From assembly GCA_022865705.1 (NCBI GenBank), contig JALHTG010000036.1, forward strand, positions 1-51,076: a stretch of DNA of 51,076 nucleotides. The letters are read 5' to 3'. The translations under genes were made by a program, and so were the position numbers. How positions within the stretch are numbered: position 1 is the first letter of the stretch; every line of letters starts with the position of its first letter. Below are positions 1 to 51,076 of this stretch, one piece after another. The stretch comes from Candidatus Bathyarchaeota archaeon (GTDB lineage Archaea; Thermoproteota; Bathyarchaeia; 40CM-2-53-6; JALHTG01). The notes under the pieces were generated by a model. That model worked only from the letters and a program-made list of their open reading frames with translations. It did not search any database and had not been told where the DNA came from.

Positions 1-119
1 CGCACGTGCTCCTCTGCTTCATAGCCCTACTCGCAAACGCGTTATCAGCCATCAAACAAGGTTTGCCACACAGAATGCGCTCATCAATCCACTTCACAAG
101 ATTGACATGGAGAAGATAG
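1..119 (+). pseudogene. possible transposase C-terminal fragment
   Basis: The window opens inside an open frame reading HVLLCFIALLANALSAIK before a TAG at 117-119. This hydrophobic stretch resembles the end of IS4/IS1634-type transposases, where a similar helix follows the last catalytic glutamate. No catalytic residues or terminal repeats lie inside the window, so the assignment is weak. It could equally be the end of a membrane protein. From 120 to 366 I see no gene; that stretch only leads up to the next coding region. Confidence 0.25.
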
Positions 120-366
120 TTTTGCAAGAAGCTGGCGCGCTCTTTTTTTCCAATACCCCGCGACGATTAGGATAGAGATAAGCAAGTTTTTTAGCGCGGG
201 GCGTCGGTATTGCGGGAACAGGTCAATATGCTGGGCAAGTCTCGTAGCTCAAAGCCGCCGAAAAACAGTAAAGATAGCCATATAACGGAACAGATGCGGC
301 ACAGAATAAATAAATAACGGTGACCTTGTCTACGTGATAGTTCCGGTCTTTGAAGAGTGGTGAAAC

Positions 367-2076
367 TTGCGAAATCTCATCGGTGTCGTCGCTCTATCAG
401 TGATCCTAATTGCATCGATTCTGCCAGTTTCATGTGCCCCTGTCTCACCTTCTGTTGTCGATGTGAGGCGACACATAACGATAGGAGAATGGGGCGTCGT
501 TGTCTTCAATGACACTTTCACCGTGTTGAACAACAGCACCTCTGCAGTGAGCGATTTCCTTTATGGAGTGCCCAGATCCAACATCGAAGGATTACGGTTC
601 GTAGTGGCCAAGTCCGGTTCAGACTTGCTACAGATTGACCGAGACGTCGAAAAGGAATCCATTTTCTACTGGTTGAAGATTCGCTTCAAAGAAACGTTGC
701 TTGCCGGAAAGAGTCTCACGGTCAACATTGCTTCAATTTACTCTGATATCATAAAGTTCTTGACGGTCGAAGGGACAGAAGGAACTGAAGAGCTCTATCG
801 TGTCTCTTTTTCCTCATACCCAATCTTCAAAGTTCGAGCTGGATCATGCAACGTCACCGTATATCTGTCGTGGGATGCCAAAGTCCAACTCCCAGCCAAT
901 TCAGCATTCATCTCAGCGAAGATCGCTGAGAGACCAGTCTTGATCAATTCTCGGAAACCTCTCGAACCATTGACCGATGAGAGATATGCATTCAACTTCA
1001 GCTCTGTGACTCAGCATTTGGTCACCTGTGACTGGGCCACAAGACAAATATCAGTCTCCCCTCAAGGGGAACTGTCGGTGTCAGATTACTATCACCTGAA
1101 CAATCTCGCCAGCTCGTTCTCGTCTGTAAGATTGATTCTCCCTAAGGAGACGACAGAGGTGATGGCACATGACAGCGTCGGCCCCCTGTGGGCAGCTCCT
1201 AAAAAAACATCTGATGTCTCGATCGAACCTAGATTCAAAAATGTACGGCAGAACGAGAGTTTTGCATTCCGGCTGGAGTACAAACTTTCGTCAGGGAAAA
1301 CTATCCGACAACTTGAGTGGTGGGGCCTGTACAGCCTAAGTGTCAGATTGATAACGGAGTCTCCATGGGTGATCGAGAAACAGGACGTCAAAATTGTCCT
1401 TCCAAAAGGAACTGCTGTCGAATCCAATAGCCTTCCAAGTAGCGGAACAGAGGCGTCACCGTACGCAACCGCACTCACCTACTCGTTTGAACCTGCAACA
1501 CCTCTTCAAGATCTTACGCTAGACCTGAGATACAGGTATCTTCCTTTCTGGTCGGGACTTGTGCCATTAATGTGGATTCTTGTGGTACAGGTAGTGATAG
1601 CAGCTGCTCTCGCAATGTCGAAAGTCAAGAAACCAGCGAAGATGGTTGCTGCAGCGCCAGTTGGCCGCATCCTGCAGTTTGTGGAGTTGTACGACGAAAG
1701 AACGGCCCTGAGACTGGAGCTGGACAAGATGGAGCAAGACATGGCACGCGGAGCAGTTTCGCGACACGAGTACAGACGAAGAAATCGCGAGATTGAGATG
1801 AGGATCGAAGAGACCAGAAAAGAACTGCAACTAATCAAGGCAGATCTGAGTGCCGCATCAGCCAGATACGGTGAAATGATCAGAAGGATGGAGAGAGCTG
1901 AGGCTGAAATCGACGCGACAAGAGCAAGCGCAGCTCAACTACGCAGTCAGTATAGGAGCGGCAGGATAACGCGTCAGGTCCACGATAGTATGATGTCCGA
2001 TCTTAGAAAGCGTCAAGATCGGGCGAGAGATACAGTAAACTCAACGATAATCACGCTGCGCGAAGAGACTCGATAG
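367..2076 (+). CDS. membrane-anchored extracytoplasmic protein with cytoplasmic coiled coil
   Basis: Family not recognised. The 569-residue protein starts at a TTG preceded by GGTGA. It has an N-terminal signal-like hydrophobic segment (about residues 4-22), then roughly 370 residues rich in beta-type and N-glycosylation-like NxS/T sequence. A single transmembrane helix follows at about 396-417, then a basic stop-transfer stretch (KVKKPAK) and a charged, heptad-like C-terminal region of about 145 residues rich in E, R and K. The topology implied is a large outside domain and a coiled coil inside the cell. It is monocistronic by spacing. Partner and function are unknown. Confidence 0.7.
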   Translation: MRNLIGVVALSVILIASILPVSCAPVSPSVVDVRRHITIGEWGVVVFNDTFTVLNNSTSAVSDFLYGVPRSNIEGLRFVVAKSGSDLLQIDRDVEKESIFYWLKIRFKETLLAGKSLTVNIASIYSDIIKFLTVEGTEGTEELYRVSFSSYPIFKVRAGSCNVTVYLSWDAKVQLPANSAFISAKIAERPVLINSRKPLEPLTDERYAFNFSSVTQHLVTCDWATRQISVSPQGELSVSDYYHLNNLASSFSSVRLILPKETTEVMAHDSVGPLWAAPKKTSDVSIEPRFKNVRQNESFAFRLEYKLSSGKTIRQLEWWGLYSLSVRLITESPWVIEKQDVKIVLPKGTAVESNSLPSSGTEASPYATALTYSFEPATPLQDLTLDLRYRYLPFWSGLVPLMWILVVQVVIAAALAMSKVKKPAKMVAAAPVGRILQFVELYDERTALRLELDKMEQDMARGAVSRHEYRRRNREIEMRIEETRKELQLIKADLSAASARYGEMIRRMERAEAEIDATRASAAQLRSQYRSGRITRQVHDSMMSDLRKRQDRARDTVNSTIITLREETR

Positions 2077-2156
2077 CAGCTCTTCCAAGAATAGTGTGAG
2101 ATCGGTAAACCTCATATTTCCCTCGGAAACATATGCCGCGATCCAAGTGATCTGCG

Positions 2157-2339
2157 ATGGCAACAGTAAAGGTTGACGCTCAGAAATGCGACGGATGTGG
2201 CACATGTGCCAGCGTCTGTCCGGTCGGTGTCTACGAGGTGAAGGAAAGCAAGTCTGTTGTAGTGAATCAAGACGGCTGTCTTGTCTGCAAGGCGTGCGAG
2301 TCTCAATGTCCTAAGACCGCTCTAACGGTGCTAGAGTAG
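2157..2339 (+). CDS. small 2[4Fe-4S] ferredoxin
   Basis: A 60-residue electron carrier with two complete cluster motifs, CDGCGTCASVCP (about residues 13-24) and CLVCKACESQCP (about 41-52). This is the pattern of a bacterial/clostridial-type 2[4Fe-4S] ferredoxin. It has no extra domains and would be cytoplasmic. It converges with the aldolase-Fae gene on the other strand, only about 30 bases from that gene's second stop. A partner such as an oxidoreductase using reduced ferredoxin cannot be named from position alone. Confidence 0.9.
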   Translation: MATVKVDAQKCDGCGTCASVCPVGVYEVKESKSVVVNQDGCLVCKACESQCPKTALTVLE

Positions 2340-2368
2340 AAACACATCTTCTTCTATGTTCTTGCATC

Positions 2369-3850
2369 CTACGGTGTGTACCGGAACGGGTGCTTGGCTC
2401 TCTCCTTGTTCTGAAGAAGTTCCTCTATACCAGGTCTGTTCTCCACGGCCTTCCTCAAAGCGTGCCTCATTGCCTTGTAGTTGTTTATGTACACTCTTTT
2501 TCAATCCACAGCCGAAGGATGAACGAATACATTCACAATTACTAGCAGATCATCAACAGCGGACTTGGGAATAAATCCTTCATCGACTGTGTCGACAACT
2601 GCTTTGGCCACAGCAGCTTGAGCCGGCCCATACACTAGGCTCGCTTGACGCATCCCTCTCACAGTCACTGTTGGCACAATAAGGGTGAGGGGCTTGACCG
2701 CGAGATTCGGTTCCAATATCGCCACGAGGGGTTCATGGCCCGGTGACGGTGAAGCCTTGGCTTTTGCAAAAGCCTCGCCAAGTGGCCCATCCTTTCTCCC
2801 CATCATTAGGTCTATGTGAGCAACGTCCGAATCCTCTCCAACCAATGCCTCTCCAACCTTGAGATTGAAATCCCGGATAGTTTCAGGCGTTATGTCGACG
2901 GCTGAGAACCGTTGCTCCAAAGGCTTCCCTGGAGTGATTTCAAACGCCACACTTCTTAGTGGGATCTTGCCAAGCTTCTCGAGATCTATTCTGAGCTCTT
3001 CTCTATCCTCATAGGTCAGTTCTCCTCCTTGGGTCAGAGGAAGCCTAGCAGGCCCAACCTTCACACCGATCATGTCCATGGCAGCTTTCGGACCCACCGA
3101 ACCACTCTTGACGATGACTCGACAGAATTTCTGCACTTTCAGTTGAATCTCTCTGGCCTTCTGCAGTTCTCCTCTTTGGAACGAGTCGTACAGTTCCCTC
3201 CACACATCAGGGATGATGTTTGCACTAGCAAGGATCATCCCAGAGCATCCTGCCGCTAGAGCAGGAAGCACCACTTCATCATGTCCGCACATAATTGAAA
3301 GCTTTGGACTGGTTTTCTCGATTAGGGCCAGTATGTATCGAAGTTCCCCGCTACTGTCCTTTACTCCGACTATGTTGGGGATTTCGGCCAAGTCCTCGAC
3401 CACCTGCCAAGGGAGCTGAACCCCTGTCACTTGTGGTATGTTGTAGAGCATTATGGGCAGGTCAACGGTCTCGGCAACTATCCTATAGTGCTCATAGATG
3501 CCTCTGAGGGCCGGCTTGTGATAGTATGGCGTCACGATGAGCGCTGCATCAGCTCCAGCGTCTTTGGCGTGCTTAGTCATCTCCACGGTAAGATCGGTGC
3601 TTGAGCAACCAGTTCCAACGATCACTGGAACTCTGCCTTTCACTTCGTCAATAACGATCTTCGATACAAGCTTTCTTTCTTCAACCGTTAGGTTCTGAAA
3701 CTCTCCTGTTGTTCCACATGGAACAACTCCGGTCGCACCTTTCTCCAAAACGTATCTGACCAGCGCTCTGAGTCCTTTCTCATCAACTTGCTTTCCATCG
3801 TCAGTGAAAGGCGTGACGAGAGCAGGTATCACTCCGCTTGGCCTGAACAA
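2369..3850 (-). CDS. DapA/KDG-aldolase family protein fused to formaldehyde-activating enzyme (Fae), with in-frame TGA
   Basis: Residues about 5-295 form a class I pyruvate aldolase/DHDPS-type barrel: GTTGE at 46-50, catalytic-type Tyr136 (MLYNIP) and Schiff-base Lys164 (VGVKDSSG). Residues from about 328 match Fae, which condenses formaldehyde with tetrahydromethanopterin: VGEALVGEDSDVAHIDL with the family histidine at 345, then EPNLAVKP and YGPAQAAVAKAV. The open frame stops at a TGA (2501-2503) after VFVHPSAVD. The same frame then continues for 43 codons with Fae C-terminal sequence (NNYKAMRHALRKA, ERAKHPF) to a TAG at 2369-2371. The full product would be 493 residues, and the Fae part would then have normal length. 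I know of Fae-Hps fusions but not of Fae with this aldolase family. It is divergent from the UxaA-type dehydratase and likely in the same pathway. The TGA may be a mutation, a recoding site or an error. Confidence 0.85.
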
Positions 3851-3882
3851 GCTTGATGTCCTCAGAAAAGCAATCCCTGCAT

Positions 3883-3896
3883 TGGATTAAATAAGC
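3883..3896. promoter_or_regulatory. shared TATA-like element between divergent genes
   Basis: The 90-base gap between the aldolase-Fae gene and the UxaA pair holds one AT-rich core, GGATTAAATAAGC. It reads as a plausible archaeal TATA box on both strands and lies about 35 bases from the minus-strand start and about 50 from the plus-strand start. Shared control of both arms is inferred from this arrangement. Confidence 0.45.
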
Positions 3897-3940
3897 TAGT
3901 CATAGCACTCGTCATCCCGATAGTACCTCGAGGAACCCTG

Positions 3941-4249
3941 ATGAAGAAAGCCATTCAAATCGACGAGAAAGACAACGTTGCTACTGTCACATCAGATGTC
4001 TCCTCAGGCGAGATCGTAGAAGTTGTTTCACACAAAGGAACAGTAATCCTCAGGCCGAAGGCCGTTGATGCTATCCGCTTCGGACACAAAATGGCTTTAG
4101 CTGACTTGGAGAAGGGCGATCGAGTCATCAAGTATGGCGAGACAATAGGGTTGGCGTCCATGAGCATCGGGGTCGGCGCTTGGGTCCACACTCACAATGC
4201 TGAGAGCGCTGCGATTCCTACATCCAAATTCAGAGGAAGGCACGCATGA
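3941..4249 (+). CDS. UxaA-family dehydratase/lyase small subunit (SAF domain)
   Basis: A 102-residue SAF-type domain of the UxaA/SuyA family. The signature near the C-terminus, IGVGAWVHTHNAES, matches the conserved WVHTHN region, and KYGETIG precedes it. In altronate and galactarate dehydratases this domain is fused to the large domain, whereas in sulfolactate sulfo-lyase (SuyAB) and many archaeal homologues it is a separate subunit, as here. It overlaps the next gene by 4 bases (ATGA), implying translational coupling. The substrate is not readable from sequence; a sugar acid is favoured by the divergent aldolase. Confidence 0.85.
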   Translation: MKKAIQIDEKDNVATVTSDVSSGEIVEVVSHKGTVILRPKAVDAIRFGHKMALADLEKGDRVIKYGETIGLASMSIGVGAWVHTHNAESAAIPTSKFRGRHA

Positions 4250-5421
4250 CAGTGTTCTACGGATACGAAAGGCCTGACGGATCAGTTGGAGTCCGCAACC
4301 ACCTACTGGTTATCGCGCCAGTAGACTGCAGCTTCGAACCTGCAAAGAGGATCGCGGAGCAAGTGGATGACGCTGTCGCGATAACTCAACACCATGGATG
4401 TGGGCTCAATGAGATGGTGGTCAACACTCTTGTTGGGATTGGGTGTAGCCCTAATGTCGCCGGTGTTCTGCTCGTGGGACTTGGGTGTGAGACCTTAACA
4501 TCCGAGACGTTGGCGGAGAGCATCGCGAAGACTGGTAAACAGGTTGAGATTCTAGTCTGCCAGCGTGAAAGCGGCACTTTGAGAACGATCGAGAAAGGGA
4601 AACAAATCCTTCAGAATATGAGGCAGGAAACCGCGAGCCTCAAACGGAGCTCTTTTTTCCTTTCGGAATTGACGCTGGCCATTGAGTGCGGCGGTTCAGA
4701 CGCAACATCAGGCTTAGCCGCGAATCCTGCGACAGGCATCGCTGCTGATATGCTCATCGACGAAGGAGGCACTGTCATTTTCAGTGAGCCTCAAGAGATG
4801 ACTGGTACCCAAGACCTTCTCGCCGAACGGGCTGTCAACGAACAGGTGGGTATGGCGATCCGGGAGATGGTTGACAGAGAAGAGCAGCGTATGAAGGCGA
4901 TGGGCATTGACAGCCGTTTCATAACCAAAGGAAACATCGAGGGTGGTCTTACTACTATCGAGGAGAAGAGCTTGGGTGCGATACGTAAAGGCGGAACTCG
5001 CCCCATCCAGGGAGTTCTGGAAAACAATTGGCTTAGACTCGACAGACCAAGCCACGGGGGGCTCTGGCTGCAGGATGGCACAGAACGAGACATCTCTTCC
5101 GTGACGCACATGGTCGCCGCAGGTTCTCAGGTCGTCGTATTTACAACCGGGAGAGGCTCTACAACTGGGCATGCAATCGCACCAGTGATCAAGGTTACCG
5201 GAAACTCTGAGACCTACACTCGGATGACGGACAACATGGACATCAACGCAGGCACTATTCTCGATGGAAATGAGTCTCTTCTGTCCGTCGGAGAAAGAAT
5301 ATTCAGGACTATCGTGGAGGTTGCTTCTGGAAAAAACACGAAGGCTGAGGGTCTTGGTTACCGGGATTTCGATGTTTTCAGTCGAGATAGGCTCGCGGAG
5401 CATCTTCTCGGCTTCTGCTGA
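4246..5421 (+). CDS. UxaA-family dehydratase/lyase large subunit
   Basis: The 391-residue UxaA C-terminal domain, catalysing iron-dependent dehydration or sulfite elimination of a hydroxy acid together with the preceding small subunit. Visible family features are the start (YERPDGSVGVRN), QHHGCG, the ECGGSDATSGLAANPATG segment and TTGHAIAPVIKVTGN. Length matches the large subunit of split enzymes (altronate/galactarate dehydratase-like or SuyB-like). Next to a pyruvate-forming aldolase, dehydration to a 2-keto-3-deoxy acid is the natural reading. I infer a C4 acid because the aldolase is fused to a formaldehyde-capturing domain. Confidence 0.85.
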   Translation: MTVFYGYERPDGSVGVRNHLLVIAPVDCSFEPAKRIAEQVDDAVAITQHHGCGLNEMVVNTLVGIGCSPNVAGVLLVGLGCETLTSETLAESIAKTGKQVEILVCQRESGTLRTIEKGKQILQNMRQETASLKRSSFFLSELTLAIECGGSDATSGLAANPATGIAADMLIDEGGTVIFSEPQEMTGTQDLLAERAVNEQVGMAIREMVDREEQRMKAMGIDSRFITKGNIEGGLTTIEEKSLGAIRKGGTRPIQGVLENNWLRLDRPSHGGLWLQDGTERDISSVTHMVAAGSQVVVFTTGRGSTTGHAIAPVIKVTGNSETYTRMTDNMDINAGTILDGNESLLSVGERIFRTIVEVASGKNTKAEGLGYRDFDVFSRDRLAEHLLGFC

Positions 5422-5481
5422 ATTTCTCTTCTCGGTCAGATGCGATAAGGAAAGTCTGATAGGCACACATACAAACGTGCG

Positions 5482-6561
5482 CTACGCGTTCATCCATTCA
5501 TCGAGTTTGCTTCGAGCTTCTTCATCGCTCATCTGAACAGGGGGATGTTTCATCAGGTATGCAGATGGGTATGTCAGACAACCGCCGATTCCTCTGTCCA
5601 AGCCGAGTTGTGCGAATCTAACAGCATCTATAGCGGTCCCGCCTGAAGTAGACTTATCGTCGACATCCAGTCTCATCTCCATATTAAAGGGAATGTTTGC
5701 AAACATTCTTCCCTCTATTCGAATGAAGGCGAGTTTTCTATTTCCGAGAAAGGGAATGAAGTCACTTGGCCCAATGTAGATATTTCCTTCTTCGAGACGA
5801 TCCTTCAGCTGGCTTTGCACGGCCTCCGTCTTTGAGATCTTCTTGCTTTCGAGTCTCTCCCTTTCAAGCATGTTAATGAAATCAGTATTGCCGCCGACGT
5901 TGATTTGATAGGTCCTATCTATGGCGGCTCCCCGATCTCTGCATAGCTTCATCAAAACTCTGTGAACAATGGTTGATCCCACCTGGCTCTTTATGTCGTC
6001 ACCGATAATTGGTAGTTTCTTCTCTTCAAATCGTCTGCTCCATTCTTTGTCAGAAGCCACGAAGACCGGTATACAGTTCACAAACGCGCAGCCAGTTTCA
6101 AGAGCAACGTTTGCCCAGAACACAGTTGCCTTCTGGCTTCCAACTGGAAGATAGTTCAATAGCACACTTGTTCCAGTACCGTGGATCTCCTGGACTATCT
6201 CCCTATGGAGTTCTTCCACAGATTTCGTCTGTTCTATGGGTTTAATCATCTTCTCAGCGAAGACTCCGACGCCATCCAATATGGGGCCTTCCATTACGAT
6301 TCTTTCGCAACCAGGGACTCTTTCTACCCACTGGACCTCGTTTGGTGCGCTGTAGATTGCTTCTGCGAGTGGTTTTCCCAGTTTCGTCTCGCCGATGTCA
6401 AATGCACTTACGAATTCAACATCGTTCACTGAATATTTGCCTATTCGTTCGTGAATGAGTCCCGTCTGCATGTTTCTGCTCTGTCGATAGTATTCGACCC
6501 CTTGGATGAGGCCACTTGCGCAGTTACCGACTCCTATGATTCCTACCTTGATTCTGGTCAT
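5482..6561 (-). CDS. ino1: myo-inositol-1-phosphate synthase
   Basis: A 359-residue NAD-dependent isomerase converting glucose 6-phosphate to 1D-myo-inositol 3-phosphate. It begins with a Rossmann motif (VGIIGVGNCASGLIQG) and contains the family segments TSVLLNYLPVGSQKA, GDDIKSQVGST and NVGGNTDF. Length fits the short archaeal/actinobacterial form rather than the eukaryotic one of about 500 residues. The product feeds inositol phospholipids (archaetidylinositol) or compatible solutes. It is divergent from a PadR-type regulator across a gap with palindromes. Confidence 0.93.
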   Translation of the reverse strand: MTRIKVGIIGVGNCASGLIQGVEYYRQSRNMQTGLIHERIGKYSVNDVEFVSAFDIGETKLGKPLAEAIYSAPNEVQWVERVPGCERIVMEGPILDGVGVFAEKMIKPIEQTKSVEELHREIVQEIHGTGTSVLLNYLPVGSQKATVFWANVALETGCAFVNCIPVFVASDKEWSRRFEEKKLPIIGDDIKSQVGSTIVHRVLMKLCRDRGAAIDRTYQINVGGNTDFINMLERERLESKKISKTEAVQSQLKDRLEEGNIYIGPSDFIPFLGNRKLAFIRIEGRMFANIPFNMEMRLDVDDKSTSGGTAIDAVRFAQLGLDRGIGGCLTYPSAYLMKHPPVQMSDEEARSKLDEWMNA

Positions 6562-6570
6562 TCTTCTTCG

Positions 6571-6605
6571 TCCTCTCTTTATAGAGGATATTTTATGGTC
6601 ATAAA
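6571..6605. promoter_or_regulatory. two adjacent inverted repeats in the ino1/PadR divergent promoter
   Basis: TCCTCT-6 nt-AGAGGA at 6571-6588 is a perfect inverted repeat whose spacer includes TTTAT. TTTATG-GT-CATAAA at 6592-6605 is a second perfect one. Both lie just upstream of ino1 and about 40-75 bases before the PadR start. They are candidate operators, most simply for the adjacent PadR protein. That assignment is inference. Confidence 0.45.
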
Positions 6606-6645
6606 GGTTTTATGGCACTGTGCCTTTGCGTTCGATGAACAGCCC

Positions 6646-6975
6646 ATGGCCTATGAGCGCCTTGTTCGCAAGACTACAAAAGAGAATCTTTGGCTATATC
6701 TCCTGAGCATTCTTGAGCGGGAGCCGAGGTATGCGTATCAGCTGAGAGAAGTGATTCGCCGTCGCTTCGGTTTTGAGATAGGAGAAGTCACAGCATACGT
6801 GGTCTTGTATGCTTTGAAGAAAGAAGGTTGTGTGGAAATTCTCAGGACAGAACCTAGAAGGGAAGGACTAGCCAGAAAGTACTATCAGATTACCCCTCGG
6901 GGAAGAATGCTTCTGTCAAGAGGAGTCTCATACCTTACAGAGCTCTCAGAAAGACTCAGAAACGAAACACATTGA
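6646..6975 (+). CDS. PadR-like winged-helix transcriptional regulator
   Basis: A 109-residue winged-helix protein. The core ENLWLYLLSILEREPRYAYQ is the N-terminal PadR helix pattern, followed by a recognition helix (GEVTAYVVLYALKKEG) and a wing ending in ARKYYQITPRG. The frame is open upstream into the promoter and ino1. I choose the ATG at 6646 (MAYERLV) because earlier starts would overlap the divergent promoter. It has no C-terminal sensing domain beyond one helix, so the ligand is unknown. It probably regulates itself and ino1 through the nearby palindromes. Confidence 0.8.
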   Translation: MAYERLVRKTTKENLWLYLLSILEREPRYAYQLREVIRRRFGFEIGEVTAYVVLYALKKEGCVEILRTEPRREGLARKYYQITPRGRMLLSRGVSYLTELSERLRNETH

Positions 6976-7131
6976 TGCGCCCGTCTGGCCCAGTACCAAA
7001 GGTCTCTCGGACATCGTCGATTGGTAAGCGCGCGCTAGCAAGCCTTGTAGCACATCTTAGGCCAACCGGAACCGTTCCCAGAAATGACTGGAAGTTTAAA
7101 CATTGGGATGACAATAGAGATGCATTGAAGA

Positions 7132-7572
7132 GTGTTGGCGGAGAAGATAGTTCAAACGACGCACGGTAAGAGATTGTTCGTCCTCGATGTTGACTTGTGC
7201 GTCGGTTGCCAATGCTGCATGTTCGCATGTTCTCGAAGGTTTGGCGAGGCCGGCCTGGCCAAATCAGCTATTCACGTGAGATCCGCAGGCGGAGTGGAAA
7301 GAGGATATGTAGTCATTGTCTGCCGGGCCTGCGACGATCCGCCATGTATGAAGGTATGCCCCACTGAGGCCTTGGAAAAGAGAGCCGAAGGTGGAGGAGT
7401 CATTCTGAATATGGACAGATGCATAGGGTGCGGAAACTGCGTCGAAGCATGCACAATCGGGGCAATCTTCTGGGACGAAGAGATGAACAAACCTACGATT
7501 TGTGTTCACTGTGGATTGTGCGTGGGATTCTGTCCATACCATGTTCTTGAACTCCGTCAAACGGAGCGGTGA
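7132..7572 (+). CDS. 4Fe-4S ferredoxin, electron partner of the adjacent aldehyde oxidoreductase
   Basis: A 146-residue polyferredoxin of the HycB/DmsB-like type with four cysteine clusters: CVGCQCCMFAC, CRACDDPPCMKVCP, CIGCGNCVEAC and CVHCGLCVGFCP. It starts at a GTG. Its stop overlaps the start of the AOR-family gene (GTGA), so the two are translationally coupled. Similar iron-sulfur subunits accompany AOR-family tungsten enzymes in other archaea and bacteria and carry electrons from the active site. A shared complex is inferred from this context. Confidence 0.88.
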   Translation: MLAEKIVQTTHGKRLFVLDVDLCVGCQCCMFACSRRFGEAGLAKSAIHVRSAGGVERGYVVIVCRACDDPPCMKVCPTEALEKRAEGGGVILNMDRCIGCGNCVEACTIGAIFWDEEMNKPTICVHCGLCVGFCPYHVLELRQTER

Positions 7573-9335
7573 TAGTCATGATAGATGGAGATCCACTGTG
7601 CAGAGTGCTGCACATTGATCTGTCACGGAGACGGTTCTGGGTTACTGACAGAAGAGATCTCTTTGAGAAGTATCTCGGCGGAACAGGGATAGCCATTCAG
7701 CTTCTGAAAGAGGAATGCCCTGAAGGCATAGACCCTTTCAGTCCTGACAATCCAATCATCTTCGCCGTTGGGCCATTGACCGGAGTCTTTCCAATCGCAT
7801 CCAAAACCGTTGCGATGTTCAAGTCACCTCACACTGGCAACTTGGGAGAAAGCCACGCCGGAGGCCGAAGCGCAGTCGCGATTAGAATGGCAGGGTACGG
7901 CGCGATCGTCGTGAAAGGCGCAAGTGAAACCCCAGTCTATCTAGTTGTGGAATCCGACAGGATTCATTTCCGAGATGCCTCGGCGCTCTGGGGTATGGCA
8001 AGTTTCACCGCAGGTCGGGCCTTACGGGAGAAAGAGCCCGGAGCTGGAACTAGGACCATCATGCGGATAGGCCGTGCCGGAGAACGTCTTGTTCGCTATG
8101 CCTGTGTCATCACGGAGACCTACAGGCATTTTGGAAGGCTCGGATTGGGAGCGGTCTTTGGAAGCAAGAAACTAAAGGCCATCATGGTCTGCGGCAAACG
8201 TTCACTGAAGGTCACGGACCCGGTCCAGTACCGTGAAGTGTACAGCGAGATCTTCGAATCACTTGTCAAGTCACCGGCAATGAGGAAGTATCACGACCTA
8301 GGAACAGCCATGAACGTGAACGTGCTGAATGAGGCCGGGGCCTTACCGACGAGAAATCTTGAGAAAGCGAGATTCGAATCAGCCAATGAGATCTCGGGAG
8401 AGAGATTTAGGGAGAAGCATCTGGGTCGAAGAATCGCATGCGCACATTGTCCCGTAAGCTGCGTCCATCTGGCCGCGCTAAGGGAGCCATACGAGACTGA
8501 GCCCTACTTCTACAAGACGAGAATGGTGTGCTACGACTACGAGCCTATCTATGCTCTTGGTGCCATGATTGGTGTGTCATCAACTGAAGGATTACTGAGA
8601 CTTTCTGACGAGGTGGAGGCACTGGGTCTGGATGCTATAAGCGCAGGTGTAGTTCTGGCGTGGGCCACTGAAGCCCAACAGAAGGGCCTGGTATCTGATG
8701 GCGAGTCAGGTGGGCTGAAATTGAGATGGGGTGATCATGAGACATACCTAAAGGTGCTTAGACTGATTGTTGAACAGCCCACTGATTTCTATGGAGCGCT
8801 TGCAAAGGGCGTTGACTATGCGTCATCGGTCTATGGCGGAGGCGACTTTGCCCTAGCCTTTGGCGGCAATGAGATGCCCGGCTACCACACTGGGCCCGCT
8901 GCATACATAGGCTACTTGACTGGCGCAAGGCATAGCCATCTTGACGGCGCAGGATACAGTGTGGACCAGAAACATCTCGGTTCGGCCAGCAGACAAACGG
9001 CTGACACAGTAGCCGAGGCAGTGTTCTCAGAGGAGTCGTGGAGGCAGGTTCTGTCAAGTCTGGTAATCTGCTATTTCGGCAGGGAGATCTACACTGTTGA
9101 CAATGTGCTCAAAACCCTGAGACTTGTAGGGTATGAGCTTGCGCCTGAGGATCTTGCGAAACTTGGCAGGGAAGTATTGAAGGCCAAGCATTGTTTCAAA
9201 AAGAGAGAGAGCTTCGACTTCAGAAAGCTTCGGATTCCGAAGAGAATATTGGAGACCGCCACTCCTGTAGGTCGGATCTCAGAGAGCTTCATCTCGGAAG
9301 CCATTCAGTCTTACGAAAGAAAGCTGATCGCCTAG
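7569..9335 (+). CDS. aldehyde:ferredoxin oxidoreductase (AOR) family tungsten enzyme
   Basis: A 588-residue tungstopterin enzyme oxidising an aldehyde to a carboxylate with ferredoxin. The N-terminal AOR domain has YLGGTGIA and the pterin-binding-type stretch PHTGNLGESHAGGR. The middle has the cluster ligands Cys291, Cys294 and Cys298 (CAHCPVSC) and the distal Cys501 (VICYFGR). DYEPIYALGAMIG and LGLDAISAG are typical family segments. Length is close to the usual 600. The GTG start overlaps the ferredoxin stop; an ATG 9 bases later (7578) is an alternative. Substrate is not predictable, as several paralogues with different aldehydes exist in archaea. Confidence 0.9.
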   Translation: MIVMIDGDPLCRVLHIDLSRRRFWVTDRRDLFEKYLGGTGIAIQLLKEECPEGIDPFSPDNPIIFAVGPLTGVFPIASKTVAMFKSPHTGNLGESHAGGRSAVAIRMAGYGAIVVKGASETPVYLVVESDRIHFRDASALWGMASFTAGRALREKEPGAGTRTIMRIGRAGERLVRYACVITETYRHFGRLGLGAVFGSKKLKAIMVCGKRSLKVTDPVQYREVYSEIFESLVKSPAMRKYHDLGTAMNVNVLNEAGALPTRNLEKARFESANEISGERFREKHLGRRIACAHCPVSCVHLAALREPYETEPYFYKTRMVCYDYEPIYALGAMIGVSSTEGLLRLSDEVEALGLDAISAGVVLAWATEAQQKGLVSDGESGGLKLRWGDHETYLKVLRLIVEQPTDFYGALAKGVDYASSVYGGGDFALAFGGNEMPGYHTGPAAYIGYLTGARHSHLDGAGYSVDQKHLGSASRQTADTVAEAVFSEESWRQVLSSLVICYFGREIYTVDNVLKTLRLVGYELAPEDLAKLGREVLKAKHCFKKRESFDFRKLRIPKRILETATPVGRISESFISEAIQSYERKLIA

Positions 9336-9358
9336 TCAATCGTTTGCGATCCAGTTTC

Positions 9359-9540
9359 TCACGGTGTGATTAGTACCTTGATGCTTTGACCTGCCCTGTG
9401 GACATCGATTGCCTTGTTGATCTCCTTTACTCTGAGTTGTTGTGTGAGCAGGATGTCAGGCCGGACCTGCTTCCTATACATTGATGGCGCGCGCTACGTT
9501 CCGCTGTTGAACCTTAAGAGTATGTCGCGCCTTCGCATCT
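9359..9540 (-). pseudogene. remnant of zinc-dependent alcohol dehydrogenase (MDR) C-terminus
   Basis: On the minus strand the codons ending at the TGA (9359-9361) read RPDILLTQQLRVKEINKAID and then VHRAGQSIKVLITP. This is the typical last 35 residues of medium-chain alcohol dehydrogenases, where a helix LxEINxAxD is followed by IRxVLTP. Further upstream on that strand the reading is interrupted by stops, and I find no cofactor-binding or zinc-ligand region, so only a decayed 3' end remains. The rest of the gap to 9648 shows nothing I can assign. Confidence 0.5.
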
Positions 9541-9648
9541 GGTTTGTCCTTGAGCATTTCCAAAGGAGGGATTGATGTCCGAGTACTCTGTAGCGTGAAA
9601 AGGGATTTCGAAACTTGAGCCAAATGTTATATCAGATGCAAGTCATAG

Positions 9649-10607
9649 TTGGAACTGGGAGACCTTCGAGTCTTGATTAGGGATGCTTCCAAGGCTCTTG
9701 AGCGAATAGGTCTACCCGGCAGAACCTCTACGAGCTTCCCACGTCAACAAAGAGATTCCCAGACGGTTGTCATTGGCGCGTTGAGATCTCGGGTGTTGAA
9801 CGACCCTCCACTCTAAGAGCCATTATTGATGAATCTGACAGGACGAGTGTGCCAGTTCATCGTCTAATCAGCACGGTGATGGGATCAACACTTCTTTCCA
9901 GAAGCGAACTACAGGAATTCTCTCAGCTTGCGGCCGACGCAAAGATGGAAGTAATACTGACCCCCGGCCCGAGAGCTACTTGGGATATTGGAAGACAGGT
10001 CGCGACTCCCGAAGGTGCTTTGTCTGGGATTCGTTTCCGAGGAGCAGACCAATTGGCGTACGTGATAGCCGACATAAGGAGATCAATAGATCTGGGATTC
10101 CGAGGATTCTTAATAGTGGACGAAGGGTTGCTTTGGGCACTTAATGAACTGAGAAAGATCGGTGAAATCCCCAAAGATGTCAAATTCAAGGTTTCAATAT
10201 TCGCAGGTCACGCAAACCCTGCAGGTGCCAAGCTTCTTCAAAGTCTCGGAGCGGACACGTTCAACCCAGTAGCTGACCTAACCCTTCCAATGATCTCAGC
10301 CATAAGAAAAGCAGTTGACATCCCAATCGATATTCACGTGCAGTTGCTCGACTCATGGGGAGGTTTCATCAGGTTTTATGATTGCCCTGAACTTGCAAGG
10401 ATAGCCGCTCCATGCTACTTGAAAATCGAACCCGGCACGAGTATTTCCTCTCTGTATAGGCCTTGGGTCAGCCCTGACAGCTTGGCCTTCTTCGGTCGAG
10501 AAAAGGTCAAGCAAGCTGGAATAGTCAAAGAACTAGTCGAAAAGAACTATCCAGAGGCAAAACTGTCGGGTAAAGGTCCGAGCGACCTTGCAACTCCAAA
10601 GCCCTAG
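9649..10607 (+). pseudogene. U32-peptidase-like TIM-barrel protein, frameshifted
   Basis: From a GTG at 9849 the protein is open to 10607 (252 residues). In-frame upstream codons already read LYELPTSTKRFPDGCHWRVE and VERPSTLRAIIDES, which match the N-terminal part of a family often annotated as U32 peptidases. Further upstream the matching sequence (LELGDLRVLIRDASKALERI, starting at a TTG at 9649) lies in another frame, so a one-base shift occurs near 9710-9725. Barrel motifs include GPRATWDIG, FRGADQLAYVI, VDEGLLWALNELR and FAGHANPAGAK. It is next to a decayed dehydrogenase, so genuine decay is likely; sequencing error is possible. Confidence 0.5.
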
Positions 10608-10783
10608 CCTTCAAGGATAGCTGGCGCCAGTGTGTGGACACCTTTTGTCTGATCGTTAGAATGCTCTACTGGACTGGTTCTTTGAAAATGTACTTGGGCG
10701 AACAACTGGAATGCATGAAGCAATTCGAGGTTTAATGCTTATACGTATGGCCGGCAGGTTGCTTTTCAGCCCGGAAATGTCGC

Positions 10784-10937
10784 AGCCCGGTGGAGGAGAC
10801 TGGTGGCTCCGCCGAGTGTAGCGGACTGCAGGGATTCCTGCCCGCACAAGCATGACGTAGCCTTGAGTTGCGGGCTTTGGTTCCCTTCGAGGAGAAGAGA
10901 CCCGCTGACGGGAGTTCGAATCTCCCCCGGGCTACCA
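10784..10937 (+). tRNA. tRNA-Gln (UUG) with two introns
   Basis: Acceptor AGCCCGG (10784-10790) pairs with CCGGGCT (10927-10933). A1-U72 is typical of archaeal tRNA-Gln. The D arm is 10791-10809, anticodon stem GCGGG/CCCGC at 10870-10874/10901-10905, anticodon TTG at 10877-10879, T arm 10910-10926, and CCA is encoded. A 19-nt intron (10881-10899) sits at the canonical 37/38 site. It has a full BHB: exon CTTT with intron GAAG as central helix, TCC/GGA as intron helix, and 3-nt bulges on both sides. A second insert of about 59 nt (10811-10869) separates positions 26 and 27; its exact ends are uncertain. Removing both gives a 76-nt cloverleaf. A TATA-like TGCTTATACGT lies at 10736-10746. Confidence 0.85.
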
Positions 10938-11032
10938 TCTTGCATGTACCTTTGCTGTGAGTCTCGGAGGCATGGTATGCTTTTGTAGCGGTCTAGAGCA
11001 ACAAGTGAGCTTCATAGCTTGGATGGAATGAA

Positions 11033-12256
11033 ATGGAGAGAGTCCAGAGCGCGGATTCAGCAGGTTCCAGCAGAAATAGAATGCTTTTGTTTTCTTACAA
11101 TGCTCTGGTTGGTCTGCCTGGAGGTTACTCGCAGGTTGTACTTCCAATATATCTCAAATTGATTGGGATATCGCCTGTCTTTGTAGGTATCCTTACCACG
11201 ATCTCTCTCTTGGCGACATCGATTCTCCTTGTTCCATTCGGAATTCTTTCAGATCGATACGGTCGAAGATTGTTTCTGATCTTGGGAAGTGTGCTCTCGG
11301 CGATTTCATGGGCTATTATGGCCATAACAACAGATTTCTCGGTTATTGCCGTCTCTAGAGCAATCATGGGAACCGGGAACGCGCTAACTTCAGCCCCGTT
11401 CAACGCGGCGTTAGCAGATGTTTCCTCAGACGAAGACAGAACCAGGGTATTCAGTATTTCGTCGTTCGTCTCTCAAATTGCTTCGACTGGAGGAGCCTTG
11501 GTCAGTGGTATGCCTGAGGCCTTACAGATGAGGCTTGGCTTTGAGATAGTCTCCTCCTATAGGCCACCTTTTCTACTTGCATGTCTCATCTCCGTCGCGG
11601 GGACAGGGCTCTTGCTTCTGTTCAAAGAGAGTCACAAGAGAAGGAAATCTGTGAAGGTTCGCTTTCAATCCATAAGAAGAGTCCTCGTCTATGCGCTTAC
11701 AAGAGGAGTGATCGGTTTCGGCGCTGGCTTCGTAATTCCTCTCTTTTCGCTTTGGTTCTATCTCCGTTTCGGAGTGGGAGGGCCGGTGTTGGGTCCACTT
11801 TTCGCGATCTCAAATGCAACACTAGCTTTCTCTTATCTGATCTCATCCAAACTTGCAGGCGCGATCGGAAGCGTCAGAAGTCTGGTTCTCTGTCAAGCGT
11901 TGGCGATCATGCTACTGGTGGCGATACCGGAATCAACGGATTACGTCATCGTATCCATTCTCTATGTGGCTAGAAACTTCTTGATGAATATGTCTTCTCC
12001 GATAGAGACCTCATTCATAATGGGCATTGTCAGACCAGAGGAAAGAGCGTCAGCATCTGCTCTCGCCGGAACTGCTTCGAACATCAGCCGTGCCGTGAGT
12101 CCTAGCTTCGGCGGGTACTTCATGAGCAATGTTTCTCTCTCCGTACCTTTCTACATAACGGCAGCATTGTACGCCACCTCTACAACGATTTTCTATGTTG
12201 CTTTCAGAAACGTGAAGGTATCCGGAGAAACACACGGAAGATTTCCAACAAAGTAG
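11033..12256 (+). CDS. MFS transporter
   Basis: A 407-residue major facilitator with about 12 hydrophobic segments. The loop between helices 2 and 3 carries the hallmark GILSDRYGRR. A basic central loop around residues 200-215 (ESHKRRKSVK) separates the two six-helix halves. It starts at an ATG and is monocistronic, directly downstream of tRNA-Gln. The sequence resembles drug/sugar efflux-type MFS members but gives no substrate. Confidence 0.85.
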   Translation: MERVQSADSAGSSRNRMLLFSYNALVGLPGGYSQVVLPIYLKLIGISPVFVGILTTISLLATSILLVPFGILSDRYGRRLFLILGSVLSAISWAIMAITTDFSVIAVSRAIMGTGNALTSAPFNAALADVSSDEDRTRVFSISSFVSQIASTGGALVSGMPEALQMRLGFEIVSSYRPPFLLACLISVAGTGLLLLFKESHKRRKSVKVRFQSIRRVLVYALTRGVIGFGAGFVIPLFSLWFYLRFGVGGPVLGPLFAISNATLAFSYLISSKLAGAIGSVRSLVLCQALAIMLLVAIPESTDYVIVSILYVARNFLMNMSSPIETSFIMGIVRPEERASASALAGTASNISRAVSPSFGGYFMSNVSLSVPFYITAALYATSTTIFYVAFRNVKVSGETHGRFPTK

Positions 12257-12436
12257 GAGTCTTTCCGAAACAGGTTTTATCACCCAGTTTCCTTTCTTTC
12301 TCGTCCGTTCTCCAGTCGACAGGTTGCTCTCGATGGCAGTCGCCTAGGTCATGCCCTGACGAAAGAACAATCCACTCGAGAACTCAGATGTTGTTATAAG
12401 GTGGGGGAATGCAAACCGCTGTACAGGGTGAGTCGA

Positions 12437-13264
12437 ATGAAGGTCTTCATCTCAGTTGATCTGGAAGGAATCTCTGGCGTAGTTCATGAAGAGCATACGC
12501 GGCGCGATGGGAGAGAGCACGATAGAGCAAGGAAGCTGATGACTGGAGAAGCGAATGCAGCCATTTCCGGTGCCTTGGAGGCGGGGGCGTCAGAAGTGGT
12601 TGTCAACGATTCACACGGCACAATGAGAAACCTGATTCCTGAAGAACTTCACGAAGAAGCAAAACTGATCACTGGTTCAACGAAGCCTCTGAGCATGATG
12701 CAAGGCATAGACTTGGGTTTCGATGCAGCGTTCCTCGTCGGATATCATGCAAGGAGAGGTACGCTTCGCGCTATTCTTGACCACACATATTCAGGCGCAA
12801 CTGTCAGTAGCTTTGTGGTCAACGGCCAGGAATTCGGAGAGACCGGTATGAACGCCGCTATCGCAGGGTGCTTCGATGTCCCCATAGTTCTTGTCACAGG
12901 AGATTCTGCGGTCACAAGTGAAGCGAGGAGCCTCTTGGGGAATGTGGAGACTGTTACAGTCAAGGAAGCGTTCAGTAGGTGGTCAGCAAAATGCCTGCAT
13001 CCAAACAAGGCCAGACAGATGATTAGGCAAGGAGCGATTTCAGCCCTCAAAAGGAGAAGCGAGATACGTCCTTTCAAACTGAAGCCTCCATTTGAGCTTC
13101 GGGTTGAGTTGATGAATGTAGGTATGGCGGATGCAGCAGGGTTGATCCCGGATGTCAAAAGGATCGCCCCCAGGGTAGTGACGTACAACTCAGACGACTT
13201 CATCAAAGTCTACAAAGCATTTCGGGTCATAGTCACTTTGGCTTCCTCAACAATTGAGCGATAA
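12437..13264 (+). CDS. M55 family D-aminopeptidase (DppA-like)
   Basis: A 275-residue zinc aminopeptidase of the DppA family, acting on D-amino-acid peptides. The N-terminus MKVFISVDLEGISGVV carries the metal-binding DxEG, and VVVNDSHGTMRNL, FLVGYHA and NGQEFGETGMNA are the other conserved blocks containing the metal and catalytic residues. A GTG at 12401 is in frame, but the family begins at the beta strand MKVFIS, so I place the start at the ATG 12437. The gene stands alone. Confidence 0.9.
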   Translation: MKVFISVDLEGISGVVHEEHTRRDGREHDRARKLMTGEANAAISGALEAGASEVVVNDSHGTMRNLIPEELHEEAKLITGSTKPLSMMQGIDLGFDAAFLVGYHARRGTLRAILDHTYSGATVSSFVVNGQEFGETGMNAAIAGCFDVPIVLVTGDSAVTSEARSLLGNVETVTVKEAFSRWSAKCLHPNKARQMIRQGAISALKRRSEIRPFKLKPPFELRVELMNVGMADAAGLIPDVKRIAPRVVTYNSDDFIKVYKAFRVIVTLASSTIER

Positions 13265-13316
13265 AGGTCCGGCGACCCGAGTCTCTGTGCTGGCCTTTGG
13301 CAGAGATTTCTAGCTC

Positions 13317-13592
13317 TTAGCCTGCACCAAGATTGAAAGGTTTCCCCTCTTTCAAGATCTTCTCTGGAATCTTCTCCTTGTATTTCTTGAGAAACTCTAC
13401 ATCCTCGTTTTTCTCTCGGAGTTCATCTGGTAACATGTGCGGAATTTCCTCAATTATCGGATAGAACCGGTTACATTTTGGACACACCAGCAGGCCCTCA
13501 ACTATCTCATCTTTCTCTTCGAAGACGTGAAGCTCCAACGGATGATGCTTGTCAATGGGGCATGCTAGAATATCCATCAACCATTTCTTCAA
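13317..13592 (-). CDS. Trm112-like small zinc protein
   Basis: A 91-residue Trm112/UPF0434-type protein: MDILACPIDKHHPL at the start, then LLVCPKCNRFYPIIEEIPHM, giving CPID...CPKC zinc ligands and the family IPxML end of the fold, followed by an acidic-basic helix. In archaea Trm112 activates methyltransferases acting on tRNA and release factor. Longer variants lie beside sugar-metabolism genes, as here next to a UDP-sugar dehydrogenase, so its partner is uncertain. It may be cotranscribed after the dehydrogenase, on the same strand 55 bases away. Confidence 0.8.
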   Translation of the reverse strand: MKKWLMDILACPIDKHHPLELHVFEEKDEIVEGLLVCPKCNRFYPIIEEIPHMLPDELREKNEDVEFLKKYKEKIPEKILKEGKPFNLGAG

Positions 13593-13647
13593 TGTGATAG
13601 ACCCCTCTCATACATACGAGTAAGATGATATACCCCTTTCTGTGACC

Positions 13648-15030
13648 CTACTTTGTCCATATTCCTTGGCCCACGCCCCGATAGATCGCTCTACTCTTTT
13701 CAGCCTGCACTGAATCAACCAGATGAGTACAATCAACAATCACCGGAGAACGCCCCATCAACGCAGCCAACTCCCTAGCATCTAGCTTCTTGAACTCGTC
13801 GTGAGCCACGACGATTATCACGCAGTCTGCTTTCTCTATGGCCTTCTTCAAAGTAGGTTCTGCACGGTATCCAAATCTACCTATTTCGTCACAGGAGAAT
13901 CTCGGATCATAGATAGTTATCCGAGCCCCTCTTCGCTTCAAGAGAGAAAGCAGTTCAAAAGAAGGTGAATATCGCACCTCCTTTACATTTGGTCTGTACG
14001 ATATCCCGAGGACAGTCACTCTACCCCTTCTCAGCGACTTTCCAATTGACTTTAGCCCGTCCGCAGCTAGGCCCACAATATGCCGAGGCATGTCTTCGTT
14101 TATTGATCTGGATGCTTTCACGATTTTCAGTTTCGCGCCATGAGATCTTGCCTCATCCAAGAGCATGTACGGGTAGACTGGGAGGCAGTGTCCGCCAACA
14201 CCTGCTCCCGGTATGAGCAGATGAGAATAAGGTTGGGAGTTTGCTGCAGCCATTGCCTCCATGTAGTCTATTCCTGCTTTCTCGCAAAAGATCGCGAATT
14301 CGTTAGCCAATCCGATATTTACGTCTCTGTAGATTGTCTCGAACAGTTTTGTGGCCTCCGCTGTCCTAATGTTCCGAACTTTGATCAATTCGCCTTCTGT
14401 CATCGCTGAAAGTATCGCGCAGGTTGAGTCAAGACTCTTCTTATCAATGCCGGCTACTACTCTATTGTAATTTTGAAGATCGGTTAAGGCTCTTCCTCCC
14501 ATGGCTCTTAGCGGGCTGTATCCCACACCGAAATCTTCTCCCGCCTTCAATCCAGAATGCTTTTCCAGAATGCTCCTAGTGATCCGTTCGGTGACTCCTG
14601 GCCCACAAGTGCCTGTGAATATAATCAGAGAGCCCTTATGCATTCCCTTACTGATTTCCTTGCACACATTCTCAATTGCAGAATAATCTGGTTTCTTTGA
14701 CTGGTCAATCAATGTTGGGACGACTATGACTATTGCGTCACTCTGAGACGAAGCCTCCTCTATCTTCGTCGTTGCCTTGAACTTTCCCGAGCGCATATGT
14801 TTCTTTACGAGTCGTTCAAGACCGGGCTCATCGAGATGCGATGTTCCTTTGTTAAGTCTCTCGACAACACTCGGGTTTATGTCGACTCCTACAACCTTAG
14901 CTCCAGCCTCCGCCAAGAGGCATGCTGTCGGAAGCCCCATCCATCCTAATCCGACAACAGCAATAGAAATGTCACCTCTTGCCAGAAGTCTCTTCAATTC
15001 CTCTGGTGGTAGTTCTAACAGGTTGACCAA
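13648..15030 (-). CDS. nucleotide-sugar dehydrogenase (UDP-ManNAc/UDP-GlcNAc dehydrogenase family)
   Basis: A 460-residue two-step NAD-dependent UDP-sugar 6-dehydrogenase for surface glycans. The Rossmann motif VVGLGWMGLPTACLLAEAG is near residue 25, VPTLID lies further on, and the catalytic cysteine is in GAGVGGHCLPVYPYM. The central helix KLFETIYRDVNIGLANEFAI supplies the usual lysine and asparagine. The segment that normally reads SPER is SPLR here (VGYSPLRAMGGRAL), so the family glutamate is replaced by leucine. The C-terminal UDP-binding domain includes VLGISYRPNVKEVR. It is divergent from the DUF354 gene. Confidence 0.88.
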   Translation of the reverse strand: MVNLLELPPEELKRLLARGDISIAVVGLGWMGLPTACLLAEAGAKVVGVDINPSVVERLNKGTSHLDEPGLERLVKKHMRSGKFKATTKIEEASSQSDAIVIVVPTLIDQSKKPDYSAIENVCKEISKGMHKGSLIIFTGTCGPGVTERITRSILEKHSGLKAGEDFGVGYSPLRAMGGRALTDLQNYNRVVAGIDKKSLDSTCAILSAMTEGELIKVRNIRTAEATKLFETIYRDVNIGLANEFAIFCEKAGIDYMEAMAAANSQPYSHLLIPGAGVGGHCLPVYPYMLLDEARSHGAKLKIVKASRSINEDMPRHIVGLAADGLKSIGKSLRRGRVTVLGISYRPNVKEVRYSPSFELLSLLKRRGARITIYDPRFSCDEIGRFGYRAEPTLKKAIEKADCVIIVVAHDEFKKLDARELAALMGRSPVIVDCTHLVDSVQAEKSRAIYRGVGQGIWTK

Positions 15031-15170
15031 TCAAGGGGCCTCCTAGCACAGTGCCCTCCTCTCACATTTATTGCTTTAGGGAACAAACGGCATCTATTTT
15101 CCATATCTTTGTAACAAACAATGTTCTAAACAAGATTGATAGGTCGACAGTGTGTAACTAGAATGTCCAC

Positions 15171-16238
15171 GTGGAGCTAGATGAATTGAGACTGTGGATC
15201 GACATACTCACACCAAAACAGGTCAACTTCTTTGCGCCCCTTATCAGACGACTTTCACAACGAGGGAAGAAGCCTCTCGTAACCACTCGGCAGTATCGAG
15301 AAGTAAATGAGTTGATGGAGATACGGAAGATCTCTGCGCTAAAAGTCGGAGAACATGGAGGCGGTATTCTCAAGACAAAATTGATCTCAAGTGCGGAAAG
15401 GATCAAACGTCTGGCTGTCTTGTTGTCTAGCCAGAAGTGCGACATTGCTCTTTCCTTCTCCTCTCCAGAAGCAGCTCGCGTTGCCTACGGTCTTTCGATT
15501 CCACACTACTGCATCAGTGACTCCCCCCATGCCGAAGCAGCGTCCCGACTCACAATACCTCTTTCCAAAATGCTATTCACACCTAAGGCAGTTCCAATGG
15601 ACGCATGGAGAAACTATGGCATAGATGAGGACCGCATAGTGAGGTACAACGCACTAGATCCGATTGTCTGGCTCAGGGGTTTCAGACCTAACCCAAAAAT
15701 ACTTGACGAACTAGGTTTGGATGATTCTCTACCAATCATCACCATAAGACCTGAGGAGATCCAAGCATCTTACCTTCTCAGGTACAGTTCAGACAAGCCT
15801 CTATCAGCTCTGGTGGCCCGAGCCCTAAGGCAAGAACTGCCTCACAGTCAAGTGGTCCTGATACCTCGATACGATCTGGCTCCATCAACCAAGAAACTCG
15901 TGGGCAGGTCGATTGTTGTGGCTGATCACGCAATCGACGCAACAAGCTTACTCCACTACTCTCACGTCTTTCTCGGAGGAGGAGGAACCATGACGACTGA
16001 AGCAGCCCTACTCGGAATCCCCTCAGTATCTTTCTACCCAGCGTCACCTACGTATGTGGAGAGATACCTAACTAGGCTGCGTCTTATCACAAGAATCGGA
16101 GATCTAGAAAGAATCGTAAAGTATGTGATTCGCATTCTTGGCGATGAGGCCCAGAAAGAAACCTTGAAAGCCGCATCAAGAAGGATCCGATCCAAGATGG
16201 AGGATCCTATGGCAGTTATCGAAAAACATTTGAGATGA
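15171..16238 (+). CDS. DUF354 (COG1817) GT-B-fold protein
   Basis: A 355-residue protein of the DUF354 family, which resembles UDP-GlcNAc 2-epimerases and GT-B glycosyltransferases. It begins LRLWIDILTPKQVNFFAPLI, has HYCISDSPHAEA in the middle, and a nucleotide-sugar-type loop HVFLGGGGTMTTEAALLGIP near residue 275. The GTG at 15171 is the earliest useful start. A TTG at 15183 is an alternative only 4 codons later. It lies between the sugar dehydrogenase and the GPT operon, which suggests cell-surface glycan synthesis. The reaction is not established for this family. Confidence 0.8.
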   Translation: MELDELRLWIDILTPKQVNFFAPLIRRLSQRGKKPLVTTRQYREVNELMEIRKISALKVGEHGGGILKTKLISSAERIKRLAVLLSSQKCDIALSFSSPEAARVAYGLSIPHYCISDSPHAEAASRLTIPLSKMLFTPKAVPMDAWRNYGIDEDRIVRYNALDPIVWLRGFRPNPKILDELGLDDSLPIITIRPEEIQASYLLRYSSDKPLSALVARALRQELPHSQVVLIPRYDLAPSTKKLVGRSIVVADHAIDATSLLHYSHVFLGGGGTMTTEAALLGIPSVSFYPASPTYVERYLTRLRLITRIGDLERIVKYVIRILGDEAQKETLKAASRRIRSKMEDPMAVIEKHLR

Positions 16239-16240
16239 TA

Positions 16241-16495
16241 TCATCGATGCCTCTTCAAGTTTCTCCAGAGGTAGACACTCGCAAGCTTCTGCCAAATGAG
16301 GAGCCACGCAATACCAACTGCCGCACCTAACAGAACTCTCAAAACGCCTACGACTCCCATCGGGAATTCGCTTGCAGATGACAGAGTGAATTCAAAGATC
16401 AATCTGAATATTGCAAAAAGACCGAAAACTATCGTCAGCCAGGCAACAATAACCAATCCGATGAGGGATACCAATCTTCTCAACGTCAGTCTCAC
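16241..16495 (-). CDS. small two-helix membrane protein
   Basis: An 84-residue protein with two hydrophobic segments (about residues 9-32 and 46-68), a basic N-terminus (MRLTLRRL) and a basic C-terminus (LWRNLKRHR). I do not recognise the family. It overlaps the end of the GPT-type transferase by 4 bases and converges with the DUF354 gene 2 bases away. Coupling suggests it is an accessory membrane subunit of the glycan pathway, which is inference. Confidence 0.6.
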   Translation of the reverse strand: MRLTLRRLVSLIGLVIVAWLTIVFGLFAIFRLIFEFTLSSASEFPMGVVGVLRVLLGAAVGIAWLLIWQKLASVYLWRNLKRHR

Positions 16496-17505
16496 CTGGG
16501 TATAACAAGAAGGGTCAACAGGCCAAGCAAAGAACTTGCCACCGTCAAGACAATCATGATATTCACTATCTCATTCTCACGCAAAGGTCCTTCAGCCAAA
16601 ATAATCCTAGACAAGGTGATTGGCGCCTTATCTTCTTGCGTCGCCTCCAGCTTTCCATTGTCAAGCAGCCTAGTCGGTCTGTCAGGCATCTCTCGTCTTT
16701 CACGCAAACCTCCAACACTTGAAAGTAAGTAGAATGCGTTTGTGATGTGGGGAATCATAGCAATCAACATTGGAACTTCTATCTGTCCCATAATTGTCAG
16801 CGCGCCAATGGCCGCTCCCACTGTAAGGTCACCTGCGTCTCCTGAGAACAGTTTTGCAGGGTACCTGTTATACCAGTGGAAGGCTAACAATGATCCCAGA
16901 AGCGCCGAGGGCATTATGGCGCTATCGATTCGTCCCAGCAACAAGAGGTAGACGATCATTGACAGGGATAGTATGCTGCATGTTCCACTCATGGCGCCAT
17001 TGAAGGGATTCAACATGTTGATGGCGTTTGCAAGAACTGGTATCGCAGCCAACACGAGCAAAGGATAGACTATTGTAAGTCTTGCGGTTCCAAGGAAAGG
17101 TATTGCCACATAGGGAACGTAGGTTCCCAGAAGAACCATCGGAACTGCTGCTGCCACGGTCAGTAGAGGTTTGACGGTGGAACTGAGCGGTCTTAGATCA
17201 TCAACTACTCCTATGACCGCAGCGATGCTGACACATGTGATGAATGCCAGAAGGTGCCCCTTCTCTGTCGGTAAGACAACTGCGGCCAAGAGAGCGGAGC
17301 AGATCAAGCCTATCGCAATGGCAAGTCCACACATTTCTGGTAGCTTTGGCTTCTCTATTTTGTGAACGTCGATTCCAACTATTCCCAGCTTCTTATTCAA
17401 TTTGGCCAGCAGGGCTGTCGCTAGAAACGTTACCAAGAAACCTGTGCAGAGCATTACTGCCAGAGGAATCAAGTCTGTCGAGGCAGGCAACTTCATGCTC
17501 CTCAT
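16492..17505 (-). CDS. UDP-GlcNAc:dolichyl-phosphate GlcNAc-1-phosphate transferase-like (GPT/AglH type)
   Basis: A 337-residue polytopic membrane enzyme of the MraY/WecA/GPT superfamily that attaches a HexNAc-1-phosphate to the lipid carrier, the first step of N-glycan assembly. Visible catalytic motifs are the paired aspartates in AVIGVVDDLRPLSS, NAINMLNPFNG and the nucleotide-binding LFSGDAGDLTVGAAIG. There are about 9-10 helices. The missing eukaryotic-type loops fit the archaeal form. It overlaps both the upstream phosphohexomutase and the downstream small membrane protein by 4 bases, so it is the middle gene of a three-gene operon. Confidence 0.88.
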   Translation of the reverse strand: MRSMKLPASTDLIPLAVMLCTGFLVTFLATALLAKLNKKLGIVGIDVHKIEKPKLPEMCGLAIAIGLICSALLAAVVLPTEKGHLLAFITCVSIAAVIGVVDDLRPLSSTVKPLLTVAAAVPMVLLGTYVPYVAIPFLGTARLTIVYPLLVLAAIPVLANAINMLNPFNGAMSGTCSILSLSMIVYLLLLGRIDSAIMPSALLGSLLAFHWYNRYPAKLFSGDAGDLTVGAAIGALTIMGQIEVPMLIAMIPHITNAFYLLSSVGGLRERREMPDRPTRLLDNGKLEATQEDKAPITLSRIILAEGPLRENEIVNIMIVLTVASSLLGLLTLLVIPR

Positions 17506-18866
17506 TGATTAACAAGATCTTCCGTGATCTGCCTGTAGTCAGAAATAAGCCGGTCAGTTCTGTGCTTGGTCTTTGCCTCAGCGAACAATCTGAATGCTGG
17601 CTCCGTGCCGCTTGGCCTTATCAGAATCCAGCTGTTATCATCATACCAGATCTTGACACCATCGATTGTCTCAATCCTCGTGCCATCTGCCTTTCGTCTT
17701 ATTTCTTCGAGAACTTTCTCTTTCTTTTCGTTGGGACAGAATACTTTCTCCTTGGCGTTCTGGTATGACGGTAGTTGCTCGATCAGGCCAGAAAGCTTCT
17801 CTTTCGTCTTCGTGAGTATGTTTGCTATGAAGGCTGCTGCAATCGTTCCGTCTCTGACTGGTATGTGAGGTGCATAGAAGATCCCACCATTCTCCTCGCC
17901 ACCGAATTTTGCGCCAGTCTCAATCATCTTTCTAGAAACATCGACGCTTCCGACTCGTGTCCAAATGACTGAGCCCCCGTGCGTTCTGGCCACTTCCTCT
18001 ATGATCTGAGAGGAACTCACCGGGGTAACAATCTTTTCGCCTGGATTGTCCATAAGGAAGAACTTCTCAATCAGAGCAAAAGTCTTGTCACCCCAGTAGA
18101 CCTGGCCCTTCTCATCAAAGAATATTGCCCTGTCGCCATCGCCGTCGAGAGCCACCGCGAAATCAATGTTCAGGTCCTTGACGGTTTCAGTCAGATGTTT
18201 CAGATTGTCCGGAGTTGGCTCCGAGGGCCGACTCGGAAAAGTGCCATCCACATTCGAGTTGATCGTGCGAACACCACATCCCAGATCACGAAGAACGTAT
18301 GGAGTAGTCAGTGCTCCAACCCCATTTCCCGGATCAACCAGAACAGTCAAATTCCCTTTGCATATGGTCTCCCGATCGAAGTGTCTCGCAACGTCACGCA
18401 CATACCTGTCAATTCCATCACTTCTGGAGTAGACCCTGCCGACATGTTTCCAGTCGGCTACAGACCATTCTTTTCTTTGATGAATCTGCTCGATCAGAGT
18501 TTCGTCCGAGCGAGATACCTCCACTCCGTCTCTGGCGAATACCTTTACGCCATTGTATTCCGGAGGGTTGTGGCTCGCCGTGATCGCTACTCCACCATTC
18601 ATCCGCCAATGCTGCGTCAAATATTGAATGCACGGGGTAGGGGCCATGCCAATATCGCAAACCTCACAACCCACGCTCGTCAGTCCTGCGATTACTGCTT
18701 CTGAGAGCATGTGGCCACTCAGTCTGCCATCTCTACCAACAAGCAGTTTGCCGCTCTTGAAAAAAGTCCCGATTGATTGGCTGAGTTCGAGAACCAAGCT
18801 TGGTGTAAGGTCCAAATTCACCACTCCTCGCACGCCGTTGGTTCCGAAGAGCTGCAATCCGTTCAC
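17502..18866 (-). CDS. glmM: phosphoglucosamine mutase/phosphomannomutase family
   Basis: A 454-residue alpha-D-phosphohexomutase converting hexose(amine) 6-phosphate to the 1-phosphate. The phosphoserine motif is TASHNPPEYNG (about residue 95). The metal loop DGDGDRAI is at about 240, the sugar-binding GGEENGG at about 325, and the phosphate-binding RPSGTEPAFRLFAEA near the C-terminus. It heads the glycan operon and would supply GlcNAc-1-P toward UDP-GlcNAc for the GPT-type transferase. Specificity between glucosamine and mannose phosphate cannot be fixed by eye. Confidence 0.9.
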   Translation of the reverse strand: MNGLQLFGTNGVRGVVNLDLTPSLVLELSQSIGTFFKSGKLLVGRDGRLSGHMLSEAVIAGLTSVGCEVCDIGMAPTPCIQYLTQHWRMNGGVAITASHNPPEYNGVKVFARDGVEVSRSDETLIEQIHQRKEWSVADWKHVGRVYSRSDGIDRYVRDVARHFDRETICKGNLTVLVDPGNGVGALTTPYVLRDLGCGVRTINSNVDGTFPSRPSEPTPDNLKHLTETVKDLNIDFAVALDGDGDRAIFFDEKGQVYWGDKTFALIEKFFLMDNPGEKIVTPVSSSQIIEEVARTHGGSVIWTRVGSVDVSRKMIETGAKFGGEENGGIFYAPHIPVRDGTIAAAFIANILTKTKEKLSGLIEQLPSYQNAKEKVFCPNEKKEKVLEEIRRKADGTRIETIDGVKIWYDDNSWILIRPSGTEPAFRLFAEAKTKHRTDRLISDYRQITEDLVNQ

Positions 18867-19088
18867 CTTCGAAGGCTTCTACACAGACTATTCTCAGCGA
18901 ATTGTAAGTTCCCCGCATCAGTCTTATGTAAGCTTAGCCTATCTTTCAAGAATCCCCGCTTTGCCAAAGGGGCACACAAGAAAACGCAAACATCTCTGCC
19001 ATCTCACTATGAAGCGAAATCGAAAGTGAGTTCTGGATTGTCAAATTGATGACAAGTGACGCGGAACAAGCGGGAAACTGGAGGGACG

Positions 19089-19563
19089 TTGTCTGAGGGG
19101 AGTTTACACGCTGATTATCTCATTGGAGAAAAACACAAGATGCAGAGTCGGAACCCTGGGCTCATTTGGTTTAGGAAGTGGCATATATTTCTATACCGGT
19201 TCGGCCAGAGGCTCGGGGTCTGCTTCGATTGAAGGAAGGATTGGGAAACATCTAGGTAAGCGTGGACGAGTGTTCTGGCACATAGATTATCTTCTGAGTC
19301 TCAGAGGTTGTAAGGTTTCTGCCTGTGTCTATTCTGAGACTGTTAGATATGTTGAGTGTGCTGTAAGTAGGAGGGTTCAGGAATTGACTGACGGTGTCTT
19401 CCCGGTGTACGGCTTCGGATCATCAGACTGCAACTGCCGCAGTCATCTCATCTACCTTCAATCATACAATACTGCCACAACCCTGGCCAGCGTGACGAAC
19501 GCCTATCGTACGCTGCACCTCAAGCCCAAGCTGTGGAATCTTAATCATATGGGCTTAGCTTGA
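19089..19563 (+). CDS. DUF123 (GIY-YIG-like) protein with uncertain start
   Basis: About 150 residues of the archaeal DUF123 family, related to GIY-YIG nucleases. Motifs include GSGIYFYTGSARGSG, VFWHIDYLLS, ECAVSRRV and FGSSDCNCRSHLIY. The only usable in-frame start is a TTG at 19123, which would cut off GVYTLIISL, the conserved first strand encoded just before it. A TTG at 19089 (MSEG) would supply the N-terminus if one G of the GGGG run at 19097-19100 were absent; a CTG start at 19093 is another possibility. The C-terminus runs 19 bases into the convergent TrmB gene. Confidence 0.7.
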
Positions 19564-20342
19564 TCCCATCGTCTAGCAAATGCTTCAGCGAAGACTCGAA
19601 TAAGCCCGGGGTTCTTTGTATAGTGTGGCCTGTAGTAGACAGGTTTAGGTATCTGCCTCTTGTCTTTAGCCCATATCAGAAACACAAGCTCCGAGTCATC
19701 AATCAAAGTTCCTCGGATAGGATACCAGTCTTGACCCGAGAGTCGTACCTCAGCGCCTAAGTCCCTGAGCTCTTTGCAGATTTTGTCGGAATGAGTATCG
19801 ATGTTGGTCATGATCACACGCATCTTGACGCCTCGTTCAGTAGCACGGTAAAGCTCTTCACGAATTTTCGGGTACCAGCCAAAGGTCTGGGTGAAGATCA
19901 GAATATTCTTCTCAGCGTTCCCAATTACTTTGACAGTTCTGATCTCCATCGTCGCTAGGTCGTCCAGAGGCTCAAGAATATCTTCAGGCCTAAGTCCTCT
20001 TCTCTTTTCCCAATATGTTGGTTCCAAGATCTTCTGAAGCGACAGAGCCCTTTCTGAAAGATCCCTAAGTTGCTCTTCGCTCTCCACTCTTCTTTTCTCG
20101 ATAAGTCTCGAGAGAAACTGCTTTGGGGGATTGGCTTCCAACCTGTTGCTGATGACCTTTACCGCTTCCCTATCCAGCAGTAATTTGACAGCTTCTTCAG
20201 CTTCGGCCAGAGGAACGCCCAACTCCGTTATCACTCTGTCAATACTCTCTCCTTGTGAGGATTCCAGTAGCGCAAAGTAGATCTTGCATTGGTTTTCAGA
20301 GAATCCAAGAGACTTCAGAAACTCGGTACCGTCATCACCCAC
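19545..20342 (-). CDS. TrmB-family transcriptional regulator
   Basis: A 265-residue TrmB-type regulator. The N-terminal winged helix (about residues 5-75) has the family start FLKSLGFSENQCKIYFALLE. A coiled linker follows (100-115), then a phospholipase-D-like or sensor domain with EKNILIFTQTFGWYPKIREEL and VKMRVIMTNID. Members sense sugars or other small molecules. No adjacent transporter identifies the ligand. It is convergent with the DUF123 gene and overlaps its end by 19 bases. Confidence 0.85.
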   Translation of the reverse strand: MGDDGTEFLKSLGFSENQCKIYFALLESSQGESIDRVITELGVPLAEAEEAVKLLLDREAVKVISNRLEANPPKQFLSRLIEKRRVESEEQLRDLSERALSLQKILEPTYWEKRRGLRPEDILEPLDDLATMEIRTVKVIGNAEKNILIFTQTFGWYPKIREELYRATERGVKMRVIMTNIDTHSDKICKELRDLGAEVRLSGQDWYPIRGTLIDDSELVFLIWAKDKRQIPKPVYYRPHYTKNPGLIRVFAEAFARRWDQAKPI

Positions 20343-20550
20343 TTCTCATTCCCATCGCTCTACTGGGCCACTACGTGTCTAAACCATTCTAGATCCACAC
20401 AGACTTCTATGTTTTCAAATGAGACAGTGCCCCAATTTGCGCCGAACCATTTTCTTGCAGACTACGGAAAATGGCTTCACCAGAGTGACTGTTCCCAGTC
20501 GGTTCATTTCTATGTATGCTTAAATTCAATGTCGATTCAAAGGAAAGTCT

Positions 20551-21660
20551 GTGGGTGAAATGTCAAAGGACCGACCGCGGGTTCGTGATTTCGGCATAAA
20601 AATCGGGTCGCTTGAACCAGGTGCGAATGACTCCATAACCGACGTCCAAGGTGTTCGCGTCGGCCATGCCACGCTCATCAAGGGAGAAGGTCCCCTTAGA
20701 CCGGGGCAAGGTCCGATCAGAACCGGAGTCACTGCGATTCTGCCTCATGAAGGCAATATCTTCAAGGAGAAAGTGAGAGCGGCATCGTTTGTTATCAATG
20801 GGTTTGGCAAGTCAATGGGACTCATTCAGATTGATGAGCTTGGGACGCTGGAGACGCCAATCCTTCTCACCAATACGTTGAATGTTGGGATTGTGGCGGA
20901 CGCTTTGATCGAACACATGCTAGAGATGAATCCTGACATAGGAGTGACCACTGGTACAGTCGATCCTGTCGTAGGAGAGTGCAACGACTCCTTCCTCAAT
21001 GACATTCGAGGAAGACACGTCAAGTCTGAACACGTCAAGCAAGCTATCCGGACTGCAACTGACGGGCAAATGGAGGAGGGTGCGGTCGGAGCAGGAACAG
21101 GCATGTCCGCTTTCGAATTGAAAGGAGGCATAGGATCCTCATCTAGGATCATACCGAAAGAATCTGGCGGATATGTGACGGGTGTTCTTGTCTTGTCAAA
21201 CTTCGGAAGACTGGATGACCTCATGATAGATGGGGTGCATGTCGGAAGAGAATTGGCCTCTCATCCGGCTCCTGCAACGGGAGATGGATCGATCATGATT
21301 CTCGTGGCAACAGATGCCCCGGTCTCCTCAAGGCAGCTGAAGAGAATGGCAAAGAGGGCTACGCATGGTCTTGCAAGAACAGGTTCAATCTCTGGTCACG
21401 GAAGCGGAGATGTTGTCATAGCATTCTCGACAGTGAACCGTCGCTCTCACTATCGGGAATACTCCAGTGCACAGATCAAGTCGGTTTTCGAAGAAGACAT
21501 GACTTGGCTGTTCAGAGCAACTGCCGAAGCAACAGAAGAAGCCATACTGAACTCACTATTCAGGGCTGAGACTATGATCGGTAGGGACGGGAACAAGAGA
21601 ATGGCTCTTCCACTGGAGGAAACAAGGAAAATCCTTCGAAATCACACTAGGGCGCACTAG
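20551..21660 (+). CDS. P1 family peptidase (DmpA/L-aminopeptidase D-Ala-esterase)
   Basis: A 369-residue autocleaving Ntn-type aminopeptidase. The start region RPRVRDFGIKIGSLEPG and ITDVQGVRVGHATL is diagnostic. The self-cleavage and nucleophile site is GGIGSSSRI near residue 195, where a Gly-Ser bond is cut to free the N-terminal serine. FVINGFGKSMG and GTVDPVVGECNDSFLN belong to the substrate pocket. It begins at a GTG. No partner gene is evident; it is divergent from the TrmB gene with a 208-base gap that holds no gene. Confidence 0.9.
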   Translation: MGEMSKDRPRVRDFGIKIGSLEPGANDSITDVQGVRVGHATLIKGEGPLRPGQGPIRTGVTAILPHEGNIFKEKVRAASFVINGFGKSMGLIQIDELGTLETPILLTNTLNVGIVADALIEHMLEMNPDIGVTTGTVDPVVGECNDSFLNDIRGRHVKSEHVKQAIRTATDGQMEEGAVGAGTGMSAFELKGGIGSSSRIIPKESGGYVTGVLVLSNFGRLDDLMIDGVHVGRELASHPAPATGDGSIMILVATDAPVSSRQLKRMAKRATHGLARTGSISGHGSGDVVIAFSTVNRRSHYREYSSAQIKSVFEEDMTWLFRATAEATEEAILNSLFRAETMIGRDGNKRMALPLEETRKILRNHTRAH

Positions 21661-21942
21661 CGGCAATGAGAAAAACAAACATACTGACTGAGATCGACAG
21701 CAAAAAGCAAGCGCGCGCTGGCAAAGTCTGGCAGGTATGAGCACGGCTTTGACAATTAGTATGTCAAGGAAGTAGGGAGGCCCAACGGATTCAATTGATG
21801 GTTAATAGCAGCGGGTTTGCTTACGAGGGGGTATTCCGGCCAAGACATCCTCAAGATTCTCGGAGGGAAATGTTCTGAGGATCTACAAGCAAGTTCGGGG
21901 AAGATAGACGGAAAAAGAGGTAGACCAGTAAAGAACTCACAC

Positions 21943-23091
21943 TCAGATCAGTGTGAGTTCCTTGTGGAAATTGCTTAGAGGTAGGCCACCTTTCTCTGTT
22001 ACCATCACAACGTCCTCAACACGGCACGAGTAGCTGTCGGGTAGGCGTATGCTGGGCTCTACCGTGAAGGTCATGTTCGAAGCCAGCTTCGTTTCATCTG
22101 GCGGATACAGGAACGGAGGTTCATGTACTGTCACACCGATCCCGTGCCCAAGACGATGAGTGAACCCCTTGCCGTAGCCGGCCTTCTCTATCATACTACG
22201 CGCCACGCGGTCTAGCTGCGCAGCCGTGATCTTCCCGCTGACCATTGCCTTTATGGCTGAGCCTTGCGCCTGAATGATCAAGTCATGGATTTTGCGGAAC
22301 TCTGGCGGAGGCTCGCCCATGAATGCGGTTCGTCCAAAATCTGAGCAATAGCCTTCGTAGCAGGTGCCAAAGTCGAAGGTAACTGAATGGCCTCTCTTCA
22401 GAGGTCTGTCTGTCGCTCTCCTTATGTCAGTCCGCTGTTCTTCACCTGGCTTGGTGAACCGCACGCCAGTGGCGAAGGAAGGATATTCCACTCCTCGCTT
22501 GGCGAACTGATGATCTATTTCGTATGAGACATCGTACTCAGTAACACCCTCCTTGAGAAAGCCGAGTACTTCGCCGTATACCGCGTCAGTGATCTGGCCC
22601 GCCTTCTTCATCACGGCTATCTCATCCACGTCCTTAATCATACGCATAGGTGCGACAATCTCTGATGCCAAGGAAATCCTGCTACGGGGCAGCACATGCT
22701 CAAATTCCAATGCGCCCTGTATCCATGCACGATCATCGAGTGCGATCCCTCTGCGGTCTAGCTGGAACTGTTTGACTATGTCAGCCAGCACGTTTCTCGG
22801 CGTTTCACTCTCATTGATGATTCTAGCCTCATCTATCCAGGGTTTCTTCTCGGCCTCTAGCTGGTAGAAACCGCTTCCCATGCGGGGGACAAGAAGGATC
22901 AGACCATCGTCTGCTCCTATGTACGCCCCGCAGAGGTAGTCGCCATACGCGTTGCTGTCGGTCGTGTGCGGTACTTGCCGTCGGATTCCAGCGAGGTACC
23001 AGAGGTTGGCACCGTATGTGAGGAACATCATTCCGATGCCACTCTTTCTCATGTCGTCACGAGCTCGCCTCAACCGATCCTCAAAATTCAT
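21943..23091 (-). CDS. M24 family Xaa-Pro aminopeptidase-like protein
   Basis: A creatinase-type N-terminal domain (MNFEDRLRRARDDMRKSG) followed by the pita-bread metallopeptidase domain. The dinuclear metal ligands are seen as VTFDFGTCYEGYCSDFGR (two Asp), HRLGHGIGVTVHEPP (His), FTVEPSI (Glu) and SCRVEDVVMV (Glu). It cleaves X-Pro dipeptides or relatives. An in-frame GTG at 23142 would add 17 residues and start 16 bases from tRNA-Leu; I prefer the ATG at 23091, where the family fold begins. The 282-base gap before it (21661-21942) shows nothing assignable. Confidence 0.88.
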   Translation of the reverse strand: MNFEDRLRRARDDMRKSGIGMMFLTYGANLWYLAGIRRQVPHTTDSNAYGDYLCGAYIGADDGLILLVPRMGSGFYQLEAEKKPWIDEARIINESETPRNVLADIVKQFQLDRRGIALDDRAWIQGALEFEHVLPRSRISLASEIVAPMRMIKDVDEIAVMKKAGQITDAVYGEVLGFLKEGVTEYDVSYEIDHQFAKRGVEYPSFATGVRFTKPGEEQRTDIRRATDRPLKRGHSVTFDFGTCYEGYCSDFGRTAFMGEPPPEFRKIHDLIIQAQGSAIKAMVSGKITAAQLDRVARSMIEKAGYGKGFTHRLGHGIGVTVHEPPFLYPPDETKLASNMTFTVEPSIRLPDSYSCRVEDVVMVTEKGGLPLSNFHKELTLI

Positions 23092-23157
23092 CTTGACCGG
23101 TATGACCTCTGCCGAGAGTGAATCTAAGTCTTTTGCGCGCACGCCGCGCGCTAGACA

Positions 23158-23308
23158 TGGTGCGGGGGGTGGGACTCGAACCCACGGAGGCCTGCGCCAC
23201 AGGATCCCTCATCGTTTGATCTTAAGTGTGGCACCATCATTAGCGGATGGCCCTGCCCCTTTGACCTGACTCCCGCCCTCCAGATCTTAGGGTCTCGGGA
23301 ACCCCCGC
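23158..23308 (-). tRNA. tRNA-Leu (UAA) with three introns
   Basis: Acceptor GCGGGGG (5' end at 23308) pairs with CCCCCGC, and CCA is encoded at 23158-23160. The long variable arm TGGCGCAGGCCTCC and T arm GTGGGTTCGAGTCCCAC are typical of tRNA-Leu. The anticodon TAA is at 23222-23224. Intron 1, about 24 nt, interrupts the D loop after GAG. Intron 2, 24 nt, lies between positions 31 and 32 and folds as CCATC/GATGG. Intron 3, 15 nt, is at 37/38 with a complete BHB (exon CTTA pairing TGAG, intron helix TC/GA). Removing all three gives 88 nt, the usual Leu length. A plain cloverleaf search would probably miss it. Confidence 0.88.
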
Positions 23309-23394
23309 AATTGAGGGAGTCGTCTGTTTCAAAGATCGTGCCGGGACTGTAAATGTGTTTTGTATGCCTTGTTTGCGCGCTGACATCTCGGAGC

Positions 23395-24201
23395 CTAACG
23401 CTTGTAGACGAATGCCTGAACATCCAACCCTAGGTTCAGGGTTGCAAGAGGAATCTCCATATTCTTTCCAGGAATGGCTTTCTCGAAATGTGGGCGCAGC
23501 TTTGACAGGATTCTTCCTAGTTCTTCCTCTTTTTCCTCCAAGTATGCATTGCTTGCCTTGTGCGCGATTTTGCTGAATATGCTAGGTGCGACAAGTTTTG
23601 AACAAGCTAGCATTGCCCACGCGACTGCTCTGATCTCCCATTGGGCTTCTGCTCCACATCTAAGTTCATATACGTGTAGCAGTTCGCGAGGGTTCATTGA
23701 AACCACAATGTTCGTCTTCGTTGCATTCGGGAGATAGAACCGAGCGTCCTCTATCTTTCTTCCCCTCTTCGAGTCTTCTGAGTACCATGACGCCACAGTT
23801 CTCATACGTTCCTCGAATTTTCGCTGAGAGTCAACGTCCAGTGAAGGTGGAATCGCGTACCAGTCAGTTTCCTCATCGATCCTCACATGTCTTTGACTTT
23901 GCTGGGAGAATGAAGCAATTCTGTGTCTAACTAGCTGGTGTGTACAGGCTCTGGATATGTTCTCGAGATCAAATGTGAACAGGCCGTGCTCGAGAACACT
24001 CAGGTGGCCCAGCCTTCGTGCCCTCTGAATTAACTCTTGAACGCGTTCGTCTGTCAAAGGAGCCTCGCTCAGATCCCCTCTATCTCTGATCGTGTAGACG
24101 TGAAACGCAGGAAAGTTCGAATAGCACGATCGCATCGCGGCCGCGCAGACTCTCTCGACGTCTCCGGTGTATGAAAATAGGACAACCGTCGGTCTTCTCA
24201 A
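23395..24201 (-). CDS. thyX: flavin-dependent thymidylate synthase
   Basis: A 268-residue FAD-dependent enzyme making dTMP from dUMP with methylene-folate (or methylene-H4MPT in some archaea). The signature RHRIASFSQQSQR matches the ThyX motif RHR...S..SQR. LGHLSVLEHGLFTF and SRACTHQLVRHR precede it, and MNPRELLHVYELRCGAEAQWEIR is the conserved C-terminal block. Length is typical. It is the last gene before a short gap to tRNA-Leu. Confidence 0.95.
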   Translation of the reverse strand: MRRPTVVLFSYTGDVERVCAAAMRSCYSNFPAFHVYTIRDRGDLSEAPLTDERVQELIQRARRLGHLSVLEHGLFTFDLENISRACTHQLVRHRIASFSQQSQRHVRIDEETDWYAIPPSLDVDSQRKFEERMRTVASWYSEDSKRGRKIEDARFYLPNATKTNIVVSMNPRELLHVYELRCGAEAQWEIRAVAWAMLACSKLVAPSIFSKIAHKASNAYLEEKEEELGRILSKLRPHFEKAIPGKNMEIPLATLNLGLDVQAFVYKR

Positions 24202-24262
24202 CCCATGTTGACCTCTCGAACTCTCGTTCCTATCACTGATACCTCTCTTTCTTATCGTTTCT

Positions 24263-24622
24263 TCACTTTCTTCGAAGGTAGTGATCTTGTCCTGTCAACC
24301 AATCCTTTCTGATGGGACTGAAGACATCCAAGTCCACTGTATCTTCGAGCGCGACCGCGCTGTGCTCTAGGTTCGGCGGAATAAGGAGAACTTCACCTTC
24401 AGCCAGCTTGACCTTTCTGTCTGGCAGAGTCAGCTCCATCAATCCCTTCAGAATGTATGTCATCTGTTCACTCTCATGCTTGTGTGGAGCGACGGAACAC
24501 CCTTTCTTCAAGAAGACTTGAGCAAGCATCACGTTCTTACCTGAGATCAACTTTCGCGAAAGCTTGTCCGTCACCTGCTCTTCAGGGATGTCTTCCCACT
24601 TATACAGACTCATCCTAATCAC
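24263..24622 (-). CDS. cupin-domain protein
   Basis: A 119-residue single-cupin protein. The metal-binding motif 1 is visible as VAPHKHESEQMTYILKG (His, His, Glu), and motif 2 as LIPPNLEHSAVAL (His). It is a small cytoplasmic beta barrel; activity is not predictable from this fold. Starts at ATG 24622 or 24613 differ by three residues. It sits upstream of thyX on the same strand with a 61-base gap. Confidence 0.85.
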   Translation of the reverse strand: MIRMSLYKWEDIPEEQVTDKLSRKLISGKNVMLAQVFLKKGCSVAPHKHESEQMTYILKGLMELTLPDRKVKLAEGEVLLIPPNLEHSAVALEDTVDLDVFSPIRKDWLTGQDHYLRRK

Positions 24623-24865
24623 AGATTCAGCTTTAATCGTCTTGAAGCTAAATCACTTGCGACGAAGCTCCTCTCTATACTCAAGCCAGAATCAAGGATG
24701 TCACACTGTCATGAATGTGGCATAACGAAACGGTTGAACATTGAATCGCCGGTCACACAGAGCACATCGCATAAGGCTTTCTCTGCTTGCTCAAATCTGT
24801 CCTTGCCAGAAGCAAGTGGCAATCTAGGAAAGGCTTAAGATTCCGAAAGGTCTGGATAGCTATTC

Positions 24866-25025
24866 GCCCTGGACCGCCCTAGTCATCGGAGTCTGATGAC
24901 GGCGAAGGTGGTGCAGCCCGGTCTAACATGTGCGGCTGTCGCCCGCACGACGCAGGCAGCTGCGTGAAGCGGGTTCGAATCCCGCCCAAGATGGCCATGA
25001 AAGTGGCCCTCGGCGAAGGGCGCCA
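24866..25025 (+). tRNA. tRNA-Asp (GUC) with three introns, two in the acceptor region
   Basis: D arm GTGC-AGCCCGGTCTA-ACAT, anticodon stem TGCGG/CCGCA around CTGTCGC (anticodon GTC at 24938-24940) and T arm GCGGG-TTCGAAT-CCCGC are all intact. The 5' acceptor GCCCTGG (24866-24872) is separated from T8 (24909) by a 36-nt insert folding as GTCATC/GATGAC. The 3' acceptor is CC (24986-24987), about 29 nt of insert (GGCCA/TGGCC stem), then AGGGC, G73 and CCA (25017-25025). A third insert of about 16 nt in the variable region is the hairpin ACGCAG-GCAG-CTGCGT (24950-24965). With the inserts removed, the acceptor GCCCTGG/CCAGGGC is perfect. A TATA-like GGCTTAAGATT lies about 30 bases upstream. Confidence 0.85.
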
Positions 25026-25123
25026 ATTCAGTTGGCTTTCGAATCCGCATGCGGGTCAAAGATCCAGTCAATGGGTGCAATCACGAAAACAGCGCTAAGT
25101 CGGCCATTCTAGAGGCAGCTGAC

Positions 25124-25845
25124 CTATCTTAGACTCACAACACCATACCTATCATAATAGTTTATCCAAGCCCTTCGGATGTCATCGCTGATTTCATTCT
25201 TGACCAGATCGTATATCCTTTGCATACCCGGAATGGAGAAGACTCTAATCCCAAACTGTTCCTCTATGTTTTGAACGGCACTCTTCTGCTCAACGTGTTC
25301 AGCGTCTCCCATCCTTTCCTCTCGGTCTACTGCTAAGACCAGACCAACGACTTTGTGTTCGCCGAGAATCCGCAGTTTCTCTATAGCTTCTAGCTTTGTG
25401 TCTCCCGTGGTTATCACATCGTCTATGATCCGTATCTTGTCTCCGGGTTTGAAGTAGCCTGAGCCTACGATGATCTGATCCATCTTTCTGTCCGCGTAGG
25501 CCTTCTCTTCCTTTCGATCATAGAGGTACCTCTTGTTGATTCCGCATAGCTCCCTTAGACCTTCGCAGGCTAACGCAGCTAGAGCAATTCCTTTGTAGGC
25601 AGGGCCAAATATGAAGTCAAAATCCTGGAGCTTGCCTTCACTCAAGAGATTCGCTATGAAGTTTCCGAATGCCCATTTTACCTTGGCCAGAGACTCTCCG
25701 TCGGTAAGGGCTCCAGTATTGATGAAGTTTGGCGGTCTTCTTCCGCTTTTGAACACAAACAGTTTTGACTGTTTGGCGCGATTCTTAGGCCGCTTTTTCT
25801 CAGAAGCAGGCTGAGGAACTCCTTCTCGATCTCTGGTTTGCTCAT
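25124..25845 (-). CDS. pyrE: orotate phosphoribosyltransferase, frameshifted near the N-terminus
   Basis: Makes OMP from orotate and PRPP in pyrimidine synthesis. The 210-residue frame from 25756 begins MFKSGRRPPNFINTGALTDG and contains the PRPP loop IIDDVITTGDTK and the KxxK region LYDRKEEKAYADRK. The expected N-terminal helix, MSKPEIEKEFLSLLLRKSG, then LRIAPNSQ, is encoded just upstream in another frame with an ATG at 25843-25845. Inserting one base in the AAAA run near 25764-25767 joins the two. The shift site coincides with a perfect hairpin (25756-25775). Pyrimidine-pathway PyrD is also in the window. Confidence 0.85.
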
Positions 25846-26010
25846 CGTCCTCGCCAAGGTAGAATAAACCATGTTTGAGATAAAAACGAGAACGATCCCC
25901 GCGGCCATGACTTGAGGAACTCGGAACATCGACCCGAGAATATTGCAGGTCTCCTGAATCTGCGTCCCCCCTCCGTCCCTGGGAGAACAGACTCGGTCAG
26001 GAGGATAAGA

Positions 26011-26185
26011 TGGTCCCGCGGGCCTGATTTGAACAGGCGACATTCCGGTTGGCATATCGCCAAACTCCGGTTTCAGTCGTTGTGCGCCTAGTAGGCTGAC
26101 CTCCCCATACCAAACAGGTACAGGACTACAGCCGGAAGCTTTCGGTCTCGTGAAATGCGAGTCTACCAGGCTGAGCTACCGCGGG
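26011..26185 (-). tRNA. tRNA-Tyr (GUA) with two or three introns
   Basis: Acceptor CCCGCGG/CCGCGGG with C1-G72, the archaeal Tyr identity pair, A73 and encoded CCA (26011-26013). The D arm starts GCTCAGCCTGGTAGA and is interrupted by 22 nt before GC, with a CTCG/CGAG hairpin in the insert. The anticodon arm is TCCGG-CTGTAG. The 3' strand CCGGA occurs twice, so the remaining 76 nt are either one intron at 37/38 or a 54-nt intron there plus a 22-nt insert in the variable region. The second model gives a better central BHB helix (3 of 4 pairs). T arm GCCTG-TTCAAAT-CAGGC. The mature length is 77 nt either way. Confidence 0.85.
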
Positions 26186-26384
26186 ACCGCAGATATAGAC
26201 AATAGCCGGTTTACATAAGCCTTACCTGAACTTCCTTGATCCGTTCTCGGAAAACTCTTTCAAGATCTTGAGCGAGGAATCAAAGTGAGTGTTATAAGGA
26301 CGCCCCCATTTGCAGCAATGACAACTGACATGGTAGTAGGACTGAACAAGTGTATCTTGTAGCCAGGTGTGCGATGAAAAGACA

Positions 26385-27599
26385 ATGGCTAGAACCACAT
26401 CGTATTCTCGTTTCTATTTCGAACTGATTTTCGTAGGTTTTTCTCTGACTCTGGGCATGGGATTATCCAGCGCATTTCTTCCCATCTTTGCATGGGAACT
26501 TGATCCCACAGGCGTACTGGTCGGAGTCGTCACTTCTGCATGGTTCTTGGCTCGGATATTCACGGAACTACCTTCTGGTTTTCTTTCAGGCAGAATCGGA
26601 AGGAGAAGACTAGCCGTTTCCGGCCTGGCACTATCGACGATCGGGACTCTCATATGCGCTACATCTCGCTCCATATATCAACTGATTCTTGGCCGCGCTC
26701 TGTGGGGGTTGGGAGCAGCATTCTACTACACAAACATCACGGCCTTGATGCTTGATATGTTCGAGCCGGATGTAAGAGGGAAAGCAGTTGGGACACTACA
26801 AGGGGTTGAGTTCCTAGGCAGTTTCGTTGGAGCTCCCATCGGAGCACTCATAGCGGCCGTATTGGGATATTACTCAGTGTTCTACGTTGCCTCATTGATG
26901 ACTCTGTTTTCTTTCTGGTTAGCCTTCCTATCCAAAGGATTGAAGCAACATGCTGGCAAGCCAGGCAAGGGTTACAAAGCGACACCTGTCAAAGAAGCCC
27001 TAAAGGGCATGAAGAACTGGACACTTGTCATTGTCTGTTCGGTTGTCATGTCACGAATGTTTGTAATGCAGGGCATAATGTCCACCGTCTTTCAACTCTA
27101 TTTGAACCAAATTCTCCTCTATGATGTTGCAACCATAGGTGTGATAATGAGTATCAGAACTGCCGGATTTTGCGTGATGACTTTTCTTTCTGGCCGGTTG
27201 GCCGATCGCTTAGGAGGCAAACCTGTTGTAGCCTGTGGCCTGCTAGTTGAGGGGGCATGTTTCTTCCTTTACACCACAACTAGTTCTTTGACAAACATTT
27301 CCATCATAGGCTTTCTGGAAGGAGTTGGAGGTGGAATGGTTTCAGTGACGCTGCTTGTTCTCTTGTCTGAAGCAGTCGCTTCCTCCATGCGAGGGGCAGC
27401 CCTTGGATTGTACAGAACTTTCATGGCTATCGGTGGAATACTCGGCCCAGTCATCTTCACCGTCGTCTATGACTCTATGGGCAAACATACACCATTTCAA
27501 TTGGCCGCGGCATTGCTTCTGGTCCACATCGCTTTTGTGGTCTCAACACGTTCGCGTCACACACTTGATTCTGCCAGCCTGATGCGGGCTTCCAGATGA
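26385..27599 (+). CDS. MFS transporter
   Basis: About 404 residues with roughly 12 transmembrane segments. The loop 2-3 signature is GFLSGRIGRRR, and the second-half equivalent is FLSGRLADRLGGK. The basic central loop (KHAGKPGKGYK-like) is near residue 195. An in-frame GTG lies at 26367, but the ATG at 26385 (MARTTSYSRFYFELIF) begins directly before helix 1 and is preferred. It lies between tRNA-Tyr and tRNA-Arg genes that run the other way. Substrate unknown. Confidence 0.85.
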   Translation: MARTTSYSRFYFELIFVGFSLTLGMGLSSAFLPIFAWELDPTGVLVGVVTSAWFLARIFTELPSGFLSGRIGRRRLAVSGLALSTIGTLICATSRSIYQLILGRALWGLGAAFYYTNITALMLDMFEPDVRGKAVGTLQGVEFLGSFVGAPIGALIAAVLGYYSVFYVASLMTLFSFWLAFLSKGLKQHAGKPGKGYKATPVKEALKGMKNWTLVIVCSVVMSRMFVMQGIMSTVFQLYLNQILLYDVATIGVIMSIRTAGFCVMTFLSGRLADRLGGKPVVACGLLVEGACFFLYTTTSSLTNISIIGFLEGVGGGMVSVTLLVLLSEAVASSMRGAALGLYRTFMAIGGILGPVIFTVVYDSMGKHTPFQLAAALLLVHIAFVVSTRSRHTLDSASLMRASR

Positions 27600-27609
27600 T
27601 TACGAAAAG

Positions 27610-27703
27610 CGGGCCCGGAGGGATTTGAACCCTCGACCTCCGGCTTCGAAGGCCTATGCAGACCGTTGTCTTCAGCATCCTAGTCCAACTAGACCACGGG
27701 CCC
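27610..27703 (-). tRNA. tRNA-Arg (UCG) with one intron
   Basis: Acceptor GGGCCCG (5' end at 27703) pairs with CGGGCCC; the discriminator is G at 27610 and CCA is not encoded. The D arm GTCT-AGTTGGACTA-GGAT, anticodon loop CTTCGAA with TCG, variable AGGTC and T arm GAGGG-TTCAAAT-CCCTC are clear. The anticodon 3' strand GCCGG needs CTGGC on the 5' side. This forms if a 19-nt insert between positions 28 and 29 is removed (CT, insert, GGC). The mature tRNA would be 75 nt. A four-T run follows the gene on its own strand. Confidence 0.82.
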
Positions 27704-28040
27704 AATAGTATGTTTCTTCTCTAGTGAGACTTGATGGTAATAAGTGCCTCTCATCGCGTGGGCAAGAGATTTGCGGCGGTTTCTCAGAGCTTGACATGCC
27801 TGCATCTCTTGGGGAATGTGCCGCGACAGCTTATGCTAGTTTTCAAAGCGTGCACTGATCCCTGTTTGGATCGGAGATTGTCCTCTGAGGAGTTTGCTTT
27901 CCTCGTTAATGTCAAAGGATTTCGCAAAAATGCCATCCTATCTTGAAATGTCTACGAAAAAGAGATGTCTAATTCATGGCCTAGTAAATCCCAAGCGAAG
28001 AGCTTATACACATACGCATGAAACAGTTAACTGTAGGATT

Positions 28041-28793
28041 GTGTCAAAAACGAGCTCAAGAATCTTTGACCTCAAGTACAAACTTGGTACCATTGACCTA
28101 TTGAATCTCGCCAAGAACTACTACACGTACAGGGAGTTAGCGCAGATAATCGGTCTTCCCGAGACCGTGCTAAGCCGATACGTCAAGGGACATGTTCTGC
28201 CAACGATTGGCCGCGCCAGAGAGATGAACAAGACGCTCCAGAAGATCCTCAAGTTAGAGGTTGAACTTCAGAAGAGAATGAAGTTCGACGATGACGACTA
28301 TTTTGACAACACTGCAATCATATCAGATCCCATGCTGCTCGAAAGGGCAGTACAGCAGGCCATCAACGCGTTTGCAGGAAAAAGAGTAACAAAGGTGCTT
28401 ACTGCCGCGGTTGACGGCGTCCCTCTGGCAACACTTGTGGCTCACCGGCTCGGCGTGGGATTGGTGATAGCGAAGCAGACGAGGGAGATCGGTGTAAGAG
28501 AGTTCATTGAAGAAGTCTACGTTCCAGAAAAGGCGGCCACTGTCCACAGCCTATTCATTCCTAGAGACGCGATAAAAAGGAATGACTGTATCCTCATTAT
28601 CGATGACGTGATAGACAGTGGGGAAACTCAAAAGGCACTGATTCGCATAGCTCAGAAAGCCAGGGCGGAGGTAACCGGCATGTACGCCTTGATATCCATT
28701 GGTAATGAGTGGAGGTCATGTATCAATGAAGTGGCGGCCAACTGCCAAGTTGAGATCGCTTTGGACATTCCTAGAAAGTCAAGAAAGTCTTGA
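28041..28793 (+). CDS. HTH-phosphoribosyltransferase transcriptional regulator (GfcR/PyrE-like family)
   Basis: An N-terminal helix-turn-helix (LAKNYYTYRELAQIIGLPET, then SRYVKGHVLP) is followed by a type I PRTase domain with the PRPP motif CILIIDDVIDSGETQKAL. Archaeal proteins of this design (GfcR and relatives) are regulators that use the PRTase fold as a sensor. The frame is open to 27894, but CTTATACAC at about 28003-28011 is a good TATA box, placing transcription start near the GTG at 28041 (VSKTSSRIF), so I take that start with a very short leader. From 27704 to 28040 I see no other gene. Confidence 0.8.
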   Translation: MSKTSSRIFDLKYKLGTIDLLNLAKNYYTYRELAQIIGLPETVLSRYVKGHVLPTIGRAREMNKTLQKILKLEVELQKRMKFDDDDYFDNTAIISDPMLLERAVQQAINAFAGKRVTKVLTAAVDGVPLATLVAHRLGVGLVIAKQTREIGVREFIEEVYVPEKAATVHSLFIPRDAIKRNDCILIIDDVIDSGETQKALIRIAQKARAEVTGMYALISIGNEWRSCINEVAANCQVEIALDIPRKSRKS

Positions 28794-28806
28794 GTCAGGC
28801 AGACAC

Positions 28807-29865
28807 CTAACTAGCTGAGTTACTAGATTCAGCCATTCTTCTGGAGTTTGTTTCATATGGCGGCCACAGCACACCTCTCTCGGTGACGATGGCAGTGACG
28901 TTTTCTGGCGGAGTAACGTCGAACGCAGGGTTGAGTGCGTGAACGCCCCGGGGGGCAATTCTTCTTCCTTCCAAGAAAAGGACCTCCTCCTCTCTTCTAT
29001 TCTCTATTGCAACGGACTCGACTGATCCCATGAAATCAAATGTTGACAATGGCGCTGCCACATAGAAAGGAACACGGTGTTCCTTGGCTGCCAACGAGAC
29101 AGTATAAGTCCCTATCTTGTTGACCACATGGCCCGTACTGAATATTCGATCAGCTCCCACGATTACCTTATTCACGCATCCTTGTTTGATTGAGTATCCA
29201 ACCATGTTGTCAGTGATCAGTGTGACAGGTATATGCTCTGAAGTGAGTTCATATGCTGTCAGTCTTGCTCCTTGAAGGAGTGGGCGAGTCTCTGTGGCAA
29301 TCACTTTGATCCTCTTTCCTTCTTGAATCGCTGCTCGAATCACTCCAAGTGCAGTCCCATACCCGGCAGTGGCGAGGGCTCCAGCGTTGCAGTGTGTAAG
29401 CACGGTGTCGCCGTCGTCAAGAAGAGTGGCGCCGTACTTGCCTATACTGAGGTTTGAGTGAATATCTTCGTCGCGAATCCTGTCTGCCTCTCCTAGTACA
29501 AAGGCCCGGAGATCTTCGACGTCCCTGTAACTACTCACCTTTTCCATAATTCTTTGAACGGCCCATTTCAGATTGGCTCCTGTTGGCCTTGTATTCACAA
29601 GCATGATCGCTGATCGTTCAAGCTCATTGACCATTCTGCCAACAGTCTTCGATCTGCTTCGGCGCGCAGTAAGGGCCAGTCCGTATCCTGCTGCAACCCC
29701 TAACAATGGTGCCCCCCTAATCTTCATTTCTCGAATTGCTCGACAGACTTCTTGACATGTTCTCATTCTGAGTTCTACGCGTACACTTGGAAGCTTCGTC
29801 TGATCGATTGTGACAACTGCTCCTTTCTTCATTTCGATAGTCTTCAACAATCTCTGACGCCTCAC
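28807..29865 (-). CDS. MtnA/eIF2B-alpha-like sugar-phosphate isomerase
   Basis: A 352-residue member of the methylthioribose-1-phosphate isomerase family. Conserved blocks are IDQTKLP, IRGAPLLGVAAGYG, VLTHCNAGALATAGYGTALG with the catalytic-type cysteine, TRPLLQGARLTAYEL, and VVNKIGTY after GADRI with the catalytic-type aspartate. The presence of both residues argues for an active isomerase (methionine salvage MtnA, or ribose-1,5-bisphosphate isomerase) rather than a translation factor subunit. The two activities cannot be separated safely by eye. Confidence 0.85.
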   Translation of the reverse strand: MRRQRLLKTIEMKKGAVVTIDQTKLPSVRVELRMRTCQEVCRAIREMKIRGAPLLGVAAGYGLALTARRSRSKTVGRMVNELERSAIMLVNTRPTGANLKWAVQRIMEKVSSYRDVEDLRAFVLGEADRIRDEDIHSNLSIGKYGATLLDDGDTVLTHCNAGALATAGYGTALGVIRAAIQEGKRIKVIATETRPLLQGARLTAYELTSEHIPVTLITDNMVGYSIKQGCVNKVIVGADRIFSTGHVVNKIGTYTVSLAAKEHRVPFYVAAPLSTFDFMGSVESVAIENRREEEVLFLEGRRIAPRGVHALNPAFDVTPPENVTAIVTERGVLWPPYETNSRRMAESSNSAS

Positions 29866-30012
29866 AAACGAATCAAAAGCGCGCGTGCCACGCCATCTTC
29901 TTCAAATCCATTATCTTCCAAGGAGCATGCACCCAAGGTGTATTTCTCCTGGGATTCTTCCCTATGCCAAAGATTTTAGGGTTCTTACACACCCTTCCTG
30001 TGATTGATCTTG

Positions 30013-30534
30013 ATGGAAACAACAGCAAAGCCTGAACCAGTCGAGGCCTTTCTTGCCAACAACAGGGTATCGGTTCCTCTCTCAGACATGCCGGCAGAAC
30101 TTCGAGAGAGGGGATTTGGAACCTTGAGGGGCAAGAGAATATACTTCTCAGTCTTGGAGGCGATCTATCTTGCTGACAAGAAGAGAACCAAGGTTCTGGA
30201 TTCAACGACTGAGATAGAAATCAAGTTCGCTGATATGGTTAGAAAGCTTTCCCAAGGCAAGCCCGAGGTTTGGATGAAGTATCTTGTGTACAGAGACTTG
30301 AGAGACAGGGGATACATTGTGCGGGAGGAAGAATCGGTTGACTTCGAGATCTATGGCAAAGGCGCGGTGAGAAGACTCGTGTCCATCGTCTATGAGGGAC
30401 GAGAGGCAAGCATTGAGAAGCTACAGCGTCTTCTAAAGGTGGCCGTTTCTGAGAAGAAGGAGCTTGTTCTGGCGGTCATAGATCGAAGAACCGACATCGT
30501 CTACTACACATTAGGTGAATTGTTGCTGAAATGA
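30013..30534 (+). CDS. tRNA-splicing endonuclease subunit, probably the structural (non-catalytic) one
   Basis: About 173 residues. The N-terminal half is the small alpha/beta domain. The C-terminal half has the EndA catalytic-fold landmarks: KYLVYRDLRDRGYIV, FEIYGKG with the family tyrosine (Tyr114), and KKELVLAVIDRRTDIVYY with a lysine at the usual place. The catalytic histidine expected just after the tyrosine loop (GxxHS-type) is missing; the sequence there is GAVRRLV. In heterotetrameric archaeal enzymes one subunit is structural and lacks catalytic residues. This fits the many non-canonical introns in the window. The ATG at 30013 follows an in-frame TTG at 30004. Confidence 0.75.
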   Translation: METTAKPEPVEAFLANNRVSVPLSDMPAELRERGFGTLRGKRIYFSVLEAIYLADKKRTKVLDSTTEIEIKFADMVRKLSQGKPEVWMKYLVYRDLRDRGYIVREEESVDFEIYGKGAVRRLVSIVYEGREASIEKLQRLLKVAVSEKKELVLAVIDRRTDIVYYTLGELLLK

Positions 30535-30602
30535 TGGCGGAGATCTCTGCCTTTCTTCTGCTTTGTACTCTGGATTTCCTCGGGGCCTGTCCCAGTTTCT
30601 TC

Positions 30603-32024
30603 TTAATGTGCCAACTGTTCCAGGGGGGGCTTCTGACCAGGCGGTATGGGAGTCTTGTACTTGAAGCCCTTCGTCTTTGTTTGGAATTCTTCTCCTATCC
30701 TCTTCAGCTCCTCCGGTTCAGTGATGAGATCTATTCCCGTCAGGGCGAGGGTCTTGGCCGCCAGAAGCATGCCCTTGTGACCTATGCTCATTCCTGAGGT
30801 TGCAGCTTCTTGCCAGCTATGACCCGGCATTCCTAGTACACAAGTTGCTGTCACTAGGTTCGCTGTTGGTGCAATCCAACTTACGTCACCCACGTCTGTC
30901 GATCCTCCCATCACTTCCTTCTCGTCTTCAGGTTCTCCTATCGTGTCGTCGAGGTACTTCTCCACCTTCTCTTCCTTTTTCGGCATACGTGATTTCAAGA
31001 TAGAGTCCCGTCTATCCTCAAGTGTCATCGACTCGGCAAGCTTCTTCGCGAAGCGGTGCTCCTCTTCAGACCATTTGGGCGGGCCAATCTCTCTCATGTT
31101 TCTAATCATGATCTCGCTGAGCGCCTTGTTCGGGAGCATCTCGTGACATCCGACAAGAAATTCAAGATCCATTGTCGTGTCAGTCATTAGACACGCGCCT
31201 TTTGCGATGTTCACAACCCGATTGTAAATTCTGGCGACTTCATTTCTCTTTGGCGCCCGCACATAGTACCAGACCTGTGCGTAATCCGGAACAACGTTTG
31301 GCTCTCCTCCGCCGTGAGGAATGACATAATGGATTCGAGCTTTCTCGCTGATGTGTTCGCGAAGGTAGTTGGAGCCAACATTCATTAGTTCAACCGCGTC
31401 CAGTGCGGATTTGCCTCTCTCCGGATCAGCCGCTGCATGCGATGTCAGGCCATGGAAGTTGAATTTCACCGAGTTGAGTGCATTTGAGGACGACATCCAG
31501 GCTGAGTTGTAGCTTGAAGGATGCCATGAAAGGGCAGCATCAACATCATCGAAAAGCCCGTCTCTTGCCATGAACACCTTTCCTACAAGGGTCTCCTCGG
31601 CCGGACAGCCAAACAGCTTCACAGTGGCCTTCAAGCTTCTTCTCTGAACTGCCTCGCGGATTGCCATTGCGGCTGCTAGGCTTCCAGCGCCAAAGAGATT
31701 ATGGCCGCAACCATGTCCAGGAGCACCCTTCTTCAACGGTTCACGTGTTGGCTGGGCTTTCTGAGACACTCCGGGCAACGCGTCATACTCTGCCAGCACT
31801 CCGATCACAGGTTTTCCTGACCCATAAGATCCGACGAAGGCTGTAGGCATGCCCGCGACTCCAAGATCGACCTTGAATCCCGCCTTTTTCGTTTCCTCAG
31901 CAAGCAGTCTTGATGACTCATGTTCTTGGAGTCCGACTTCAGCCAGTTCCCAGATCTTATCACTTATCGCGATGATTCTTGTTTCATTTTTCGCCAACCA
32001 TTCCAGTGCGATTTCTCGAGGCAT
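30603..32024 (-). CDS. M20 family amidohydrolase (AbgB-like)
   Basis: About 473 residues of the M20D metallohydrolase group, close to p-aminobenzoyl-glutamate hydrolase subunit B and similar amidases. Visible motifs: VIGVLAEYDALPG (metal Asp and catalytic region), GHGCGHNLFGAG, FGCPAEET with the catalytic glutamate pair, ALSWHPS and the dimerisation part GLTSHAAADPERG. GGSTDVGDVSWI carries a C-terminal metal ligand region. The ATG at 32024 (MPREIALEWL) is preferred over one 21 bases upstream. Substrate unknown. Confidence 0.85.
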   Translation of the reverse strand: MPREIALEWLAKNETRIIAISDKIWELAEVGLQEHESSRLLAEETKKAGFKVDLGVAGMPTAFVGSYGSGKPVIGVLAEYDALPGVSQKAQPTREPLKKGAPGHGCGHNLFGAGSLAAAMAIREAVQRRSLKATVKLFGCPAEETLVGKVFMARDGLFDDVDAALSWHPSSYNSAWMSSSNALNSVKFNFHGLTSHAAADPERGKSALDAVELMNVGSNYLREHISEKARIHYVIPHGGGEPNVVPDYAQVWYYVRAPKRNEVARIYNRVVNIAKGACLMTDTTMDLEFLVGCHEMLPNKALSEIMIRNMREIGPPKWSEEEHRFAKKLAESMTLEDRRDSILKSRMPKKEEKVEKYLDDTIGEPEDEKEVMGGSTDVGDVSWIAPTANLVTATCVLGMPGHSWQEAATSGMSIGHKGMLLAAKTLALTGIDLITEPEELKRIGEEFQTKTKGFKYKTPIPPGQKPPLEQLAH

Positions 32025-32242
32025 CTCTTGTTCCCTCTTTCTCACGTAGTGCGTTTGGAAAATAAACGTGTTTCGAAGGGCCTCTCTGGCTAAGGCAGGG
32101 CCATCAGACTACAGTATGCCACTTCCTTGATGCGAGGGATAAGAGATCGGGTGATGTCTGGACGTGAGGAAACATAGTTAAGCCAACAACGACACCTTAT
32201 GCCAGTGTCAAAACAACCCTGTAAAAGCAAGAGGTATTGTGC

Positions 32243-33541
32243 TTGCCCAAGGAGTTCTCTGTGCCAAGAGGAATGAGGGATACTGAGCCGCAAGAGATGG
32301 CCAAACGGGTGTGGATTGAAGGCAAGATAGCAGAAGTGCTTCAGCGATACGGGTTCAAGATGATGGAGCCCCCTCCAATGGAGCACTTGGAGACTCTTGA
32401 AGCGAAATCTGGTCCTCAGATCAAGAACGAGATCTACTGGTTCTCAGATAAGGCCGGGAGGAACTTGGGCTTGAGATTCGATCTTACTGTCGGAATGGCG
32501 AGGATGATTGCGAACAGGTATGATCTTGCTGAGCCCATCAAATTGTGTGCAGTGACTGACGCTTGGAGATATGATGAACCTCAGTTTGGCAGATACAGAC
32601 ACTTTCGCCAATGGGATGCAGAGATTTTTGGCAGCGCAGACCCGCTTGCTGATGCTGAGGCGATCTGTGTCGGCATGGATATTTTGGACAGCGTGGGGCT
32701 TAAGGAATATGAGGTCCGAATCAACAATAGAAAGCTCATCGAATCATTTCTTCGAAAGATTGGCGTAGACGATCAGGCCCAGCTCGAAGGGACACTGATT
32801 GTTATCGACAAGTTGTCAAAGCTACCTCCCAGTGATGTGAAAGGGGAGTTCGAGAAGGTTGGGCTCTCCGGACCACAGATTGACTCGATCAGTGAGCTTT
32901 GTTCGCTGAAGGGGCCACCCGAGGAAGTTCTGTCTGAGTTGTCAAATACCCTTAAGGACCAGAGTGCCGACGTGGGGCAAGGTGAACTGGCAAAACTGTC
33001 AGATATTCTCACCTCGTTCGGAAGAAAGAACCGATGCGTGTACGATCTCAGTGTGGTTCGCGGAATAGGATACTACGACGGGATCGTCTTCGAAGCCTAC
33101 GACAAAGGCGGAGAAGACATCGGATCAATCTTCGGAGGTGGAAGATATGACAAATTGTGTAGCATCTACGGTAAGCAAGACAAACCTGCAACCGGAGTAG
33201 CTGGCGGAATAGAGCGACTCATGATCTCACTGGAAAGGGCCTCACTTTATCCGAAACTGCCTGAAGCAGCGAAGGTCTTCGTTGCATCAGCAACCAATGA
33301 CGTTCTCCCAAGGACCTGGGAGACTGTGGCAAAGCTAAGACGGGCTGGAATCGCCACTGACTTTGACTTGAAGGAGAGAAGTCTCGAGAGGCAGTTGGAA
33401 TACGCCCACTCTATGAGAATACCATATGTGATTATCATCGGGCGAAGGGAACTCGAGAAAGGAATCGTCAGGATCAGAGATATGCAGGATCGGAAAGAAA
33501 AAGAGATCAGAATCGAGGACATCTCAAAAGAACTCTCATAG
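32243..33541 (+). CDS. hisS: histidyl-tRNA synthetase
   Basis: A class II synthetase of about 432 residues. It begins PRGMRDTEPQEMAKR. Motif 2 region AWRYDEPQFGRYRHFRQWDAE is preceded by RFDLTVGMAR. The histidine-specific stretches RGIGYYDGIVFEAY and FGGGRYDKL are present, and the C-terminal anticodon-binding domain begins about residue 345 (AKVFVASATND). I choose the TTG at 32243 because GAGGT at about 32229-32233 is well spaced for it. TTG 32237 and GTG 32261 are in-frame alternatives. Confidence 0.92.
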   Translation: MPKEFSVPRGMRDTEPQEMAKRVWIEGKIAEVLQRYGFKMMEPPPMEHLETLEAKSGPQIKNEIYWFSDKAGRNLGLRFDLTVGMARMIANRYDLAEPIKLCAVTDAWRYDEPQFGRYRHFRQWDAEIFGSADPLADAEAICVGMDILDSVGLKEYEVRINNRKLIESFLRKIGVDDQAQLEGTLIVIDKLSKLPPSDVKGEFEKVGLSGPQIDSISELCSLKGPPEEVLSELSNTLKDQSADVGQGELAKLSDILTSFGRKNRCVYDLSVVRGIGYYDGIVFEAYDKGGEDIGSIFGGGRYDKLCSIYGKQDKPATGVAGGIERLMISLERASLYPKLPEAAKVFVASATNDVLPRTWETVAKLRRAGIATDFDLKERSLERQLEYAHSMRIPYVIIIGRRELEKGIVRIRDMQDRKEKEIRIEDISKELS

Positions 33542-33713
33542 ACATTCATGCTACAACTGGCAAAGGCATGCCTGTAAACCCACTCATCTTCAATGCTGAG
33601 ACGTCTTTGTGGGCCAAGAACACTTCAGTAAAGCCAAAGTAGATATGGCTCAATAACGGAGGCAGGGCAAGAATTCGCCCAGATGAAGGCACAGTTAGCT
33701 TGGAGGTGATGAC

Positions 33714-33956
33714 TTGAGAATTGGTGTCTGTGGCATCGCATGTGAGAAATGTCCTAGGATGGTTCAAGGAAAATGTCCGAGCGGAGAGCAAGGGTGTAGC
33801 CCGAAGGAGAACAAGTTCTGCAAGGTCTCAACTTGCGCTTTCAACAAGAAAATCGCTCTATGCTTCGAATGTTCGGAATTTCCTTGCGAAACAACCAAAG
33901 AAGGTCCGATTAGCTACGGCTTCTGTCAATACGTTTCTGGAAAGTCGCATGAATGA
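33714..33956 (+). CDS. DUF3795-like cysteine-rich small protein
   Basis: An 80-residue protein with cysteines in a CGIACEKCP, GKCPSG, GCSP, CKVSTC, CFECSEFPC pattern, matching the DUF3795 family of archaeal and anaerobic bacterial small metal-binding proteins. The start is a TTG (MRIGVCGIACEKCP) just after GGAGGTGA, a strong ribosome-binding site that decides it. The family function is unknown. It lies between hisS and a convergent VOC protein. Confidence 0.75.
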   Translation: MRIGVCGIACEKCPRMVQGKCPSGEQGCSPKENKFCKVSTCAFNKKIALCFECSEFPCETTKEGPISYGFCQYVSGKSHE

Positions 33957-34045
33957 CGGTCGTTCGTGGATGTCAAGTCTACATATGAGCGCGCGCTTTC
34001 TAGCGTGCTGTGATTTCAGATTGCTGATGTTCTCAGGTCAAATGC

Positions 34046-34429
34046 CTAGAAGAGTTCGATCCAGATACCGTTTGGGTCCTCTATGTAGGCCCATCGGCCG
34101 CCATTTGCCTTCATTTCCAGGACGGTTCGATACCCGGCTGATAGGGCTTCCTCTAAGGCCTTGCTGAGATCGTCAACCTTGAAAGCCAGATGATCCAGTC
34201 CTTCTCCAACAGCGTACTCAGCGTAGTAAGGACTACTCTTTTCATAATAGTTCAGTTCTAAGATGAAGCCGCCTTTTTCGCTTTCTAGGCCGACAGTTTC
34301 TCCCTTGGTCTGTTCGACTTTGCTCCTGAATTTCACCCTCATGCCGAGTAGCTTTGTATAGAAATCGATTGATTTCTGCAGATCCTTCACTCTTATTCCG
34401 ACATAGGTGAATTTAGCCTTCATAGTCAT
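34046..34429 (-). CDS. VOC/glyoxalase-fold protein
   Basis: A 127-residue single vicinal-oxygen-chelate domain: FTYVGIRVKDLQKSIDFYTK, a central EGLDHLAFKVDDLSKA with a metal-type histidine, and the end AYIEDPNGIWIELF with the final metal-type glutamate. Such proteins are lyases, isomerases (for example methylmalonyl-CoA epimerase) or dioxygenases; length and motifs do not decide which. The ATG at 34429 or the one two codons on are equivalent starts. Confidence 0.85.
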   Translation of the reverse strand: MTMKAKFTYVGIRVKDLQKSIDFYTKLLGMRVKFRSKVEQTKGETVGLESEKGGFILELNYYEKSSPYYAEYAVGEGLDHLAFKVDDLSKALEEALSAGYRTVLEMKANGGRWAYIEDPNGIWIELF

Positions 34430-34488
34430 CAGCCAGTCGCACAGTAATCCTCACATTCATCAATGGAGAAGCGTAGTCTGTTTCTTCT

Positions 34489-34800
34489 CTAGAACTTGAA
34501 CAAGACTTTCTCGAAATCTACGATCTTCTTGTTCCTGACTTCAACACCCTCTTTTCTAAGCAATTGAATCTTCTTTTCTATTGTCTTGCCTGAGGTTTTT
34601 CCTCCGAAGCCGCCGATGGTGCCGTCAGATTTCACGACTCTATGACATGGAACTCTCGGGGCATATGGATTCTCACGACAAGCGTTACCGACAGCTCTGT
34701 AAGCATTCGTATTCAGCTTTCTAGCTATCAATCCGTAGGTTGTGACTTTGCCTTTAGGTATCTTCTCCATAAACTTCCAAACCCTTTCTTCAAACTTCAT
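34489..34800 (-). CDS. ogt: methylated-DNA-protein cysteine methyltransferase, catalytic domain only
   Basis: About 103 residues: the DNA-binding and active-site domain of O6-alkylguanine transferases. KIPKGKVTTYGLIARKL is the helix-turn-helix. The methyl-accepting cysteine is in PYAPRVPCHRVVKSDG, so it is a true transferase and not an alkyltransferase-like protein, which has Trp there. The N-terminal ribonuclease-like domain is absent, as in many archaeal short forms. ATG 34800 (MKFEERVW) is preferred; 34812 adds four residues. Confidence 0.88.
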   Translation of the reverse strand: MKFEERVWKFMEKIPKGKVTTYGLIARKLNTNAYRAVGNACRENPYAPRVPCHRVVKSDGTIGGFGGKTSGKTIEKKIQLLRKEGVEVRNKKIVDFEKVLFKF

Positions 34801-34998
34801 ATTCCGTGTCACCCAATTGCCTCTGGGTCAAAACGATACGTCAGACTTATGTTTCTTTCCATTCACGGAAACCCGCGCTCCATCAAAGAAAACTGAAGCC
34901 AAGTCACATGATGACATTTCTTTGGGGGTGTTTCAGTCGTTTCCGAATTCACCGCGGTAAATCATCGATGCGGGGGAAAAGATAAAGGATAAAATTTG

Positions 34999-35106
34999 TG
35001 GCGGGCCCGCGGGGATTTGAACCCCGGACCTTTAGCTTTCGCCAAACCGACTTAGGAGGTTCAGTCTTTCCGGTCTACTGCTCCATCCGGTCTGAGCTAC
35101 GGGCCC
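34999..35106 (-). tRNA. tRNA-Arg (CCU) with two introns
   Basis: Acceptor GGGCCCG/CGGGCCC with G73 and encoded CCA (34999-35001), D arm GCTC-AGACCGGATG-GAGC, anticodon loop CTCCTA+A and T arm CGGGG-TTCAAAT-CCCCG are clear. Two 15-nt inserts restore the cloverleaf when removed: one at 30/31 and one at the canonical 37/38 site. That gives stem GTAGC/GCTAA (four pairs of five), variable AGGTC and a 78-nt mature length. Insert 30/31 is at the same position as one in tRNA-Lys. The central BHB helix at 37/38 has three of four pairs, so boundaries are less certain than for Lys and Leu. Confidence 0.8.
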
Positions 35107-35297
35107 AAACGCGAATCCTGATAGACCTTGTCTAAGAAAAGCTTGTCTATGATCTGTGGAGGTTGACTTTTCTTCTTTTGCATCTCGGCAGTTTCAAGTA
35201 AAAAACAATGTGGAATTCTTCTACGACAGGGATACGGTCAAGTCTCAGTTATTCCGAAAAAGTTTTTATTGGCTGTTCGTGGTTCTCCCTTCTTCGT

Positions 35298-35449
35298 GGG
35301 CCCGTAGCTCAGCCAGATCCTTGATGGATCCTGAAAAGGTAGAGCACCGGTGATACATGTGCCTTCGCTGAGGCTGAAATCGGTGAGGCTTTTACCGTGA
35401 GCCGGAAGCGACCCGGGAGTCTCGGGTTCAACTCCCGACGGGCCCGCCA
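35298..35449 (+). tRNA. tRNA-Lys (UUU) with three introns
   Basis: Acceptor GGGCCCG (35298-35304) with CGGGCCC (35439-35445), G73 and encoded CCA. Intron 1, 23 nt (35315-35337), is in the D loop, with GATCC/GGATC. Intron 2, 37 nt (35351-35387), is between positions 30 and 31. Intron 3, 16 nt (35395-35410), is at 37/38 with a BHB (exon CTTT with intron GAAG, intron helix CG/CG). The mature molecule is exactly 76 nt, with anticodon stem CCGGG/CCCGG, loop CTTTTAA (anticodon 35391-35393) and T arm TCGGG-TTCAACT-CCCGA. A TTTTTATTGG box lies about 30 bases upstream. Confidence 0.9.
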
Positions 35450-35805
35450 TGGTTTCGACATCCCAGCAGTGCACTTGGCACCAGCGCGTGTGCTATCCGC
35501 CAATGGTTATGAGAAATCTGGGAATGCCTCGTCCATTAGTAGATTCCGAAAATATCAAGGTGTAACCGAGGCAGGGCGTTGCGATCCGTTGACTTCGATC
35601 ACGGATCGGAGTTCCCTTTTCACGAAGCTTATACCGATCTGTGTGAGCCTCGGGTTACTGCGATTACACGAGTTCCCACATAACTTGACGAAGTCGTATT
35701 TAAGGCTTGTCTCTCCGCCTCCATGGGCTCACCACAGCGTGTCCCGACTCATCTTAAAGCCTGAAATCGTAAAGGTATGCACCTGACTGGATAATGTGAT
35801 TCTCA
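35450..35805. other. gene-poor interval with a stem-loop
   Basis: No convincing protein gene in 356 bases. It contains a perfect 8-bp inverted repeat CGATCCGT/ACGGATCG (35582-35608) followed within about 10 bases by CCCTTTTC, then two TATA-like boxes (AAGCTTATACC near 35627-35637, GTATTTAAGGC near 35696-35706). The second box could serve the amidohydrolase downstream or an unknown small RNA. The stem-loop might be a processing or termination site. Confidence 0.35.
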
Positions 35806-37392
35806 ATGTCCACAGTCAAGATGGGTTGCGATCTGGCACTTTTGAATGGAAACATAGTAACAATGGATCGAAAGAGGAAGAGAGCGGAAGCAGTCGCGGT
35901 TGCAGGCGAAAGAATTATCGGAGTTGGAAAGAATTCGGGGATAAAGCGACTGATAGGGAAGAATACCAAAGTCATCAACCTTCGCGGTAGAACCATCGTG
36001 CCTGGCATGATTGACTCACACATACATTTCGTTGACTACGGCCTCTCTCTCAAGAGAATAGATCTAAGAAACGTTCGATCAATAGTCGAAGTTCAGAAAA
36101 AGGTTGCGTCGGAAGTCAAGGTAACTCCCGCTGGAAAATGGATTGTTGGACGATCATGGGATCAAGAAAGGCTTCGGGAGAAACGATATCCGAACAGGTA
36201 CGACCTGGACAAAGTTTCACCTGAGAATCCTGTCGTACTCAGCAGAGTCTGTGGTCACATATGCGTTGTCAATAGTCAAGCTCTTCAGCTCGCAAATATC
36301 ACAAAACAGACCACCGACCCCCAAGGCGGTCAAATCGACAAGGACCCTGAGACAGGAGAACCGACTGGTATCCTGCGCGACGAAGCAATGTCACTCGTCT
36401 GGCGTTGTGTGCCTGAACCTACGAAGTCGGAACTTGTGGCCGCGATTGAAGCTGCAAGCAGGAAGGCTCTTTCAGCAGGATTGACTTCGGTCCATGCCCT
36501 TCTAAGGAATTCAATGTGTATTGAGGCACTCCAGGAGGCGCGCGCCACAGGGAAATTAGGTGTCCGAGTCTACATGGGCATACCCGTTGAGCTTCTGGAC
36601 GATTTGATCCACCTTGGGCTTAAGACAGGTTTCGGTGATAATTGGCTGAAGATCGGGTGTGTCAAGATGCTACTTGATGGCTCTCTGGGTGGCAGGACCG
36701 CTGCTTTGAAGGAACCGTACGCTGATGATCCTGGTAACAAGGGGCTTCTTCTTTATCGTGAAGATGAGTTGCGTCAATTGATAGACAAAGCGCATGATTC
36801 TCATTGTCAGTTGGCGATTCATGCAATAGGAGATCACGCCATAGACCTGGCCTTAGACGCCATCGAAGAAGCCCAAAACAAGACTCCGAGAGAGAATCCT
36901 CGTCATCGAATAGAACACGCCTCAATAATCAACCAACAGCAAATAGATAAGATGACAAGACTAGGAGTGATCGCTTCGGTACAACCCGCGTTTGTAACCT
37001 CAGACTTCTGGGCAATTGACCGAGTAGGAAAGCCCAGAGAAAGTTGGATCTATCCTTTCAAGACACTATTCAAGAAGGTAGTGGCTTCTGCCGGGTCTGA
37101 TTGCCCTGTGGAACACCTGGACCCCTTGGAAGGGATCTGGGCCGCCACAACTAGAGGTGGATTTCTGCCAGCCGAACTATTGTCCGTAGATCAAGTCCTT
37201 CACATGTACACGGTGAACGGGGCATATGCGAGCTTTGAAGAGAATGAGAAAGGATCAATATCCGAAGGTAAGTTGGCCGACATGATCGTGCTCTCAAGAG
37301 ACCCATTCGAGGTGCCGTCGAACGAGCTTAAGTCGATCAAGGTTGAAACAGTCATAGTTGGAGGAAAAGTAATCAAACCGGATCGGCCCTAG
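35806..37392 (+). CDS. YtcJ-like amidohydrolase (amidohydrolase_3 family)
   Basis: A 528-residue metal-dependent hydrolase. The N-terminal beta domain (LALLNGNIVTMDRKRKRAEA) leads to the first metal motif GMIDSHIHFVDYG. The substrate-side WIVGRSWDQ, RVCGHICVVNS and LDGSLGGRTAAL are typical of the YtcJ group. Later metal ligands appear as AIHAIGDHAIDLALD, RIEHASI and SAGSDCPVE. The C-terminal beta part ends ADMIVLSRDPFEVPS. These enzymes deformylate or hydrolyse varied amides; the substrate is unknown. It begins at an ATG. Confidence 0.88.
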   Translation: MSTVKMGCDLALLNGNIVTMDRKRKRAEAVAVAGERIIGVGKNSGIKRLIGKNTKVINLRGRTIVPGMIDSHIHFVDYGLSLKRIDLRNVRSIVEVQKKVASEVKVTPAGKWIVGRSWDQERLREKRYPNRYDLDKVSPENPVVLSRVCGHICVVNSQALQLANITKQTTDPQGGQIDKDPETGEPTGILRDEAMSLVWRCVPEPTKSELVAAIEAASRKALSAGLTSVHALLRNSMCIEALQEARATGKLGVRVYMGIPVELLDDLIHLGLKTGFGDNWLKIGCVKMLLDGSLGGRTAALKEPYADDPGNKGLLLYREDELRQLIDKAHDSHCQLAIHAIGDHAIDLALDAIEEAQNKTPRENPRHRIEHASIINQQQIDKMTRLGVIASVQPAFVTSDFWAIDRVGKPRESWIYPFKTLFKKVVASAGSDCPVEHLDPLEGIWAATTRGGFLPAELLSVDQVLHMYTVNGAYASFEENEKGSISEGKLADMIVLSRDPFEVPSNELKSIKVETVIVGGKVIKPDRP

Positions 37393-37516
37393 CCTCAATT
37401 CAGCCTTTTTCAAACCAATCTCCCTAGTTCAGCAGGCTTGAGAGCCCAAACGCAAGTGACCCAGTGAGCCATCGGCGCTGACTGGTACGGCCCAGAAATG
37501 GAACTGTATGCACCTG

Positions 37517-38446
37517 TCAAACAGTCTTATTGTTGTTTCTGCAGGCCAAACCGACAAGTTGTTTGATGCTTTCTACCTTCTTCTCCTCAAGATATCCTCT
37601 TAGCCCAGTTTGCAGCTCTGAGAAAATGCCTAGGTCTTTGTACATTATGGCGGTTCCAATTTGGACTGCACTGGCGCCTGCAAGAAAGAATTCTACAGCA
37701 TCGCTCCAAGTGGTGACACCTCCGCATCCTATGAGCGGTATGTCAATCTCCTTGTGAATCTCGTAGATGCACCTTAGTGCGATTGGTTTGATGGCCGGTC
37801 CAGATAGGCCGCCGATTCCTGCTGCTAAGATTGGCTTCTGAACATCTATGTCGATGGAGATGGCCTTGACTGTGTTGATTGCAGTGATTGCGTCAGCTCC
37901 TCCGTCAGCGGCCTTCTTGGCGATCTCCACTATGCTAGTGATATTAGGAGTCAACTTGACTATTACTGGCAGCTTGACACTCTTCTTAGCTGATGCAGTA
38001 ACGGATCTTACGAGATCTGGATCCTGGCCTATCTGCGCACCCACTTCCTTGACATGAGGGCACGATACATTAAGTTCCACTGCATCTGCTCCAGCCTTCT
38101 CAGCTCGACGCGCTGCCTCGGCATAGTCTCCCTCACTGCAACCGTAGACGCTAGCAATGACTGGGACACCTGCCTTCTTCGCTTCTTCAACTTCTTCTCT
38201 TAGAGCTTCAATCCCTGGGTTCGGAAGACCCATCGCGTTCAGCAACCCCCCTTGAACTTCGACAATAGTCGGGTTTGGATATCCGGTTCGAGGCTCGAGT
38301 CCAAAAGACTTTGTCACTACCGCTCCTGCGCCGGCCTCAGCCACTCTGCGCAAGGAATGTCCGGTAATTCCGAGAATTCCAGCAGCCAAAATGAACGGGT
38401 TTCGAAGCCGCAGTCCTACAATCTCTATCCCTATGTCCCGGTCCAT
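37517..38446 (-). CDS. pyrD: dihydroorotate dehydrogenase (class 1)
   Basis: A 309-residue FMN barrel oxidising dihydroorotate in pyrimidine synthesis. Landmarks: LRNPFILAAGILGITG, VVTKSFGLEPRTGYPNPTIV, the catalytic cysteine of class 1 enzymes in ELNVSCPHVKEVG, VKLTPNITSI, GGLSGPAIKPIALRC and the FMN phosphate site IGCGGVTTWSDAVEF. Cysteine rather than serine makes it class 1; type 1B enzymes use a PyrK partner, which is not in the window. pyrE is 12 kb away. Confidence 0.92.
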   Translation of the reverse strand: MDRDIGIEIVGLRLRNPFILAAGILGITGHSLRRVAEAGAGAVVTKSFGLEPRTGYPNPTIVEVQGGLLNAMGLPNPGIEALREEVEEAKKAGVPVIASVYGCSEGDYAEAARRAEKAGADAVELNVSCPHVKEVGAQIGQDPDLVRSVTASAKKSVKLPVIVKLTPNITSIVEIAKKAADGGADAITAINTVKAISIDIDVQKPILAAGIGGLSGPAIKPIALRCIYEIHKEIDIPLIGCGGVTTWSDAVEFFLAGASAVQIGTAIMYKDLGIFSELQTGLRGYLEEKKVESIKQLVGLACRNNNKTV

Positions 38447-38554
38447 CTAGGTTCACTGTGTTGGAAACGTTTATTCAAGTATGAGAAATAACGGTAGTGG
38501 TCCTTGAAGCCCCCATTGTGTGTGGGGCTGATGATCTAGACGGAGGAAACGCAA

Positions 38555-39754
38555 TTGAAAGCATACCTAGTCGAATCCCCAATCGGGCTTTTCGCTCTTG
38601 ATGCGAAGGGAAAGATAGTAGAGAAGGTTCTGTTTGCAAAAGACAAGGAGAAGGTTGCCTCCAAGCTCAGAGACCTTCAATCAGGCAAAGTGATAGAAGA
38701 GCTCCCGAGTGTTTTGGAGAAGCTGCAGAAGAATCGCTTCGACTTACTTGTCACAGAGAACTCTGCATTAGCTCAAACGATCAAAGACGACCTGGCCTGG
38801 AATGTAGAGCTTGAGAAGTCGCCCGAAGTTGTCCAGAAGTTTAGGGATAAGCTGCCTTCGATCTCAGTAGATCTCCGAGTGTTCAAGAGCAAAGAGGACT
38901 TTGACAGCTTTGTCAGAGAAGTCTCTGTCCAGCTCGCCAAGGCCGCAGTCACGATTGCTGTACGGGAAAGAGATCTACACGCGGTTCAGGCCGTGCGGAC
39001 CATAGATGACATTGACAAGACACTGAACCTTCTCGCCGGCAGAATCCGTGAATGGTATGGCCTACACTTCCCTGAGTTGGATAGGCTTATGGAGAAACAC
39101 GAGAGCTACGTCAGACTGATCTCAGATCTCGGGAAGAGAGAGAACTTCTCCGAGAAGGGTCTAATAGAAGAGGGGATTCCTAAGGACAGGGCCAACGACA
39201 TCGCAGAAGCTGCTCAACGGTCGATGGGTGCTGATGTCTCTGACGAGGACTTGGAATGGTTGAGATCCTTCTGCAAAGACTGGTCGGAACTGTTCAAGTT
39301 CAGAGAGAAACTAGCAGGATATGTTGAGAAAGTGATGAGCGAAGTGGCCCCCAACATGACCAGCCTCGCAGGATCAGTACTGTCCGCCCGACTGGTATCC
39401 ATAGCCGGCGGCCTGGGAAACTTGGCGAAGATGCCTGCGAGTACCATTCAAGTTCTAGGTGCTGAGAAAGCTCTCTTCAGGGCTCTGAAAACTGGGGCTC
39501 GTCCTCCAAAACATGGGGCGATATTCCAGTTCGGAGCGATTCACCAGTCTCCTCGTTGGCAGAGAGGAAAGATCGCCAGGGCTTTGTCCGGAGGACTTGC
39601 AATTGCGGCTCGACTGGACTTCTTCGGTGGAGAGTTCAGGGGTGATGTTATGCGGGAGAAACTGGACAAGAGAGTCAAGGAGATTGCTGAGAAGTACAAG
39701 GCTCCCCCCATGAGGGGAAGACATGCTGAGCGTAAACGTTCAACCTCACGCTGA
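38555..39754 (+). CDS. nop5: Nop5/Nop56-type C/D box sRNP core protein
   Basis: A 399-residue scaffold of the box C/D RNA-guided 2'-O-methylation complex. The N-terminal domain (1-about 120) binds fibrillarin. A coiled coil follows (LLAGRIREWYGLHFPELDRL leads into the Nop domain), and the RNA-binding NOP domain has APNMTSLAGSVLSARLVSIA and LQVLGAEKALF-type sequence as IQVLGAEKALFRALKTG. The tail is basic. TTG start at 38555 with GGAGGA 8 bases before. It overlaps the fibrillarin gene by 32 bases, as usual in archaea. Confidence 0.93.
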   Translation: MKAYLVESPIGLFALDAKGKIVEKVLFAKDKEKVASKLRDLQSGKVIEELPSVLEKLQKNRFDLLVTENSALAQTIKDDLAWNVELEKSPEVVQKFRDKLPSISVDLRVFKSKEDFDSFVREVSVQLAKAAVTIAVRERDLHAVQAVRTIDDIDKTLNLLAGRIREWYGLHFPELDRLMEKHESYVRLISDLGKRENFSEKGLIEEGIPKDRANDIAEAAQRSMGADVSDEDLEWLRSFCKDWSELFKFREKLAGYVEKVMSEVAPNMTSLAGSVLSARLVSIAGGLGNLAKMPASTIQVLGAEKALFRALKTGARPPKHGAIFQFGAIHQSPRWQRGKIARALSGGLAIAARLDFFGGEFRGDVMREKLDKRVKEIAEKYKAPPMRGRHAERKRSTSR

Positions 39755-40427
39755 ACTTGAGGGAATCTACTGGGCCAGGCTGGAAGATGGCTCTAGACAT
39801 CTTGCAACTTTGAACCTCGATCCGGGCAGAAGTGTCTACGGTGAGAGACTGGTACGGATAAGAAAGAAGGAGTATAGAGTCTGGGACCCATATCGTAGCA
39901 AACTTGCCGCGGCTGTGCTCAAAGGGACCAGTGAAGTATCTATCTCTCCGGGGATTAGAGTGCTGTATCTCGGGTCAGCATCTGGAACGACTGTTTCTCA
40001 CGTGAGTGACATAGTTGGGGAAAATGGCGCGGTTTTCTGCGTGGAGTTCGCTTCCAGGGCGATGAGAGAGCTTATCATCAATCTGTGCGGTGGCCGGAGA
40101 AACATCTATCCGATTCTGGATGACGCGAGATTTCCAGAACGATACGGCCAAATCGTTAGAGGAGCTGATTCGATATACTGTGACATAGCACAGCCTGATC
40201 AAGCAAGGATTCTGGCAGACAACGCAGATCTCTACTTGAAAGGAGATTCCAGATTGATGTTGTCGATAAAGTCCCGAAGTATCGACGTGACTCTTCCCCC
40301 TTCCGAAGTCTTTGAGAAAGAGATTAGAACGCTTGGCCTAAGAAGTTTCCAGATTAAGTCTGTGGTTAGACTCGAACCTTTCGATCGTGATCACGTAATG
40401 GTCTCAATGATCTACAAGGGAAAATGA
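39723..40427 (+). CDS. flpA: fibrillarin-like rRNA/tRNA 2'-O-methyltransferase
   Basis: A 234-residue SAM methyltransferase, the catalytic subunit guided by box C/D sRNAs. The N-terminal strand domain includes EGIYWARLEDGSRHLAT; the SAM-binding motif I is VLYLGSASGTTVSHVSDIVG, followed by GAVFCVEFASRAMRELI and the catalytic-region SIYCDIAQPDQARIL. KSRSIDV and the C-terminal strand complete the fold. It is coupled to Nop5 by a 32-base overlap. L7Ae, the third component, is not in the window. Confidence 0.95.
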   Translation: MLSVNVQPHAELEGIYWARLEDGSRHLATLNLDPGRSVYGERLVRIRKKEYRVWDPYRSKLAAAVLKGTSEVSISPGIRVLYLGSASGTTVSHVSDIVGENGAVFCVEFASRAMRELIINLCGGRRNIYPILDDARFPERYGQIVRGADSIYCDIAQPDQARILADNADLYLKGDSRLMLSIKSRSIDVTLPPSEVFEKEIRTLGLRSFQIKSVVRLEPFDRDHVMVSMIYKGK

Positions 40428-40480
40428 GACCATGAGTCTTCTGGAAGGTCGTTCCGACCGCGGTACTGAGATGGTAGATT

Positions 40481-41148
40481 CTAGAGCTTCGTTTGTCTGA
40501 TTCCTTGCTCTATTCGTGAAATAGTCTTCCAAGACTTTCTCACGAAGCCCGGAAAAGACCCGTGCTTTCTTACCCAATCCTCGAGAAAACGAATTGTTCG
40601 TTCGTCGGACGGGTACCCGCTTCCAAAATCTCCGTATTGATCCTCTATCTCGGCTATTCGTTGATCTCTTGTCACTTTAGCTATGATGGACGCGGCACTG
40701 ACCACCGGATACTTCTGATCTGCATGATGCTCAGAGATAATTCTAATTCTCTTCACGAGATGTTCTTGAATATCATCAGCGAACCTTTCAGGTCGAACGT
40801 CTGAAGAATCAACATAGGCAATAGCTGGATTCAACTTTCTGATGACTTTTGCCATGGCAGTTGCTTCCAAATAATTCAGTTTCCTAAGTTTCCTTCCCTT
40901 CAAGACATACTCATCGATCTCTTCCGGAGGTAACTCAACTATGGAAATGTCGTGGGCAATATTCCTGATGGCGATCGCCAGATTGGTTCTCTGTGTTGGA
41001 CTCAGAACCTTGGAATCTCTGACCCCTATCGATGAAAGTTCGCGGGTCGCCTCCTTCTTGATCGAAACCCCTGCGATGACGAGTGGACCTATGACGCAGC
41101 CCATTGGGGAGCCTATAGGTGAGTCAGCTCTCTCCCAGCGTCGTCCAC
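40481..41148 (-). CDS. rnhB: ribonuclease HII, interrupted by a 29-nt candidate intron
   Basis: Cleaves RNA in RNA-DNA hybrids. The uninterrupted frame starts at an ATG (41104) as MGCVIGPLVIAGVSI and includes AYVDSSDVRPERF, EHHADQKYPVVSAASIIAKV and the final GSGYPSDERT. It would lack the first catalytic acidic motif. That motif (GVDDAGR) lies just upstream in a different frame, separated by 29 bases with an in-frame TAG. Joining 41132 to 41102 gives DDAGRGCVIGPLV, exactly the family sequence. The in-frame start is a GTG at 41148; the upstream codons IIC also look family-like, but no ATG/GTG/TTG precedes them. It is the last gene of the RNA-information cluster. Confidence 0.85.
41103..41131 (-). 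other. candidate 29-nt BHB-type mRNA intron in RNase HII
   Basis: Reading the minus strand, exon TGGG pairs with CCCA near the intron 3' end as the 4-bp central helix. A 3-nt bulge AGA separates TGGG from the intron helix GAGC, which pairs with GCTC directly before CCCA. On the other side a 3-nt bulge ATG follows CCCA. Cutting between the second and third bulge bases (AG^A and AT^G), the archaeal splicing rule, removes exactly 29 nt and restores the frame and the DDAGRG motif. GACGC/GCGTC and GAGTGGAC/GTCCACTC can pair outside it. The insert contains an in-frame TAG, so it cannot be translated through. Confidence 0.7.
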
Positions 41149-41321
41149 TCCACAGATTATGCTGCTAAAGCCATTTACCTCCAGACAATGTCTTCGTCAC
41201 GTTCTCTTCTATCTTTCGATAGATGGTTTGGTCTGCAGATTAATCTCTTTTCTTGACTGTTGTGCCTGTGAACGACTTCATGGCGATTGCATCTTGCCTT
41301 TTCCCGGTTCATATTGATTCG

Positions 41322-41888
41322 TTAGTCTGGCGAGTGCTCGACGGAAGTCATTTGACTTAAGACTTCTTCCACGATTTGCGTAGGCAAACTGGCTCTATTC
41401 TCCATTGTGACGATTACTGTTTTGATGCCTCGGGCGGCTCTGATCTCATGCAGAAGCGGGTCGTTTGCTCTGTAGTGTATTGTTCCAATGACGCTTTTCG
41501 TGCTGCTGACGGTGTTCCTGACTGCAGCTTTGAATTCCTTGCTGAACAACTCCATTGGTCCTACTTCGTCAAGAACAATTACCCTTACGTTCGAGTCGCT
41601 AAGAGCATTGGTCAGAGCCTTGACACCGATACCTTCGAGCCCTCCAAGATCCACGACGTATCTTCCGATTCTAGGTCCTACTGCTTGCTTTGTCGATGCT
41701 AACCACCCCTCTGTCCCAGTCAAGACATCAGTAACCCTGAACCCTACTCGCACGCCCCTTTCTCTCACTTCCTCGGTGATCATTCCGCCAACCAAGATTC
41801 CTTTTCCCCTCAATTCCTGAACAATTCTCCTGAGAACAGTGGTCTTTCCAACGCCGGGCGTTCCAGTTAGGAAAATCTTGCTTGCCAA
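41322..41888 (-). CDS. THEP1-family nucleoside-triphosphatase
   Basis: A 188-residue P-loop NTPase. Walker A is KIFLTGTPGVGKTTVLRRI and Walker B is VRVIVLDEVGPMELFS. Archaeal and metazoan members (THEP1/NTPCR) hydrolyse various NTPs, but the physiological role is unsettled. It lies 3 bases downstream of rlmE, so cotranscription is expected. Confidence 0.9.
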   Translation of the reverse strand: MASKIFLTGTPGVGKTTVLRRIVQELRGKGILVGGMITEEVRERGVRVGFRVTDVLTGTEGWLASTKQAVGPRIGRYVVDLGGLEGIGVKALTNALSDSNVRVIVLDEVGPMELFSKEFKAAVRNTVSSTKSVIGTIHYRANDPLLHEIRAARGIKTVIVTMENRASLPTQIVEEVLSQMTSVEHSPD

Positions 41889-41891
41889 GGT

Positions 41892-42500
41892 TTAGCCCCT
41901 GAATTGAAGCGCGAGGAGATAGATCTCAGAGCTTCTCTGTTTGCTTGCGGGAGGCTTCACCAATCTGACTTCTCTGAAGAACTCTGATACAGTGCTCTCA
42001 TATGTTTTCAAGTATGGTCCGTGAAAGAGTTTGCAGAAGAAGCTACCATTCTTCTTGAGTATTCTTCTTGCGATTTCGAGAGATCGTTCGGCAAGATGTA
42101 TCTGTCTAGCATGGTCAACGTCCCAGGCCCCGCTTATATTCGGTGAAACGTCTGAGATCACGACATCGATTTTCGACGGGGCTTGGTCCAAAATCATGGG
42201 GGCTACTGATTCGCTTGTTATGTCTGCCACCATTGTCTTGACATTGAACGAAGGGAATCCTGGTATTGGTTCTATGTCTATGCCCAGAACTAGTCCTTCT
42301 TTTCCTACGATCTGCCTGGATACTTGAAGCCATCCTCCAGGGGCAGCCCCAAGGTCAACGACCGTGTCTCCCCGCTTCATGAATCGATACTTTCTAGCGA
42401 CCTGCAGGAGTTTAAAGGCTGACCTGCTTCTGTATCCTCGCTCTTTGGCAAGTCTGTAGAATTGATCTTTTCTTCTTTCTCGCTTCCAGCGTTCGGACAA
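41892..42500 (-). CDS. rlmE: RlmE/FtsJ-type rRNA 2'-O-methyltransferase
   Basis: A 202-residue SAM-dependent methyltransferase for 23S rRNA. It starts DQFYRLAKERGYRSRSAFKL, the RrmJ N-terminus with the first catalytic lysine. Motif I is VVDLGAAPGGWLQVSRQIVG. DVVISDVSPNISGAWDVDH supplies the catalytic aspartate, FFCKLFHG the second catalytic lysine, and VRLVKPPASKQRSSEIYLLA the final lysine and glutamate, so the K-D-K-E tetrad is visible. It lies between the RPC34-like and THEP1 genes. Confidence 0.93.
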   Translation of the reverse strand: MSERWKRERRKDQFYRLAKERGYRSRSAFKLLQVARKYRFMKRGDTVVDLGAAPGGWLQVSRQIVGKEGLVLGIDIEPIPGFPSFNVKTMVADITSESVAPMILDQAPSKIDVVISDVSPNISGAWDVDHARQIHLAERSLEIARRILKKNGSFFCKLFHGPYLKTYESTVSEFFREVRLVKPPASKQRSSEIYLLALQFRG

Positions 42501-42518
42501 ATATCCGGCTCCGGTCAG

Positions 42519-42902
42519 CTAGATTGTGGAAGGCTGCTGTGCCGAAAGTTCAGGCGGAGGGACTCCCTCAAGCCATAGTGTTAGTTTTATGCATTTGTTT
42601 GGAGTGATTATTCCTGATTGGCCACATTTGAATTCGTCCTCACAGAATGCACAAGGCACGTCTGCGATGCTGTCGATATGAGAGAGTTTGCGTTTCGATA
42701 GAACTCGGAAGGTCCAACGGCCACCGTGAAGCTCGCGTCTTCTCTCTATCAGACCTTTTTTCTCAAGTCTTAGGACCGCCCTTGATCCTTCGCGGCTGTC
42801 TGCGCTCAGTCTCTTCCACAGCTCTGATTGAAGTATGCCAGATTCTCCGACGTCATTCACAACCTGAAGCATGTCTTGCTCTGTCGAACCCTTTCTAGGC
42901 AT
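42519..42902 (-). CDS. RPC34/RPC39-like winged-helix protein with Fe-S cysteine signature
   Basis: 127 residues: a winged helix (ILQSELWKRLSADSREGSRA, then VLRLEKKGLIERRRELHGGR) followed by four cysteines, Cys84, Cys87, Cys93 and Cys104, in PCAFCEDEFKCGQSGIITPN and then KCIKLTLWL. This C-x2-C-x5-C-x10-C pattern with a following WL matches the [4Fe-4S] region of the RNA polymerase III subunit RPC34/RPC39, which has described homologues in Cren- and Thaumarchaeota. It would act in transcription initiation, perhaps of stable RNAs. It is cotranscribed with rlmE 18 bases downstream. Confidence 0.75.
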   Translation of the reverse strand: MPRKGSTEQDMLQVVNDVGESGILQSELWKRLSADSREGSRAVLRLEKKGLIERRRELHGGRWTFRVLSKRKLSHIDSIADVPCAFCEDEFKCGQSGIITPNKCIKLTLWLEGVPPPELSAQQPSTI

Positions 42903-42966
42903 CAGTCACACCTGGGCTGTCGTTGCTTGCACTGTGGAATATGGTTGCATGCGAAATAAACATTGT

Positions 42967-43296
42967 TCACGTCACGTTTGCCCCATTCTCGATTTCCTTG
43001 TCCGTAGTGAGAAGGACCAGCTTCTTTTCTTTCTCGGCGGCAAGCAGCATCCCTTCCGAAGACTCACCGGCGAATTTTGTGGGCTTCAGATTTGCGAGAA
43101 ATACGATTCTCTTGCCCACGAGATCTTCAGGCGCATAGTATCCCACGAGGCTTGAGACTGTCTGCTTTCGACCCAAATCCCCAAGATCTACAGCAATCTT
43201 GTACAATCTCTCGGTTCTCGGAACTCTTACGACCTGAACTATTGTTCCGATCCGCATGTCAAGTTTCTTGAACTCTTCGAAGCCCACTTGACTCAA
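42967..43296 (-). CDS. tRNA-binding OB-fold protein (MetRS beta subunit/MetG C-terminal domain)
   Basis: A 109-residue EMAP-II/Arc1p-like OB fold that binds tRNA non-specifically. It starts VGFEEFKKLDMRIGTIVQVV, with KLDMRIG the family motif, and contains IAVDLGDLGRKQTVSSLVGYY, VFLANLKPTKFAGESSEGML and LLAAE. In many archaea the MetRS C-terminal domain is a free protein like this. It lies between AlaX and the RPC34-like gene in a translation-related run. Confidence 0.88.
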   Translation of the reverse strand: MSQVGFEEFKKLDMRIGTIVQVVRVPRTERLYKIAVDLGDLGRKQTVSSLVGYYAPEDLVGKRIVFLANLKPTKFAGESSEGMLLAAEKEKKLVLLTTDKEIENGANVT

Positions 43297-43400
43297 CTAG
43301 ATCACTCTTACCCGTGGCATATTGGTATCAGAGGTCTCGTAGTATCAAAAGGTAATAAGAATTTGCGGTCCTCACGTCATGAAGATGCTGTCACAACAGC

Positions 43401-44726
43401 TCAGCCCTTCTCAGGAACACTATGGATGATCGCTTCTCGAACCTGTTGAACGAACTCTCGAGTCTTGTTTCCTGGGAATCCTCCTGTCTGTGCCAAATTG
43501 CTCGTACCGCCCCCTCTGCATCCCCCCTTCTGCGCCACGGCCCTGACAATCTCACCGATGTTCAGTCCTAGCTTCGAAAAGTTGGCTCCGGCCGCGGCAA
43601 CAAGATGGGTTGCTTCGTTTGAGCTTCCAAGGATCACGATTGTGTCTTGATCGCTGTATGTGATCTTGAGAGCCATTCTCTTCAAGGTATCAGCGTCCAA
43701 ATCTTCTAAAGTTCTTGTCACAACTTTGAATGATCCAACACTTTCAGCATTTGACAGGTATTGTAATGCTTCTGATTCAGCAACGGACATTCTCAGTTTT
43801 CGCAGTTCATCCTTGATTCTTTCCCTTTCTTCGAGAAGCTGTTGCACCCTGGGGGCAACGCTCCCAATCTCACTGTCGAGCAAATCAGTCAGCTTCGAAG
43901 CGGTTTCAGAGGCCTTTGAGAACTCTGCGAAACCATGTTCTGCTGCTGCAACTTCCAGCCGTTCAATCCCCTTTTGGAGTCTTAGTCTTCCTAGGATCTT
44001 GATCGGAACGACTTCGATTGTGGATCTGACGTGTGTCCCACAACACAGACTGACATCTTGATCTCCTACTTCCACCAGACGGACATCCCCGGTTGGAGTG
44101 ACTTCGGTCAGCCCCAGCTCACTTCCAAATCTCTTGACAGCTTCATCTCTCGTGGTGAAGCTTGTCTTCACAGTGAGTTGTTCGAGGGCAATCAGGTTTG
44201 CAGTCCTCTCTATTTCATTGATTTGGTCTCGAGTCATTGATTCGTCACGGTTGAGATCGATGCGCACTCTGTCCGTACTTATTTGGAATCCCATGTAGCG
44301 AAGATCCTTCATTTTCAGAACTGATCTTGTGGCTGAGAAGACGATGTGTGCTGCCGTGTGATGTTTCATATTGCCATATCGTCTCGGCCAGTCGATTGCC
44401 CCCTTTGTCACAATTCCTTCACCTTGAAAGGGGCGACTTAGGATGTGTACCACCACTTGGCCAACCGCTCTAGTATCTGAGACTCCGAAGTTGGCTCCTT
44501 GTGCATCTACCACACCTTGATCCCCGGGTTGGCCGCCTCCCTCAGGAAAGAATACCGTTTTGTCAAGCACAACGTACGAGCGCTGTCCAAACGTGATGGA
44601 TTTGAGAACCTTTGCTTCGAACTCTCGGAGGTAGGGGTCATCGTAATAGAGGGCTCGAGTCTTCGGCAGATGCATGATCTGCTCTTCGACTTCTGGTGGT
44701 ATGGCAATGTTCTCAGAGCTTGACAA
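43401..44726 (-). CDS. alaX: AlaX-L type alanyl-tRNA editing protein with DHHA1 domain
   Basis: A free trans-editing factor that hydrolyses mischarged Ser- or Gly-tRNA(Ala). TVFFPEGGGQPGDQG begins the TGS/editing part, the zinc-type motifs are MKHHTAAHIVF and SLCCGTHV, a long coiled coil spans the middle, and the DHHA1 domain ends with AQKGGCRGGGTSNLAQTGG. The frame is open to 44807. A TATA-like AAAAAGGTTATG on this strand near 44765-44776 favours the TTG at 44726, with ATG 44675 (MHLPKTRALYYDD) as an equally good family start. Confidence 0.9.
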   Translation of the reverse strand: MSSSENIAIPPEVEEQIMHLPKTRALYYDDPYLREFEAKVLKSITFGQRSYVVLDKTVFFPEGGGQPGDQGVVDAQGANFGVSDTRAVGQVVVHILSRPFQGEGIVTKGAIDWPRRYGNMKHHTAAHIVFSATRSVLKMKDLRYMGFQISTDRVRIDLNRDESMTRDQINEIERTANLIALEQLTVKTSFTTRDEAVKRFGSELGLTEVTPTGDVRLVEVGDQDVSLCCGTHVRSTIEVVPIKILGRLRLQKGIERLEVAAAEHGFAEFSKASETASKLTDLLDSEIGSVAPRVQQLLEERERIKDELRKLRMSVAESEALQYLSNAESVGSFKVVTRTLEDLDADTLKRMALKITYSDQDTIVILGSSNEATHLVAAAGANFSKLGLNIGEIVRAVAQKGGCRGGGTSNLAQTGGFPGNKTREFVQQVREAIIHSVPEKG

Positions 44727-44877
44727 GTATTCTCCTCTTGGACAAATGAGAGACCTACTGGACGGCATAACCTTTTTGCCGAGAACTGGAGATGATGCAG
44801 GATTCACCAGAACGCCTGCGTACTATGCTTTATGAACGGGGAAACACTGCAATCATGGTTTTGCGGAGATACTGTGT

Positions 44878-45531
44878 GTGGGCTTTGAAGAGCTTGCTCT
44901 CTTGTCTGTCACTGCTTTCATGGTAGGCCTCTCAGGCGCTCTCATGCCTGGGACATTGTTTGTCGCAGTGATCTTCCATGCTGCCGAGAAAGGGTGGAAG
45001 GTTGGGCCCCTGATAGTACTGGGACACGTCGTGTTGGAGGCGGCGTTGGGCATTGCATTGGTTTTCGGGTTGAACACATTAATGAGCATTCAAATCGTTC
45101 GAACGGTCATTGGACTAGGTGGAGGAGTTCTTCTTCTATGGATGGGTTTTGGTCTGCTCAAGAATAGTAGACATGCTGAGCTACCCGCAAGAGCGAACTA
45201 CAACCGTTCTAGGCGAATCTCCTCTGCCCCAGTGTTGTCAGGCCTTGTGGCGAGCTCTGTAAACCCTTACTTCTACGTTTGGTGGGCGACTGTGGGAAAC
45301 GTATTCACACTGAAGGGGTTTGAACTCGCAGGGCTGGTCGGCGTGGCTACGTTTCTTGTATCGCATTGGATGTCCGATTTGTCATGGTACACCTTGGTTT
45401 CATGGTCAGTTGGGCAAAGCCGAAGATATATGACAAATCGCATGTATCGAATGGTTCTTGGAACGTGCGGCCTTTTCCTCCTAGCTCTGGGATTCTTTTT
45501 CATACACGGAGCAATAGCCGGAACGATCTAA
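44878..45531 (+). CDS. LysE/RhtB-family amino-acid exporter
   Basis: A 217-residue membrane protein with six hydrophobic segments. The family signature SGALMPGTLFVAVIFHAAEKGWK after helix 1 corresponds to the GxxxGPxxxxxxxxxxxxG-type LysE motif, and SVNPYFYVWWATVG is the conserved NP(K/Y)xxxWW region. It would export an amino acid or small solute. The start is a GTG. It is divergent from alaX and convergent with the PhzF gene. Confidence 0.85.
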   Translation: MGFEELALLSVTAFMVGLSGALMPGTLFVAVIFHAAEKGWKVGPLIVLGHVVLEAALGIALVFGLNTLMSIQIVRTVIGLGGGVLLLWMGFGLLKNSRHAELPARANYNRSRRISSAPVLSGLVASSVNPYFYVWWATVGNVFTLKGFELAGLVGVATFLVSHWMSDLSWYTLVSWSVGQSRRYMTNRMYRMVLGTCGLFLLALGFFFIHGAIAGTI

Positions 45532-45579
45532 TCATCATTCGGCGAAGTTCGATCAAGTCAACTTGGGTACAGACTGACG

Positions 45580-46491
45580 CTACAGAATGATCTCTCCCTC
45601 GAGCACTGTGACCGCTTCTCCGCCTACCTTCACGACGGTTGGAGTCCCCGCCTCATGCTCCACTGCTACGATTATTCTGCTTGGCCGATGTATCTCCAGG
45701 CCCTGCTCTATGATGAAGGACACTGGACTCTTGGAGCCAAGCACACCATGATTAACAAGATAAGCACCAAGAGCGCCAGCGGCACTTCCCGTGGCCGGAT
45801 CTTCAAATACACCTGCCCCTGGAGCGAAGAACCTCACATGAACCGAAGCATCAGGGCTTGACCTTTCAAGAGTGAAAACAGAGCAACCCGTCAGGTCAAG
45901 TTTCCTCTCCAGTTCTCTCAGCTTCTCGAAGTCGGGCAAGAGGCTTCGTATTCGCTCTAGAGACTGGATCGGCACCATCAATTGATCTAGGCCTGTCGAG
46001 GAAACTTGGATAGGCAAGTTGGTAGATGCAATCTCTTCTCTAGGGACTCCAAGAATATCTGCAACACCTTCAATGTCCTCTACAATTTGACCAAGTCTGG
46101 GTTTTCCCTGTGTCATTGTGATAAGTCGTTTCTTACGAGAAGTCAACTGGATTTCTATCGGAAGAACACCAATACCAACTTCCTGTCGTACAGTCGTGAC
46201 TGTTTTCTTTAGAGGTATTCTCCCGTCTTCAATCAGGGCATGCGCTGTTCCAATCGATGGGTGACCTGCAAAAGGAATCTCTTTTGCAGGAGTGAATATT
46301 CGCACCTTGTAGTCAGCTTCTTGCTCAGTCGGCGGAAGAACAAAGGTCGTCTCTGAGAGGTTCATCTCCCTTGCTATGGCCAGCATCTCCTCAGAACTTA
46401 ATCCTGCTCCGTCGAAGAATACTGCAAGCGGATTTCCAGTCAGAGGACGATCGGTGAAAACATCCACCTGTTTCATTCTGAATCTTCGCAT
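45580..46491 (-). CDS. PhzF-family isomerase/epimerase
   Basis: A 303-residue protein with the diaminopimelate-epimerase-like two-domain fold. It begins KQVDVFTDRPLTGNPLAVFF, with LSETTFVLPP containing the catalytic-type glutamate, IFTPAKEIPFAGHPSIGTAH, and RFFAPGAGVFEDPATGSAAG with the conserved DPATGSA. These are the classic PhzF landmarks. Archaeal members have no established substrate. A metabolic isomerase is likely. Confidence 0.9.
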   Translation of the reverse strand: MRRFRMKQVDVFTDRPLTGNPLAVFFDGAGLSSEEMLAIAREMNLSETTFVLPPTEQEADYKVRIFTPAKEIPFAGHPSIGTAHALIEDGRIPLKKTVTTVRQEVGIGVLPIEIQLTSRKKRLITMTQGKPRLGQIVEDIEGVADILGVPREEIASTNLPIQVSSTGLDQLMVPIQSLERIRSLLPDFEKLRELERKLDLTGCSVFTLERSSPDASVHVRFFAPGAGVFEDPATGSAAGALGAYLVNHGVLGSKSPVSFIIEQGLEIHRPSRIIVAVEHEAGTPTVVKVGGEAVTVLEGEIIL

Positions 46492-46685
46492 GAACGCGTT
46501 ACCTGAATCCCATTCAGTATGCGATTGGGGAAAAAGGCTTTCGTGCCACTTATGAACCCAGACTGCTGCAGGTCAGATCTTTTGCAGAGAAAATTCTTTG
46601 TGCAGTTGGGACAAATCGGTGAATAGGTCGTTAGCGTGTTCTCTCTCAGAAGACAGGTTAGGCAACGGGCGCGCGCGTCAGACTT

Positions 46686-47171
46686 CTAGCTGAGTTTATA
46701 CCCTATCTTTCTTAGAAACCTCTTTCTCTCTTCAACATCGCTTTGTGTTTCGATCCCTTTGGATCGCAAACCGTCAACCACTCCAAGTATACCTCTTCCC
46801 TGTTCAGTTTCAGCAATGATGACCTCTACTGGATTTGCTGTAGCACAGTGTATCGTACACACCTCTGGAACCATCTTTATCGCGTTAAGAACGTTGATCG
46901 GATACGCATCTTTCAGAAATATGATGAAACTATGGCCTGAACCGATAGCGAAGGCATTCTTCTTGGCGTATTCCTTCAGTTCGGGGTCATTTCCTTCCCC
47001 TCTCACTAGACATGGTCCTGAACTCTCGCAGAAACCAATTCCGAACTTTACATTGGGAACCGAACCTGCGATCGACTCGTAGATGTCTTCAACCGATTTA
47101 ATGAAGTGAGATGTTCCAAGAATCAGTTGTGTGTCTTTCGGAGTTTCCACCTTAACAACCTTGAGTTCCAA
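46686..47171 (-). CDS. adenosine-specific kinase (DUF355/Ado_kinase family)
   Basis: About 161 residues of the small archaeal/thermophile family typified by PAE2307, described as binding adenosine. Blocks include TPKDTQLILGTSHFIKSVED, VKFGIGFCESSGPCLVRGEG, HSFIIFLKDAYPINVLNAIK and TANPVEVIIAET, then QGRGILGVVDG. The frame is open to 47261, but homologues begin at MELKVVKVETP, so I take the TTG at 47171. Confidence 0.85.
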   Translation of the reverse strand: MELKVVKVETPKDTQLILGTSHFIKSVEDIYESIAGSVPNVKFGIGFCESSGPCLVRGEGNDPELKEYAKKNAFAIGSGHSFIIFLKDAYPINVLNAIKMVPEVCTIHCATANPVEVIIAETEQGRGILGVVDGLRSKGIETQSDVEERKRFLRKIGYKLS

Positions 47172-47205
47172 TTCAGACCACCAAGAATGTCTTCTAACAG
47201 ATCTG

Positions 47206-47658
47206 TTAAGTCTTTTGAGCCTTACCACTATGAGACATGGAGGTCTTCTTAGAGGATTCAAGAAGCATGTCTACGTCTCTGAGATGTCTAGCCAGCCACA
47301 CAGTTTCGCGAGTAACCTCGCGCATCTCATCCTTCTCAACAACAAAGTGTCTTGGCTTCAATTCTGAACCTGTCTGCTGAACTGCTTGTTCGACCGCAAA
47401 GTGGAGTTGCACACAGTGCGGGGAACCATTCATCGTTAGCACAGCCAGCTCTGCCGGTGATGAGATTCTGATCATGGTGGCAATCTTGAAGCCTACAGTA
47501 TTCATGTGGATTTTCTCCATACAAGCTTCAAGTGGCACCTTTCCCTTAGTCAGGTCATCAAGAATTTTCTTGCACTCAGACCCTAAGCAAGCACTATGAA
47601 TCAGAAGAGATGCATTCCTGAGGCAAGAGTTCTTAACGTTGGTCGAGAGAAGATCCAT
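47206..47658 (-). CDS. conserved-looking archaeal protein of unknown function
   Basis: A 150-residue protein I cannot assign. It is globular, with helices in the first 50 residues containing four cysteines (SCLRNASLLIHSACLGSECK, then LEACMEK). A compact alpha/beta middle (FKIATMIRISSPAELAVLTM, NGSPHCVQLHFAVEQAVQQT) follows, then an ERK-rich end. SPHCVQLHFA looks like a conserved ligand-binding loop. It lies just upstream of the adenosine-specific kinase gene on the same strand (35 bases), suggesting cotranscription. Confidence 0.6.
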   Translation of the reverse strand: MDLLSTNVKNSCLRNASLLIHSACLGSECKKILDDLTKGKVPLEACMEKIHMNTVGFKIATMIRISSPAELAVLTMNGSPHCVQLHFAVEQAVQQTGSELKPRHFVVEKDEMREVTRETVWLARHLRDVDMLLESSKKTSMSHSGKAQKT

Positions 47659-47770
47659 CTTATCCCCGTACTAAATCACGTCTTTCAAGAAGAAAACATC
47701 TTCGATGCAGAGTAAACTTATCATGCCCGATCAGTCAACTATCTACTTGACCGACACGGATGCGATAGTC

Positions 47771-48469
47771 ATGGCAGTCGCGGTTATCCCCACGTACAAC
47801 GAAGCAGAAAACATCAAGACGCTGATCGAACGACTTGAAACCTTGAAGAAACATATTTGCCATATTGTGGTTGTAGACGATGGTAGCGCTGACGGCACAG
47901 AATCTATAGTTCGGTCATTGAACAGCATTCACGACAACATATCTGTGCTTCAGAGAGGCAGTAAGCTGGGGTTCGGAAGCGCCATTCGTGACGGTCTGAA
48001 AGAAGCCCTAAGGAACAATGATGCTAGACGATTTCTGCAGATGGACTCGGATCTAAGTCACGATCCCTCCTATCTTCCTTCCATGTTCAATCAGGAGGCT
48101 GACATCGTGATAGGCTCAAGATATGTCCCTGGAGGAGGAACTGAAGGATGGGCATTCTCCCGCAGAGTGGCCAGCAGGACCGCGGGCTGGTTGGCAAGTA
48201 CTCTCCTACGATTGCCTGCAAAAGATCCAACATCTGGTTTCAAGATCTACAGTGCAGAGGCAGCTAAGCTTGTGGTTGATGAGACGAAGGAAAACAGAAG
48301 CATGGGCGCATTTGAGATCGAAACGATCTACGTTGCGAGAAAGCACAATCTGAACGTTGCGGAGGTACCCATTAACTTCGTGAACAGAAAGAAAGGAGCA
48401 AGTAAGGCAGGTTTTCACGAGATCTACATTGTCTTGAAGTTCATTCTGTCGCATCTATTTGGATCCTAG
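47771..48469 (+). CDS. family 2 glycosyltransferase, dolichol-phosphate mannose synthase-like
   Basis: About 232 residues. The GT-A fold begins AVAVIPTYNEAENIKTLIER. VVVDDGSADGTESIV and LQMDSDLSHDPSYLP (DxD-type metal site) are followed by DIVIGSRYVPGG and the acceptor-side KDPTSGFKIYS. Without a membrane domain it resembles the soluble DPM1 type that loads mannose or glucose onto dolichyl phosphate. The ATG at 47771 (MAVAVIPTYNE) fits the family; the frame is open to 47705. Confidence 0.88.
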   Translation: MAVAVIPTYNEAENIKTLIERLETLKKHICHIVVVDDGSADGTESIVRSLNSIHDNISVLQRGSKLGFGSAIRDGLKEALRNNDARRFLQMDSDLSHDPSYLPSMFNQEADIVIGSRYVPGGGTEGWAFSRRVASRTAGWLASTLLRLPAKDPTSGFKIYSAEAAKLVVDETKENRSMGAFEIETIYVARKHNLNVAEVPINFVNRKKGASKAGFHEIYIVLKFILSHLFGS

Positions 48470-48505
48470 ATTGCCTACCCGCCTGACCCGATGATTCTAG
48501 TGAGC

Positions 48506-49834
48506 TTATGACTTGTAGATTGAAGCGACCTTTTGTTTCCAGGCATCAAACTCGTGCAGAGAGGGATAGGTCTGATAAAGAGCTTTGATCTTACGCATCT
48601 TACTTGCAGTCTTCTCCATTTTCATCAGAAGGCCGGGTCGTCCCGCACCTTTCAATACCCTTTCCACCTTGTCTTTTGTGCTCAGACGAAGATCACCCAT
48701 GAGACTCGTCCACAGCACGTCTTCTTCTCTTACGAGTCGATTTTTCATGCTGAAATTCAAATCGTCATCAGATATGACTTGCAGCAGTAGACGAAAGATG
48801 TCGAGACTCGCTTGCTTAGCTCCATAGCTCTGCATATACTTGACATTGTATTGCCAGAGCCCTCCTCTGCTAGCATCTCCTTTCTCCAAGGCCTCGAGCG
48901 CTGTTTCTACGGCCAGCTTTCCACTTAGCATTGAAGGGCCAATTCCACCACCGTGAATAGGATTGACCAGACATGCGGCATCGCCGACAAACATGACACC
49001 ATTGGAGACCAGAGAATCAATTGGTCTTCTTGTGGGGACTATTCCTCCTCCCCCCTCTCTCATTCTTGATCCCTTGAAAGGGGTTTGAGATAGAACGTGT
49101 TTGTACAGCTGCTCCTTTGGGTTGGGATGACTACCTGCCATTTGAATTCCAAGGCCAACGTTGACCTTTCCATTACCCTTGTCAAAGATCCAATAGTAGC
49201 CACCTGGAGCTGACTGTTGTGAAAGGCAGATCTCACCGAGATCTGAGGACCACTCAACATCTGATCGAATCTCCCTGTATGCCACGATCATGTCTTCGCT
49301 TTTGATGGTTGGTTCTATGCCGAATGCGTGAGGAAGTTTGCTTCTAATTACACCTGAATATCCACCGGCGTCCACAGTAATCGAGGCATCAATCTCAACC
49401 TTACCTTTGTCGCCTTGTTCTGCCTCAATTCCTGCGACACATCCATCTCGAATCAATGGCCCGATTACTCTCGTTTCGTCGAGAAGTGTCGCCCCTGCAT
49501 CGAGCGCTTCTTTGACGAGCCTCTGTCCGAATCTATGTCTATTAATCACGAATCCCGTTACGCCTTCTCCTCGAATACTGAGAGATGTTTCTCGATTCGG
49601 TGAAATGACGTGTATACCAACCATTTCATGCTCGAATTCATCTCCTGAGGGATATTTCATGTTCAAGTTGTCGAAGTGATGTTTTGCGATGGCGTCGCCG
49701 CAGACTTTCTGCCCAATGAGTCCTTTGGCTTTCACATCGACTAAGCAGACTTTCAGCCCTTTTTTGGCTGCCTCTGCTGCTGCGACCGCACCCGCTGTTC
49801 CTGCGCCTATCACGACCAGATCCTGTTTCTCCAA
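48506..49834 (-). CDS. geranylgeranyl reductase family FAD enzyme
   Basis: A 442-residue flavoprotein that saturates the isoprenoid chains of archaeal lipids or related quinones. The N-terminal dinucleotide site is LVVIGAGTAGAVAAAEAAKK with QKVCGDAIAKHHFD next. VINRHRFGQRLVKEALDAGA is the substrate-domain strand, and GVMFVGDAACLVNPIHGGGI is the second FAD motif. TTG start at 49834. It is divergent from a TrmB regulator across an AT-rich promoter, so regulation by that protein is plausible. Confidence 0.9.
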   Translation of the reverse strand: MEKQDLVVIGAGTAGAVAAAEAAKKGLKVCLVDVKAKGLIGQKVCGDAIAKHHFDNLNMKYPSGDEFEHEMVGIHVISPNRETSLSIRGEGVTGFVINRHRFGQRLVKEALDAGATLLDETRVIGPLIRDGCVAGIEAEQGDKGKVEIDASITVDAGGYSGVIRSKLPHAFGIEPTIKSEDMIVAYREIRSDVEWSSDLGEICLSQQSAPGGYYWIFDKGNGKVNVGLGIQMAGSHPNPKEQLYKHVLSQTPFKGSRMREGGGGIVPTRRPIDSLVSNGVMFVGDAACLVNPIHGGGIGPSMLSGKLAVETALEALEKGDASRGGLWQYNVKYMQSYGAKQASLDIFRLLLQVISDDDLNFSMKNRLVREEDVLWTSLMGDLRLSTKDKVERVLKGAGRPGLLMKMEKTASKMRKIKALYQTYPSLHEFDAWKQKVASIYKS

Positions 49835-49860
49835 GGTTCCTCTGTTAGTAGTGATCGCTA

Positions 49861-49886
49861 CTAATTAATATAAGTATATCGAATAA
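49861..49886. promoter_or_regulatory. AT-rich divergent promoter between geranylgeranyl reductase and TrmB
   Basis: The gap of about 70 bases contains CTAATTAATATAAGTATATC, which offers overlapping TATA boxes for both directions (25-45 bases from each start). It is the strongest AT-rich core in the last 3 kb. The TrmB protein beside it could bind here; that is inference. Confidence 0.5.
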
Positions 49887-49906
49887 AGAAACACGGCGAC
49901 AGTACA

Positions 49907-50611
49907 TTGGAGAGGCTTGTGGGTTCGCTCAGAAAACTCGGTCTTACCGAATATGAGGCTCGAGCTTACGTGTCTTTGGCCGAGCTCGGTCCGTCGACTC
50001 CGAGAGACGTAGCCCAACGAGCCAAGATTCCTTATCCAAGTGCCTACGACGCGTTGAAAGCGTTGGTATCAAAGGGGTGGGCTGAAACCGCGGTATCAAG
50101 GCCCACAATCTACAGTCCGAGATCGCCAGAAGCCATTGGAAAAGAAACCATTGCAAGTCTGAGAGAGGACTTTGGGCAGCTCGAAAGGATCTACAGAGAC
50201 GTTTCATCCAGAACTCCTAGAGTTGAGATAATCTACACTGTGATCGGAAAGGACAAGGTTCTCCGGAAAGTGTTCGAAATGCTCGAACGCGTCAAAAGAA
50301 GTGCGACACTTGCCATGCCTTGGAACACAGAATTAATCAATCAAGTATTGCCCAGACTTCAGGACCTGGAGAGACATGGCGTCGAGGTTCAGCTGATAAC
50401 GGACAGCCGTAGAGCCTTGTCTATGCTGAAGAGGATCCGTCTGCGAAAAAATGTTCTCGCGATTGATCTCTCGGTTGATGACAGTGAGGCTCTGATAGGC
50501 CTGCCGGACTACTCTGCCTGTGGCTGGGTTGACAATCGGTTTGTTGCAGCGCATTTCAAAGAGTTCCTTAATCTCATGTGGAGCAACTCGCAAGCCGTCC
50601 GGAAACCATAG
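49907..50611 (+). CDS. TrmB-family transcriptional regulator
   Basis: A 234-residue regulator. The N-terminal winged helix LRKLGLTEYEARAYVSLAEL, then TPRDVAQRAKIPYPSAYDAL and the wing SRPTIYSPRSPEAIG are canonical TrmB. A short coiled linker leads to a PLD-like sensor region (VKRSATLAMPWNTELINQVL, VEVQLITDSRRALSML). It starts at a TTG (49907). The GTG at 49919 is four codons later. Confidence 0.85.
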   Translation: MERLVGSLRKLGLTEYEARAYVSLAELGPSTPRDVAQRAKIPYPSAYDALKALVSKGWAETAVSRPTIYSPRSPEAIGKETIASLREDFGQLERIYRDVSSRTPRVEIIYTVIGKDKVLRKVFEMLERVKRSATLAMPWNTELINQVLPRLQDLERHGVEVQLITDSRRALSMLKRIRLRKNVLAIDLSVDDSEALIGLPDYSACGWVDNRFVAAHFKEFLNLMWSNSQAVRKP

Positions 50612-50810
50612 TACCGTGTCAACTTAGGATGAAGAAAAGGATAGAGATTTCTTGAATAGGTATACTCTTTTTTGCAATCACTTTCTTTCATCTCTATGCT
50701 TTTTCTTCCGGAAAGAGCTGATTCTCAAGTGAGATCCTCAGGCGGGAAGCGGTGACGTCGACGTGGCCTCCCAACAGATACGATGGCTTACTGACGTCAT
50801 TCCCTCTAAG

Positions 50811-51076
50811 ATGATGGGAGACATGCCGTCATTTGATACGATAGAGGTTTCTCAATCACCCTCCGCCTCGCTGTGTCTGCACTGCAGGGGAGGGCGTATG
50901 CTGTGTGGAAAGCGGAGTTGTCCTCTTGTTGCAAAAGCGCGAGCTCTGGCTCGCCTTGGCGAAACAATCGATTCAGAACATGTGAGTGGTTCCAGTCCTC
51001 CAAGCGTTTTTGTCGGGCGAGCAGGATATCCAAAGGTCTATGTCGGACCAATGATTCCGCCGTTCCATGGTGACAC
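50811..51076 (+). CDS. nre: Nre-family archaeal DNA-repair protein, N-terminal part (runs off the window)
   Basis: The frame starts at an ATG (50811, [12 protein letters not shown]) and is open to the window end, giving the first 88 residues. The four-cysteine zinc motif is [17 protein letters not shown], and [20 protein letters not shown], then [10 protein letters not shown] is the Nre hallmark. Archaeal Nre proteins act in DNA-crosslink repair and interact with PCNA. The rest of the gene is outside. The 199-base gap before it shows no gene. Confidence 0.9.

Follow-up and report, generated by a model that had tools for sequence, protein, structure and literature searches.

In this archaeal genome, the gene encoding RNase HII is interrupted inside its active-site motif by 29 nt that, judged from sequence and with a probability of about 0.93, constitute an archaeal BHB intron in the pre-mRNA. 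The site of the insert, a fold kept by compensatory changes, the restored reading frame, a codon bias in the adjoining exon, signs of purifying selection and the presence of two EndA genes together with an RtcB gene all point in this direction, and we infer that the RNase HII mRNA is probably spliced. The window, i.e., the whole stretch of DNA analyzed, is the complete contig C10 (51,076 bases) of a 2.17 Mb genome in 117 contigs that is 91.57% complete and 6.34% contaminated. The gene is divided into three parts:

41132..41160, minus strand: RNase HII exon 1, encoding IICGVDDAG plus the AG of the Arg codon (from the sequence and a motif common with relatives; 5′ limit unsure)
41103..41131, minus strand: putative BHB intron of 29 nt, with each bulge predicted to be cut between its second and third bases (from the sequence, geometry, shuffles and covariation in relatives)
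40481..41102, minus strand: RNase HII exon 2 including the stop codon (PF01351, 139.1 bits; TIGR00729)

Exon 1 reads IICGVDDAGR, with the AG of the last codon at 41133-41132, and the following 29 nt (41131-41103, minus strand) split the protein inside DDAGR/G, carry a TAG in the exon 1 frame and shift the frame. Exon 2 starts at 41102 with G/GGC TGC GTC, giving RGCVIGPL, and continues as GCVIGPLVIAG... down to the stop at 40481, an open frame of 206 codons compared with 201-213 codons in the other complete intron-bearing copies. Exon 2 alone matched TIGR00729 with 199.5 bits over positions 10-207 of 207, whereas joining it to exon 1 raised the score to 218.9 bits over positions 1-207. The earlier note had placed the split at DDAGR/GCVIGPL, with a stop and a frameshift in the 29 nt, and had proposed that cutting after the second base of each bulge yields DDAGRG in frame; we read the same split, and the cut rebuilds the motif within a full-length match. 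The GRG motif of RNase HII reads the 2′-OH at the RNA-DNA junction. The top PDB matches of the joined protein were chains named Ribonuclease HII, for example 2dff and 1io2, which we take to be archaeal enzymes, and the split gene was the sole RNase HII match in a profile search of the genome.

The insert and its flanks form a central helix of TGGG (41137-41134) with CCCA (41108-41105), bulges AGA and ATG, and an inner helix GAGC/GCTC that extends to five pairs, the fifth being U-G:

41134..41137, minus strand: central helix, exon strand TGGG (geometry; pair 1 occurs as five pair types)
41105..41108, minus strand: central helix, intron strand CCCA (geometry, covariation)
41126..41130, minus strand: inner (intronic) helix, 5′ strand GAGCT (geometry, covariation)
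41109..41113, minus strand: inner (intronic) helix, 3′ strand GGCTC (geometry, covariation)

The exonic outer helix consists of one pair here and in 11 further genes (1 bp in 12/15 genes measured, 2 bp in 3/15). According to the available excerpts of PMC7714728, a strict hBHBh′ motif has at least two Watson-Crick pairs in both outer helices, so that the RNase HII motif fails this definition and is a relaxed BHB. The full fit to BHB geometry claimed previously thus held for the central helix, the 3-nt bulges and the inner helix and did not hold for the exonic outer helix. When the 29 nt were mononucleotide-shuffled 1,000,000 times against the fixed exon, a central helix of four pairs appeared in 76,343 shuffles and such a helix with at least five inner pairs in 162. 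A 71-nt single-sequence fold was no stabler than shuffles (z 0.26); in its minimum, both helices and the 5′ bulge were preserved, but the 3′ bulge had two of its three bases paired. Scanning 122,822 bases of the genome (contig C10 and 25 loci) blindly for BHB motifs gave 87 candidates, the best 45 of them listed, and the RNase HII site ranked only 11th of the 87; the motif alone thus does not single the site out.

A total of 256 genomes of the class, which is most likely Bathyarchaeia, were searched with PF01351, 59 of them a second time, and 224 had a match; in the RNase HII tree, a named Candidatus Bathyarchaeota sequence groups with a same-class genome of family f14 (support 99/93). An insert was recognized by a match starting only at profile position 8-9 or, where its length was a multiple of three, by a longer match with internal stops, and intronless calls were based on a match that, judged by eye, began at position 1 or 2 and had no surplus length, or on direct reading of the sequence; three genomes in which the N-terminus was missing from the match (G121, G194, G223) were assigned to neither group. 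An insert of 19-31 nt at the same codon was read directly in 15 of the 224 genomes, namely this genome (G000, the only member of family f1 among those searched) and 14 others belonging to families f4 (G003, G012, G015, G019, G021, G023, G025), f5 (G004, G009, G013), f9 (G040), f13 (G080) and f16 (G049, G058). A covariance model, R1, built from these 15 genes was run on 398 genomes of the phylum and matched 248 of them at E 0.1 or better. Among the matches listed, those in G000, G003, G004, G040, G329 and G420 were insert-sized (69-81 nt), the rest having the 50 nt of intronless genes. G329 and G420 belong to family f51 of another class (2/44 genomes of G329's class matched R1 at 1e-8), and each carries a 30-nt insert with the central helix TGGT/GCCA and 9 or 10 inner pairs. 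This brings the intron-bearing genomes to 17, from seven families and two classes, all with the same site and codon phase. The central helix has all four pairs in 14 of the 15 genes and three of four in G012, and both f51 genes have four pairs including one G-U. The gene of G012 (L070), in which the central BHB helix has the mismatch, also reads DEAWR in place of DEAGR.

The fold is kept by compensatory change. In an alignment of 17 rows (15 distinct, the rows being related), 96.2% of 132 cells pair, falling to 42.2-60.0% when the partner is slid by 1-3 columns. Cells changed on both sides numbered 30, compared with 8.1 in 500 control shuffles, and the covariation score was 0.661 compared with 0.228; no shuffle reached either value. 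Two weaker measures gave seven pairs with a double change (4.9 in shuffles; 26/500 reach 7) and 17 further pair types (12.4 in shuffles; 5/500 reach 17), and a smaller alignment of 15 rows, 13 of them distinct, was 94.0% paired with a score of 0.554. The first central pair occurs as U-A (7), A-U (3), C-G (3), G-C (1) and G-U (1), and because it joins the third base of an Ala/Ser codon to an intron base, exon and intron coevolve. Run with no imposed structure, RNAalifold recovered the same nine pairs, with four others downstream. The exon codons GGG AG were found in 12/15 intron-bearing and only 3/63 intronless genes, all of them related and thus not independent. The earlier note had suggested a comparison with the RNase HII genes of relatives; this revealed inserts in 16 further genomes from two classes, and the common site, phase, fold and compensatory changes support the note's proposal of a BHB intron.

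The pairing between exon and intron also bears on the idea that the ribosome skips the 29 nt of an unspliced RNA by programmed bypass or frameshifting. Such an explanation has precedents, since cbf5 intron genes were formerly mistaken for cases of frameshifting (PMC2738675, in excerpt) and archaea are known to use -1 frameshifting (PMC8037382, in excerpt), but the insert varies in length from 19 to 31 nt and in sequence while its base pairs with the exon covary, and no repeated take-off and landing codon was seen by eye in the intron-bearing genes. We consider bypass highly improbable.

The insert might alternatively inactivate the gene, so that all copies are pseudogenes. A point in favor is exon 1, in which none of 12 codons read in frame is ATG, GTG or TTG. 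Over the 12 codons preceding the motif, or fewer where a stop lay closer, 8 of the 17 intron-bearing genes (this one and 7/16 relatives) had no canonical in-frame start, compared with 1 of 54 intronless genes, the eight being not independent (six from f4, one from f1 and one from f9; contig C10 41182-41158 and loci L020, L066, L070-L073 and L086); the DEAWR of G012 points the same way. Against inactivation, dN/dS was 0.24 (G019/G021), 0.39 (G019/G015), 0.13 (G009/G013), 0.13 (G004/G009), 0.31 (G329/G420) and 0.10 (G058/G049), i.e., 0.10-0.39 in the six of eight pairs tried for which it was computed (the remaining two showed saturation at synonymous sites), which indicates purifying selection on RNase HII. 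The covariation, the open exon 2 and the fact that this is the only RNase HII match in a largely complete genome likewise make a dead gene very unlikely.

An AUA start, an unrecognized 5′ exon or a local indel are possible reasons for the missing start codon. ATA stands at a plausible start position in this gene (41160-41158) and in G003, G015, G019 and G021, and in G009 and G013 it occupies the position where G004 has ATG; these two genes retain a TTG or a GTG. Upstream lies one further element, read in the sequence:

41177..41182, minus strand: Shine-Dalgarno-like GGAGGT upstream of exon 1

An ATG at 41174, just past GGAGGT, is out of frame and opens five codons followed by a TAA overlapping the ATA. 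Scanning 15 intron-bearing genes for a second, upstream BHB intron that would supply the start gave none that was common or convincing, and a 21-nt candidate (41165-41145) that would yield MALDDAGRG was rejected because it would remove the conserved IICGV. A promoter scan with a sigma-70 model, which is of little use for archaea, found nothing. An assembly or sequencing error, for which only the 117 contigs and the 6.34% contamination could be adduced, is scarcely credible for a structured 29-nt insert with same-site counterparts in 16 other genomes, and the earlier note had argued that this frame break cannot be a homopolymer error.

If the 29 nt are a BHB intron, the host should carry the machinery to remove it, and the genome indeed has both EndA and the ligase RtcB. 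Of its two EndA matches, one is on C59 and the other within the window:

30004..30534, plus strand: tRNA-splicing endonuclease gene, perhaps a non-catalytic subunit (PF01974, PF02778, NCBIfam endA-type models)

Judged by eye, the catalytic His region is retained in the C59 copy and lacking in the contig C10 copy, which suggests a possible alpha-beta EndA pair. An EndA heteromer would bind the 4-bp helix between the exon end TGGG and the intron end CCCA and cut each 3-nt bulge after its second base; RtcB would then ligate AG to G, restoring the Arg codon within GRG, and the excised 29 nt would leave, probably as a circle. Without splicing there would be no enzyme with the catalytic DDAGRG, so that under this mechanism RNase HII output would depend on the tRNA-splicing machinery. 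Two EndA matches were present in 38 of 44 genomes searched (this one included), intron-bearing and intronless alike, and EndA number hence does not explain the intron distribution.

As for the tRNA genes of this genome, 15 of 18 full-length matches above the cut-off were 91-137 nt long, with insertions resembling short introns, several at unusual positions and several with BHB candidates. tRNA matches lie at the following places:

27610-27703, minus strand: tRNA match
35002-35106, minus strand: tRNA match
L041-L055: further tRNA matches
24907-24987, plus strand: tRNA match below the cut-off
10859-10934, plus strand: tRNA match below the cut-off

In the tRNA at L048, removing a 19-nt candidate by hand left a 5-bp anticodon stem with the loop CTTCGAA. 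The tRNA model matched 20, 21, 27 and 28 times in the intron-bearing G003, G009, G040 and G329, compared with 24, 36, 33, 27 and 39 times in the intronless G006, G042, G047, G057 and G069, which hints at most weakly at a greater number of disrupted tRNA genes in lineages with the intron.

Intron-bearing RNase HII genes did not form one clade on a protein tree of 78 rows (15 of the 17 intron-bearing genes, the partial G015 and G049 being left out, and 63 intronless genes). The intron label changed 9 times on this tree, with at least 4 changes forced by well-supported branches and 25 of 74 inner branches open; shuffled labels needed 13.9 changes on average, and 1 of 500 shuffles was as low as 9. 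Frequent loss of an old intron and repeated gain at the same codon are both compatible with these data. A bolder version of the second history, which we regard as doubtful, holds that the intron is no old relic and was gained repeatedly at one codon, the Arg of GRG, in two archaeal classes, being site-specific and perhaps mobile or RNA-mediated; the enzyme would then be wholly dependent on tRNA splicing and, in several lineages with a weak non-canonical AUA start, RNase HII would be kept low and gated by splicing.

Several observations concern other loci. Besides the RNase HII site, R1 matched a second place in this genome (C19, 23.6 bits), which we took as a chance match in an open frame with a JAMM-like motif, and three weaker places (15.1-17.3 bits). 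In the other frame-poor regions of contig C10, a Pfam search of 10 reading frames gave no clearly split gene, a Pribosyltran match remaining below the cut-off. The frame at 43404-44822 (minus strand) matches AlaXM and, of archaeal alanyl-tRNA synthetase, no more than the C-terminal half (TIGR03683, 488-901 of 902); it possibly encodes a large editing protein. An in-frame intein-like domain (Intein_splicing, 76.1 bits) is a second kind of insertion in RNase HII and was seen in G005 (L077:871-2136), of the same order; G010 (C1:204785-206026) has the same split RNase HII match in one long frame. In G158 (C1:635421-636023), the RNase HII match contains one in-frame TGA and no extra length.

Archaeal BHB introns in mRNA are already known, chiefly from cbf5, and to judge from the sequences RNase HII would be the second conserved coding case. 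In an unrelated gene and in other lineages, such a case would show that the process is broader, while the 17 genes provide homologous substrates for probing the substrate range of EndA and a clean setting in which to follow how an intron is gained and lost at a single codon. It would also show that annotation overlooks such introns, the gene having the appearance of a truncated or frame-broken ORF. The enzyme could be scored wrongly as dead when RNase HII is surveyed in these archaea.

The RNase HII intron resembles archaeal tRNA introns at non-canonical positions, which are likewise short BHB introns and for which this genome has many candidates, and differs from them in its host, an mRNA instead of a tRNA. 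A circular-RNA report is said to describe an intron in archaeal XPD genes. By 2009, further protein-coding genes had been predicted to carry introns, in work on a rudivirus and on Sulfolobus genomes, and these predictions were unconfirmed (PMC2738675, in excerpt). We found no report of an RNase HII intron in the open literature searched, with subscription papers mostly outside the search, in line with the earlier note, which knew of none and held that archaeal mRNA introns are known mainly for Cbf5; the excerpts of PMC2738675 and PMC7714728 agree with the latter statement. The excerpted 2020 paper names cbf5 as the one reported example besides its own case (PMC7714728), the intron of HVO_1309 in Haloferax volcanii, which is likewise an mRNA BHB intron, is cut by EndA and was found as a 46-nt circle, but lies in the 5′ UTR, whereas the RNase HII intron lies in the coding sequence. 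The same paper (PMC7714728) reports circular-RNA sequencing to be biased against short circles. The closest parallel is the pre-mRNA intron of cbf5, a dyskerin homologue, in Crenarchaeota (Yokobori 2009, citing Watanabe 2002; PMC2738675, in excerpt), most cbf5 introns being unconventional BHB motifs said to be cut by a hetero-oligomeric EndA. Leaving intron length and place in cbf5 out of the comparison, both introns are BHB-like, reside in protein-coding mRNA and have been gained or lost between lineages, whereas the RNase HII intron is found in a different gene and in other genomes, measures 19-31 nt and sits inside the catalytic motif.
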